The notes under the pieces were generated by a model. It worked only from the letters and a program-made list of their open reading frames with translations. It was not told the DNA's origin and made no database searches. From contig JAQYVW010000020.1 of the NCBI GenBank assembly GCA_030145325.1, positions 1 to 43,198 on the forward strand: 43,198 nucleotides of DNA. Reading direction: 5' to 3'. The stretch is from Desulfurivibrionaceae bacterium. Its GTDB lineage: Bacteria > Desulfobacterota > Desulfobulbia > Desulfobulbales > UBA5123. Within the stretch, counting starts at the first letter, position 1; every line of letters starts with the position of its first letter. Of the stretch, positions 1-43,198 are shown in pieces. Position numbers and translations under genes: made by a program.

Positions 1-174
1 ACCCAACGAGGACGTGCGGCTGCGGTTCTGGTCAGCATGAAAGAGTATGAGTACACCCAGCACCAGCTTGAGATATTACGTCTTCTGGCTCGTGGCGAAA
101 AAGAGATTGAAGCAGAAGAAGGGTATGACTTGAAAACGGTCATGGCCGAGGCAGACGAAATTTTGGCCGAATAA
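1..174 (+). CDS. Type II antitoxin, Phd/YefM family (5'-truncated by window edge)
   Basis: Frame 1 is open from the first base to a TAA at 172-174 and encodes the last 57 residues of a protein. It begins TQRGRAAAVLVSMKEYE, the typical end of the Phd/YefM DNA-binding fold (a 'G.xAAVLxSxxEYE' pattern), followed by an acidic helical tail that in this family wraps the toxin. The stop is one base from the ATG of the next gene, which is a ParE/RelE toxin, so the pair is a canonical antitoxin-toxin operon. Phd/YefM antitoxins neutralise the toxin and repress their own promoter, which would lie outside the window. The N-terminal DNA-binding part cannot be seen. Confidence 0.85.
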   Translation, partial: TQRGRAAAVLVSMKEYEYTQHQLEILRLLARGEKEIEAEEGYDLKTVMAEADEILAE

Positions 175-175
175 G

Positions 176-469
176 ATGAAAATCCTCTTTACGCCCACCG
201 CACGCAAACAGTTTTTCAGTACGCTTGCCTATATCCGCCAGGACAAACCCTCGGCGGCCATTGCTTTTCGCAAAAAGGCGGAAAAAGCACTGGAACGACT
301 GCTTGATCACCCCAAATCAGGCCGCTCCCTGCCGGAGTTCCCCGACCTGCCCTATCGGGAAGTTGTCATCGCCCCATACCGATTCTTCTACAAAGTAAAA
401 AACAATACCGTGTGGATTGTCGCGGTCTGGCACGGCGCCCAGATCCCGCAAGACCCCGCCCTGGAGTGA
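176..469 (+). CDS. Type II toxin, ParE/RelE family
   Basis: A 97-residue protein with the ParE/RelE-superfamily layout: an N-terminal strand and helix (ILFTPTARKQFFSTLAYI), a long helical hairpin, the conserved HPKSGRSLPE turn, then PYREVVIAPYRFFYKV and a last strand ending IVAVWHGAQ. This C-terminal pattern is closest to ParE-type toxins, which poison DNA gyrase, but RelE-type mRNA interferases share the fold and I cannot separate the two by eye. The start ATG lies one base after the antitoxin stop, so translation is probably coupled. Length is normal for the family and no damage is visible. Confidence 0.88.
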   Translation: MKILFTPTARKQFFSTLAYIRQDKPSAAIAFRKKAEKALERLLDHPKSGRSLPEFPDLPYREVVIAPYRFFYKVKNNTVWIVAVWHGAQIPQDPALE

Positions 470-666
470 TTTTTTCGCGAATAAGGTTACCCCAAACACC
501 CACAAGTCATGCCTGACCCTGGTTTTTGCACAGGTTTTTGGTGAACACTCTCTGTTAGTAGGTCGGCTCTCGGCATGTTCTTAGCGGTTCACCTTTGGGT
601 GCAAAACCGGCTTTCTAAGGGTTAGAAATAACCGATTTTTTTACTTTTGTTGCATTATTTAAAGAG

Positions 667-686
667 GTTAACTCGGTCCGACCCCG
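667..686 (+). repeat. Direct repeat copy 1, 5' of the OYE gene region
   Basis: Twenty bases beginning GTTAACTCGG and ending CGACCCCG match the copy at 2167-2186 at all but three positions. The preceding 13 bases also align partly. The two copies lie exactly 1,500 bases apart and bracket the flavin oxidoreductase gene. The rest of the 470-788 gap shows no convincing gene: only short AT-rich and T-rich stretches. Confidence 0.5.
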
Positions 687-788
687 CCCCCTATTGGGCC
701 TCAAAATTGCATGGTTATGCTGTTTTGATTACCCTTGTCTTGGCTGTGCCTTTGAAAGGCATACTTGCATGGCATCCTTACACATTCC

Positions 789-1985
789 TCACTTCACAAT
801 ATGATCTTCTACCCACGAGTTAATCCATTTTTGCGCCTTCAGGTATCGCTGTTTATCCTGCTTGAAGACACATATGGGACCACTATATCGTTTTGATTTA
901 TCCGGACCAAAGACGGGGTAATAGCATGTGTTACATGCTATACAAGCCGCTTCACTCTTACCGTAACCTTTGCGCCAGCGCAAAGGCAAGTCTGGCTCAC
1001 AGATCAACGGTCGTGCCATTGACACGAAATCGACCTTCCCCTGCTGAATGATTTCTTCCAATCGTTCAACATTCCTGTTTCCGCCGACTAGAATCACCGG
1101 AATGTTTAGTTCCAACTTCTCTGCGTACCGAAGATGATAGGACTGGTTTTCAATATTCGTTATCCCGATATGCGCTTCCGCGCCCTTGAATACGGGTTTG
1201 AAGCCGAGTTTATGTTCTGTTTGCCCTAGACATTCTGCGGTTCCGCCGCTCACCTCAAGGGCATCAATACCCGCCTTTTCTAATTCCTTCGCCATTTCAG
1301 GAAAGGAATTGATGTTTGCTCCCCCCTCGACATGGTCCGAACAATTCATTTTTATCAGAATAGGAAAATCTCCCACCTGTTCTCGTGCCTTGGAAACAAT
1401 CTCTCTGATTATTCTTGTTTGATTGTGTACCGAGCCACCGTATTCGTCTGTTCGGCGATTCATAAAAGGAGACAGAAAGCTGCTCAGGAAATAGCCATGC
1501 GCTGCATGCAACTGTACGCCGTCGAATCCGGCGTCCCGCAACCTCATGATCGCTTCGACGCAGAGTTCTTCAAAAGCCCGGATCTCCTCGACGGTGACCG
1601 CGCGCTTCATCTCACTTTTAAAGGGGGTCGGGTATGCTGAGGCGGCGGCATCAAAGCCCGCCTGGCCAATCTGCCCCACAATCTTGCAACCGGAACCAAA
1701 ACGATGGACAACATCTGCCAATTTTTCAATTCCCTCAATGACATTGGCGCGGTATGCGGGGCGACCCGCGGAAACAGACTCGCAGACTCTTGCCACCATC
1801 ATCAAGCCGGTGATGATCATGCCGACTCCGCCTGTCGCCAGCTCTTCATAAACTCCGATCATCTCCTCCGGCACCGCCCCGGCGCCGCTGGCGCCTTCAT
1901 AGGTAGCTGACCGAACCAGACGATTAGGGATGGTCAGTCCGGCAATTTTGCCTTCAGAAAATAGTTTGTATTCACCACGCCCCAT
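789..1985 (-). CDS. NADH:flavin oxidoreductase, Old Yellow Enzyme family
   Basis: A 398-residue FMN-dependent TIM-barrel oxidoreductase. Family signatures visible are LTIPNRLVRSAT at the N terminus, the substrate/FMN segment QLHAAHGYFLSSFLSP followed by NRRTDEYGGS (the usual H-x-x-H and 'DxYGGS' region), and VGGNRN plus VDFVSMARPLICEPDL near the phosphate-binding end. Cysteines at 348, 351, 354 and 372 (CIACNTC plus a later Cys) resemble the iron-sulfur ligands of 2,4-dienoyl-CoA reductase-type members. The C-terminal FAD/NAD half of those enzymes is absent, so this is a single-domain form that would need a partner or free NAD(P)H. The ATG has an AGGA Shine-Dalgarno seven bases upstream. The physiological substrate, an activated alkene or similar, cannot be told from sequence. 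It stands alone, flanked by repeats. Confidence 0.88.
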   Translation of the reverse strand: MGRGEYKLFSEGKIAGLTIPNRLVRSATYEGASGAGAVPEEMIGVYEELATGGVGMIITGLMMVARVCESVSAGRPAYRANVIEGIEKLADVVHRFGSGCKIVGQIGQAGFDAAASAYPTPFKSEMKRAVTVEEIRAFEELCVEAIMRLRDAGFDGVQLHAAHGYFLSSFLSPFMNRRTDEYGGSVHNQTRIIREIVSKAREQVGDFPILIKMNCSDHVEGGANINSFPEMAKELEKAGIDALEVSGGTAECLGQTEHKLGFKPVFKGAEAHIGITNIENQSYHLRYAEKLELNIPVILVGGNRNVERLEEIIQQGKVDFVSMARPLICEPDLPLRWRKGYGKSEAACIACNTCYYPVFGPDKSKRYSGPICVFKQDKQRYLKAQKWINSWVEDHIVK

Positions 1986-2087
1986 GGGACAATCCTTAAT
2001 TTTTTAGTATTGGTACAATGAACGATCCGGTTAAATCATTGATTTGTGCAGGAAAGGTTGCCTTAAGGCTGAAAATCAAATTAAACC

Positions 2088-2114
2088 GTCGTTTTTGGCC
2101 CCAAAAAGGACGAC
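2088..2114. repeat. Imperfect inverted repeat upstream of the OYE gene
   Basis: GTCGTTTTTGG and CCAAAAAGGACGAC form a long imperfect hairpin about 100 bases upstream of the oxidoreductase start. It lacks a following T-run in either direction, so it is more likely an operator or repeat remnant than a terminator. The rest of 1986-2305 is AT-rich with no credible gene. Confidence 0.35.
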
Positions 2115-2166
2115 ATAAGGCTTAAAAACAGGTGTTTCTGTATATGTATCATTGTTATTTCAGATA

Positions 2167-2186
2167 GTTAGCTTGGTTCGACCCCG
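2167..2186 (+). repeat. Direct repeat copy 2, upstream (3' on + strand) of the OYE gene
   Basis: GTTAGCTTGG...CGACCCCG is the partner of 667-686 (17 of 20 positions identical). The resemblance to the GC-rich 'GGGGTCxGxCC' ends often seen at REP-type and transposase-associated repeats is a recollection, not something tested here. No transposase is present between the copies. Confidence 0.45.
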
Positions 2187-2305
2187 AATCGTTCGAATCG
2201 CGTTTTATGCTTACTGAAAGTAAAACAAGCAAACCCATAATATACCTAGCGCACAACAAAATACACTATAAATATACTTATTATATTTTCAGCCTTGGAG
2301 GTAAA

Positions 2306-3448
2306 TTACCCAAACAGTTGCATGTATTTACGAAAAACAAACAGTCTATTGCGCTGGAAACCTGTAATTTCTTCAAGTATTTCCAACCTTACGAACTCGT
2401 CTATCAGACCATTAGCGGCACGGGGTGTTACACCCAATAACCCAACAACCATGCTTCCATTAACAGCAGGGCTACTATATAAATGCAGTAACAACTTTCT
2501 AGCTTTTTCCGCGCGTCTACCCAGTGTTACCATTTGAGCTTCCAACTCATTACGCATACTCATTATCTTCTGGAAGGTTTTTTTGCTACTTTCAGCAGTC
2601 TCTATGACCGCATCCAGAAAGAATATTACCCAAGGTACAAGGTCGTTTGACACCCTGACTCTAGTTAGAGCATCGTAGTAAGCAATACGATTTTTTTCCA
2701 GATAATCGGACAAATATAACGACGGTTTACCTAGTATTCCACGGCTAATTAAGTACAGCGTAATAAGAAGTCGGCCAATACGGCCATTACCATCCAAGAA
2801 AGGATGTATTGTTTCAAACTGATAGTGACTGATAGCAATTCGAATTAACTCAGGTACATCAATTGATTCGTTATGCCACAGCTTTTCAAGATCACTCATG
2901 AGTTCTGGGAGGGTTTCATGGTGTGGGGGGATAAACACAGCATTGCTTAAACTTGTGCCACCAATCCAGTTTTGAGAAACACGAAAGTTTCCTGGCGTTT
3001 TATGCTCACCACGAACACCTTGCATCAATATTTCATGCGTTTTCTTTAAGAGGCGAACCGAAAGAGGAAGTGTTTCAAGCTCCCAAATAGCATCCCCCAT
3101 GGCTTGAACATAATTTTGAACTTCTTGCCAATCATCACGCTTCTCAGGATCAATCTGCGACACATCCAAAATCACATCATCAATATGTGTTTGCGTACCC
3201 TCTATTTTACTGGATTGACTCGCCTCCTTACGCACATGCATCCTGATAAAAAGGTCGATATCCGGAACAATAAGAGAATACGCATTTAACTCAGCTAATG
3301 ATCGTGATGCCTTTTCCAGTCGCGTATTAATTTTTGGACTATCCCAGCTCCATTGCATATTAACAAGGTTAGGTTGAAAACTTTTATACTCATATTGTTG
3401 CTTCAATTTACCAGCAACAAATTCTTCCATTTTTAAATTTTTGCTCAT
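2306..3448 (-). CDS. Fic-domain protein AMP-transferase (class II, with N-terminal inhibitory helix)
   Basis: The Fic active-site motif HPFLDGNGRIGR is complete (residues about 215-226 from the chosen start), so nucleotidyl transfer to a target hydroxyl is expected; most Fic proteins AMPylate. The inhibitory motif SSKIEG lies upstream at about 79-84, the class II arrangement in which a helix of the same chain blocks ATP. An N-terminal Fic_N-like region precedes it. A C-terminal winged-helix-like segment (about residues 310-380) resembles those of DNA-binding Fic proteins. The open frame continues 26 codons upstream; I chose the ATG at 3448 because the extension is low in family-like features, but the ATG at 3430 is also possible. 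The gene is visibly more AT-rich than its neighbours and sits beside a conflict operon, which suggests horizontal transfer. Confidence 0.88.
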   Translation of the reverse strand: MSKNLKMEEFVAGKLKQQYEYKSFQPNLVNMQWSWDSPKINTRLEKASRSLAELNAYSLIVPDIDLFIRMHVRKEASQSSKIEGTQTHIDDVILDVSQIDPEKRDDWQEVQNYVQAMGDAIWELETLPLSVRLLKKTHEILMQGVRGEHKTPGNFRVSQNWIGGTSLSNAVFIPPHHETLPELMSDLEKLWHNESIDVPELIRIAISHYQFETIHPFLDGNGRIGRLLITLYLISRGILGKPSLYLSDYLEKNRIAYYDALTRVRVSNDLVPWVIFFLDAVIETAESSKKTFQKIMSMRNELEAQMVTLGRRAEKARKLLLHLYSSPAVNGSMVVGLLGVTPRAANGLIDEFVRLEILEEITGFQRNRLFVFRKYMQLFG

Positions 3449-3613
3449 TTTCACCAACCCATTAACATGTATGGTGGTCAGACTTGACTTACGGGTGTTT
3501 GCTTTCGATTTGCTTCTAATACCCACAAGTAACGCCTGTCCCCGTTCTGTCCACTGGTTACGAGTTACACGAGGTCACAATATTTGCGTTTTTGGTCCTA
3601 AAAACATCATTAT

Positions 3614-3634
3614 AGCCCACAAAAGGGCTTTTTT
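3614..3634 (+). terminator. Small terminator-like hairpin, plus strand
   Basis: AGCCC and GGGCT pair around an ACAAAA loop and are followed by TTTTTT. No plus-strand gene ends just before it. It may terminate an unseen transcript or be a relic. The surrounding gap between the Fic and ATPase genes (3449-3727) holds no other recognisable gene. Confidence 0.4.
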
Positions 3635-3727
3635 AAGAAATGATCATCCATAATTACAACCACTTACCGTGGCCTGGCCCCATTATGATGGTTTAGACAG
3701 GGTCAATATAGGATGTCTCCATTCTCC

Positions 3728-5686
3728 TTATTCTATTTTCGCGCCATCTCTGACCCAATGCTTCGGCACCAGTTTTTCACCGTGACGCCATTCGTAGCGG
3801 ATCATGTCCCTGAACCACGAGTCCGTGAATTTGGCATGATCCATGACGATTATCTGGGGGAATGCTTCGTTTAAGGTCATCTCCCCAAAGAGCCGGTAGA
3901 TGTCCCGCACCCTGTTGGTGTCCTCGGCGTCTTTGGGAACTAGTTCCCCTTCTCGATCCGTGTTGCGAAGTTCTTCCGGGAACCAGGCCTGGCTTGGTTG
4001 GTCGATAAGCAAGGTTCGTGGGACCGGACACTCGTTTTGGGAAAGATGGTCGTGAATTGCAAGTATGCCCGCAAGGTGATAACAGACCCAATTGGCACCA
4101 CTGCCGATTTCGGATAGGCTGGTCATCTCGTCACTGTCTGGAGACACTTGGACCTTGATTGCGAGATCTTCGACCGAAATCGAAGCGTTGCCCTCCTGGA
4201 ATTCAACCTCCATGCGCCGCGCTAACGTGGTCATTTTCTTATTGACAGCCTCCTGTGTTTTCTTACGGCGCATCCAGATAGAGTTGATCTTGTTCTGTAA
4301 CGCTTCAATCTCCGCCGTCAACGCATCCAGGTCTTCCTCGTCATCATCCATGCCACCCACGTCGATAGTGCGGATGTATTCAGAAATCCTGCCAAGAAGT
4401 CGGTCGATTTCCCGGTCTGCAGTGAGATGGTCTGAGTTCTTCGAGATGGTCGCAAAGGCCATACGAAGTTTGCTCTGGGCCGCTACGTGTTGCTCCTCAA
4501 GGGGAACAAGTTCTTCATCCAAGCGCACCCGGGCCTTTCGGGCCTTCGCATCCATGCGAAGCGGAACAGCATGAATACCTTTCAGGGACGAAAGTGTAAC
4601 CATCAACTGTTTGCGATGTCGCGCTGGGTCGAAGGATTCGGACTCACAGACAGGACAAGTTCTGCTGCTGACGTGGGTCGGAAGGAGTTCGGAGATAGAA
4701 AGTTTGCTGAGTTGCCGCGAAACCACGTCTTGGTGGACTTCTGCGGACCGCTCGTATTCTCGAAGGTTGCGGATGCGTTTGCGCATCTCCTGAACGGCCT
4801 TGCGCGCTGCCAGTTCATGTGCTTCAAGTTGACGGATGTCGGGAACTGCCGTGGCAACGTCGAACCGCTTCGGTTCGTCCACGTGCATGTCACGCAGAAC
4901 CCCCAAGAGGGCGGGTACGGATTCTGGGACTGGCCCCTCAAGCAAACCTACGCCTTGGGCTTCCAGCCACAACTTGTGACCACGGGCAAAAGTGTTAGCA
5001 CGCAAGCTCTGCCGCTCTTTGCCTTTCACCTTAAGCGTCCGTAGATTGGATTTAAGTCCACGAAGGCGCGCCCGCGCAGCTAGCATCTCCGCATTTTCGA
5101 TGCCAAGAAGAAATGGCAAAGCATCCAGCGTGTGCCGCCGGTGGTTTTCGCTGTCAAGACCGGGTACGCTGACGTATCTGTTGGCGATTACGTCCTGCGG
5201 CTGAAAAATGAGGGCCGCAGCATGACGAATGTTAGCCTCCGCTTGGACTTCTTCCCATGGCTCTTTCGGGTTGGATAGAACTGCAGCGCCTGCAATTCCG
5301 GTGAACGATGATAGAATGTCTCGGACGACGGCCCGGTTGGAGCACATCTCAGGGATTTCGTTAGGGAATTTCAGGTCCTTTCCAAGCTGGTACCATCCCT
5401 GTGTAGATACCTTGGTGCCCGGGGATGGGAGAGGTCGGAGGACCAGAAGCTCTCCATCCAGACCAACAAAGTGACCGCCGACATGTGATACTGCTTGGCG
5501 GATGATTCCCTTGGGGATTGGACAGGATTTGCTCATCAAGATGTAGTTAAGAATGTCCAAAACTGCCGACTTGCCAGTCTGGCTGTTACCTGTGATGACA
5601 TTCACCCCGTGGGTGTTGAAATTCAGAGTCCGTCGATCGGCTCCGTCCCGTTGATAAATGATGAGACTCTTTATTCTCCAGCTCAT
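3728..5686 (-). CDS. ABC-three-component system ATPase, DUF3732/SMC-Rad50-like
   Basis: A 652-residue SMC/Rad50-like ATPase. Walker A is GNSQTGKS at 33-40, right after the first strands of the head domain. A basic, charged helical middle region carries CPVC at 344-347, positioned like the zinc hook of Rad50. A second coiled segment follows (about 380-490), then the signature-like EIGSGANW (526-533) and Walker B TLLIDQPSQ (558-566). The 'DQPSQ' form of Walker B and the overall order match the DUF3732 ATPases of ABC-3C systems. In such systems the ATPase is thought to sense invading or aberrant DNA and license a partner effector. The start ATG overlaps the stop of the middle component by four bases (ATGA), and both partner genes lie directly upstream. 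All ATPase motifs look intact. Confidence 0.85.
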   Translation of the reverse strand: MSWRIKSLIIYQRDGADRRTLNFNTHGVNVITGNSQTGKSAVLDILNYILMSKSCPIPKGIIRQAVSHVGGHFVGLDGELLVLRPLPSPGTKVSTQGWYQLGKDLKFPNEIPEMCSNRAVVRDILSSFTGIAGAAVLSNPKEPWEEVQAEANIRHAAALIFQPQDVIANRYVSVPGLDSENHRRHTLDALPFLLGIENAEMLAARARLRGLKSNLRTLKVKGKERQSLRANTFARGHKLWLEAQGVGLLEGPVPESVPALLGVLRDMHVDEPKRFDVATAVPDIRQLEAHELAARKAVQEMRKRIRNLREYERSAEVHQDVVSRQLSKLSISELLPTHVSSRTCPVCESESFDPARHRKQLMVTLSSLKGIHAVPLRMDAKARKARVRLDEELVPLEEQHVAAQSKLRMAFATISKNSDHLTADREIDRLLGRISEYIRTIDVGGMDDDEEDLDALTAEIEALQNKINSIWMRRKKTQEAVNKKMTTLARRMEVEFQEGNASISVEDLAIKVQVSPDSDEMTSLSEIGSGANWVCYHLAGILAIHDHLSQNECPVPRTLLIDQPSQAWFPEELRNTDREGELVPKDAEDTNRVRDIYRLFGEMTLNEAFPQIIVMDHAKFTDSWFRDMIRYEWRHGEKLVPKHWVRDGAKIE

Positions 5687-6165
5687 GCTTCGAACTCCAA
5701 TCCTAGTGCGCTAGCGATACGCAGGTCGTCTTGTTCACCTCCAAGCGTCCCGCCAATGGCGCAGGCCACTCGACGTACGAGAGCAGAGCGGCTCTTGGCT
5801 TCAAGGGCATTGACTTTACCTTTTGCAAAGAGCCGACCGTCCTTCAATTCTAAAATTCCGGCGGCCTCTCCATGTGCAAGAGCAGCCCAAAATGTGTCCT
5901 TCCAGGCTAAGATGGTCTGCTTAGAGTATCCACGCCAACTTCGTGCCCCCTCGTTTCGGATCCAACCTGTAAATGTTTGTTTCTTCAAGGGTGAGGACTC
6001 CAGAGTGCTTTCTGTTGCAACCAACCCGATCCCCAACATCGCCCAAGGGATCAGGATGCCGTTATGGAGGTCGCGTGCCTTGGCGTGACTTTCCGCCATC
6101 CAATGGAGAATAACTGCTGCCGCCATGGGTTCCTGATGTATGTCCGTGTCAAGGAATTGGTGCAT
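5683..6165 (-). CDS. ABC-three-component system middle component
   Basis: A 160-residue, mostly helical and winged-helix-like protein with no catalytic motif that I recognise. Its size and its position between a DUF3732-type ATPase and a large effector-like protein match the 'middle component' of ABC-3C systems, which is presumed to bridge or regulate the other two. The start codon directly abuts the stop of the upstream gene, and its own stop overlaps the ATPase start by four bases, so the three proteins are probably made in fixed ratio. The identification depends more on context than on sequence. The segment ARSWRGYSKQTILAWKDTFW (around residue 75-94) is a possible recognition helix. Confidence 0.7.
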   Translation of the reverse strand: MHQFLDTDIHQEPMAAAVILHWMAESHAKARDLHNGILIPWAMLGIGLVATESTLESSPLKKQTFTGWIRNEGARSWRGYSKQTILAWKDTFWAALAHGEAAGILELKDGRLFAKGKVNALEAKSRSALVRRVACAIGGTLGGEQDDLRIASALGLEFEA

Positions 6166-7305
6166 CTATGCATCCTCCCCGTATGTGGGATTCCATCTTA
6201 GACTTAGCACGTTACTCAACTCGTGATAACTACCTTGAGTGAATTGAAGAGGAGGATCCGTGCGACCAAGCTTCGACGGATATTTCATGCAATTTTTATG
6301 GACATCCCGGCCAATCTTCCGAGCGTGGTCTGCATCGCCAATCGGTAAGTGCTCCTCATGTATGGTCTGGCAGTATTGTTTTAGGTCCGTGTCATGGTTC
6401 TTGAGGTCCAGTATTTCATGGGGCGTACCATCCATGAATTCCTGGCGTCGGGTACGAGCGCTGAACCAATTATTCAGCGCTCGGGCGATGGTCTCCGGCT
6501 GATCGCGGTTGATAGCGGCAAGTTGTGGGATGAGGTGCTGGTGGTGTTCTGCTTGGAGGGCCTGGATGTCGTCATTGGTGTATTCCAAGTCAGGGAATTC
6601 GTATTTGCCTGGCGTCGCGTGGCGCACATATGCTTCGAGAAAGTCAGCATTCATGTCTTTCACGGTCACCTCGAAGCCACCCGAGTCCAGTGAAGCCGTC
6701 AGCCGACCCATGAACGCCCCAACCAAGGATTTACGGACCTGCGATACAATCTCTGGGGGAACACTGCGGTCCATCATTGTTTCTTCTAGTTGATCATTCG
6801 AGGCCTCCAGACGACCTTGCGCACTGGCAATCTCGATTCGAGTAAGGAGTTCACGCCGCGCGTCCTTGAGGTCAATCCAGCGGGCATAGACACCTTTCCT
6901 GGCAAGCACTTTGTTGGTTGCTTCGGCAGCTCGCTGGTCCATCTCGGAAAGCAAGGCATCCCATGGGGCAACACCGGTTGGTTGGTAGCATGAAGCCAAT
7001 AGGGATTCTGGCTGAAGCCTGCTTGTGGTTAGCAACCGCAGCTTCCCCGTCTGTGGCGCAGGCCCCCGAATCCAGGCGTCCACTGCTTGCCACCAGACAG
7101 GACTATTTTCACTAATGGCGTGATTAATCTCACTATGCTTCAGTTGCTCACACGACAGAATAAAGCCATCCATGGTCGCTACAGACAGGTCGTCTTCCAC
7201 CTCAATCTTGACGACGACATCATGTGACTCAGTCAGGGCACGACGACACGCTTCCACTGCCTGCCATAGGTATCCTGCCATCTGGCCACCTGCACTCGTC
7301 GTCAT
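6166..7305 (-). CDS. ABC-three-component effector with Cap4/DUF4297-like N-terminal nuclease fold
   Basis: From the ATG at 7305 the protein has 379 residues. I chose this start because GGAG lies five bases upstream; the frame is open 17 codons further. The N-terminal part reads GGQMAGYLWQAVEAC, then VVVKIEVEDD (E35, E37, D38, D39) and CEQLKHS (E53, Q54, K56). That order, a helix after a glycine-rich start, an acidic strand, then a strand with (E/Q)xK, is the pattern of Cap4/DUF4297-type restriction-endonuclease-fold domains. The C-terminal 90 residues or so, ending in TQGSYHELSNVLSLRWNPTY, fit the conserved C-terminal domain that names ABC-3C effectors. It is the first gene of the operon. The nuclease call is a motif-level inference; the ABC-3C assignment is stronger because of the neighbours. 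Confidence 0.72.
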   Translation of the reverse strand: MTTSAGGQMAGYLWQAVEACRRALTESHDVVVKIEVEDDLSVATMDGFILSCEQLKHSEINHAISENSPVWWQAVDAWIRGPAPQTGKLRLLTTSRLQPESLLASCYQPTGVAPWDALLSEMDQRAAEATNKVLARKGVYARWIDLKDARRELLTRIEIASAQGRLEASNDQLEETMMDRSVPPEIVSQVRKSLVGAFMGRLTASLDSGGFEVTVKDMNADFLEAYVRHATPGKYEFPDLEYTNDDIQALQAEHHQHLIPQLAAINRDQPETIARALNNWFSARTRRQEFMDGTPHEILDLKNHDTDLKQYCQTIHEEHLPIGDADHARKIGRDVHKNCMKYPSKLGRTDPPLQFTQGSYHELSNVLSLRWNPTYGEDA

Positions 7306-7578
7306 CGGCTCTCCTTTGATTGTATGAATCATTACCGTTTTATGCGGTGCGAGCACCGATGATTTTTTCGTTGCCCTGTTGAATTTTGCGACTACCCAGG
7401 CAGCGAGCGCTTCAAAGCGTAGCGCGTTTCGAGATTACACAGCACTTTCCTGGCGACATAGCAAGCATCAGACCGCGCCCTTGGTTCGTTTAGTAGACTG
7501 CTCTTTTTTCACACCCAGCCAAACCTACCACCAGTCAGGCAAGCCACCATAATAAAAGCACATTCCCCCCCACCCCTC
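7306..7578. other. Gene-free boundary between accessory block and core genes
   Basis: About 270 bases without a convincing gene. This should contain the promoter of the ABC-3C operon (reading left), but I cannot pick a reliable -35/-10 pair. There is no tRNA gene, integrase or clear attachment repeat. It marks the point where the mobile-looking first 7.4 kb meets the conserved gpsA-gyrA-gyrB-dnaN run. Confidence 0.5.
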
Positions 7579-8589
7579 TTACTCCAACTCCCCTTTCAAA
7601 TCACGGGAAAGCAAGGCCTGCACCGCTGCCTTACAGGGTTTGTCTTCGTATATAACTTGATAGATTTGTTCGAGGATCGGCATCTCCACCCCTTCGCGAC
7701 GGGCGAGATTATAGGAGGACTTGGTGGTTTTGACGCCTTCGGCAACCATACCCATGGCAGCGAGGATTTCCTTAAGGGTTTTGCCCTTGCCCAATTCCAG
7801 GCCAACGTGACGGTTCCGGCTGAGATCGCCGGTACAGGTGAGAACCAGATCGCCTAAGCCCCCGAGGCCGGAAAAGGTAAGAGGGTTAGCACCCATCTTG
7901 ACGCCCAATCGGGTAATTTCGGCTAACCCTCGGGTGATGAGACCGGCGCGGGTGTTGGTGCCGTAACCCAGTCCGTCGCAGACACCGGCGGCAATGGCAA
8001 TGATGTTCTTGAGGGCACCGCCCAGCTCCATGCCAATGACATCGATACTGGCATAAACCCGGAAACGGTCGGTGGAAAAGACTTCCTGAATCTGTTGCGC
8101 GACTTTTTTGGTGTGGGCAGCAACGGTAACTGCAGTGGGAAGCCCCGCCGCCACCTCTTTGGCGAAGCTGGGGCCGGAAAGAACACCTAGATGACAGCCT
8201 GAGACCTGGGGAAGGACATCGGCCATCACCTGGGTCATGGTCATCAAGGTTTCGTTTTCGATCCCCTTGGTGGCGGAAACAACGATGGTGCCGGTGTCGA
8301 GATGAGGGACGAGAGAGGAAAAAACCTCTCGGTAACCGTGGGACGGCACCACCATCAAAACCAGCGGACAGCCGCGGACAGCGGCGGCCAGATCGTGGGT
8401 AACAGTGAGGCAATCAGCCAGCGGATAGCCGGACAGATACTGCTTGTTCTCGCGGTCACGGCCAATGGCTTCAACATGCTCGCGGCGATGGGCCCAGAGG
8501 TTAACCGGCAACCCCTTGTCACTGACCAGCTTGGCTAGAGCGGTGCCCCAACTGCCAGCACCGATCACCGCAATATGTTGTTCAGCCAT
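7579..8589 (-). CDS. gpsA: NAD(P)-dependent glycerol-3-phosphate dehydrogenase
   Basis: 336 residues with the N-terminal dinucleotide-binding motif VIGAGSWGTALA, VLSGPSFAKEVA and the substrate-domain signatures VIGMELGGALKNIIAIAAG and FSGLGGLGDLVLTC (active-site lysine in 'LKN'). It reduces dihydroxyacetone phosphate to sn-glycerol-3-phosphate in the cytoplasm, the backbone for membrane phospholipids, so it feeds the PgsA reaction encoded 12 kb away. It lies 22 bases after gyrA on the same strand and is probably the last gene of the dnaN-gyrB-gyrA-gpsA run. Length is normal and no oddity is visible. Confidence 0.97.
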   Translation of the reverse strand: MAEQHIAVIGAGSWGTALAKLVSDKGLPVNLWAHRREHVEAIGRDRENKQYLSGYPLADCLTVTHDLAAAVRGCPLVLMVVPSHGYREVFSSLVPHLDTGTIVVSATKGIENETLMTMTQVMADVLPQVSGCHLGVLSGPSFAKEVAAGLPTAVTVAAHTKKVAQQIQEVFSTDRFRVYASIDVIGMELGGALKNIIAIAAGVCDGLGYGTNTRAGLITRGLAEITRLGVKMGANPLTFSGLGGLGDLVLTCTGDLSRNRHVGLELGKGKTLKEILAAMGMVAEGVKTTKSSYNLARREGVEMPILEQIYQVIYEDKPCKAAVQALLSRDLKGELE

Positions 8590-8611
8590 TGTTTAATCCC
8601 ATGCAGAGTGT

Positions 8612-11116
8612 TTATTCCTCGCCGCCCTCTTCAGGAGCGGTCTCACCTTCTTCTTCTTCCTCGGCAGGCTCGGCTACCCGATCAAGGCCAACCACCTTCT
8701 CGCCCTTGCCAAGGTTAAAGACCTTCACCCCTTGGGTGTTACGGCCAATGACCCGCATGTGCTCCATCCGGGTACGGATAATCTTGCCGCCGTCGGTGAT
8801 CAGCATGATCTCATCCTCGTCATCAACCAACAAGGCTCCCACCACATCACCATTCCGGTCACTTTGCTTAATAGCGAATATTCCCTTGCCGCCACGACGC
8901 TGGAGCCGATATTCAGACTCGGGGCTCCGCTTGCCAAAGCCGTTTTCAGTGAGGGTGAGGATGGAGGTATCGGCCTTCACAACCACTGCACAAACCACTT
9001 CATCATCTGGTGCCAAGGTAATACCCTTGACCCCAGCAGCGGTGCGGCCCATGGCGCGGACATCGTCCTCATGGAAACGTACCGACATGCCCTTACGGGT
9101 GATGATCAGGATCTGGTTGTCGCCGGTGGTGAGTAACGAGGTCAAAATCTCGTCATTTTCGCGGATGGTGAGGGCGATCTTGCCGCGCCGGATCGGCCGC
9201 CTGAACTCTTGCAGGCTGGTCTTCTTTACCACTCCGCGCTTGGTGACCATCATGATAAAACCGTCGCCGCCTTCCGGGACGTCGAAGCTGTGTACCTTCA
9301 ACACCGCCGCCGTTTTCTCTTCCTGACCAAGGTCAAGGAGGTTAACAATGGCTTTGCCGCGAGCGGTGCGGCTGGCCAACGGCAGCTCATAAACCTTGCG
9401 CCAGAACACCTTGCCCAGGGAGGTGAAGAAAAGGAGGGTATCGTGGGTGGAAGCTAGATAGAGGTTGCTAACGAAATCATCTTCCATGGTCGTCGCGCCC
9501 TTGATCCCCTTGCCACCGCGATGCTGGGCCCGATACATATCAACCGGGTTACGCTTGATATAACCGGCATGGGTGATGGTAACCGCCATATCTTCCACCT
9601 GAATCATGTCCTCAGGCAAAATCTCTTCCGGGGCCTCAATGATCTCGGTGCGGCGCTCGTCGCCATACTGCTCGACGATCTCTTCGCACTCTTGCTTGAT
9701 GATCTTGATCACCTCGTTCTCGTCGCCGAGAATCTCTTTGAAACGAGCTATTTTCGCCATCAAATCATCAAATTCAGCAATGATCTTATCCCGCTCCAGA
9801 CCGGTGATCCGTTGCAGCCGCATGTCGAGGATGGACTGGGCCTGAATCTCGGAAAGTTCAAAGCGTGCTATCAAACCAGCCTTGGCTTCCACCGGGTTTG
9901 GTGAACTCTTGATCAGCTCTACTACCTCGTCGAGGTTAGTGATAGCAATCTTCAACCCTTCGATAATATGGGCCCGCTCCTCAGCCTTACGAAGATCGAA
10001 AGCGGTGCGCCGATAAACAATGGTTTTACGATGGAGGAGGAAATACTCCAACATCTGCTTGAGGTTCAAAACCTCGGGACGGTTGTTAACGATGGAGAGG
10101 AAGATGATCCCGAAACTTCGCTGCAAGGGGGTCATCTTATAGAGCTGGTTCAAGACCACATCAGCGTTTTCGTCTTTTTTAAGCTCCAGGACGATGCGCA
10201 TGCCGCGCCGATCAGACTCGTCGCGAACCACCGAGATCCCTTCAATGCGCTTATCCTTGATCAAGATGGCAATCTTTTCGATCAACCGCGCCTTATTCTG
10301 CTGGTAAGGGATCTCGGTGATGATGATCGCCTCACGATTACTGGTCTTGGCGCTCTTTTCGGTATGGGTCTTGGAGCGCATCAACACTGAGCCGCGTCCG
10401 GTTTCGTACGCTTCACGGATTCCGGCCCGACCGCAGATAAATGCGCCGGTGGGGAAATCAGGGCCAGTGATAATGTCCATTAACTCATGAATGGTGATCA
10501 ACGGGTTCTCAATCAGGGCCAGGAGACCGTTAATCACCTCGGTGAGGTTATGGGGTGGGATATTGGTGGCCATACCCACCGCGATCCCCGCCGAGCCATT
10601 GATCAGCAGGGTGGGAATCTTGCTGGGGAAAACCACCGGTTCCACCATGGAGTTATCGTAGGTGGGGACGAAATCCACGGTCTCTTTTTCAAGATCGGCG
10701 ATAATCTCTTGATCCAGCTTGGTCATCCGTGACTCGGTATAACGCATGGCCGCCGGTGAATCGCCATCCACCGAACCAAAGTTACCCTGACCATCCACCA
10801 GCGGATAGCGCATGGAGAAATCCTGGGCCATACGAACGATGGTATCATAAACCGCAGTATCGCCATGGGGATGGTACTTACCGATAACGTCACCGACGAT
10901 ACGGGCCGATTTGAGATAGGGGCGATTATGGTAGTTGCTCAGTTCGCGCATGGCAAACAAGGCCCGCCGATGCACCGGCTTCAGACCATCTCTAACATCA
11001 GGCAAAGCCCGCCCGATAATTACGCTCATCGCGTAATCGAGATATGATTTCTGCAGCTCCTTTTCGATGGAAATGGTTGGTGACGGCAGATTGTTATTCT
11101 CTTCAGTTTGATCCAT
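8612..11116 (-). CDS. gyrA: DNA gyrase subunit A
   Basis: 834 residues. The breakage-reunion domain carries [17 protein letters not shown] (Thr87 at the position of Escherichia coli Ser83 in the quinolone-resistance region) and the catalytic Tyr126 in AMRYTES. The C-terminal beta-pinwheel contains a first-blade QHRGGKG (GyrA-box variant) and a later QRRGGKG, followed by an acidic, glutamate-rich tail. With GyrB it forms the A2B2 enzyme that introduces negative supercoils. It follows gyrB by 93 bases on the same strand. Threonine at position 87 is a common natural state and does not by itself indicate resistance. The start ATG has a GGAAG-type ribosome site. Confidence 0.98.
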
Positions 11117-11209
11117 TATCTCGTCTTCCCTATGAATAGGTTTTCCTTAATCGTTACCGCAAGATAAAGCTTTTATAAATCATCTTGGCGGACGTTTACA
11201 GGTTCAAGA

Positions 11210-13609
<2,400 letters not shown>

Positions 13610-13663
13610 TTATTTTTCCTTTGGAATAGTTTTTTTACAGGGAAAAAGGACGCTTTTCTTAAT

Positions 13664-14797
13664 CTATAATTTCATGGGCATAATCAGACTTACAAAACCC
13701 GGTTCATTGTCGGCCCTAACAAGACAGGGAGTTTCATTGGAACTTATAAATGCCTTAACCGTATCGCTATTAAGTACTTGCAGAACATCAGCAAAATATT
13801 TGCCGTTAAAACCTAAATCCAATTCTTCACCTTCATAGACGATGGACAGCTCATCCTTGGCATTACCAATGTCCATATTTTGTGAAGACAAGATCAATTT
13901 ATTTTTTTCTATATGAAATTTAACCGCATTGTAACGATCTTCGGTGAAGAGGTTCATTCTTTTCATTGAATTTAAAAGTGCTTTTCTTTCTATCTCCACA
14001 AAGGTTTCATCGGCATTTCCATTTAAAATATTGCGGTAATCAGGAAAATCTCCGTTCATTAAGCGAATGATGAGAATAGCTTGGGCAGACTTTAAAACCG
14101 CCTGTTTTTCTTCAAAGGATATGGACACCGTATCCAGACCATCGCAGAATTTGCGCATTTCCATAATGCCTTTGCGAGGAATAAGAGTGGTGTTATTTAT
14201 TTCTAGATTAGCAAGATCTTCACCTCTTTCCAGTTCCATCATGGACAACCGATGTCCATCGGTGGAGACCATCCTAATAAAATTCTTATCGCCGTCTCTG
14301 ACCTCTTTTTCCACCAGAATACCGGCCAGGTTATATTGACTCTCCCCTTCTGCAGCAACCGAGAAAATGGTTTTATCGATGAGTTCGTTTATTAAGGCTC
14401 CATCAATGGCAACCAGAGATGCTTCGTTATATTCCGGGAAAGAAGGAAATTCATCTGCTTCCATTCCAGCAAGATTATAGCTGCTTGAATCAGCAGTTAT
14501 TTTAACCCAGTTATTATCAAGGCATTCCAGATGGATTAGATCAGCACTTGATTCTCTAACAATCTCAAATAGTTTTTTAGCGGGCATGGTTATGGAACCA
14601 CTGTCCATGATCTCGGCAGGAATGGTGTAGCGGATCCCAACTTCGAGATCTGTACCGGTAACAATGATGGCATCGTTGGATGTTTCAACCAGAACGTTGC
14701 TTAGAATGGCAATGGTCCCTTTTTTGCCGGTGACGTTTTGCAGGGAGGAAAGTGCTGACAGAAAATCTTCTCGAGAAACGTTAATGATCATCGCCAT
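13664..14797 (-). CDS. dnaN: DNA polymerase III subunit beta (sliding clamp)
   Basis: 377 residues with the three-domain sliding-clamp layout: ISREDF-like start (INVSREDFLSAL), the GTDLEVGIRY loop, the second-domain region VSTDGHRLSMMEL, NGDFPDYR, and a C-terminal LIMPMKL ending typical of DnaN. The ring dimer tethers DNA polymerase III to DNA. It is the first gene of the minus-strand run towards gyrB, gyrA and gpsA. dnaA, which usually lies directly upstream, is missing; instead an AT-rich gap and a divergent mreB-like gene are found. An AGAGG ribosome site precedes the ATG. A second ATG two codons later is a weaker alternative. Confidence 0.98.
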   Translation of the reverse strand: MAMIINVSREDFLSALSSLQNVTGKKGTIAILSNVLVETSNDAIIVTGTDLEVGIRYTIPAEIMDSGSITMPAKKLFEIVRESSADLIHLECLDNNWVKITADSSSYNLAGMEADEFPSFPEYNEASLVAIDGALINELIDKTIFSVAAEGESQYNLAGILVEKEVRDGDKNFIRMVSTDGHRLSMMELERGEDLANLEINNTTLIPRKGIMEMRKFCDGLDTVSISFEEKQAVLKSAQAILIIRLMNGDFPDYRNILNGNADETFVEIERKALLNSMKRMNLFTEDRYNAVKFHIEKNKLILSSQNMDIGNAKDELSIVYEGEELDLGFNGKYFADVLQVLNSDTVKAFISSNETPCLVRADNEPGFVSLIMPMKL

Positions 14798-14845
14798 ACA
14801 GAGAGCCTCTTTTAAATAAGTTTTTTTTAAAGAAGTTAACTTATT

Positions 14846-14883
14846 ATTATAAGCAGTGTTAGTATGTTTATAACATACTTAAC
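14846..14883 (-). promoter_or_regulatory. Candidate dnaN promoter with overlapping palindromic operator
   Basis: On the minus strand TATAAT (14851-14846) lies about 50 bases before the dnaN start. The expected -35 area is occupied by a palindrome, GTATGTT-TAT-AACATAC (14862-14878), extended by GTTA and TTAAC flanks. No good TTGACA is present, so either the promoter is weak and activator- or repressor-controlled, or the palindrome is itself a binding site. Which protein would bind is unknown. Confidence 0.45.
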
Positions 14884-15304
14884 GCTTTGATATTTAAGAT
14901 AAACTTATTAAATACGGTGGTGGTAGTAAAATAGGGAAAAAAAGCAAATTAGAGTTATCAACAGCTTTTAAAAGTTGAACAAACATCTTTTGGCTGGGTA
15001 ACGTTTAAAAGCTCTATTTTCTCCTTTGCTAAAGCTTATTAAATATATAAGAATATCAAATATTTAAAAAAGGAAAGATACCCTATATTTATTTATCATC
15101 CAAGATAGTGTAAAAAGGGGAAAAATTCAATCATTTTAAGGAAAAGAGCCAGGTAGATACCTTAAAAAAAAAGTACTTAAAATGAGCTTTCGGGAATGTG
15201 GATATTTTATCGTATTTAGAGTATTTGTGGGGGGCCCCGATTGGGCTTATGATAACATAATAAAATATAATATTAACCAATAATATCAATAGGTTATTTC
15301 TGTA
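14884..15304. other. AT-rich divergent intergenic region with DnaA-box-like sites
   Basis: This gene-free stretch between dnaN and the mreB-like gene is strongly AT-rich, with several runs of A and T. It contains TTATCAACA at 14955-14963 (one mismatch to the DnaA box TTATCCACA) and TGTGGATAT at 15197-15205 (one mismatch, opposite strand). Neither a cluster of boxes nor a dnaA gene is present, so an origin is possible but unproven. It must also hold the mreB-like gene's promoter. Confidence 0.4.
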
Positions 15305-16396
15305 ATGGGTGTACTATCAGGTAAGAGCGGCAAGGCCAACAGGTATAAAAAGAAAAAGAAGGAGCCGCTGGCACAACCTTCACCTCGGCGAAATGGTTTT
15401 TTATGTAAAAATATGGCCATGGATCTGGGAACTGCCAACACTCTTATTTTTCTGAAAGGAGAAGGGTTGGTTCTTCAGGAACCTTCAGTGGTAGCTTATA
15501 ATATTCACACCATGGAAGTGTTGGCGGTTGGTAATGAGGCAAAAAGTTACATAGGGCGCACTCCCCTCAATATTAAGGTGGTGAGGCCTTTGGCAAGTGG
15601 CGTAATTGAGGATATGGAAATAACCCAGGCGATGATTCGTGAATTTTTCGCCAAGGTTCAAAAGATGGGCCGGTTGCTCAAACCCAAGGCGGTAGTCTGC
15701 GTTCCGGCCGGGATTAGCAAGTTGGAGGAAAAAGCGGTTGTAAAGGCCGCTTCAGAGTCTGGGATAGGTAAACTTTTTCTCATTGAGGAGCCTATTGCGG
15801 CTGCCATCGGCGCTGGTTTAGATATTGACCGTAATCGCGGTCAGATGGTGGTTAATATAGGCGGTGGGATCACCGATATTGCTGTCTTAAGTCTATCTTC
15901 GGTGGCTTACAGCGATAACATTCGTGTTGGTGGTGATACCATGAGCAGGAAGTTAAAGGAGCATATCCTTAGCAAGCACACCATGCAGGTTGGCGAAAAC
16001 AGCGCCGAAGAGGCAAAGATAGCTGCTGGTTCAGCTGTCCCTATGCCAGGACTAACAGCTTTTACCGTTGCTGGTAAAGATGCGGCCACCAGTATTCCCA
16101 TGACTCTTAATCTACCCCCTGAAGAGATAAGGGAGGCTATCCAGGAGCCCATTGCCACCATTATCAAGGCAGTTCATGCCGCCCTTGATAAAACACTGCC
16201 AGACATGGTTACCGATATTGCCGAAGATGGCATCTATCTCACTGGGGGGGGAGCCATGTTGCGTGGGATCGGGTTGGCCATCGAAAAGGAAACAAACATC
16301 CCTTGTAATCTGTCCACCGAACCATTAACCACGGTGATCAATGGCACCGGTAAAACCTTGGAAAATTTAAAATTTTATAAAAAGGTTTTTATCTAG
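15305..16396 (+). CDS. MreB/Mbl-family actin-like protein with basic N-terminal extension
   Basis: 363 residues with the actin-fold motifs of MreB: phosphate 1 MDLGTANTLI (Asp40), VRPLASGVIEDMEITQAMI, KAVVCVPAGISKLEEKAV, IEEPIAAAIGAGLDI, phosphate 2 VNIGGGITDIAVLS and adenosine motif YLTGGGAMLRG. It would polymerise with ATP under the inner membrane and organise peptidoglycan synthesis. Usual MreB proteins begin close to the phosphate 1 motif after a short amphipathic helix; here about 36 residues precede it, including KKKKK and RR, giving a strongly basic tail that could bind membrane phospholipid or nucleic acid. mreC and mreD do not follow; a hydrolase gene does, abutting the stop. It is therefore probably a paralogue rather than the main MreB. 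The internal Met37 is an alternative start. Confidence 0.9.
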   Translation: MGVLSGKSGKANRYKKKKKEPLAQPSPRRNGFLCKNMAMDLGTANTLIFLKGEGLVLQEPSVVAYNIHTMEVLAVGNEAKSYIGRTPLNIKVVRPLASGVIEDMEITQAMIREFFAKVQKMGRLLKPKAVVCVPAGISKLEEKAVVKAASESGIGKLFLIEEPIAAAIGAGLDIDRNRGQMVVNIGGGITDIAVLSLSSVAYSDNIRVGGDTMSRKLKEHILSKHTMQVGENSAEEAKIAAGSAVPMPGLTAFTVAGKDAATSIPMTLNLPPEEIREAIQEPIATIIKAVHAALDKTLPDMVTDIAEDGIYLTGGGAMLRGIGLAIEKETNIPCNLSTEPLTTVINGTGKTLENLKFYKKVFI

Positions 16397-17533
16397 GTGA
16401 TGAATAACGGTAAGGAAAACAGTGCTGAATTGTTGCCGGAACCTCTTTCCCGGTTGCTTACGGAAGGGATTAAAGAGGGAGTTTTTCCAGGCGCGGCAGT
16501 AGGGATTGTTTGCGGTCCGCCGGGGGCCCGCAAACAATGGCAAGGATTTTACGGCCAACGTCAGCTTGTTCCGCAACCTCTTCCCCTAACCGTTGACACC
16601 TCATTTGACCTTGCTTCTCTGAGCAAACCTTTGGCCACCACCATGGCTATTATGGCCCTTATGGAAGATGGCCTTCTCTCTCTCCAGAGCACACTTCCCG
16701 AGTTGCTGGGGCGAGATGTCCCCACCGATAAAAAGAGTATAAATCTACGGCAACTTCTTGCCCACTGCAGCGGCCTTGTTGGTCATCGTCCCTATTTTTT
16801 GCACCTCCAGGACATCGCCCTAGCATCACGAAAGGAGGAGATGCTCCACTCTATTCTTAGCGAATCTTTAGTGGCAGCTCCTGGTAAGAAAGCAATCTAC
16901 AGTGATCTTGGTTTTATGCTGTTAGGCTTTATCGTTGCCGAAAAAAGCGGTCTGTCCTTGGATAGGTTTGTGCGGGAAAAGATATACCAGCCCCTTTCCC
17001 TTGAGGAAAACATGTTTTTTAGAGCGCTGGAGATGGGGTGGCCGCAGGGAAAAGTGGTGGCCGCTACTGAGGAGTGTCCATGGCGCAGCAGGGTGTTACA
17101 GGGGGAGGTTAGTGATGACAACAGTCATGTGTTGGGTGGCGTAGCCGGACAGGCTGGCCTGTTTGCTGATTTGGCAGCGGTACTGACTCTGACCACTCAT
17201 CTTCTTGACTGTTGGCAGGATCGTGCTGTTCACCCAGCCTTTGCGAACGATTTGCTGAAGAGTTTTTTTACTAAGGATGGGACTGTTATCGGCAGCAGTT
17301 GGGCTCTAGGTTTTGATACCCCTTCTCCGCAAGGCTCCTGCGCCGGCAAATATTTTCACCCCACCAGTGTCGGTCATCTAGGTTTCAGTGGCACCTCTTT
17401 TTGGATTGATCCCAGCAGGGATCTGGTGGTGGTTCTGCTCAGCAACCGCATCCATCCCAGTCGGGATAATAATAAAATAAAAGAATTCCGCCCCCGTTTT
17501 CATGATGCGGTAATAGAGGTTTTATGCTCTTAA
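16397..17533 (+). CDS. Serine hydrolase, beta-lactamase/class C penicillin-binding family
   Basis: 378 residues with the SxxK motif SLSK (Ser74, Lys77) in DLASLSKPLATTMA and a YSD in place of the class C YxN in AIYSDLGFMLLG. The C-terminal strand region around GHLGFSGTSFWIDP carries the HxG-like third motif. Proteins of this family act as D-alanyl-D-alanine carboxypeptidases, esterases or beta-lactamases. I see no signal peptide, so it may be cytoplasmic or use an unrecognised export route. Translation starts at GTG 16397, directly after the mreB-like stop, or at the ATG at 16400; either way it is coupled to the cytoskeletal gene. That coupling points to a cell-wall related role rather than antibiotic resistance, but this is inference. 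Confidence 0.85.
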   Translation: MMNNGKENSAELLPEPLSRLLTEGIKEGVFPGAAVGIVCGPPGARKQWQGFYGQRQLVPQPLPLTVDTSFDLASLSKPLATTMAIMALMEDGLLSLQSTLPELLGRDVPTDKKSINLRQLLAHCSGLVGHRPYFLHLQDIALASRKEEMLHSILSESLVAAPGKKAIYSDLGFMLLGFIVAEKSGLSLDRFVREKIYQPLSLEENMFFRALEMGWPQGKVVAATEECPWRSRVLQGEVSDDNSHVLGGVAGQAGLFADLAAVLTLTTHLLDCWQDRAVHPAFANDLLKSFFTKDGTVIGSSWALGFDTPSPQGSCAGKYFHPTSVGHLGFSGTSFWIDPSRDLVVVLLSNRIHPSRDNNKIKEFRPRFHDAVIEVLCS

Positions 17534-17541
17534 AAAAACTT

Positions 17542-18654
17542 CTAGCCGTGTTCTGGATAAAGGCGGAGAATGTCCTCTTGGTTAGCCCGCATAACCCCCT
17601 TCTCACTGATTAGGCCAGTAATTAAGCGAGCGGGGGTAACGTCAAAACCGTAATTTGCGGCCTGGCAGTTTAGCGGCGCGATGGAAACGCGCTCCTCCCC
17701 TCCTCCATCAGTCTGGCCGCTGACATAGCATATCTCTTCCCCTGATCTTTCCTCGATGGGGATATCCTTAATCCCGTCACAGATGGTCCAGTCAAAGGTT
17801 GAGGAGGGCAAGGCCACGTAGAAGGGAATCTGGTTATCATGCGCCGCTAATGCTTTTAGGTAGGTGCCGATCTTATTGGCCACATCACCACAGCGGGTAG
17901 TGCGGTCAGTGCCGACGATAACCAGATCCACCATTCCGTGCTGCATCAGGTGACCGCCAGTATTATCGGCAATCAGGGTATGTTTCACCCCTTCTTGGCC
18001 TAGTTCCCAGGCGGTGAGTTTGGCTCCCTGTAGCCAAGGCCTGGTTTCATCCACCCATACATGTACTGGGATGTCTGCAGCGTGGGCAGCGTAGATTGGG
18101 GCGGTGGCTGAGCCATAATCCACAAAGGCTAACCAGCCGGCATTACAGTGGGTGAGAATATTCACCGGCTCGCCGTTTTTTCTTTTACTTATTTCCTGGA
18201 TAATTTTAAGGCCATGTTCGCCGATTCGGCGGCAGAAGTCGGCATCCTCATCGGCAATGGCTTCTGCCTCCAGTAAGGCTCGTTGTTTTTTTTCTGGAAC
18301 CTCGACCTCGGTGGCCATGGCTTTTATCATTCTCTCAACCGCCCAGGCGAGATTACTGGCAGTGGGACGTGTTGCCTTTAAACAGGTAGCAGCATCACTG
18401 ATAAAGTTGTCGAAGTCTTTGCCATCATCGGGGGCGGTTATGGCTGCGCAATAGATACCGAAAGCGGCGGTGGCACCGATGAGTCCGGCACCTCGAACAT
18501 GCATTTCTCGGATTGCCGCTGCGAAATCAGCAACCGTGGCCAGATCCTCAAGCAGATAACGGTGAGGTAGTTGCCGTTGGTCGATAATTTGAACAATGCG
18601 CGGGTTATCAGGATGCAGGCGGATGGTTCGGCATGGTTGGCCGTTAACTTTCAT
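17542..18654 (-). CDS. mtnA: S-methyl-5-thioribose-1-phosphate isomerase
   Basis: 370 residues of the eIF2B-like sugar-phosphate isomerase family. Visible are MHVRGAGLIGATAAFG, the catalytic cysteine in ILTHCNAGWLA, VWVDETRPWLQGAKLTAWEL and the catalytic aspartate in VIVGTDRTT, followed by VANKIGTYLKALAAHDN. It converts methylthioribose-1-phosphate (or, in DHAP-shunt organisms, a 5-deoxyribose analogue) to the ribulose form. The 'CNAGWLA ... WVDETRP' variant differs from the Bacillus type 'CNTGALA ... YADETRP', so the exact substrate is uncertain. No other methionine-salvage gene lies nearby. The ATG is preceded by AGGA. It converges with the serine hydrolase gene, nine bases apart, and lies downstream of the GGDEF gene on the same strand. 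Confidence 0.92.
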   Translation of the reverse strand: MKVNGQPCRTIRLHPDNPRIVQIIDQRQLPHRYLLEDLATVADFAAAIREMHVRGAGLIGATAAFGIYCAAITAPDDGKDFDNFISDAATCLKATRPTASNLAWAVERMIKAMATEVEVPEKKQRALLEAEAIADEDADFCRRIGEHGLKIIQEISKRKNGEPVNILTHCNAGWLAFVDYGSATAPIYAAHAADIPVHVWVDETRPWLQGAKLTAWELGQEGVKHTLIADNTGGHLMQHGMVDLVIVGTDRTTRCGDVANKIGTYLKALAAHDNQIPFYVALPSSTFDWTICDGIKDIPIEERSGEEICYVSGQTDGGGEERVSIAPLNCQAANYGFDVTPARLITGLISEKGVMRANQEDILRLYPEHG

Positions 18655-18684
18655 TTAAATTCCTGTTGGTAAGGTAGGGAAGGA

Positions 18685-18849
18685 TCAACCGAGGAGTTTG
18701 CTGATAAGAAAAAAAGATATGAGACCCATACCGATGGAACCATAGATAAGCAGTCAGGGGACGCAGTTGTCTTCCTGTTTCCGTTTTACCCAAAAAAAGA
18801 AGATGAGGACGGAGAGGCCGGAGACAAGAAAGGGAAGTAAATGACGCAC
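18685..18849 (-). CDS. Candidate two-helix membrane mini-protein with in-frame TGA (possible selenoprotein)
   Basis: A GTG at 18849 with AGAGG upstream opens a frame of 54 codons ending at TGA 18687-18685, interrupted by one TGA at codon 32 (18756-18754). Before it lies one hydrophobic segment (LLPFLVSGLSVLIFFFW) and a charged turn KRKQEDNCVP; after it, in the same frame, a second hydrophobic segment (LLIYGSIGMGLISFFLI). Reading TGA as selenocysteine gives a CVPU redox-type motif. Twenty bases after the TGA a stem-loop can form (GGTTCCAT, loop CGGT, ATGGGTCT with one mismatch and two wobbles), in the range usual for bacterial SECIS elements. Otherwise it is a broken gene in which TGG became TGA. 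It lies between the GGDEF gene and mtnA on the same strand. I recognise no named family. Confidence 0.4.
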
Positions 18850-18895
18850 GTTATTCCTCTGGGCGGTTTTTTTAAGCAGGCCGTAGCCATATTGT

Positions 18896-20077
18896 TTAAA
18901 GAGCGATCACCTGATTACGGCCCTTATTTTTGGCAAGATACATGGCCCTGTCCGCTTTGGCCACCAGTCCTTCAAATGATATGGAATCATCGTTGAAGGT
19001 GGCAATACCGATACTGGCGGTAACTTGCTTACCGTCAATTTCGGTGAACAGGGTGCCGGCAATGGCGCGGCAGATTTGTTCCGCCAAGGTAATGGCCAGT
19101 TTTTTGTCGGAGTTAAGGAGGAGAATGGTAAACTCTTCTCCGCCGTAACGGGCGACCATATCACTGCTGCGGATGTTATCGCGGAGGATAGTAGCTACCT
19201 TGATAAGTACCTTGTCACCAATGGGATGACCGAAGAGATCATTGACCATTTTGAAATGATCGATATCGCAGAGCAGCATGCTGAAGACCCCGCCGTAGCG
19301 GCGAGCTCTATCCACCTCGTCGATGAGCCGTTCATTAAAGAAGCGGCGGTTATAGAGTTCGGTAAGGTCGTCGCGGATTGATTCGCGCAAGGTTCGGGAG
19401 TAAACCTTGGCGTTGTTGATCGCCCCCCCCACCGCGTGGGCGACGATGGACAAGAGGGTGATATTATTCATGGTGATGGAGTTTTTCGAAGTAAAGTTAT
19501 CAACTACCATCACCCCTTCTGTGCTGTCTGAGTCCTGTTTAGCAAAAACCTCGCATTCTTGGCACATCTCTTCTTTCTTGACGCAGTCTTCAAGGGGGAT
19601 ATTGCCACATTTGGTACCCGGCACCAGCCAGCAGCGGAGCCATTTTTTGCCGTAGGCTGGACAATCTGTTTTGGAACATTTCTTGATATGCCAGCAGGAG
19701 AGGCGCTTTTTGTTGACGATGGGGATCAGCGCGAAATCCTCTAGGCCCATTTCTTTTACAAAGGGGTCGGTGGGCATTTCGGAGGAGAGGAGCGGAAAAC
19801 CGGTAATGAGCGGTTTGGTAAAGAGACAGTTGCCAGCCAAAGGGATTTCCAGGGAGCTGATCATGCCGGGATCAAAGCCCTTGCAGAGTTTTCCTTGTAA
19901 TACCCCTTTACGGTGTTTGACGAAAAAAAGACCCACCCGGTCAAAGCCAAAGATATCGGCAGTGAGGTTGACGAAGCGCTCCTCAATGGTATCGAGATCC
20001 ATTTCCTCGTAGACCAGAGAGAGCATTTCCAGTAGAGCAAGTTCTTTGGTGTTGGGCGAAATTTCCTGTTGAGACAT
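18896..20077 (-). CDS. Diguanylate cyclase: GAF domain with eight-cysteine insert plus GGDEF
   Basis: The chosen ATG at 20077 follows GGAGG by seven bases and gives 393 residues; the open frame upstream runs through a tRNA gene and is not coding. Residues 15-200 form a GAF-type sensor, with strand ALIPI (116-120) and its partner EGVMVVDN (187-194) separated by a cysteine-rich insert (Cys 128, 134, 139, 149, 157, 165, 172, 175). The GGDEF domain (about 230-393) has DDLTELYNRRFF, an allosteric I-site RSSD (303-306) and the active-site loop GGEEF (312-316), so it should make cyclic di-GMP from GTP and be feedback-inhibited. No membrane segment is seen, so sensing is cytoplasmic. The insert could bind a metal, an iron-sulfur cluster or respond to redox state. 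Confidence 0.92.
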   Translation of the reverse strand: MSQQEISPNTKELALLEMLSLVYEEMDLDTIEERFVNLTADIFGFDRVGLFFVKHRKGVLQGKLCKGFDPGMISSLEIPLAGNCLFTKPLITGFPLLSSEMPTDPFVKEMGLEDFALIPIVNKKRLSCWHIKKCSKTDCPAYGKKWLRCWLVPGTKCGNIPLEDCVKKEEMCQECEVFAKQDSDSTEGVMVVDNFTSKNSITMNNITLLSIVAHAVGGAINNAKVYSRTLRESIRDDLTELYNRRFFNERLIDEVDRARRYGGVFSMLLCDIDHFKMVNDLFGHPIGDKVLIKVATILRDNIRSSDMVARYGGEEFTILLLNSDKKLAITLAEQICRAIAGTLFTEIDGKQVTASIGIATFNDDSISFEGLVAKADRAMYLAKNKGRNQVIAL

Positions 20078-20163
20078 TTTGTCTTGCCTCCGTTGACCTT
20101 GAAAAGGTGTTCTTAAATGGCTTGGACATGGTATGTGATACCTTTTCTCTCCCGTTTCGCCAA

Positions 20164-20199
20164 TAAAAAAAAAGGATCTACCTTTTAAGGGTAGATCCT
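20164..20199 (-). terminator. Rho-independent terminator downstream of tRNA-Leu
   Basis: On the minus strand AGGATCTACC and GGTAGATCCT form a perfect ten-base stem around a short loop, followed by a run of nine T. It lies ten bases after the CCA end of the tRNA and isolates the GGDEF gene from tRNA transcription. Confidence 0.92.
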
Positions 20200-20208
20200 C
20201 ATTGTTTT

Positions 20209-20295
20209 TGGTGCCGGAGGTCGGAATCGAACCGACACGGGGTTGCCCCCGCGGGATTTTGAGTCCCGTGCGTCTACCAGTTTCACCACTCCGGC
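20209..20295 (-). tRNA. tRNA-Leu (anticodon CAA)
   Basis: The minus strand folds as a class II tRNA of 87 bases, including an encoded CCA. The acceptor stem is GCCGGAG with CTCCGGC; the anticodon arm CGGGA-CTCAAAA-TCCCG gives anticodon CAA, which reads UUG leucine codons. A long variable arm (CGGGGGCAACCCCG) and the T arm with GGTTCGATTCC follow. It is flanked by its own terminator on one side and pgsA on the other. Confidence 0.97.
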
Positions 20296-20408
20296 ATAAT
20301 ATGCTGAGGCGTTCGTTAGCCCCGTATTTCTTACCGCGCAACTATAGAGATCATCACTATCTCTGTCAAGCAGAAATACTTCATGATTTGTTCTCTTTCG
20401 CTCTGTGG

Positions 20409-20981
20409 TCAATTGTTAACCAATTCGTCTGGTAGAAAGACCTTTTGAAAACGATAAAAGTATTGGCAACCAGACCAAAGGGTAAGAAGTAGCGAGATAT
20501 AGAGGATACCGGATCCTAGGTGGTGCAGAAAGGGAATCGGTAAAACCCCCATGGGGAAGATTAGGATACAGAGGGCGGTGTACTGGGCGATGGATTTAAA
20601 TTTTCCCAACCGGCTTGCCGCCACCACGATGCCTGAAGAGGCGGCCACTCCGCGCAGTCCGGTGATACATAGCTCGCGGGCAATGATCAGAAAACTGACC
20701 CAGGCCGGGATCATCCCCATGGGGATAAGCATGATCAATGCCGATGAAACCAAGACCTTGTCAGCCAAGGGATCCATTAATTTGCCCAGAACCGTCTCAA
20801 TCTTATGCTTGCGGGCGTAATAGCCGTCGGCTAGATCGGTTAGGGCACCGGACAGAAAGAGGGTAAAGGCGAACAGGCGGACCATGATGTTGGCGTCGGG
20901 CTGAAGGCAAAATAATAATACCGGCACCACGGCGAAGCGGTATCCGGTTAGTAGATTGGGAACGGTGGCAAGGCGACGCAA
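20409..20981 (-). CDS. pgsA: CDP-diacylglycerol--glycerol-3-phosphate 3-phosphatidyltransferase
   Basis: 190 residues with several membrane helices and the CDP-alcohol phosphotransferase signature: DLADGYYARKHKIETVLGKL followed by MDPLADK, matching the D-G-x2-A-R-x8-G-x3-D-x3-D pattern. It joins CDP-diacylglycerol and glycerol-3-phosphate to make phosphatidylglycerol phosphate in the inner membrane, the first committed step to phosphatidylglycerol and cardiolipin. The best start is TTG (20981-20979); GGAAA is about ten bases upstream and no ATG is available near the expected N terminus (VPNLLTGYRFAV). It is on the same strand as, and upstream of, the tRNA-Leu gene. The transglycosylase gene precedes it with a gap of about 115 bases. 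Confidence 0.95.
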   Translation of the reverse strand: MRRLATVPNLLTGYRFAVVPVLLFCLQPDANIMVRLFAFTLFLSGALTDLADGYYARKHKIETVLGKLMDPLADKVLVSSALIMLIPMGMIPAWVSFLIIARELCITGLRGVAASSGIVVAASRLGKFKSIAQYTALCILIFPMGVLPIPFLHHLGSGILYISLLLTLWSGCQYFYRFQKVFLPDELVNN

Positions 20982-21096
20982 GGTATAAGGTTTCCGTTCG
21001 GTTGGTAGCCTCAGAAGTGAAGGCTATTTTAATCAATGGAGTCCATTTTAACCCCGATGGGGGCGCGAATGGGCAGAGTACTCTTTTTAGGGGTCT

Positions 21097-21732
21097 CTAA
21101 AAACTTATTTTTTTCAGCCAACGATTGGAGGTGGATGATCCGTCCTGATAGCGTTGGTAGTGGTGCATGACCTTTTTGATATAGCTGATGGTTTCCGGAA
21201 ACCTTGGTACGGTATTATTAGCCATGGCGACTCGAGTTGGCCCGGCATTATAGGCGGCCAGTCCCAAGGAAAGGTCGCCGTCAAAAAGAGAAAGCATCTT
21301 GCCCAGGTAACGGGTGCCGCCCATGATGTTGGCCCTGGGATCGAACGGGTTGTTGATCCGTAGGTCACGAGCGGTTTCCGGCATTAGTTGCATCAGGCCG
21401 ATGGCCCCTTTTTTTGATACCGCGCGGTGGTCGAAATCAGACTCGACCTTGATCACGGCCCTGACCAGTAGCGGGTCGACATTATAGCGAGCGGCTGCTT
21501 CGCGGATGTATGCTTCGATGGATCCCCGGGGAGCGGTTTTTTTTGAACTCCTTAGGTTGAAGCGGCTACCCGCCTGATAACGGCTGTCGGTGGGCACGTT
21601 GGTCATATGTACCACGCCGCGCTCGTCAACAAAGGTGTAGATGGTTGCCGAGGCGGTGGTGGCGAGCAGTAACAAACCTATCCCTGCTGCCACCATCGTT
21701 ATTGGTCTCTGTCGTAAGTTGCCATCCATCAC
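21097..21732 (-). CDS. Lytic transglycosylase (SLT domain) with DUF4124-like N terminus
   Basis: 211 residues. A hydrophobic export signal (ITMVAAGIGLLLLATTASA) is followed by a DUF4124-like segment YTFVDERGVVHMTNVPTDSRY. The SLT domain begins near residue 75 and has the catalytic glutamate in VIKVESDFDHRAVS, then GAIGLMQLMPETARDLRI, GGTRYLGKML and LAAYNAGPTRV. It should cleave the MurNAc-GlcNAc bond of peptidoglycan in the periplasm with formation of 1,6-anhydro ends. Compact DUF4124-SLT proteins of this kind are common in Desulfobacterota and Geobacter relatives. It starts ten bases after the transaldolase-like gene stop, so the two may be cotranscribed. The ATG-ATG pair leaves a one-codon start ambiguity. 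Confidence 0.92.
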   Translation of the reverse strand: MMDGNLRQRPITMVAAGIGLLLLATTASATIYTFVDERGVVHMTNVPTDSRYQAGSRFNLRSSKKTAPRGSIEAYIREAAARYNVDPLLVRAVIKVESDFDHRAVSKKGAIGLMQLMPETARDLRINNPFDPRANIMGGTRYLGKMLSLFDGDLSLGLAAYNAGPTRVAMANNTVPRFPETISYIKKVMHHYQRYQDGSSTSNRWLKKISF

Positions 21733-21741
21733 TAGAATATA

Positions 21742-22389
21742 CTACGCTTGCTGCCTCTTTTTCCAGTCGGCAAGAAAATTTTCCAGGCCGATGTCGGTGA
21801 GGGGGTGTTTGGCCAGCTGGGCGATGACCTTGAACGGGATGGTGGCAATATGAGCGCCAACCATGGCCGCATCGGTTACGTGCATGGGGCTACGAACACT
21901 GGCGACGATCACCTCGGCGGCAAAGCCGTAATTGTCGAGGATGGTCATGATTGAATCGATGAGTTCCATACCGTTTTGGGCGATATCGTCCAAACGGCCA
22001 ACAAAGGGGCTGATGTAGGTGGCTCCAGCTTTGGCGGCCAGCAGGGCCTGGGCTGGGGAGAAAACCAGGGTAACGTTGGTTTTGATTCCTTGATCGGCAA
22101 AGCGTTTGGTGGCCACCAGTCCCTCGGTGGTCATGGGTACCTTGATGACGATGTTTTTATGCAGGGCGGCAAGTTTTAAACCCTCTTCCACCATTCCGTC
22201 GGCTTCAAGACTTACCACCTCGGCGCTGATCGGACCATCAACCAGTTCGCAAATATCTTTGAGGATTTCAATGAAATCACGGCCTTCTCTGGCGATTAGT
22301 GAAGGGTTGGTGGTAACCCCATCTACCATCCCCATGGCTACGGCTTGTTTGATTTCTTCGATGTTGGCGGTGTCGATGAAGAATTTCAT
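21742..22389 (-). CDS. Transaldolase-like / fructose-6-phosphate aldolase family protein
   Basis: 215 residues with the short transaldolase (TalC/FSA) layout: [16 protein letters not shown] start, [23 protein letters not shown], the Schiff-base lysine in [39 protein letters not shown] and ASVRSPMHV near the C terminus. Proteins of this length act either as transaldolase in the non-oxidative pentose phosphate pathway or as fructose-6-phosphate aldolase. The family is not separated reliably by eye, so no symbol is given. A GGAG ribosome site is eight bases before the ATG. It lies downstream of the YHS-type gene and upstream of the transglycosylase gene, all on the minus strand. Confidence 0.93.
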
Positions 22390-22434
22390 TCTTCGTCTCC
22401 TTGTAGGTGAATTTTAGTATAAAAATTGAGTAAA

Positions 22435-22698
22435 TTATTCGGTAGTATCTTTTCCTGAAAGAAAAGTTTCACAACATTTGTCGCTACAAAAATAAAATGT
22501 CTGCCCGTTCTTCTTCGCGGCGACGGCTTGTCCCTGTGGTACATAAACATGGCAGACCGGATCTTCAACCAGTACGTCACGATCTGGGTCTTCGTCGGTT
22601 GATGGTTCCTGGGAAACCGGTTTTTTTGCCGGGCCGAACAGCAGTCGGTACAAGAAGTAAAAAAGAGCGCCAAGGATGAGAATGCGCATTGGGCTCAT
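22435..22698 (-). CDS. Membrane-anchored YHS/TRASH-type metal-binding protein
   Basis: 87 residues from the ATG at 22698, which overlaps the folK stop as ATGA; a longer reading of ten extra codons is less likely. A single hydrophobic helix (ILILGALFYFLYRLLFG) is followed by a proline- and acid-rich linker and a C-terminal domain with DPVCHVYVP, a short hairpin and FYFCSDKCCETF. This is the YHS/TRASH pattern, D-P-V-C plus C-x3-C, which usually binds copper or another soft metal in transporters and reductases. The domain would lie on one face of the inner membrane. Small proteins of this sort often follow folK in related bacteria, according to recollection. Its metal and partner are unknown. 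Confidence 0.85.
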   Translation of the reverse strand: MSPMRILILGALFYFLYRLLFGPAKKPVSQEPSTDEDPDRDVLVEDPVCHVYVPQGQAVAAKKNGQTFYFCSDKCCETFLSGKDTTE

Positions 22699-23207
22699 GG
22701 TTGTTTGTTCTCCTGCTCTTGCCAGCAACTTTTGCGGATTTGCTGCGCACTGGTGGTCTGTTTTCGGTGCATTTGGCGGATGGTGAGTTCTGTCAACGGA
22801 TGCAGATGATCCGGGGCCAGTTCCTCCAGCGGAGCCAGAACAAAAAGTCGATGCTGCATTTCCGGGTGAGGGATTTCGAGTTCTGCTGTTCGCAGTACTT
22901 GATCATCGTATAAAAGTAGATCAAGGTCAACGGTTCGATCTTCACCCTTGCTCCGATCTCGCCCCATGGCGTGTTCAATGTTCAGAAGGATGGTCAACAG
23001 TTCCGGTGGGGAAAGACTGGTATCAATGGCGCCAGCGCTATTGATGAACCATTGGCTTGATTCCATCCCCACCGGCGCGGTTTCATAGGGGCTGGCTAAG
23101 GCCAGGGTGGTTATTCCCTTAATTTTGCCCAGCCGTTGCCAAGCCTCCTTGAGATTGACGCGGCCATCGCCAAGATTGGAGCCCAGGCCAATGAACGCTA
23201 AAGCCAT
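22695..23207 (-). CDS. folK: 2-amino-4-hydroxy-6-hydroxymethyldihydropteridine pyrophosphokinase
   Basis: 170 residues with HPPK signatures: LGSNLGDGRVNL at the N terminus, SPYETAPVG, QWFINSAGAI, and the catalytic and magnesium-binding region EHAMGRDRSKGEDRTVDLDLLLYDD, followed by IPHPEMQHRLFVLAPL. It transfers pyrophosphate from ATP to the pterin in folate synthesis, in the cytoplasm. It starts three bases after dapB and ends overlapping the YHS-type gene start by four bases, so it is cotranscribed with the lysine genes. Mild extension at the C terminus (a helical tail of about 15 residues) is seen but not functionally interpreted. Confidence 0.95.
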   Translation of the reverse strand: MALAFIGLGSNLGDGRVNLKEAWQRLGKIKGITTLALASPYETAPVGMESSQWFINSAGAIDTSLSPPELLTILLNIEHAMGRDRSKGEDRTVDLDLLLYDDQVLRTAELEIPHPEMQHRLFVLAPLEELAPDHLHPLTELTIRQMHRKQTTSAQQIRKSCWQEQENKQP

Positions 23208-23210
23208 GGC

Positions 23211-24020
23211 TTACAGATCCTGGAGACCGAGGACATCGAACATGGTGTAGAGACCGTTATCCTGTTTGGCTACCCAGGCTGCGGCGAGAGCGGCGCCACG
23301 GGCGAAGTTGTCGCGGTTATGAGCGCGGTGGGTAAGTTCCAAACGTTCGCCGGTCCCGGCAAAATAGACGGTGTGTTCGCCGACGATGTCGCCGCCGCGG
23401 ATGGTTTGAATGCCGATTTCCTCATCGGTGCGTTCGCCGATGATCCCGTTGCGCTCAAAAACGCCAACCTCGGCAAGGTCGCGGTTGACCCCTTCGGCCA
23501 CCATCTCACCGAGTTTGATGGCAGTGCCGCTGGGGGCATCCTTTTTCATCCGGTGGTGCGCTTCCACGATCTCGATATCGTAGTCATTGCCCAGGATTGC
23601 CGCCATCTTCTTGGCTACTTTAAAGAGGACGTTGACTCCCACGGCCATGTTTGGCGCTTGCACGCAAGGGAAGTTTTTAGCAAGTTCCTTCAATTCGGCC
23701 AGATTGTCGGCGGTGAGGCCGGTGGTACCGATGACCATGGCCCGGTTATGTTTGGCCGCTTCGCGGGCCATCTGCATGGTCGCCTCATGGAAGGTAAAGT
23801 CGATGATTACCTCGCCTTGATCAATGGCTGCGGCCAATCCTTCCACCACGTTAACGCCGTTGGTGCCGTATCCGCCCAGTTCACCCATGTCTTTGCCGAT
23901 TTCAGCGGAACCAGCCCGCTCGAAACCTGCGGCCACGGTGAGTTCCGGGTTCTGTTGTACCATATACCCGATGCGGCGACCCATGCGGCCAGCGGCTCCG
24001 GCAATAATGACCTTGGTCAT
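23211..24020 (-). CDS. dapB: 4-hydroxy-tetrahydrodipicolinate reductase
   Basis: 269 residues. The N-terminal dinucleotide fold shows IIAGAAGRMGRRIG; the middle has IDFTFHEATM and VIGTTGLTADN; the substrate domain carries EAHHRMKKDAPSGTAIKLGE with the catalytic histidine and lysine. It reduces hydroxy-tetrahydrodipicolinate with NAD(P)H in lysine and meso-diaminopimelate synthesis. It follows dapA on the same strand after about 100 bases and is followed three bases later by folK. An AAGGAG site precedes the ATG. Length fits the family and the motifs are intact. A gene for the next step (diaminopimelate aminotransferase DapL or the succinylase route) is not adjacent. Confidence 0.97.
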   Translation of the reverse strand: MTKVIIAGAAGRMGRRIGYMVQQNPELTVAAGFERAGSAEIGKDMGELGGYGTNGVNVVEGLAAAIDQGEVIIDFTFHEATMQMAREAAKHNRAMVIGTTGLTADNLAELKELAKNFPCVQAPNMAVGVNVLFKVAKKMAAILGNDYDIEIVEAHHRMKKDAPSGTAIKLGEMVAEGVNRDLAEVGVFERNGIIGERTDEEIGIQTIRGGDIVGEHTVYFAGTGERLELTHRAHNRDNFARGAALAAAWVAKQDNGLYTMFDVLGLQDL

Positions 24021-24051
24021 TGTCTACTCCTTGTTGCGGCTGATAGAGTCA

Positions 24052-24077
24052 GCCGTTGACCGTTGATTTGTAACGGC
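24052..24077. repeat. Short inverted repeat between dapA and dapB
   Basis: GCCGTT and AACGGC pair across a 14-base loop in the 99-base dapA-dapB gap. The neighbouring bases contain a T8 run and a second short palindromic cluster around TTAGCTGTTAGCTAA. The orientation does not give a terminator for the minus-strand operon. Confidence 0.3.
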
Positions 24078-24119
24078 CATCTGTTTTTTTTAGCTGTTAG
24101 CTAAAGGCTAATTGCTCTT

Positions 24120-25001
24120 TTAAACCAGCCCGTAGGCGCTGATCGCTTGTCTCAACTTGTCTCGGATAGCGTCGTTGAGACCGACCATGGGCAACCGCAC
24201 GTCATCGGTTTTGATCTTGCCCATCATGGCCAAGCTGGCTTTGGCTGGCACCGGGTTGGTATCGTAGAACATCGCTTGCATCAGCGGGAAGAGCTTATAG
24301 TGTAACTCTCGGGCCTTGGCAAAATCACCGGCCAGGGCCGCATCCAGCATCTGGGCCATATCCTTGGGCTCGACATTGGAGGTCACCGAGATGACCCCGG
24401 TGCCGCCGATGGCGACGGTGGCCATACAGGTGGGGTCGTCACCGGACATAACCGCAAAATCATCGGGACAGACCCGAATTACTTCCGAGATCTGGGCCAG
24501 GCTGCCGGTGGCTTCCTTGATGCCGACGATGTTTTTGATTGCTGCGCAGCGGGCCACGGTCTCGGGCAGCATGTTGACGCTGGTCCGGCTGGGAACGTTG
24601 TAGAGGATGATGGGGATATCCACCGCTTCCGCCACGGCCTTGAAATGCTGATACAATCCCTCCTGGGATGGTTTGTTGTAATAGGGGGTGATGACCAACG
24701 CGCCATCAGCGCCTGCTTCTTTAGCGTGGCGGGTGAGCTCGATGGTCTCGGAGGTGGAGTTTGAGCCGGTGCCAGCCAGAACCGGAACCCGGCCGTTGAC
24801 CGTTTTGATGGTCAGCTCCACCACCAAGTGGTGTTCTTCGTGGCTCATGGTGGCTGATTCGCCGGTGGTTCCGCATGGAACGATGCCGTGGGTGCCCCCC
24901 GCGATTTGGAACTCGATGAGATCTTTTAAGCCCTGCTCGTCAATCTTGCCGTCAATCATTGGGGTGACGATGGCGACAAAGGCGCCGCGAAATGTGTTCA
25001 T
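24120..25001 (-). CDS. dapA: 4-hydroxy-tetrahydrodipicolinate synthase
   Basis: 293 residues, a class I aldolase TIM barrel. Visible motifs are VPCGTTGESATMSHEEH, ITPYYNKPSQEGLY, the tyrosine motif ILYNVPSRTSVNM, the Schiff-base lysine in IVGIKEATG and VMSGDDPTCMATV. It condenses pyruvate with aspartate semialdehyde, the first committed step to diaminopimelate and lysine. GGAGG lies nine bases before the ATG, a strong ribosome site. It lies between dapF and dapB on the minus strand. Whether it is lysine-inhibited cannot be judged by eye; no lysine-riboswitch-like leader is visible in the 73-base gap upstream. Confidence 0.97.
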   Translation of the reverse strand: MNTFRGAFVAIVTPMIDGKIDEQGLKDLIEFQIAGGTHGIVPCGTTGESATMSHEEHHLVVELTIKTVNGRVPVLAGTGSNSTSETIELTRHAKEAGADGALVITPYYNKPSQEGLYQHFKAVAEAVDIPIILYNVPSRTSVNMLPETVARCAAIKNIVGIKEATGSLAQISEVIRVCPDDFAVMSGDDPTCMATVAIGGTGVISVTSNVEPKDMAQMLDAALAGDFAKARELHYKLFPLMQAMFYDTNPVPAKASLAMMGKIKTDDVRLPMVGLNDAIRDKLRQAISAYGLV

Positions 25002-25074
25002 CTTTTAATCCTCCGTTTTTTATACTGAAAAAATCGTTTTGATCGTTTGTTGGGTGCTAGTGGCTGTCGCTTGT

Positions 25075-25905
25075 TTAAACCGCTTCTTCGTTAAGCTGGC
25101 CTTGATAGATGACTCGGGCCGCGCCTTCGAGAAAGACCTCGGTGACCGGTTGTTCGTCGGTGGGGTCGGTAAAGTGGATAATCAGCGGTTCGCCGCCAGA
25201 GGTAATAACCTTCACCGGCGGTTTTACCTTGCCGGTGAGAGCAGCAATAATCGCTGCCGCCACCGCGCCGGTGCCGCAGGCCATGGTTTCATCTTCAACC
25301 CCACGTTCGTAAGTGCGGACATGGAGATCGTTGGGCCCCAAAACTTGCACAAAGTTGGCGTTGGTGCCAGCTGGTTGAAAATGGTCGTGCTGGCGGATGG
25401 CGCGGCCCCAGTCGATGATCGGGGTGGTGCTGGCGTCAGCAGTGAAGAGTACAGCATGCGGGACGCCGGTGTTGAGGCTGTGGACCTCTTTTTCTTCGTT
25501 GTCGACAGTGAGAATTTCCCCTAATTCAAGATTTTCCGGCACCGTCATCTTTAACTTAACGTTGGTCTCAATAATTTCCGCCTCAATGGTCCCGGCTAAA
25601 GTCTTGAAACGCATGGACGGTGGGGCGATATGGTTAAGGTAGGCGAATCGGGCCGCGCAGCGGGCGCCGTTACCGCACATCTCGGCCACACTGCCGTCAG
25701 CGTTCAAGAATGTCCAAGCAAAATCAGCTTCATCGCAACTCTCGATAAGGATCAGGCCGTCGGCACCAGCAGAAAACTTGCGTTGGCAGACCGCCTTGGC
25801 AAACGAGGCTAACTGCTCGCGGTCAATAAAGGGGGTGCGGTGATCGATAACGATAAAATCGTTGCCGCTGCCGCTCATTTTCGTGAAAGGGATGGGGAAA
25901 TTCAT
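25075..25905 (-). CDS. dapF: Diaminopimelate epimerase
   Basis: From the ATG at 25905 the protein has 276 residues starting MNFPIPFTKMSGSGNDFIVID, the usual DapF N terminus. The open frame runs 19 codons further upstream, but those codons come from a repeated AT-rich element and are rejected. The two catalytic cysteines are visible in AEMCGNGARCAA and TMACGTGAVAAA, with PHAVLFT and ERGVEDET nearby. It interconverts LL- and meso-diaminopimelate, providing the peptidoglycan cross-linking residue and the LysA substrate. It lies between lysA and dapA on the same strand. Both cysteines and the substrate loops are present, so it should be active. Confidence 0.96.
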   Translation of the reverse strand: MNFPIPFTKMSGSGNDFIVIDHRTPFIDREQLASFAKAVCQRKFSAGADGLILIESCDEADFAWTFLNADGSVAEMCGNGARCAARFAYLNHIAPPSMRFKTLAGTIEAEIIETNVKLKMTVPENLELGEILTVDNEEKEVHSLNTGVPHAVLFTADASTTPIIDWGRAIRQHDHFQPAGTNANFVQVLGPNDLHVRTYERGVEDETMACGTGAVAAAIIAALTGKVKPPVKVITSGGEPLIIHFTDPTDEQPVTEVFLEGAARVIYQGQLNEEAV

Positions 25906-25914
25906 AAGACCGGT

Positions 25915-26023
25915 TTTATGTTTTAGGTTATTACGTTTTAAGTTTGAGGTGTTTTTGTGCATGTCGTGGATTTGATAAAGAATATTCCACTGCGTAAAAC
26001 TTAAAACATAACAACTTAAAACC
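25915..26023. repeat. AT-rich inverted-repeat element A (between lysA and dapF)
   Basis: An element of about 110 bases in the lysA-dapF gap has GTTTTAAGTTT at 25935-25945 and its exact complement AAACTTAAAAC at 25997-26007. Further, partly matching AACTTAAAACC-type units lie outside. The same terminal motif recurs in element B at 29811-29936. It contains no gene. Confidence 0.6.
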
Positions 26024-26028
26024 TTTGT

Positions 26029-27285
26029 TTATTTCAAAAAGTCTGGGATTGCTTCACCCCGGATCAGGTCGCTGTAGGTTTCCCGTTGCCGGATGAGATA
26101 GTAGTCGTCGTCTTTGACCAGTACTTCTGCCACCCTTGGCCGGGTGTTGTAATTTGAGGACATGGTGAATCCGTAAGCGCCAGCGCTCATCACTGCCAGC
26201 AGGTCTCCGGGTTCGCAGTCCGGCACTTCCTGATCCTTGGCGAGAAAATCGCCGGTTTCGCAGATGGGCCCCACCACATCGGCGATAACCTTGCCGGAGC
26301 GTTGCTCATTCACCGGCAGGATGCCATGGTAGGCACCGTACAGGCTGGGTCGCGCCAGGTCATTCATGCCAGCATCAACAATCATGAATTTCTTGGCGAT
26401 GTTGGTCTTGGTGTAAAGAATTCGGGAAACCAGAATTCCAGCGTTTCCCACTATAACCCGACCCGGTTCCAGGATCAAGGTACAGTTGAGGTCGCCTAAT
26501 TCATCCTTGATCGCCTTGGCGTAGGCATCTGGATGGGGAGGGGCTTCATCGTCGTAGGTGATACCCAAGCCGCCGCCGAGATCGAGATGGCTGATCTGGA
26601 TATTGTTGTCGGCAAGGCGAGCGATAAAGCCTTTTACTTTGCGGAGCGACTCCACAAAGGGGCCGACGTCGGTGAGTTGGGAGCCGATATGACAGCTGAC
26701 GCCCTTGATCTCGATGTTTTTCATCTCCTTGGCTCGCTGGTACACGGCCAGGGCCTGATCGATGGCGATGCCGAACTTGTTCTTGGCCAAACCGGTGGAG
26801 ATATAGGCGTGGGTCTTGGGATCCACGTCCGGGTTGATCCGGAAGGAAACCGGTGCTTTGAGATTGAGGTCGGCGGCGGCAGCTTGCAGGGCGTCAAGTT
26901 CTTGTTCCGACTCGATATTAAACATCAAGATGCCGGTGTGGAGGGCTTGCCGCAACTCTACCCCGGTTTTTCCCACCCCGGAATAGACGATTTTTTTTGG
27001 GTCAACCCCGGCCTTTAGGGCGCGGAACAGTTCGCCGCCGGAAACAATATCGGCCCCGCCGCCAAGGGATGAAAATAGGCTGAGGATGCCGATGTTTGAA
27101 CAGGCCTTAACCGCAAAGCAGGTGAGATGGGGAATGGTGGCAAAAGCGTCGTCAAAGGCCTTAAAATGTTGGCTCAGGGTGGCGTGACTGTACAGGTAGA
27201 AGGGGGTGTCCACTTCTTGGGCGATGGTTTCGATATCAACCGCTTCCGCATGGAGGCGACCGTTTTGGTAGGCAAAATGATGCAT
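26029..27285 (-). CDS. lysA: Diaminopimelate decarboxylase
   Basis: 418 residues, fold type III PLP enzyme. The PLP lysine is in LTCFAVKACSNIGIL (near residue 60), followed by GGGADIVSGGELFRAL, the HIGSQLTDVGPF motif, LDLGGGLGITYDDE, EPGRVIVGNAG and the C-terminal half with GPICETGDFLAKD and MSAGAYGFTMSSNYN, which supplies the active-site cysteine and tyrosine of the dimer partner. It removes CO2 from meso-diaminopimelate to give L-lysine. The start is 14 bases after the lipoprotein gene stop, so it is cotranscribed with argH and the lipoprotein gene. It begins the lysine half of the mixed operon. Confidence 0.97.
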   Translation of the reverse strand: MHHFAYQNGRLHAEAVDIETIAQEVDTPFYLYSHATLSQHFKAFDDAFATIPHLTCFAVKACSNIGILSLFSSLGGGADIVSGGELFRALKAGVDPKKIVYSGVGKTGVELRQALHTGILMFNIESEQELDALQAAAADLNLKAPVSFRINPDVDPKTHAYISTGLAKNKFGIAIDQALAVYQRAKEMKNIEIKGVSCHIGSQLTDVGPFVESLRKVKGFIARLADNNIQISHLDLGGGLGITYDDEAPPHPDAYAKAIKDELGDLNCTLILEPGRVIVGNAGILVSRILYTKTNIAKKFMIVDAGMNDLARPSLYGAYHGILPVNEQRSGKVIADVVGPICETGDFLAKDQEVPDCEPGDLLAVMSAGAYGFTMSSNYNTRPRVAEVLVKDDDYYLIRQRETYSDLIRGEAIPDFLK

Positions 27286-27299
27286 GGTCTGGGTTCCGT

Positions 27300-28346
27300 T
27301 TATTTACTGATGATTAGTTTGGCTTCATTAAAAGAACCGCTCTCGTTGGCCGGTTCGGCATGGTCATAAGCAGTCACCGTGTAATACCAAGTGGCTGCAG
27401 TAATCGCGGTGGTGTCCAGGTACATCAGCGCTTCGCTGCTGACCTTGCCCACCAGGGTTCCCTTGCTTTGGTCGCTCCGGCGGCGGTAGATGCGGTACCC
27501 GGCCAGATCGGACTCCATGCTTTGTTGCCAGAGAATTTTGATCCCGCTCTTGGTTTGCACGGCGATTATGTCACGGGGCGGGGCTGGTGGGGTCAGGTCG
27601 TGGGGACGAGCTTGCGCTGCCTCACTCATCATCCCCACTGAATTTTTGTCATTAAGGGGTTGTACCTTATAGTAATAGCGTTTGCCGTTTTCCACCGAGG
27701 TATCGGTAAAGGTGGTGGCGGTGATGGGTGGCCCGAGGGGCGTTAACTGGTCACCGGCAATGCTCCTGAATATCTGGTAACGAAGGTTTTTTGATACCTT
27801 GCTGCCGTCGATGAGGGTGGTTGGGGCGGGCCAGGAAATGGTTATCTTGCGATCTCCAGCTTCGGCGGTAAGGCGGGCGGGGGCGGAAATCAGGGTGTTC
27901 CAGGCAAAGGAGATGATATTTGAGCCGCCGCTGGCGTGGTACCAACCGAGTTTGGTGCGGACCTGGTAAAGATAGCGATACCCTGGCCGTAAGACCGCTT
28001 CGCGGTATGTTATCTTGCTGCCCGGCTTTGCCTCGTTGGCGTTTATTTTGATTGGGCGACCGAATTTGATCGGGCAACCTTCACAGTAATCGTCTTCAGC
28101 CACCACTGCCCGCAGTAGTTCAAAACCATCGATTTTGCTTAACTTGTCGCCCTGCACGGTGCGGGTTGGGGCGGTCCAGGTCAGGGTGACGCCATGCTCA
28201 TCCAAGTGTTGCCGTAAGTCGCTGATAACCGTTGGTAGCACGGTTTCCGGCGGCACCGGCGGGGTTTTGCGCCCGCAGCCGGATATCAGCAGCGATAGGG
28301 CCAGCAACAGGGTAAGGGGCAGATGGTTGGCCAAGGGCTGTTTCAT
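27300..28346 (-). CDS. Lipoprotein with fibronectin type III-like domains
   Basis: 348 residues beginning with a lipoprotein signal: a basic start, a hydrophobic run (LTLLLALSLLISG) and the lipobox LISGC, after which GRKTPPVPPE forms a proline-rich linker. At least three fibronectin type III-like repeats follow, with recognisable VTLTWTAPTRT (about residue 55), KITISWPAPTTLIDG (about 160) and GIKILWQQSMESDLAGYRIYR (about 270) strands, each ending in a YYYKV or WYYTVTAY-like strand. It is presumably anchored to the outer or inner membrane and displays ligand-binding folds. Its start codon overlaps the argH stop by one base (TGATG). The conserved place between argH and lysA suggests operon hitch-hiking rather than a metabolic role; its function is unknown. 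Confidence 0.9.
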   Translation of the reverse strand: MKQPLANHLPLTLLLALSLLISGCGRKTPPVPPETVLPTVISDLRQHLDEHGVTLTWTAPTRTVQGDKLSKIDGFELLRAVVAEDDYCEGCPIKFGRPIKINANEAKPGSKITYREAVLRPGYRYLYQVRTKLGWYHASGGSNIISFAWNTLISAPARLTAEAGDRKITISWPAPTTLIDGSKVSKNLRYQIFRSIAGDQLTPLGPPITATTFTDTSVENGKRYYYKVQPLNDKNSVGMMSEAAQARPHDLTPPAPPRDIIAVQTKSGIKILWQQSMESDLAGYRIYRRRSDQSKGTLVGKVSSEALMYLDTTAITAATWYYTVTAYDHAEPANESGSFNEAKLIISK

Positions 28347-29752
28347 CAGTTGCTGCCCAAGTTTTGTTCAGCAAGTTGCAGGGCTTCGCGTACCCGTTCG
28401 ATGCCGGTGCCGCCCTGCGAGCGGCGACTCTCCATGGAGCCGGTAATGGTGAGGAGGGGAAAGACATCTTCATCAATGGTTGCGGAAAATTGCCTTAATT
28501 CCTCAATGGTAAGATCCGGCAGTTCCTTGTTCTCCTTGATGCAGTAGGCAACAGTGCGACCAACGATGGCGTGTGCTTCCCGGAAAGGGATCTGTTTGCG
28601 CACCAGATAGTCGGCGAGATCGGTGGCGGTCATATAGCCGCCGTGGGTGCAATCAAGGAGTCGCTCCTGATTGAAGGAGAGGTTGGCCATCAACTCAGCG
28701 GCAATACTCACCGATTGGCTCACCGTGTCCACGGTGTCGAAGATCGGTTCCTTGTCTTCCTGGAGGTCGCGGTTATAGGTGAGTGGTAAACCTTTGAGGA
28801 TGGTGAGCAGGGTCATCAAATTACCCACCACCCGCCCGGATTTGCCCCGGATCAGTTCCGGGATATCCGGATTCTTCTTCTGTGGCATGATGGAGCTGCC
28901 GGTGCAGTAAGCGTCGGCCAGTTGCACAAAGCGGAACTCCTCGCTGGACCAGAGAACCAGCTCTTCGGAGAGGCGGCTCAGGTGCAGTTGGATGAGGCTG
29001 GCGGCAGCAAGAAATTCCACCGCGAAGTCTCGATCACCGACACTGTCCATGGAGTTGGCGGAGACGGAGGGGAAATCAAGCTCTTTTGCTACGAAATCGC
29101 GGTCAATGGGCAAGCCGGTGCCAGCCAGCGCTGCCGAGCCCAGGGGTAGAACGTTGATTCGTTTGAGGCCGTCGTTGAGCCGATCCTTGTCGCGACCGAA
29201 CATCTCATAATAGGCCAGCAGGTGATGGGAAACCAGCACCGGTTGCGCCCGTTGTAAGTGGGTATATCCGGGCATGATGGCGCCGAGGTTTTCCCGTGCC
29301 TGGGTGACAAAGGCCCTTTGCAGGTCGGTGAGGAGGGCAATGAGGCGTCTGCTCTCTTCGCGCAGATAAAGCCTTACGTCAAGGGCCACCTGGTCGTTAC
29401 GGCTTCTGGCGGTGTGCAGCTTGGCCCCAGCCGGGCCGATCTTTTCCACCAGGGTTTTTTCGATATTCATGTGGATGTCTTCCAGTTCGGGCCGGAAGAC
29501 AAAGGTGTTGGCGTCGATCTCGGCCTCGATCTCGTTCAAGCCGCTCAAGATTTGGTCGCGCTCGTCATTGCTGATCAGCTCTTGTTTCGCCAGCATCTTG
29601 GCGTGGGCGCGGCTGCCATTGATATCATGTCGGTACAGGCGGGCGTCGTAATGGATTGAAGCGGTGAACGCTTCCACTGAGGCGGCGGTGGTTTCGGCGA
29701 ATCGCCCTCCCCACATCTTGACGGGCTGGTTTTGTTTTTCTGTGGTGGTCAT
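28346..29752 (-). CDS. argH: Argininosuccinate lyase
   Basis: 468 residues of the fumarase/aspartase superfamily. It starts with KMWGGRFAET, then IEKTLVEKIG, HTARSRNDQVALDVRLYLRE, MPGYTHLQRAQPV and the signature GSSIMPQKKNPDIPELIRGK (catalytic serine loop). It splits argininosuccinate to arginine and fumarate, the last step of arginine synthesis. The stop overlaps the start of the lipoprotein gene by one base. The 211-base gap to argG on the upstream side is filled by a repeat element and a terminator-like palindrome, so argH may have its own promoter. All signature residues are intact. Confidence 0.98.
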   Translation of the reverse strand: MTTTEKQNQPVKMWGGRFAETTAASVEAFTASIHYDARLYRHDINGSRAHAKMLAKQELISNDERDQILSGLNEIEAEIDANTFVFRPELEDIHMNIEKTLVEKIGPAGAKLHTARSRNDQVALDVRLYLREESRRLIALLTDLQRAFVTQARENLGAIMPGYTHLQRAQPVLVSHHLLAYYEMFGRDKDRLNDGLKRINVLPLGSAALAGTGLPIDRDFVAKELDFPSVSANSMDSVGDRDFAVEFLAAASLIQLHLSRLSEELVLWSSEEFRFVQLADAYCTGSSIMPQKKNPDIPELIRGKSGRVVGNLMTLLTILKGLPLTYNRDLQEDKEPIFDTVDTVSQSVSIAAELMANLSFNQERLLDCTHGGYMTATDLADYLVRKQIPFREAHAIVGRTVAYCIKENKELPDLTIEELRQFSATIDEDVFPLLTITGSMESRRSQGGTGIERVREALQLAEQNLGSN

Positions 29753-29810
29753 GGTGGTTGTTCTTTTCCGTGGTGGGGCGGATTTGTTTGGGTTGTCGAC
29801 CCGCCCGGTT

Positions 29811-29936
29811 TTTAGTTTTAGGTTTTAAGTTTTAAGTTTGTGAAAAGCCTTACCTGGTCACCGTTCGCCGGGAGTATCGGTGGTCTGGTGGAAACCGGAT
29901 TGTGAGCTTAACACCTAAAACTTAAAACTTAAAACG
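29811..29936. repeat. AT-rich inverted-repeat element B (between argG and argH)
   Basis: An 18-base perfect inverted repeat, GTTTTAAGTTTTAAGTTT at 29822-29839 and its complement at 29918-29935, encloses a GC-richer core of 78 bases. The ends share the GTTTTAAGTTT unit with element A (25915-26023). No gene is present. Size and structure resemble a small palindromic or MITE-like intergenic repeat. Confidence 0.65.
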
Positions 29937-29970
29937 CTCTTAAAAAAATCGGTTCTGATTTTTTTAAGAG
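29937..29970 (-). terminator. Palindrome overlapping the argG stop, probable terminator
   Basis: CTCTTAAAAAAATC (29937-29950) pairs perfectly with GATTTTTTTAAGAG (29957-29970) around a six-base loop. The TAA of argG lies inside the palindrome. The stem is AT-rich and its downstream T-run is short, so efficiency may be modest and read-through to argH is possible. Confidence 0.55.
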
Positions 29971-31157
29971 TTTTTCGTCATTGCCTGAATTTTGAGGCGC
30001 AGGGCGTTTAGGCGGATAAAGCCGCCGGCGTCCGCTTGGGTGTAGACCTCGTCTTCTTCAAAGGTGGCAAAACTTTCATGGTAGAGGGAGTTGTCTGACT
30101 TTCGCCCCACCGGGATGCAGTTACCCTTATATAGTTTGAGCCGCACCACCCCGTTTACCGTGGCCTGGCTGGCATCCATGGTTCCCTGCATCAGCTTCAT
30201 TTCCGGTGAGAACCAGAAGCCGTTATAGATCAGCTCCGAGTAGCGAGCGATGAGGCTGTCGCGGATCTTCATCACCTCGCGATCCAGGGTGATGGTTTCA
30301 AGGTCGCGGTGGGCAGCGTAGAGGATGGTGCCGCCGGGGGTCTCGTAGACGCCCCTTGACTTCATGCCCACGAAGCGATTTTCCACCATGTCCAAGCGAC
30401 CGATGCCGTTGGCGCCGCCCAGCTTGTTCAACTTGGCCAGGAGGTTAGCTGGTGACAGGGTTTCGCCGTCGATGGCCACTGGGCTGCCGCCCTTGAATCC
30501 GATTTCAATATAGGTGGGCTGATCCGGGGCGTTTTCCGGTGAGACCGAAAGCTTGAACATGGATTCTTCTGGCTCGTTCCAGGGATCTTCCAGGAGACCG
30601 CCCTCAAAGCTGATATGGAGTAGGTTCTCGTCTGAGCTGTAAGGGTTTTTCTTGGTGGTGGGCACCGGGATGTTGTGTTTCTTTGCATACTCCACCAGTT
30701 TGGTGCGGGAGTTGAGATCCCAGATCCGCCAAGGGGCGATGATCTGGAGTTTGGGGTCCAGGCCTAAGTAGCCCAGTTCGAAGCGAACCTGATCATTACC
30801 CTTGCCGGTGGCGCCGTGACTCACCGCATCTGCCCCTTCCGCTGCCGCCACCCGCACCTGTTCCTTGGCTATGATCGGTCGGGCCAGGGAGGTGCCGAGG
30901 AGGTAGGAGCTTTCGTAGATGGCGTTGGCCCGAAAGGCGGGGAAAACGTAATCGCGGACAAATTCCTCGCGCAGATCGGAGATCACTACCTTGTCAGCGC
31001 CGGTGGTCATCCCTTTTTCACGAACGGCATCCCAGTCTTCGGTTTGGCCCACATCAGCGGCATAGGCCACCACCGGGCACTGGTATTCTTCTTTCAGCCA
31101 GGTGAGGATAACCGAGGTGTCAAGACCGCCCGAGTAGGCGAGTACAATTTTTTTCAT
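29964..31157 (-). CDS. argG: Argininosuccinate synthase
   Basis: 397 residues with the N-type ATP pyrophosphatase loop [12 protein letters not shown], then [42 protein letters not shown] and [14 protein letters not shown]. It joins citrulline and aspartate with ATP to form argininosuccinate. The ATG at 31157 ([10 protein letters not shown]) follows 75 bases after argF on the same strand. The end lies in a palindrome at 29937-29970. Length and motifs are typical. Confidence 0.98.
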
Positions 31158-31232
31158 AATGTTGTCTCATTTATGGATAAAGTTTTTTTGTTTTGTGGGT
31201 AGAAAAACTTACTTAAGGGTAACCGTTTAAAT

Positions 31233-32144
31233 TTATCCTAAATGGGATAATAGGATTGCCTTGTGGATGTGCAGCTTGTTCTCCGCTTGATCAAAGGCCA
31301 CACATTGCGCCCCTTCCAGCACCTCGGCGGTGATTTCTTCTTCGCGGTGGGCAGGCAGGCAGTGGAGGACGATGGCGTCTGCTTTGGCCTTGGCCACCAG
31401 TTGGTTGTTGACCTGATAGGCTTCGAAAACCTTGGTCCTGGCGGCCTGTTCTTCTTCCTGGCCCATGGAGGCCCAGACATCGGTATTGATGACGTCGGCA
31501 TTGGCGACGGCAGTGGCAGGGTCGCGGACCACCGTAATCGGTTCAGTGGCTGCATCCTGTGCTTTTTTAAGAATCTCCGGATCAGGATCATACCCTTCCG
31601 GGCAGGCCAGGGTGAGGGCAAAACCCAGCCGACTGGCCGCCTGAATCCACGAGTTGGCCATATTGTTGCCATCGCCGATCCAGGCAACATGAAGTTTTTC
31701 CAGCCCCCCCTTCTTTTCGATGACTGTTTGGATATCACTCAAGATCTGGCAGGGGTGGTGCAGGTCGGTGAGGGCGTTGATCACCGGTACTGATGAGTAA
31801 CGGGCCAGCTCGTCAACGATCTCCTGACCGTAGGTGCGAATCACCAACCCGTCAACGTAACGGGCCATGACCCTGCCCATGTCTTTCAGGGGTTCGTTTC
31901 GTGCCAGTTGGGTGTCGCGACCGGAAAGATAGATGACTTGGCCACCCAGTCCGTACATGGCTGATTCGAAGGAAACCCGGGTGCGAGTGGATGGTTTTTC
32001 AAAGACCATGGCGATGGTTTTTCCTGCCAGTTGTTGGTGGCGGACGCCATTTAAGGTCTCTTCTTTCAGTTTAGCGGCCAGTTGCAGATAGCCGGTCAGT
32101 TCTTCTTTGGTGAAGTCCCAGAGGGATAACAGATGTTTCGTCAT
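31233..32144 (-). CDS. argF: Ornithine carbamoyltransferase
   Basis: 303 residues. The carbamoyl-phosphate loop is FEKPSTRTRVSFE, followed by YLSGRDTQL, the ornithine-domain motif NALTDLHHPCQILSD (HPCQ) and the C-terminal catalytic HCLPAHREEEI. It makes citrulline from ornithine and carbamoyl phosphate. A gap of 363 bases separates it from argD, unusually large for this operon, with an inverted repeat and a poly-G tract inside. That suggests a separate promoter or a regulatory element before argF. The catalytic residues are all present. Confidence 0.98.
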   Translation of the reverse strand: MTKHLLSLWDFTKEELTGYLQLAAKLKEETLNGVRHQQLAGKTIAMVFEKPSTRTRVSFESAMYGLGGQVIYLSGRDTQLARNEPLKDMGRVMARYVDGLVIRTYGQEIVDELARYSSVPVINALTDLHHPCQILSDIQTVIEKKGGLEKLHVAWIGDGNNMANSWIQAASRLGFALTLACPEGYDPDPEILKKAQDAATEPITVVRDPATAVANADVINTDVWASMGQEEEQAARTKVFEAYQVNNQLVAKAKADAIVLHCLPAHREEEITAEVLEGAQCVAFDQAENKLHIHKAILLSHLG

Positions 32145-32244
32145 AACGGGTTCTCTTTCGTGTAAATCTCCGTTTTAAATAGAGATGTACGCTTGGTCGC
32201 GGGCAGGTTTGCGGTGTTCGGCAAAGGAGGCCCAAAATAATGGT

Positions 32245-32300
32245 GGCCCAATCATGGTCGGTTTTCAACTGCCGGAGGGCGTTGGCCGGATGATTGAGCC
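32245..32300 (-). repeat. Inverted repeat in the argD-argF gap
   Basis: GGCCCAATCAT at 32245-32255 pairs with ATGATTGAGCC at 32290-32300 (10 of 11 positions), enclosing 34 bases that contain a weaker inner stem. It lies about 100 bases upstream of the argF start and could be a leader structure; no T-run follows it. Apart from this and the G-runs, the 32145-32507 gap shows no gene. Confidence 0.4.
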
Positions 32301-32483
32301 TGTTGTGTGAGGTTTGAAAAATGAAACGTTTTTGGTAACTATCCAGCTTGGGGACGGTAAACTTTTCGAATCGCCCCGTTACTGTAATTGTTCAGCGGTG
32401 CTGCTTTTTAAACCTCTTACCAAAGGACAAGCTAGCATCAATACAAAAAAACACCGTTTTTGCAAGAAAATTTTGTCTTCGCA

Positions 32484-32505
32484 GGGGGGGCTGCGGGGGG
32501 GGGGG
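32484..32505 (+). repeat. Paired poly-G tracts (G7 and G11) next to the argD stop
   Basis: Seven G (32484-32490) and eleven G (32495-32505) are separated by CTGC, two bases beyond the argD stop codon on the strand opposite to transcription. CGCAG and CTGCG also form a five-base stem around the first run. Long G-runs are prone to slippage and could form a quadruplex in single-stranded DNA. Confidence 0.85.
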
Positions 32506-32507
32506 CT

Positions 32508-33704
32508 TTATGGGAGTTCAGAAAAAGCCTCGTCCAGCAAGCCGATCATTTCATCGATCTCCTCTCGACTCACCACCAATGGTGGAATGGAGCGCAGGGC
32601 GACGTTGCCGGCAAAGTTCAAAAGCAAGCCCTTGTTAAAGAGGGTCATCACCAGGTCGCCGCCGTGTTTGATGCCTTCGTCGGTGAGCACCAGGCCCTGG
32701 ATGAGGCCCATCCCCCTACTACCCGTTGCAAATTGGGGATACTTGTCAGCCAGTCCCTGTAGTTTTTCACTCAGGTAAAGACCCTTGGCTTTGACATCGG
32801 TAAGGAAGTTATCACTGAGCATGGTCTCCATTACCACCAGGGCTGCCGCGCAGCCGATGGGGTTGCCGCCGAAGGTGGAGGCGTGGTCGCCGGGGGCAAA
32901 AGAAGCCGCGATTTTCTCGGTGGTGAGCATCCCACCAATGGGTAAGCCGTTGCCAAGCGCCTTGGCGATGGTCATCACATCCGGGGTTACCCCCACCTGC
33001 TCGTAAGCGAAGAGGGTGCCGGTGCGGCCCATGCCCACCTGGACCTCGTCAAAGATGAGGAGTAATTTGTGTTGATCGCAAAGAGCTCGAATGGCGGTGA
33101 GGTATTCTTTGGCCAGGGGCCGCACCCCGCCTTCGCCCTGGAGTGGTTCGCAAAGGATGGCGCATGTTTGCGGGGTGATCATTTTTTCTAAGGCTTTGAT
33201 GTCGCCGAAGGGGGCATGGGTGAAGCCCGCCGGCAGAGGCTCGAAGCCTTGGTGAAACTTGGCTTGCCCAGTGGCGGCCACCGTGGCCAGGGTTCGGCCA
33301 TGAAAGGATCCTTGTAGGGAAATGATCTCGTAGCGACCTTCGCCGCCGTGCTTACGGGCCAGTTTGATTGCCGCTTCGTTGGCTTCGGCGCCGCTGTTGC
33401 ACAAAAATACTCGATCGGCAAAGGAGTTTTGCACCAATAATTCGGCCAGCGCGGTCTGTGGCTCGGTATGGTAGAGATTGGAAACGTGAACCAGTTTGGC
33501 GGCCTGGGCGCAGATTGCCTCGGTGATGCCGGGATGACAGTGGCCTAAAGAGCAGACCGCAATCCCGGAGACAAAGTCCAGGTATTCCCGCCCGTCGCCG
33601 TCGGTGAGGCGACAACCTTTGCCGCTGACCATGGCCACCGGATAGCGACCGTAGGTATTGATAAAGACCTTCTGGCTCCGCTCTATTAATGATTGGTTGC
33701 TCAT
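32508..33704 (-). CDS. argD: Acetylornithine aminotransferase
   Basis: From the ATG at 33704 the protein has 398 residues ([19 protein letters not shown]...). A frame extension upstream lies inside argB and is not used. Motifs of class III PLP aminotransferases are [62 protein letters not shown] and the PLP lysine in [15 protein letters not shown], then [15 protein letters not shown]. It transaminates N-acetylglutamate semialdehyde to acetylornithine, and in many bacteria also serves as succinyl-diaminopimelate aminotransferase. The start overlaps the argB stop as ATGA. Directly after the stop is a long poly-G tract. Confidence 0.97.
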
Positions 33705-34582
33705 GGGGTAATCTCCGTACCGACGCCTTCGTTGGTGAACATCTCCAAAAGCACCGCGTGTTCCACCCGGCCATCGATGATGTGGGCCTTCCCAACCCCG
33801 GCCGAAACCACATCCTGACAGCATTTGATCTTGGGGATCATTCCTCCGGCTGCCACTCCAGAGGTGATTAATTTGTCGGCCTCGTTGATGGTCATGGACG
33901 AGATCAATTCTTTGGCCTCATCCAGCACTCCCTGTACGTCGGTGAGGAGAACCAGTTTGGCGGCCTGCATTTCGGCGGCGATGGCTCCGGCCACCAGATC
34001 GGCGTTGATGTTGTAAGCGTGGCCATCCTCCCCCACTCCCACCGGGGCGATCACCGGGATGAAATCCTTGGTGTCCAGGGTGGTCAAGACCTCGGAGTTG
34101 ACGTCGGTTACCTCGCCCACCCGGCCCAGATCAATCAACTCCGGCGGCGCGTTTTCGGCCATGCTCTTCATGATCTTCATCTTGCGCGCCTTGATCAGGT
34201 CGCCGTCGCGACCGGAAAGCCCCACCGCTTTGCCGCCGTGAAAGTTGATCAGGCTGACGATCTCCTTGTTGACCTTGCCCACCAGCACCATCTCCACCAC
34301 ATCCATGGTCTCGCCGTTGGTGACTCGCATCCCTTGGATATAGTCAGACTGGATGTTCATTTTTTTCAGGAACTGGTTGATCTGCGGGCCACCGCCGTGG
34401 ACAACGATGGGGTTGATGCCGATATATTTCATCAGGATGATGTCCAGAGCGAAGTTTTTTTTCAACTCCTCGTCAACCATGGCGTGACCACCGTATTTAA
34501 TGACCACTGTCTGGCCGAAGAACTCTTTTATATAAGGAAGTGATTCGATGAGAATCTGCGCTTTTTCGATGCCTTTTTTCAT
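33701..34582 (-). CDS. argB: Acetylglutamate kinase, probably arginine-feedback-inhibited
   Basis: 293 residues from the ATG at 34582; a TTG four codons upstream is the alternative. The kinase core shows [41 protein letters not shown] and [12 protein letters not shown]. An N-terminal helix of about 20 residues ([15 protein letters not shown]) precedes the first strand. In the amino-acid kinase family this extra helix marks hexameric, arginine-inhibited NAGK, so the pathway is probably controlled at this step. It phosphorylates N-acetylglutamate. It is the first gene of the operon and overlaps argD by four bases. A clear promoter upstream could not be fixed. Confidence 0.97.
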
Positions 34583-34955
34583 GATGATCGACAACCGTTT
34601 GTGGTTTTTGGTTAGGGGCGGATGGTTTGGCTCACCGCCGAAAGCTGTCTATATTACTTGTGGTGGGGCCGGATGTAAAGATTTTGTCGGCGGGCGAGAA
34701 TGTCATGGACACCCCGGTGGTTTTTTATGTTATATTGCCGGGCAGCAAGCAGTTGGCTTTGGGCCATTCATGGGCAGGTGCTTCATCGTGTCTGCCCCGA
34801 AATGAGGGTTTTTTTCTTGAGATCAAGGAACAGTGAAAATTAAAAAGCGCAGCATCTAGGCATATGTGAGCATTTTTATTTTTTCTGTGACGCAGAGATC
34901 GGGGAAAAAGGCCATTTATGGACAGATACTAGATAACCTCTGGAGCGACAAATAT
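34583..34955. other. Divergent gap between argB and lptA
   Basis: About 370 bases between the divergent argB and lptA genes, so both promoters should lie here. The only plus-strand open frame of note begins with TTG at 34627 and runs 69 codons; it has no ribosome site or recognisable domain and I do not call it. The expected lptC is absent. ATTTTTATTTTTT near 34870 and a GGAG before lptA are the visible signals. Confidence 0.5.
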
Positions 34956-35519
34956 ATGAAAAGGGTAAGGCGTATTGTCCAATTCTTCATGGCAACCCTG
35001 GTTCTGCTCGGTGTTGGCGGTTTTCCGGCCTTGGCGGCTGAAACGGCGGTGGGCAAGTCTTCTCAGCCCATTCATATTGAGGCGGATCGGATGGAATCGT
35101 TCGAGGAACAGGGAGAGGTGCTCTTCTCCGGTCGGGTGGAAGCGACCCAGGGCGATATCGTTCTCCATGCCGATGAAATGAGGGTCAACTATCTGCCCTC
35201 GGACGGGGATGAGAGCAAAAACGCCCCTAAGTCCCGAAAGGTTGACAAGCTATTTGCGAAGGGAAATGTCAAGGTGGTCAGTGCTGCCGGTTGGGTTGCC
35301 ACCGGTACGACCATGGATTATTTTTCCGTTGACCGCAAGGCGATTCTGATCGGCAATGCCAAGGTTTGGCAGAATAACAACCTGGTAACCGGCAACAGGG
35401 TAGTTTTGTATCTTGACGAGGGTAAAAGCGTCGTCGAAAGTGATCCGCAACAGGGTCAGCAACGAGTGAAAGCCTTTCTGTATCCCGGTGGGGAGAAAGA
35501 AGCAGAGAGCGGCGAATAG
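34956..35519 (+). CDS. lptA: Lipopolysaccharide transport periplasmic protein LptA
   Basis: 187 residues from the ATG at 34956, chosen because a signal peptide begins there (KRVRRIV, then FFMATLVLLGVGGFPALAA); the frame is open 30 codons further upstream but without signal features. The OstA/LptA beta-jellyroll follows: SQPIHIEADRMESFEEQGEV, GRVEATQGDIVLHADEM, then KLFAKGNVKVVSAAGW and AKVWQNNNLVTGNRVVLYLDE. It bridges the inner and outer membranes to carry lipopolysaccharide. lptB follows 32 bases downstream. lptC and kdsC, often adjacent, are not found in the window. The KKG-like charged loop SDGDESKNAPKSRK is an insert. Confidence 0.93.
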   Translation: MKRVRRIVQFFMATLVLLGVGGFPALAAETAVGKSSQPIHIEADRMESFEEQGEVLFSGRVEATQGDIVLHADEMRVNYLPSDGDESKNAPKSRKVDKLFAKGNVKVVSAAGWVATGTTMDYFSVDRKAILIGNAKVWQNNNLVTGNRVVLYLDEGKSVVESDPQQGQQRVKAFLYPGGEKEAESGE

Positions 35520-35551
35520 TCTGTCGCGGCTAATTTGAGGTGGAGTCTGAT

Positions 35552-36274
35552 TTGGCAACCCTGGAAACACATAATATTGTTAAGCAGTACAAGAAGCGGC
35601 GGGTGGTTGATGGCATCAGCTTGTCGGTGAGCAGTGGTAAGGTGGTTGGTTTGCTCGGCCCCAACGGCGCTGGCAAGACCACCACCTTTTATTCCATCGC
35701 CGGCTTGATTCGTCCCGATGACGGTTCGGTGCTCTTGGATGGTGAGGATATCACCGCCCTGCCCATTCACCAGCGAGCCCTGAAAGGGATTTCCTATCTG
35801 GCCCAGGATTCGTCGGTCTTTAAAAAGTTGACCGTTGAGGAAAATGTCCGTATTGTTCTTGAGCCGTTGGGCCTTGGCAAGAAAGAGATTGATGAACGCA
35901 TCGCCAGCTTAATGAGTGACCTCAAGATCGAATATCTGGCCCGTAATCTAGCCCATTCCCTTTCCGGTGGTGAGCGGCGGCGGGTGGAGATCATGCGGGC
36001 GCTGGCCACCAAGCCCCGGTTTATTCTACTTGATGAGCCTTTTGCCGGTATAGATCCCCTGTCCGTGGCTGATTTACAGTTGATCATCCAGCAGTTAAAA
36101 GACAAGGGGCTGGGGGTTTTGATCTCCGATCACAATGTCCGGGAAACTCTGTCGGTCTGCGATTACGCGTACATTGTTAACAATGGCAAGCTCCTAGCCG
36201 CCGGTACTGCTGACCAGGTTGTCAACAGTGATGCGGCGCGCAAGATGTATCTCGGTGAATCTTTCAGCATGTAA
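35552..36274 (+). CDS. lptB: LPS export ABC transporter ATP-binding protein LptB
   Basis: From TTG at 35552 the protein is 240 residues and starts MATLETHNIVKQYKKRRVV, the usual LptB N terminus; GGTGGAG lies six bases upstream. A GTG four codons earlier is the alternative. Walker A is GPNGAGKTTTFY, the signature is LSGGERRRVEI, Walker B is RFILLDEPFAGIDP and the switch histidine is in ISDHNVRE. With LptF, LptG and LptC it powers extraction of lipopolysaccharide from the inner membrane. It is placed between lptA and rpoN, the classical order, though a 273-base structured gap separates it from rpoN. Confidence 0.96.
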   Translation: MATLETHNIVKQYKKRRVVDGISLSVSSGKVVGLLGPNGAGKTTTFYSIAGLIRPDDGSVLLDGEDITALPIHQRALKGISYLAQDSSVFKKLTVEENVRIVLEPLGLGKKEIDERIASLMSDLKIEYLARNLAHSLSGGERRRVEIMRALATKPRFILLDEPFAGIDPLSVADLQLIIQQLKDKGLGVLISDHNVRETLSVCDYAYIVNNGKLLAAGTADQVVNSDAARKMYLGESFSM

Positions 36275-36291
36275 TGATTGATGGACTCGTG

Positions 36292-36403
36292 GCTAAGCGA
36301 AGACGGCGAAAAGACCTTTGTACCGCTGAAGATGGCTAGGCAAAAGGTTTGCTTAGCAGGTAAGCGACCAAAGGGGAGACCGCGCGAGGCGCGGTGGTGT
36401 CGC
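36292..36403 (+). ncRNA. Structured intergenic element upstream of rpoN (candidate RNA or leader)
   Basis: Four paired segments can be traced. GCTAAGC (36292-36298) pairs with GCTTAGC (36351-36357), enclosing ACCTTTG/CAAAAGGT-type pairs. GCTTA (36351-36355) can instead pair with TAAGC (36361-36365), an alternative fold. GCGAC (36364-36368) pairs with GTCGC (36399-36403), enclosing a perfect ACCGCGC-GAG-GCGCGGT hairpin (36379-36395). The mutually exclusive pairings suggest a switch or a repeat element. I recognise no known riboswitch or RNA family. Confidence 0.35.
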
Positions 36404-36547
36404 CAAAGCGGAAGCATCTAAATAATCTGTTGAGTATTTCGCGATCCTGCCGCCCATCAAGATTTGTGGCTAAAAGCGCTCCTGCGGTGATAGAGCCAGG
36501 ATGTGTGGTTGGGATTTGTTGGTAATCAGAAAAAAAAGGCTTAATCG

Positions 36548-38014
36548 ATGGCGTTGGAACTAAGGCAACAGGTAAAGCTGAGCCAGCAATTGGTGATGAC
36601 TCCCCAGTTGCAGCAGGCCATCAAGTTGCTACAGCTTTCGCGTCTGGAGCTTGCCGAAACCCTCCAGCAGGAAATGGAGATGAATCCGGTCTTGGACGAG
36701 GATCTCTCCATTGAAGCGGATGGCCCACCCGATGTTATGGCCGCCGAGCCGGAGCCGGTGGCTCCGGTGGAACCTGATATCACGGAAGATGTCCGGGTGG
36801 GTGAGTCAGACTCCCCTCTTGCCGAGATAAATTGGCAGGATTATGCCAACGAGTATGAAAACGGTTCTTCCTACAGTGGCAGTGGTCGTGAAGATAGCGA
36901 CCTCCCTTCCCGTCTTGATATTCTCAGTCAGAAACCTGATTTACAATCACATCTGCGCTGGCAGCTGAGTTTTTCCGAGCTTGATGATGAAGATCGGCTG
37001 GTTGGCGATTATATTATCGGCAATCTGAACCGGGACGGCTTTTTGGAAGTGGATATTGATGAGATTATCGAGGCCACTGGTTGCTCTGAAGATACGGCCC
37101 ATTGCTTGGTGGAGACGGTTCAGGATCTGGATCCGGCCGGGGTTGGCGCTCGCAACGTTAAAGAGTCGCTTCTTCTGCAGTTGGAACGCCTTGGTTTGGC
37201 CGATTCCCTGGCCGCTCGGATTATCTCAGCTCATCTTAAATACCTCGAAACCAGGAATTACGGGGCCATCGTCAAGGCCACCGGCAAATCCATGGAAGAT
37301 GTTTTCGCTGCCGTTAAGGTGATCACCGAGCTTGATCCCCATCCTGGCCGTGTCTATTCGGATGAAGAGCCGCACTACATTATTCCCGATGTCTATGTGC
37401 ATAAAATGAGTGGTGAGTATGTGATCATGCTCAATGATGAAGGGTTGCCGCGACTTAAGGTGAGTTCATTCTATCGCGAGATTTTGAAAAAAGGTTCCGA
37501 CACCCCCAACGACACCAAGGATTATATCCAAGAAAAGCTCAGATCGGCGGTGTGGTTGATTAAGTCCATCCAGCAGCGACAGCGTACCATCTATCGGGTG
37601 GTGGAGAGCATTATCAAGTTTCAGCATGATTTTTTTGAGCTTGGCGTTGCCCATCTTAAGCCCATGGTGTTGCGCGATGTGGCCGATGATATCGAGATGC
37701 ACGAGTCCACCGTCAGCCGGGTGACCAGTAACAAGTACGTGCATACCCCGCAAGGCACCTTTGAACTCAAGTATTTTTTTAATACGGCCATTTCCGGTCG
37801 GGGTGGCGAGTCGTTTGCCTCGGAGAGTATCAAGGTAAGGCTCCGTGCTATTGTTCAGGCTGAAAATGGTGAAAAGCCGCTCAGTGACATGGCCATTGCT
37901 GAAATTTTCAAAGGTGAGGGGGTGAAGTTGGCTCGCCGTACCGTGGCTAAATATCGGGAGCAGCTTAGCATTTTGCCATCCAAGCTCCGGAAAAAGCCTA
38001 AATTTGCGAAATAG
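36548..38014 (+). CDS. rpoN: RNA polymerase sigma-54 factor
   Basis: 488 residues with the three-part sigma-54 layout: a glutamine- and leucine-rich activator region (LRQQVKLSQQLVMTPQLQQA), an acidic linker (about residues 50-105), the core-binding region with DLDPAGVGARNVKESL, and the DNA-binding region with a helix-turn-helix (IEMHESTVSRVTSNKYV) ending in the RpoN box ARRTVAKYRE. It directs transcription from -24/-12 promoters with AAA+ activators. The structured element at 36292-36403 precedes it. The hpf gene, usually next, is missing; rapZ follows after 54 bases. Confidence 0.97.
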   Translation: MALELRQQVKLSQQLVMTPQLQQAIKLLQLSRLELAETLQQEMEMNPVLDEDLSIEADGPPDVMAAEPEPVAPVEPDITEDVRVGESDSPLAEINWQDYANEYENGSSYSGSGREDSDLPSRLDILSQKPDLQSHLRWQLSFSELDDEDRLVGDYIIGNLNRDGFLEVDIDEIIEATGCSEDTAHCLVETVQDLDPAGVGARNVKESLLLQLERLGLADSLAARIISAHLKYLETRNYGAIVKATGKSMEDVFAAVKVITELDPHPGRVYSDEEPHYIIPDVYVHKMSGEYVIMLNDEGLPRLKVSSFYREILKKGSDTPNDTKDYIQEKLRSAVWLIKSIQQRQRTIYRVVESIIKFQHDFFELGVAHLKPMVLRDVADDIEMHESTVSRVTSNKYVHTPQGTFELKYFFNTAISGRGGESFASESIKVRLRAIVQAENGEKPLSDMAIAEIFKGEGVKLARRTVAKYREQLSILPSKLRKKPKFAK

Positions 38015-38068
38015 GCTGGTGATGAAATTATTATCGGCTGGTAAGGCAGAAAGGTATGGAGAGAGATT

Positions 38069-38962
38069 GTGAGTCCCTTACGGGTGATTATCGTCACCGG
38101 CCTGTCTGGGGCTGGTAAAAGCACGGCCCTGCGCGCCTTGGAAGACATTGGTTTTTACTGTGTGGATAATCTTCCTTCCTTTCTTTTGAACCAGTTGTTG
38201 ACCGGCTTAGCCCAGCAGGTTGATGGCCCTCGGCGGGTTGCCGTGGGCATGGATGTACGCGATGCCTCTTTTCCGGCTTCCTTTCCGGCCTTGTTTTCTT
38301 CTCTGCTTGAACTTTACGATTGTGAAGTCCTCTTCCTTGAGGCTACGGATGCTGTCTTGGTGCAACGATTTAGTGAGCTGCGGCGACCCCATCCCTTGTT
38401 GACCAAGGGCACGCTGTTGGCCGGAATCAAACATGAGCGCAATCTCCTCGCCCAATTATGTAAAGCCGCCGCGCATCGTTTTGACACCTCAGCCCTTTCT
38501 CCTCTGGCGCTACGCAACCTGATCCGGCAGCGCTATGCCCTTGCTGACGACTCCGCAAACGACTCTTTGCGGGTGGTGCTCCTTTCCTTCGGTTTCAAAC
38601 ATGGGGTTCCTTTGGAAGCGGATCTGCTTTTTGATGTCCGTTTTTTACCCAATCCCCATTATGTTCCAGAGTTGCGGCAGTTGACCGGTCGTGAGGCCGG
38701 GGTGGCTACTTATGCCCTGGAAAACCATGAGGGGCGGCGTTTTCTTGACCTATTAGAAGAAATGCTGGTTTTTTTGCTTCCCCTTTATCGGCGGGAAGGT
38801 AAAGCCTCTTTAACAGTGGGTATCGGTTGCACCGGCGGCAGGCACCGGTCGGTGGCCACCGCTGAGGCTTTGCGAATGCGTTTGTCGGCTGGCGGTGAAG
38901 TAGTATTTGCCATGCATCGGCAGCTGGCCGACGAGGGCGAACAAGATCGGGAAGGATTATAA
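38069..38962 (+). CDS. rapZ: RNase adapter RapZ / nucleotide-binding protein YvcJ family
   Basis: 297 residues. The N-terminal P-loop reads GLSGAGKS (11-18), followed by RALEDIGFYCVDNLP, FLEATDAVLVQRFSELRRPHPL and, in the C-terminal RapZ domain, LSFGFKHGVPLEADLLFDVRFLPNP and GCTGGRHRSVATAE. In enterics RapZ binds the small RNA GlmZ and senses glucosamine-6-phosphate; outside them YvcJ-type proteins are nucleotide-binding regulators with unclear targets, so the symbol reflects family, not the E. coli pathway. The start is GTG at 38069 with GGAGAG upstream. Its 3' end overlaps the convergent histidine phosphatase gene by six bases. Confidence 0.93.
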   Translation: MSPLRVIIVTGLSGAGKSTALRALEDIGFYCVDNLPSFLLNQLLTGLAQQVDGPRRVAVGMDVRDASFPASFPALFSSLLELYDCEVLFLEATDAVLVQRFSELRRPHPLLTKGTLLAGIKHERNLLAQLCKAAAHRFDTSALSPLALRNLIRQRYALADDSANDSLRVVLLSFGFKHGVPLEADLLFDVRFLPNPHYVPELRQLTGREAGVATYALENHEGRRFLDLLEEMLVFLLPLYRREGKASLTVGIGCTGGRHRSVATAEALRMRLSAGGEVVFAMHRQLADEGEQDREGL

Positions 38963-39547
38963 TACGGCTAATTTGACCTGGGTGTTGTTGCCAGTGCGTT
39001 GGAAGGTGGTAAGAGCGCCGTTATTGATGGTGATGGAACGAAATTCGGCGATGGTTTGCTTTCGGTAATGAAGAACCAGGGCGCGGGCGACGATCAGGTG
39101 GGTTACCACCAGGATCGGCTTGGCGGCGGAGGCAAATAATTGTTCCGTGGCCAGGACTGTTCTTTTTTGTACGTCATGGATGGTTTCGCAGCCCGTCACC
39201 TTAAATCCACTGGGGTCGTTGAGCCAGGTGGGGTATTGGTCACCGAATCGGTTTCTGATTTCTGTTTTGGTCAGCCCGTCCCAGTGAGGTAGGAATATTT
39301 CGTTGAAGCCGTCGTCGTTTTCCACCTCCAGGTCAAGGATTCCGCCGATAATTTCGCCACTCTGGTTGGTACGTGGCAATGGCCCGGTAACGATTCGGCT
39401 AATTCCTTTGCCCTTTAGTCTCTGGGCAAGTTCGCTGATTTGGTTGACCCCATCCCCATGGAGAGGCTCAGCGCTACGACCGGCGAATCGTTTTTCTTTG
39501 TTGGCGAGGGTTACGCCGTGGCGAATGAGGTAAATGGTATTTGGCAT
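38957..39547 (-). CDS. Histidine phosphatase (phosphoglycerate mutase-like) family protein
   Basis: From the ATG at 39547 the protein has 196 residues and opens with the catalytic motif TIYLIRHGVTLANKEKRFAG (phosphohistidine in RHG). The frame is open 37 codons further upstream, but those codons lack family features. Later signatures are TGPLPRTNQSGEIIGG, NEIFLPHWDGLTKTEI and the second histidine in LVVTHLIVARALVLHY. Enzymes of this branch act as phosphoglycerate mutase-like phosphatases, alpha-ribazole phosphatase (CobC) or protein/sugar phosphatases; I cannot assign one. It converges with rapZ (six-base overlap). No strong ribosome site is visible upstream. Confidence 0.85.
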   Translation of the reverse strand: MPNTIYLIRHGVTLANKEKRFAGRSAEPLHGDGVNQISELAQRLKGKGISRIVTGPLPRTNQSGEIIGGILDLEVENDDGFNEIFLPHWDGLTKTEIRNRFGDQYPTWLNDPSGFKVTGCETIHDVQKRTVLATEQLFASAAKPILVVTHLIVARALVLHYRKQTIAEFRSITINNGALTTFQRTGNNTQVKLAVL

Positions 39548-39673
39548 GGTGGTAAGCTGGTTGACCACGAGAAAATTCTTGCTGGAAAGACGTACGGTAG
39601 AGTAGTGTTGGCAACTTGTTACCATTGAACATTTACGCAAAAATCGAGAATTTATCAATAGGAAAGCGTGATC

Positions 39674-41386
39674 ATGCAGATTGGAAATATTCGGAAGTTG
39701 TCTTTGGTGGTTTTTTCTCTCTTTCTGGTTGTTATTTTAGGTTCTGTTTTTCCCGTCTTTGCCCAACCTCCTAAAAAGGTGGCTATTTTGCCTTTTGAAA
39801 TTCTTGCGGCCAAGGACCTTGCTTACCTTAAGGAAGGGGTGCGAATCATGTTGGCCAGCCGCCTGGCTGCCGGGGCTGGGGTAGCGGTTGTTGATCGGGC
39901 TGCGGTTGATCAAGCCCTTGCCGGTAGCGGTGGTTCACTTGCGCCGGGGCAGGTTGTGCAACTTGGCAAACAATTGGGGGCCGATTATCTGATTACTGGC
40001 AACCTCACCGCCATGGGCGGGGTTAGTCTGGATGCCAAGGTTCACTCTGTTGCTGACGGCACCGTGCAGACCTTTTTTGCCACCGCCGCCACCGAAGGCG
40101 AGGTGATTACCGCTGTTGATAAACTCTCTTTTGATGTGGCTGCTAAGGTTTTCGGGGCTGCTGTCCCGGCTAGCCGGGCGCAGGCGGTTGCCGCTGTCCC
40201 GGCCTTATCACAATCTCCTTACCAGACTGTTCACCCTGACCGGGCTTTCATGTCTCGGAATAACGGTGGAGGTTATGGTTCTGCTCCTGTGCTTCGTCAA
40301 AGCGGCATTGGTGGTCGATCCGGATTTGTTAAGACTCGTAACTTTAAGATGAACCTCCAGGCCATGGCTGTCGGCGATGTTGACGGTGATGGTCATGATG
40401 AGGTTATCTTGGCTGATGCGCATAAGGTGACGGTTTATCGGCGGACTGATAACCGGTTGGTAGCGGTGGGGGGCTTTACCACCATTAATCAGTATAAAAT
40501 TCATTCCATCTCGTTGGCAGATCTTAACCATAACGGCAGGGACGAGATTTATGTCAGTGCCGCTGATACCGATTCCCCCAACTCCATGGCTGTTGAGTGG
40601 GATGGAAAGGATTTTGCGCCAATCTTCAAGGATGTGCGTTGGTATGTGCGTGCCTTGGCAATGCCGGGCCAGGGGGTGATTCTTGCCGGGCAGCAGGCTG
40701 CGGTAACCGCCCCTCTCCGTCCTGGTATCTTCCGCCTTGAGGTAGAAGGAAATGCCCTGGTGAAACGGGAACAGCTCACCGTGCCCGACTCGGTGAATCT
40801 CTTTGATTTTAATGTTGCCGATTTGGATGGCGATGGTATTAGCGAAGTGATTGCCATTGATCAGTATGATCGTCTGCGGGTGATGCGAACCAGTGGTAAA
40901 TTGTTGTATAAGAGCGATGATCATTTTGGTGGAACCACTCGTTTCATCGGTGGTCAGAAAGCTCTAGGGATGGTTGATTCAGCCAGAAAAGAGGATTTGG
41001 GCAGGGTTTATGTTCCATCCCGGATTATTATCGCAGATGTTAATCTGGATGGGCTTCCTGATGTGATTGTCAACAAGAACCTTGCTTCGGCCTCGCGGGT
41101 ACTAACGAATGCTAAAACTTATCCCAGCGGTGAGATCCATGCCCTCACCTGGAACGGTATCGGCCTTACCGAGTTGTGGCGGACTAGAAAAATTGATGGC
41201 TATGTCGCTGATTGTCAACTGCGGTATCTTGATGATGATCACAATGCGGCTTTGTACATTGGTATTGTTCTGTCCACTGGTGCATTTGACAGTTTTTCGG
41301 GGCAAGATAGTACGGTTCTACGCTATCACTTAAAGTTTGAGGCTGAACCGCAAGAAAAAAATGAGCATAAAAGTGAAGGTTGGTAA
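39674..41386 (+). CDS. Secreted TolB-like plus FG-GAP/VCBS beta-propeller protein
   Basis: 570 residues from the ATG at 39674, with GGAAAG eight bases upstream; an in-frame GTG two codons earlier is less likely. A signal peptide ends near FPVFAQ (about residue 32). Residues 35-165 look like a TolB/CsgG-like fold (KKVAILPFEILAAKDLAYL, LGADYLITGNLTAMGG). From about residue 200 to the end several FG-GAP-type repeats carry calcium-binding loops: DVDGDGHDEVILAD, DLNHNGRDEIYVSA, DLDGDGISEVIAID and DVNLDGLPDVIVNK. Together this suggests an envelope protein with a propeller, perhaps for polymer or surface binding. It is followed by a porin gene with its own promoter candidate. The function is not known; the domain reading is by motif only. 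Confidence 0.85.
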   Translation: MQIGNIRKLSLVVFSLFLVVILGSVFPVFAQPPKKVAILPFEILAAKDLAYLKEGVRIMLASRLAAGAGVAVVDRAAVDQALAGSGGSLAPGQVVQLGKQLGADYLITGNLTAMGGVSLDAKVHSVADGTVQTFFATAATEGEVITAVDKLSFDVAAKVFGAAVPASRAQAVAAVPALSQSPYQTVHPDRAFMSRNNGGGYGSAPVLRQSGIGGRSGFVKTRNFKMNLQAMAVGDVDGDGHDEVILADAHKVTVYRRTDNRLVAVGGFTTINQYKIHSISLADLNHNGRDEIYVSAADTDSPNSMAVEWDGKDFAPIFKDVRWYVRALAMPGQGVILAGQQAAVTAPLRPGIFRLEVEGNALVKREQLTVPDSVNLFDFNVADLDGDGISEVIAIDQYDRLRVMRTSGKLLYKSDDHFGGTTRFIGGQKALGMVDSARKEDLGRVYVPSRIIIADVNLDGLPDVIVNKNLASASRVLTNAKTYPSGEIHALTWNGIGLTELWRTRKIDGYVADCQLRYLDDDHNAALYIGIVLSTGAFDSFSGQDSTVLRYHLKFEAEPQEKNEHKSEGW

Positions 41387-41394
41387 AATAATAT

Positions 41395-41424
41395 TTGACA
41401 AATCGCCATTGTTTTAGCTATGAG
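41395..41424 (+). promoter_or_regulatory. Candidate promoter of the porin gene
   Basis: A perfect -35 TTGACA (41395-41400) is followed after 18 bases by TATGAG (41419-41424), a fair -10 match. The leader to the porin ATG is about 110 bases long, AT-rich and without other genes. No sigma-54 -24/-12 pattern is apparent. Confidence 0.45.
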
Positions 41425-41537
41425 TGTAATGTCGTCTTTTATTAGAAGTTTTTAAATGGTCTTTAAAAGATCGTTTAAATAAGGGGAGCATGGATTGTCC
41501 ATGCAAAGTTTTATACATTTTTTATGAGGTAAATGAG

Positions 41538-42899
41538 ATGAAGAAGATTCTTTCCGCAGTTGCTGCGCTTGGCCTTGTTGCCGGCGTAGCTACCACCGCC
41601 GCCGCTCTTGATTTCTCTGTGGCTGGTACTTATTCCGCTACCGGTAATTACCTGAGCGATTCAAATGGTTCAGGTTTTATCGTCAACGAAGCCGTTAATA
41701 TCGATAACGCTTCTGACGCTTACTGGATGCACACCTTTGCAATTAAGCCGACCATGACGGTTAACGACAATATCAAGATGATCTCTGAGATGCGTCTGGC
41801 CGACAACAATGTTTGGGGACAGGGCGACTCTACCAATGGTGTTGCTGGTGCAACCAATGGTACTGACGTTTACGTTCATCGTCTCTACATGCAGTACATG
41901 TCTCCCATCGGTAAGATCCAGTTGGGTCGTCTTTCCGCTGGTCCTTGGGGAACCCCGTTCCTTGACAACGACTCCCGCGCCAACGGCGTAAAAATTTGGC
42001 CCAGTGCTTTGGCTTCTGGTCCTTGGTCTACTTATTTCAATTTCGTAAAGGGAGTTGAGGGTGACGCTCAGGTAGCTAACACTGCTTCCTCAAACGATAC
42101 CGACTCTTATGAAGCCCGTGTCTTCTACAAGACCGACGCTCTTAATGCCGGTATCCGTTACAACTACTCTAACAATCAGGCTTCCTCTGCCGTTTCCTCT
42201 ACCCATAACACCATCATGGGTCTTTATGGCGTCTACAAAATGGACAATTACTTTGTAGCGACTGAGATCGTCGGCTTTGGTGGCAGCACTGAGTTTGATG
42301 CCGTTGCCACTCCTGACGTCGATCGTTCAGCCACCGCCGCTCTTCTTGAAGTTGGTGGTACCTTTGACAATCTCTCTGTAGCCGCTGCTTATGTTTATGC
42401 AGAGGGTGACGATAACACCTTAGACAATGACAATAATGCTGCCTTGTTCATGACTGGTGGCGGTGGTGGTACCGGTACCGAGTTTGCTCCTCTCTACATC
42501 CTCACCGGACGTGGCATGGGTTGTCTGAATAGCGATATCAATGGTGCGGATAACATCTCCGGTGGCGATGTTGCTACTGCTGGTACTCACACCTTCGCTC
42601 TTCTTGCTGATTACAAAACCTCTGATCGTCTTTCCTTGCATGCTGGTATTGCTTATGCAATGGCTGATGAGGAGGTTAACTCTAATGCTGGTGTTGCCAT
42701 CGGTACCTCTTACCTCAATCGTGGTGACGAGTACGGCATCGAGTATGATCTGGGCGCTGCTTACAAGTTGCTTGACAACTTGACCTATGAGGCTCATTTT
42801 GCATACCTTGACACCGGTGATTTCTTCCAGGCTTCAACTGCCGTTGATAATACCACCAGTGTTACTCTGATGAGCCACAGCCTGACCATGACCTTCTAA
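41538..42899 (+). CDS. Outer membrane porin-like beta-barrel protein
   Basis: 453 residues from the ATG at 41538, preceded by GAGG eight bases upstream. A frame extension of 16 codons upstream lacks signal features. The signal peptide (KKILSAVAALGLVAGVATTAAA) ends in an AxA-type cleavage site. The mature chain is rich in Asp, Asn, Thr and aromatic residues in alternating patterns and ends LTMTF, the C-terminal phenylalanine typical of BAM-inserted barrels. IGKIQLGRLSAGPWGTPFLD resembles the loop after an early porin strand. Such porins let small solutes through the outer membrane. The third-base pattern is strongly biased to C and T, as expected for a highly expressed gene. A strong terminator follows. 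Confidence 0.9.
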   Translation: MKKILSAVAALGLVAGVATTAAALDFSVAGTYSATGNYLSDSNGSGFIVNEAVNIDNASDAYWMHTFAIKPTMTVNDNIKMISEMRLADNNVWGQGDSTNGVAGATNGTDVYVHRLYMQYMSPIGKIQLGRLSAGPWGTPFLDNDSRANGVKIWPSALASGPWSTYFNFVKGVEGDAQVANTASSNDTDSYEARVFYKTDALNAGIRYNYSNNQASSAVSSTHNTIMGLYGVYKMDNYFVATEIVGFGGSTEFDAVATPDVDRSATAALLEVGGTFDNLSVAAAYVYAEGDDNTLDNDNNAALFMTGGGGGTGTEFAPLYILTGRGMGCLNSDINGADNISGGDVATAGTHTFALLADYKTSDRLSLHAGIAYAMADEEVNSNAGVAIGTSYLNRGDEYGIEYDLGAAYKLLDNLTYEAHFAYLDTGDFFQASTAVDNTTSVTLMSHSLTMTF

Positions 42900-42942
42900 T
42901 AGCTTTTATATAAAGTTATTAAGTGGTTTAGCTTAGTTCTGG

Positions 42943-42983
42943 AAGAGCCTCGACAGATTTATCTGTCGAGGCTCTTTTTTTTT
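42943..42983 (+). terminator. Strong rho-independent terminator after the porin gene
   Basis: AAGAGCCTCGACAGAT and ATCTGTCGAGGCTCTT are perfectly complementary over 16 bases with a very short loop, followed by a run of nine T. It matches the expectation of a high-level transcript ending 45-80 bases after the porin stop. Confidence 0.95.
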
Positions 42984-43198
42984 CGCTTAATGGGTTTTGA
43001 GATCCTCATCCCGAAAGGTTGCCGAATAGATATGTTGGAGCGGTAATAACCCTGGTGGGTTTTTCTATCTAAACCTTATCAACTATGTGGTGTAATTGTT
43101 TTTTTGTTACTGGGGATAGCGTTATCTGGGTGATATCAGTTCATTGAAATAGACAATGGCAGGGAAGCGGCTTGAGTAGGAGATTGGTAATGTGCTAC
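42984..43198. other. Window end, no complete gene
   Basis: After the porin terminator no full gene is visible. An ATG at 43190-43192 lies nine or so bases after GGAG and may begin the next gene, but only three codons are available. The rest is AT-rich and may hold its promoter. Confidence 0.4.

Follow-up and report, generated by a model that had tools for sequence, protein, structure and literature searches.

Bacterial selenoproteins that carry a CxxU motif, such as GrdA and the SelW-like, AhpD-like and DUF1858 proteins (Table 1 of PMC13188914), combine a UGA codon decoded as selenocysteine (Sec) with a hairpin located inside the gene, and have Cys in place of Sec in a few relatives. All of these features recur in the gene described here, which very likely represents a real and conserved family of selenoproteins, but unlike the known CxxU selenoproteins this family has members of 54 residues, with two membrane helices and almost no Cys homologues. 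Its nearly exclusive use of Sec is a likeness to GrdA, which has been cited as the only selenoprotein known without Cys homologues (PMC12013277); GrdA, however, is soluble and forms part of an energy-conserving enzyme, and no sequence relation between it and the family was seen. The first helical hairpin of DsbB has the same order of parts (helix, CxxC-type motif, helix), but DsbB itself comprises four helices with two pairs of Cys, and its motif is periplasmic, whereas the family has two helices, one CxxU and a loop predicted to be cytoplasmic. Accessory proteins of the CydS/CydX type are likewise very short membrane proteins, but without a CxxU pair. The bSECIS of Escherichia coli fdhF presents a GGUCU loop on a short stem about 18 nucleotides (nt) after the UGA. 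The hairpin most likely used by the gene described here has the same GGUCU loop, located 27 nt after the UGA on a shorter and weaker stem, and the family differs from fdhF in that a second, overlapping hairpin takes over in other subfamilies.

The gene is located on the minus strand (18688-18849) of the window, which is the whole stretch of 43,198 nucleotides analysed from a Desulfurivibrionaceae bacterium (contig JAQYVW010000020.1). A preliminary description of this DNA had proposed a 54-codon frame with a GTG start and an AGAGG site, leaving the strand unstated; translation confirmed the frame, with its GTG at 18849-18847, its final stop TGA at 18687-18685, and the ribosome-binding site AGAGG (18856-18860, minus strand) 6 nt 5' of the GTG. 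Two congeneric genomes have the same GTG plus an [A/G]AGG site, and the plus strand at the same coordinates yielded no gene on translation. Also confirmed in translation was a single in-frame TGA (18756-18754, minus strand) at codon 32, flanked by hydrophobic helices and forming, if read as Sec, the motif Cys-Val-Pro-Sec (C29-V-P-U32); the full product is VRHLLPFLVSGLSVLIFFFWVKRKQEDNCVPULLIYGSIGMGLISFFLISKLLG, with Sec at residue 32. The first transmembrane helix is predicted from hydrophobicity at about residues 6-21 (18787-18834, minus strand), and the second (residues 32-53; 18691-18756, minus strand) is predicted to start at the Sec and contains G37, G40 and G42. SelB and the Sec-tRNA would decode the UGA at codon 32 as Sec, directed by a hairpin just 3' of it within the coding sequence, and the second UGA, after codon 54, would serve as the terminator. 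The reported position between a diguanylate cyclase gene and mtnA was borne out, all three genes being co-directional: the diguanylate cyclase frame (18896-20341) ends 46 bases 5' of the selenoprotein gene, and the mtnA-like gene for S-methyl-5-thioribose-1-phosphate isomerase (17542-18654, minus strand) lies 30 nt 3' of it. A tRNA gene (20212-20295, minus strand) falls within the 5' part by which the diguanylate cyclase frame was mechanically extended, indicating that the true start of the diguanylate cyclase gene is further downstream.

Clear homologues were found in most of the 58 related genomes searched, nearly all with exactly one internal TGA. When aligned (with U written as C), C29 and residue 32 are invariant, and M1, Y36, G40 and G42 nearly so. 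A profile search matched 206 of the 243 genomes of the class Desulfobulbia, including 137 of the 149 good ones, and more than 200 genomes have TGA at codon 32. A degenerate DNA pattern that includes the TGA, searched in one genome per GTDB species, identified 93 stretches, and among the matches listed all 80 of 80 encode the family. Carriers include Desulfobulbus elongatus, D. rhabdoformis, D. alkaliphilus, Desulfopila, Desulfofustis, Desulfoprunum, Desulforhopalus, Desulfogranum and Desulfurivibrio, and divergent copies are labelled Desulfovibrio, Pseudodesulfovibrio, Desulfonatronospira and the like. A second profile, built following the divergent Desulfovibrio-type copies, matched 59 of 297 genomes in a second class, and these copies too have TGA. 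Three TGA-containing matches in one genome of the second class (G902) and two in another (G824) suggest paralogues in some lineages. A copy almost like those of Desulfobulbia is present on a 1.39 Mb contig labelled Candidatus Altiarchaeales archaeon IMC4, for which a mislabelled or mis-binned bacterial contig is a likelier origin than an archaeal gene. A plasmid search gave no match to the family.

Two candidate insertion hairpins overlap 3' of the TGA, whose first base is numbered 0 here. H1 pairs positions 15-22 with 27-34 around an NGGU loop, and H2 pairs positions 24-29 with 35-40 around a GGUCU loop. In the window, H2 (GGUAUG stem, GGUCU loop, CAUAUC stem; 18716-18732, minus strand) is the likely bSECIS, and H1 (loop CGGU; 18722-18741, minus strand) is weak. 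The bSECIS consensus (Fig. 2 of PMC13188914) calls for a loop of 3-9 nt with G in the first two loop positions, a stem of 4-16 bp, a distance of 16-37 nt from the UGA, and a folding energy of -7.5 kcal/mol or lower. The geometry of both hairpins fits this consensus (5-nt loop GGUCU, 6 bp and 27 nt for H2; 4-nt loop NGGU, up to 8 bp and 20 nt for H1). The energy limit is missed in the window, where H2 reaches -3.2 kcal/mol and the local 33-nt fold -5.5 kcal/mol, and most H1-type relatives are within it (mean about -9.5 kcal/mol). Compared with synonymous shuffles, the local fold of the window has no extra stability (z 0.12), and the same test is negative for the window's clade and positive for the family (mean z -1.28). 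An Rfam scan matched only a tRNA.

Covariation is evident for both hairpins. When sequences are grouped by their best hairpin, which inflates pairing counts, 98% of cells are paired among 61 distinct H1-type sequences, with 66 double changes versus 22 in shuffles (0 of 500), and 100% among 21 H2-type sequences, with double changes at three of the six pairs; mutual information was therefore run without grouping as a check, and placed the H1 pair 21-28 as the top coupled column pair and pair 17-32 within the top ten. The most telling H1 pair connects two Gly codons at their third positions and occurs as C-G (32), A-U (18), U-A (4) and G-C (2), so that its changes are invisible to the protein. 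H2 is identical in most of the 21 divergent relatives, the compensatory changes being those of two members (L044 and L161), and its clade retains the codons GGT, CTC and ATA, which are often of low local usage. RNAalifold found no structure in all 49 sequences taken together, because the hairpin register differs between subfamilies, a difficulty that grouping resolved. Synonymous divergence (pS) is 0.41 in the hairpin part versus 0.58 before it and 0.63 after it. Both registers are present in the second class (L231-L242) as well, suggesting that the position of the insertion signal in this coding sequence has shifted on more than one occasion.

Which of the two hairpins acts in the window gene has to be weighed. 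The preliminary description had named the CGGU stem-loop, correctly placing the start of its loop 20 nt after the TGA, and had proposed a covariance check; in most other subfamilies, H1 covaries strongly. The window can also form H1, at about -2.5 kcal/mol, but positions 17/32, the pair that covaries elsewhere, are a U.U mismatch there, and many close relatives, the window's congeners among them, pair H1 poorly and yet form H2 perfectly with rare codons. Insertion directed by H1 in the window gene is therefore rather doubtful; the window fits the H2 type, and H2 is most likely the hairpin that is used.

The alignment-based AlphaFold2 model has helices at residues 4-23 and 32-53, the second beginning at the Sec, and is of low confidence (pLDDT 67). 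The mean number of Lys and Arg residues is 2.5 in the loop versus 0.6 and 0.8 at the ends, which, under the positive-inside rule, would place the CxxU pair on the cytoplasmic side; the protein is predicted to be an inner-membrane two-helix hairpin with CxxU at the cytoplasmic face. No solved structure was matched by a fold search of the PDB or by a sequence search. Because of the CxxU motif and the Sec itself, a thiol/selenol redox role at the membrane is probable, in which Cys29 and Sec32 would cycle between the thiol/selenol and selenenyl-sulfide states. The product may be a membrane-docked redox relay, or else a redox subunit, the glycine-rich helix 2 of which would pack against a putative partner. 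It is improbable that the protein is a half-size relative of DsbB, moving electrons between the CxxU pair and membrane quinone: the order of its parts is that of the first half of DsbB, and one of the 51 members matches a DsbB model at E 5e-4 and one matches Pfam DsbB at 0.07, but there are only two helices, the second Cys pair is absent, the loop is predicted to be cytoplasmic rather than periplasmic, nearly all members are without a profile match, and there is no fold match. Identity with CydS was also considered but not adopted: helix 1 of the window protein reaches 18.4 bits where the cut-off is 25, and no other member gives this match. No cytochrome bd genes were recognised beside the gene among the conserved gene clusters looked at.

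The proximity of mtnA could suggest a joint role with MtnA in the salvage of methylthioadenosine, such as the redox handling of methylthio compounds. In 33 of 49 loci, the next gene downstream, in the same orientation, is mtnA; these loci represent several families and include both of the Cys relatives, so that the neighbour named in the preliminary description is a frequent one; it is not universal, however, for in other families the selenoprotein gene follows typA/bipA (11 of the 49 loci, and 43 of 80 loci in a second set), and elsewhere its neighbours are LysR, MazG, UspA or metallo-hydrolase genes. With mtnA in some families and typA in others, the context fixes no pathway, and a specific partnership with MtnA is improbable. 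The few stable but varied contexts indicate that the selenoprotein gene behaves as a one-gene unit. The window also has dnaN, mreB, a class C beta-lactamase-like gene and mtnA together (13664-18654), and portions of this cluster also accompany the selenoprotein gene in several relatives.

The genes for Sec synthesis and insertion, which the preliminary description had proposed to look for, are all present in the source genome: selA (626 bits), selB (382 bits), selC encoding tRNA-Sec (74.9 bits) and selD (337 bits), the last with an in-frame TGA of its own. One genus (g277, four genomes) and one further genome (G498) have no convincing tRNA-Sec or SelB, and the selenoprotein gene is likewise absent from them; in genome G478, a SelB remnant is interrupted by a stop. 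The genus g284 (G480, G522, G538 and G539) possesses the TGA-containing gene, with tRNA-Sec in two of the four draft genomes; a full SelB was not found in any of these four drafts, which counts against the Sec reading and is possibly due to a missing contig or to a diverged or split SelB. The two Cys-encoding members (L050 and L052) are in genomes that retain SelB (G017 and G004), and thus the replacement of Sec by Cys was not preceded by a loss of the Sec machinery.

Codon 32 itself was read by hand in 51 members, the window included, with consistent start and stop positions: it is TGA in 49 and TGC in two, both of family f2, so that every aligned member has Sec or Cys at the position where the preliminary description had proposed to look for them. 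Cys is the sole alternative to Sec found, and neither Trp nor Arg occurs at codon 32 among the homologues read. Across 292 pairs of relatives at moderate distance, pN/pS amounts to about 0.25-0.26 on the 5' side of the TGA, to 0.25 over the first 14 codons on its 3' side and to 0.33 in the remainder; the frame beyond the TGA is thus conserved and under purifying selection. Selection being equal before and after the TGA, neither a nonsense mutation nor an ordinary stop explains the frame. The preliminary description had judged two helices around a TGA unlikely by chance, a view strengthened by these ratios and by homologues with the same single TGA throughout the order, from which the frame appears far beyond chance. 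The UGA at codon 32 is almost certainly read as Sec, as judged from these comparisons of sequence. It is very improbable that the TGA functions as a genuine stop codon with some read-through by an ordinary tRNA, or that only the 31-residue N-terminal peptide matters: TGA does also terminate the same gene, and the support for Sec is drawn from sequence, but pN/pS is the same on both sides of the TGA, the sole replacement is Cys and not Trp, covarying hairpins lie inside the distance range for Sec insertion, and the gene is missing where selC and SelB have been lost. A nonsense mutation of recent date in an ordinary two-helix protein, whether TGG-to-TGA, the alternative put forward in the preliminary description, or CGA-to-TGA, would look identical in a single sequence, with the frame running on past the TGA, but has next to no probability left, being refuted by conservation of the TGA in more than 200 genomes, by the lack of Trp or Arg in the homologues read, and by purifying selection 3' of the TGA.

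The family appears to be an uncatalogued one within the catalogues compared, and an earlier mention elsewhere is possible. No model of Pfam or NCBIfam 20.0 matched the window protein above its cut-off, other members having scattered weak matches, and the NCBIfam selenoprotein models gave no match to the family. The 119 prokaryotic selenoprotein families of a 2026 review (PMC13188914), compared by their description in the main text, include no two-helix CxPU entry. The deep-Sep study tested genomes of Desulfobulbia and reported nine new families, none of which fits as described in its main text; the study itself notes that selenoproteins without Cys homologues may be filtered out.

The gene is thus found in about nine-tenths of the good genomes of a whole class and has seemingly been missed so far, because it is very short, interrupted by TGA and almost without Cys homologues, and, in the window's clade, because its hairpin is too weak for the bSECIS model. 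A bolder proposal, speculative as a whole, is that the product is a nearly Sec-obligatory core membrane microprotein, conserved in two classes of sulfur bacteria and working as a minimal thiol-selenol redox device that is linked to the membrane (through quinone or a respiratory complex), and that its mRNA has changed repeatedly from one to the other of two overlapping Sec-insertion hairpins, which exclude each other, while the protein remained unchanged. The finding suggests that the selenoproteomes of sulfur bacteria are still short of core members. Because Sec is so strictly preferred to Cys in the family, a protein of 54 residues would allow a direct test of the old question of why Sec is retained, and the presence of two alternative hairpins in a single conserved coding sequence constitutes a natural experiment on the evolution of the Sec-insertion signal.
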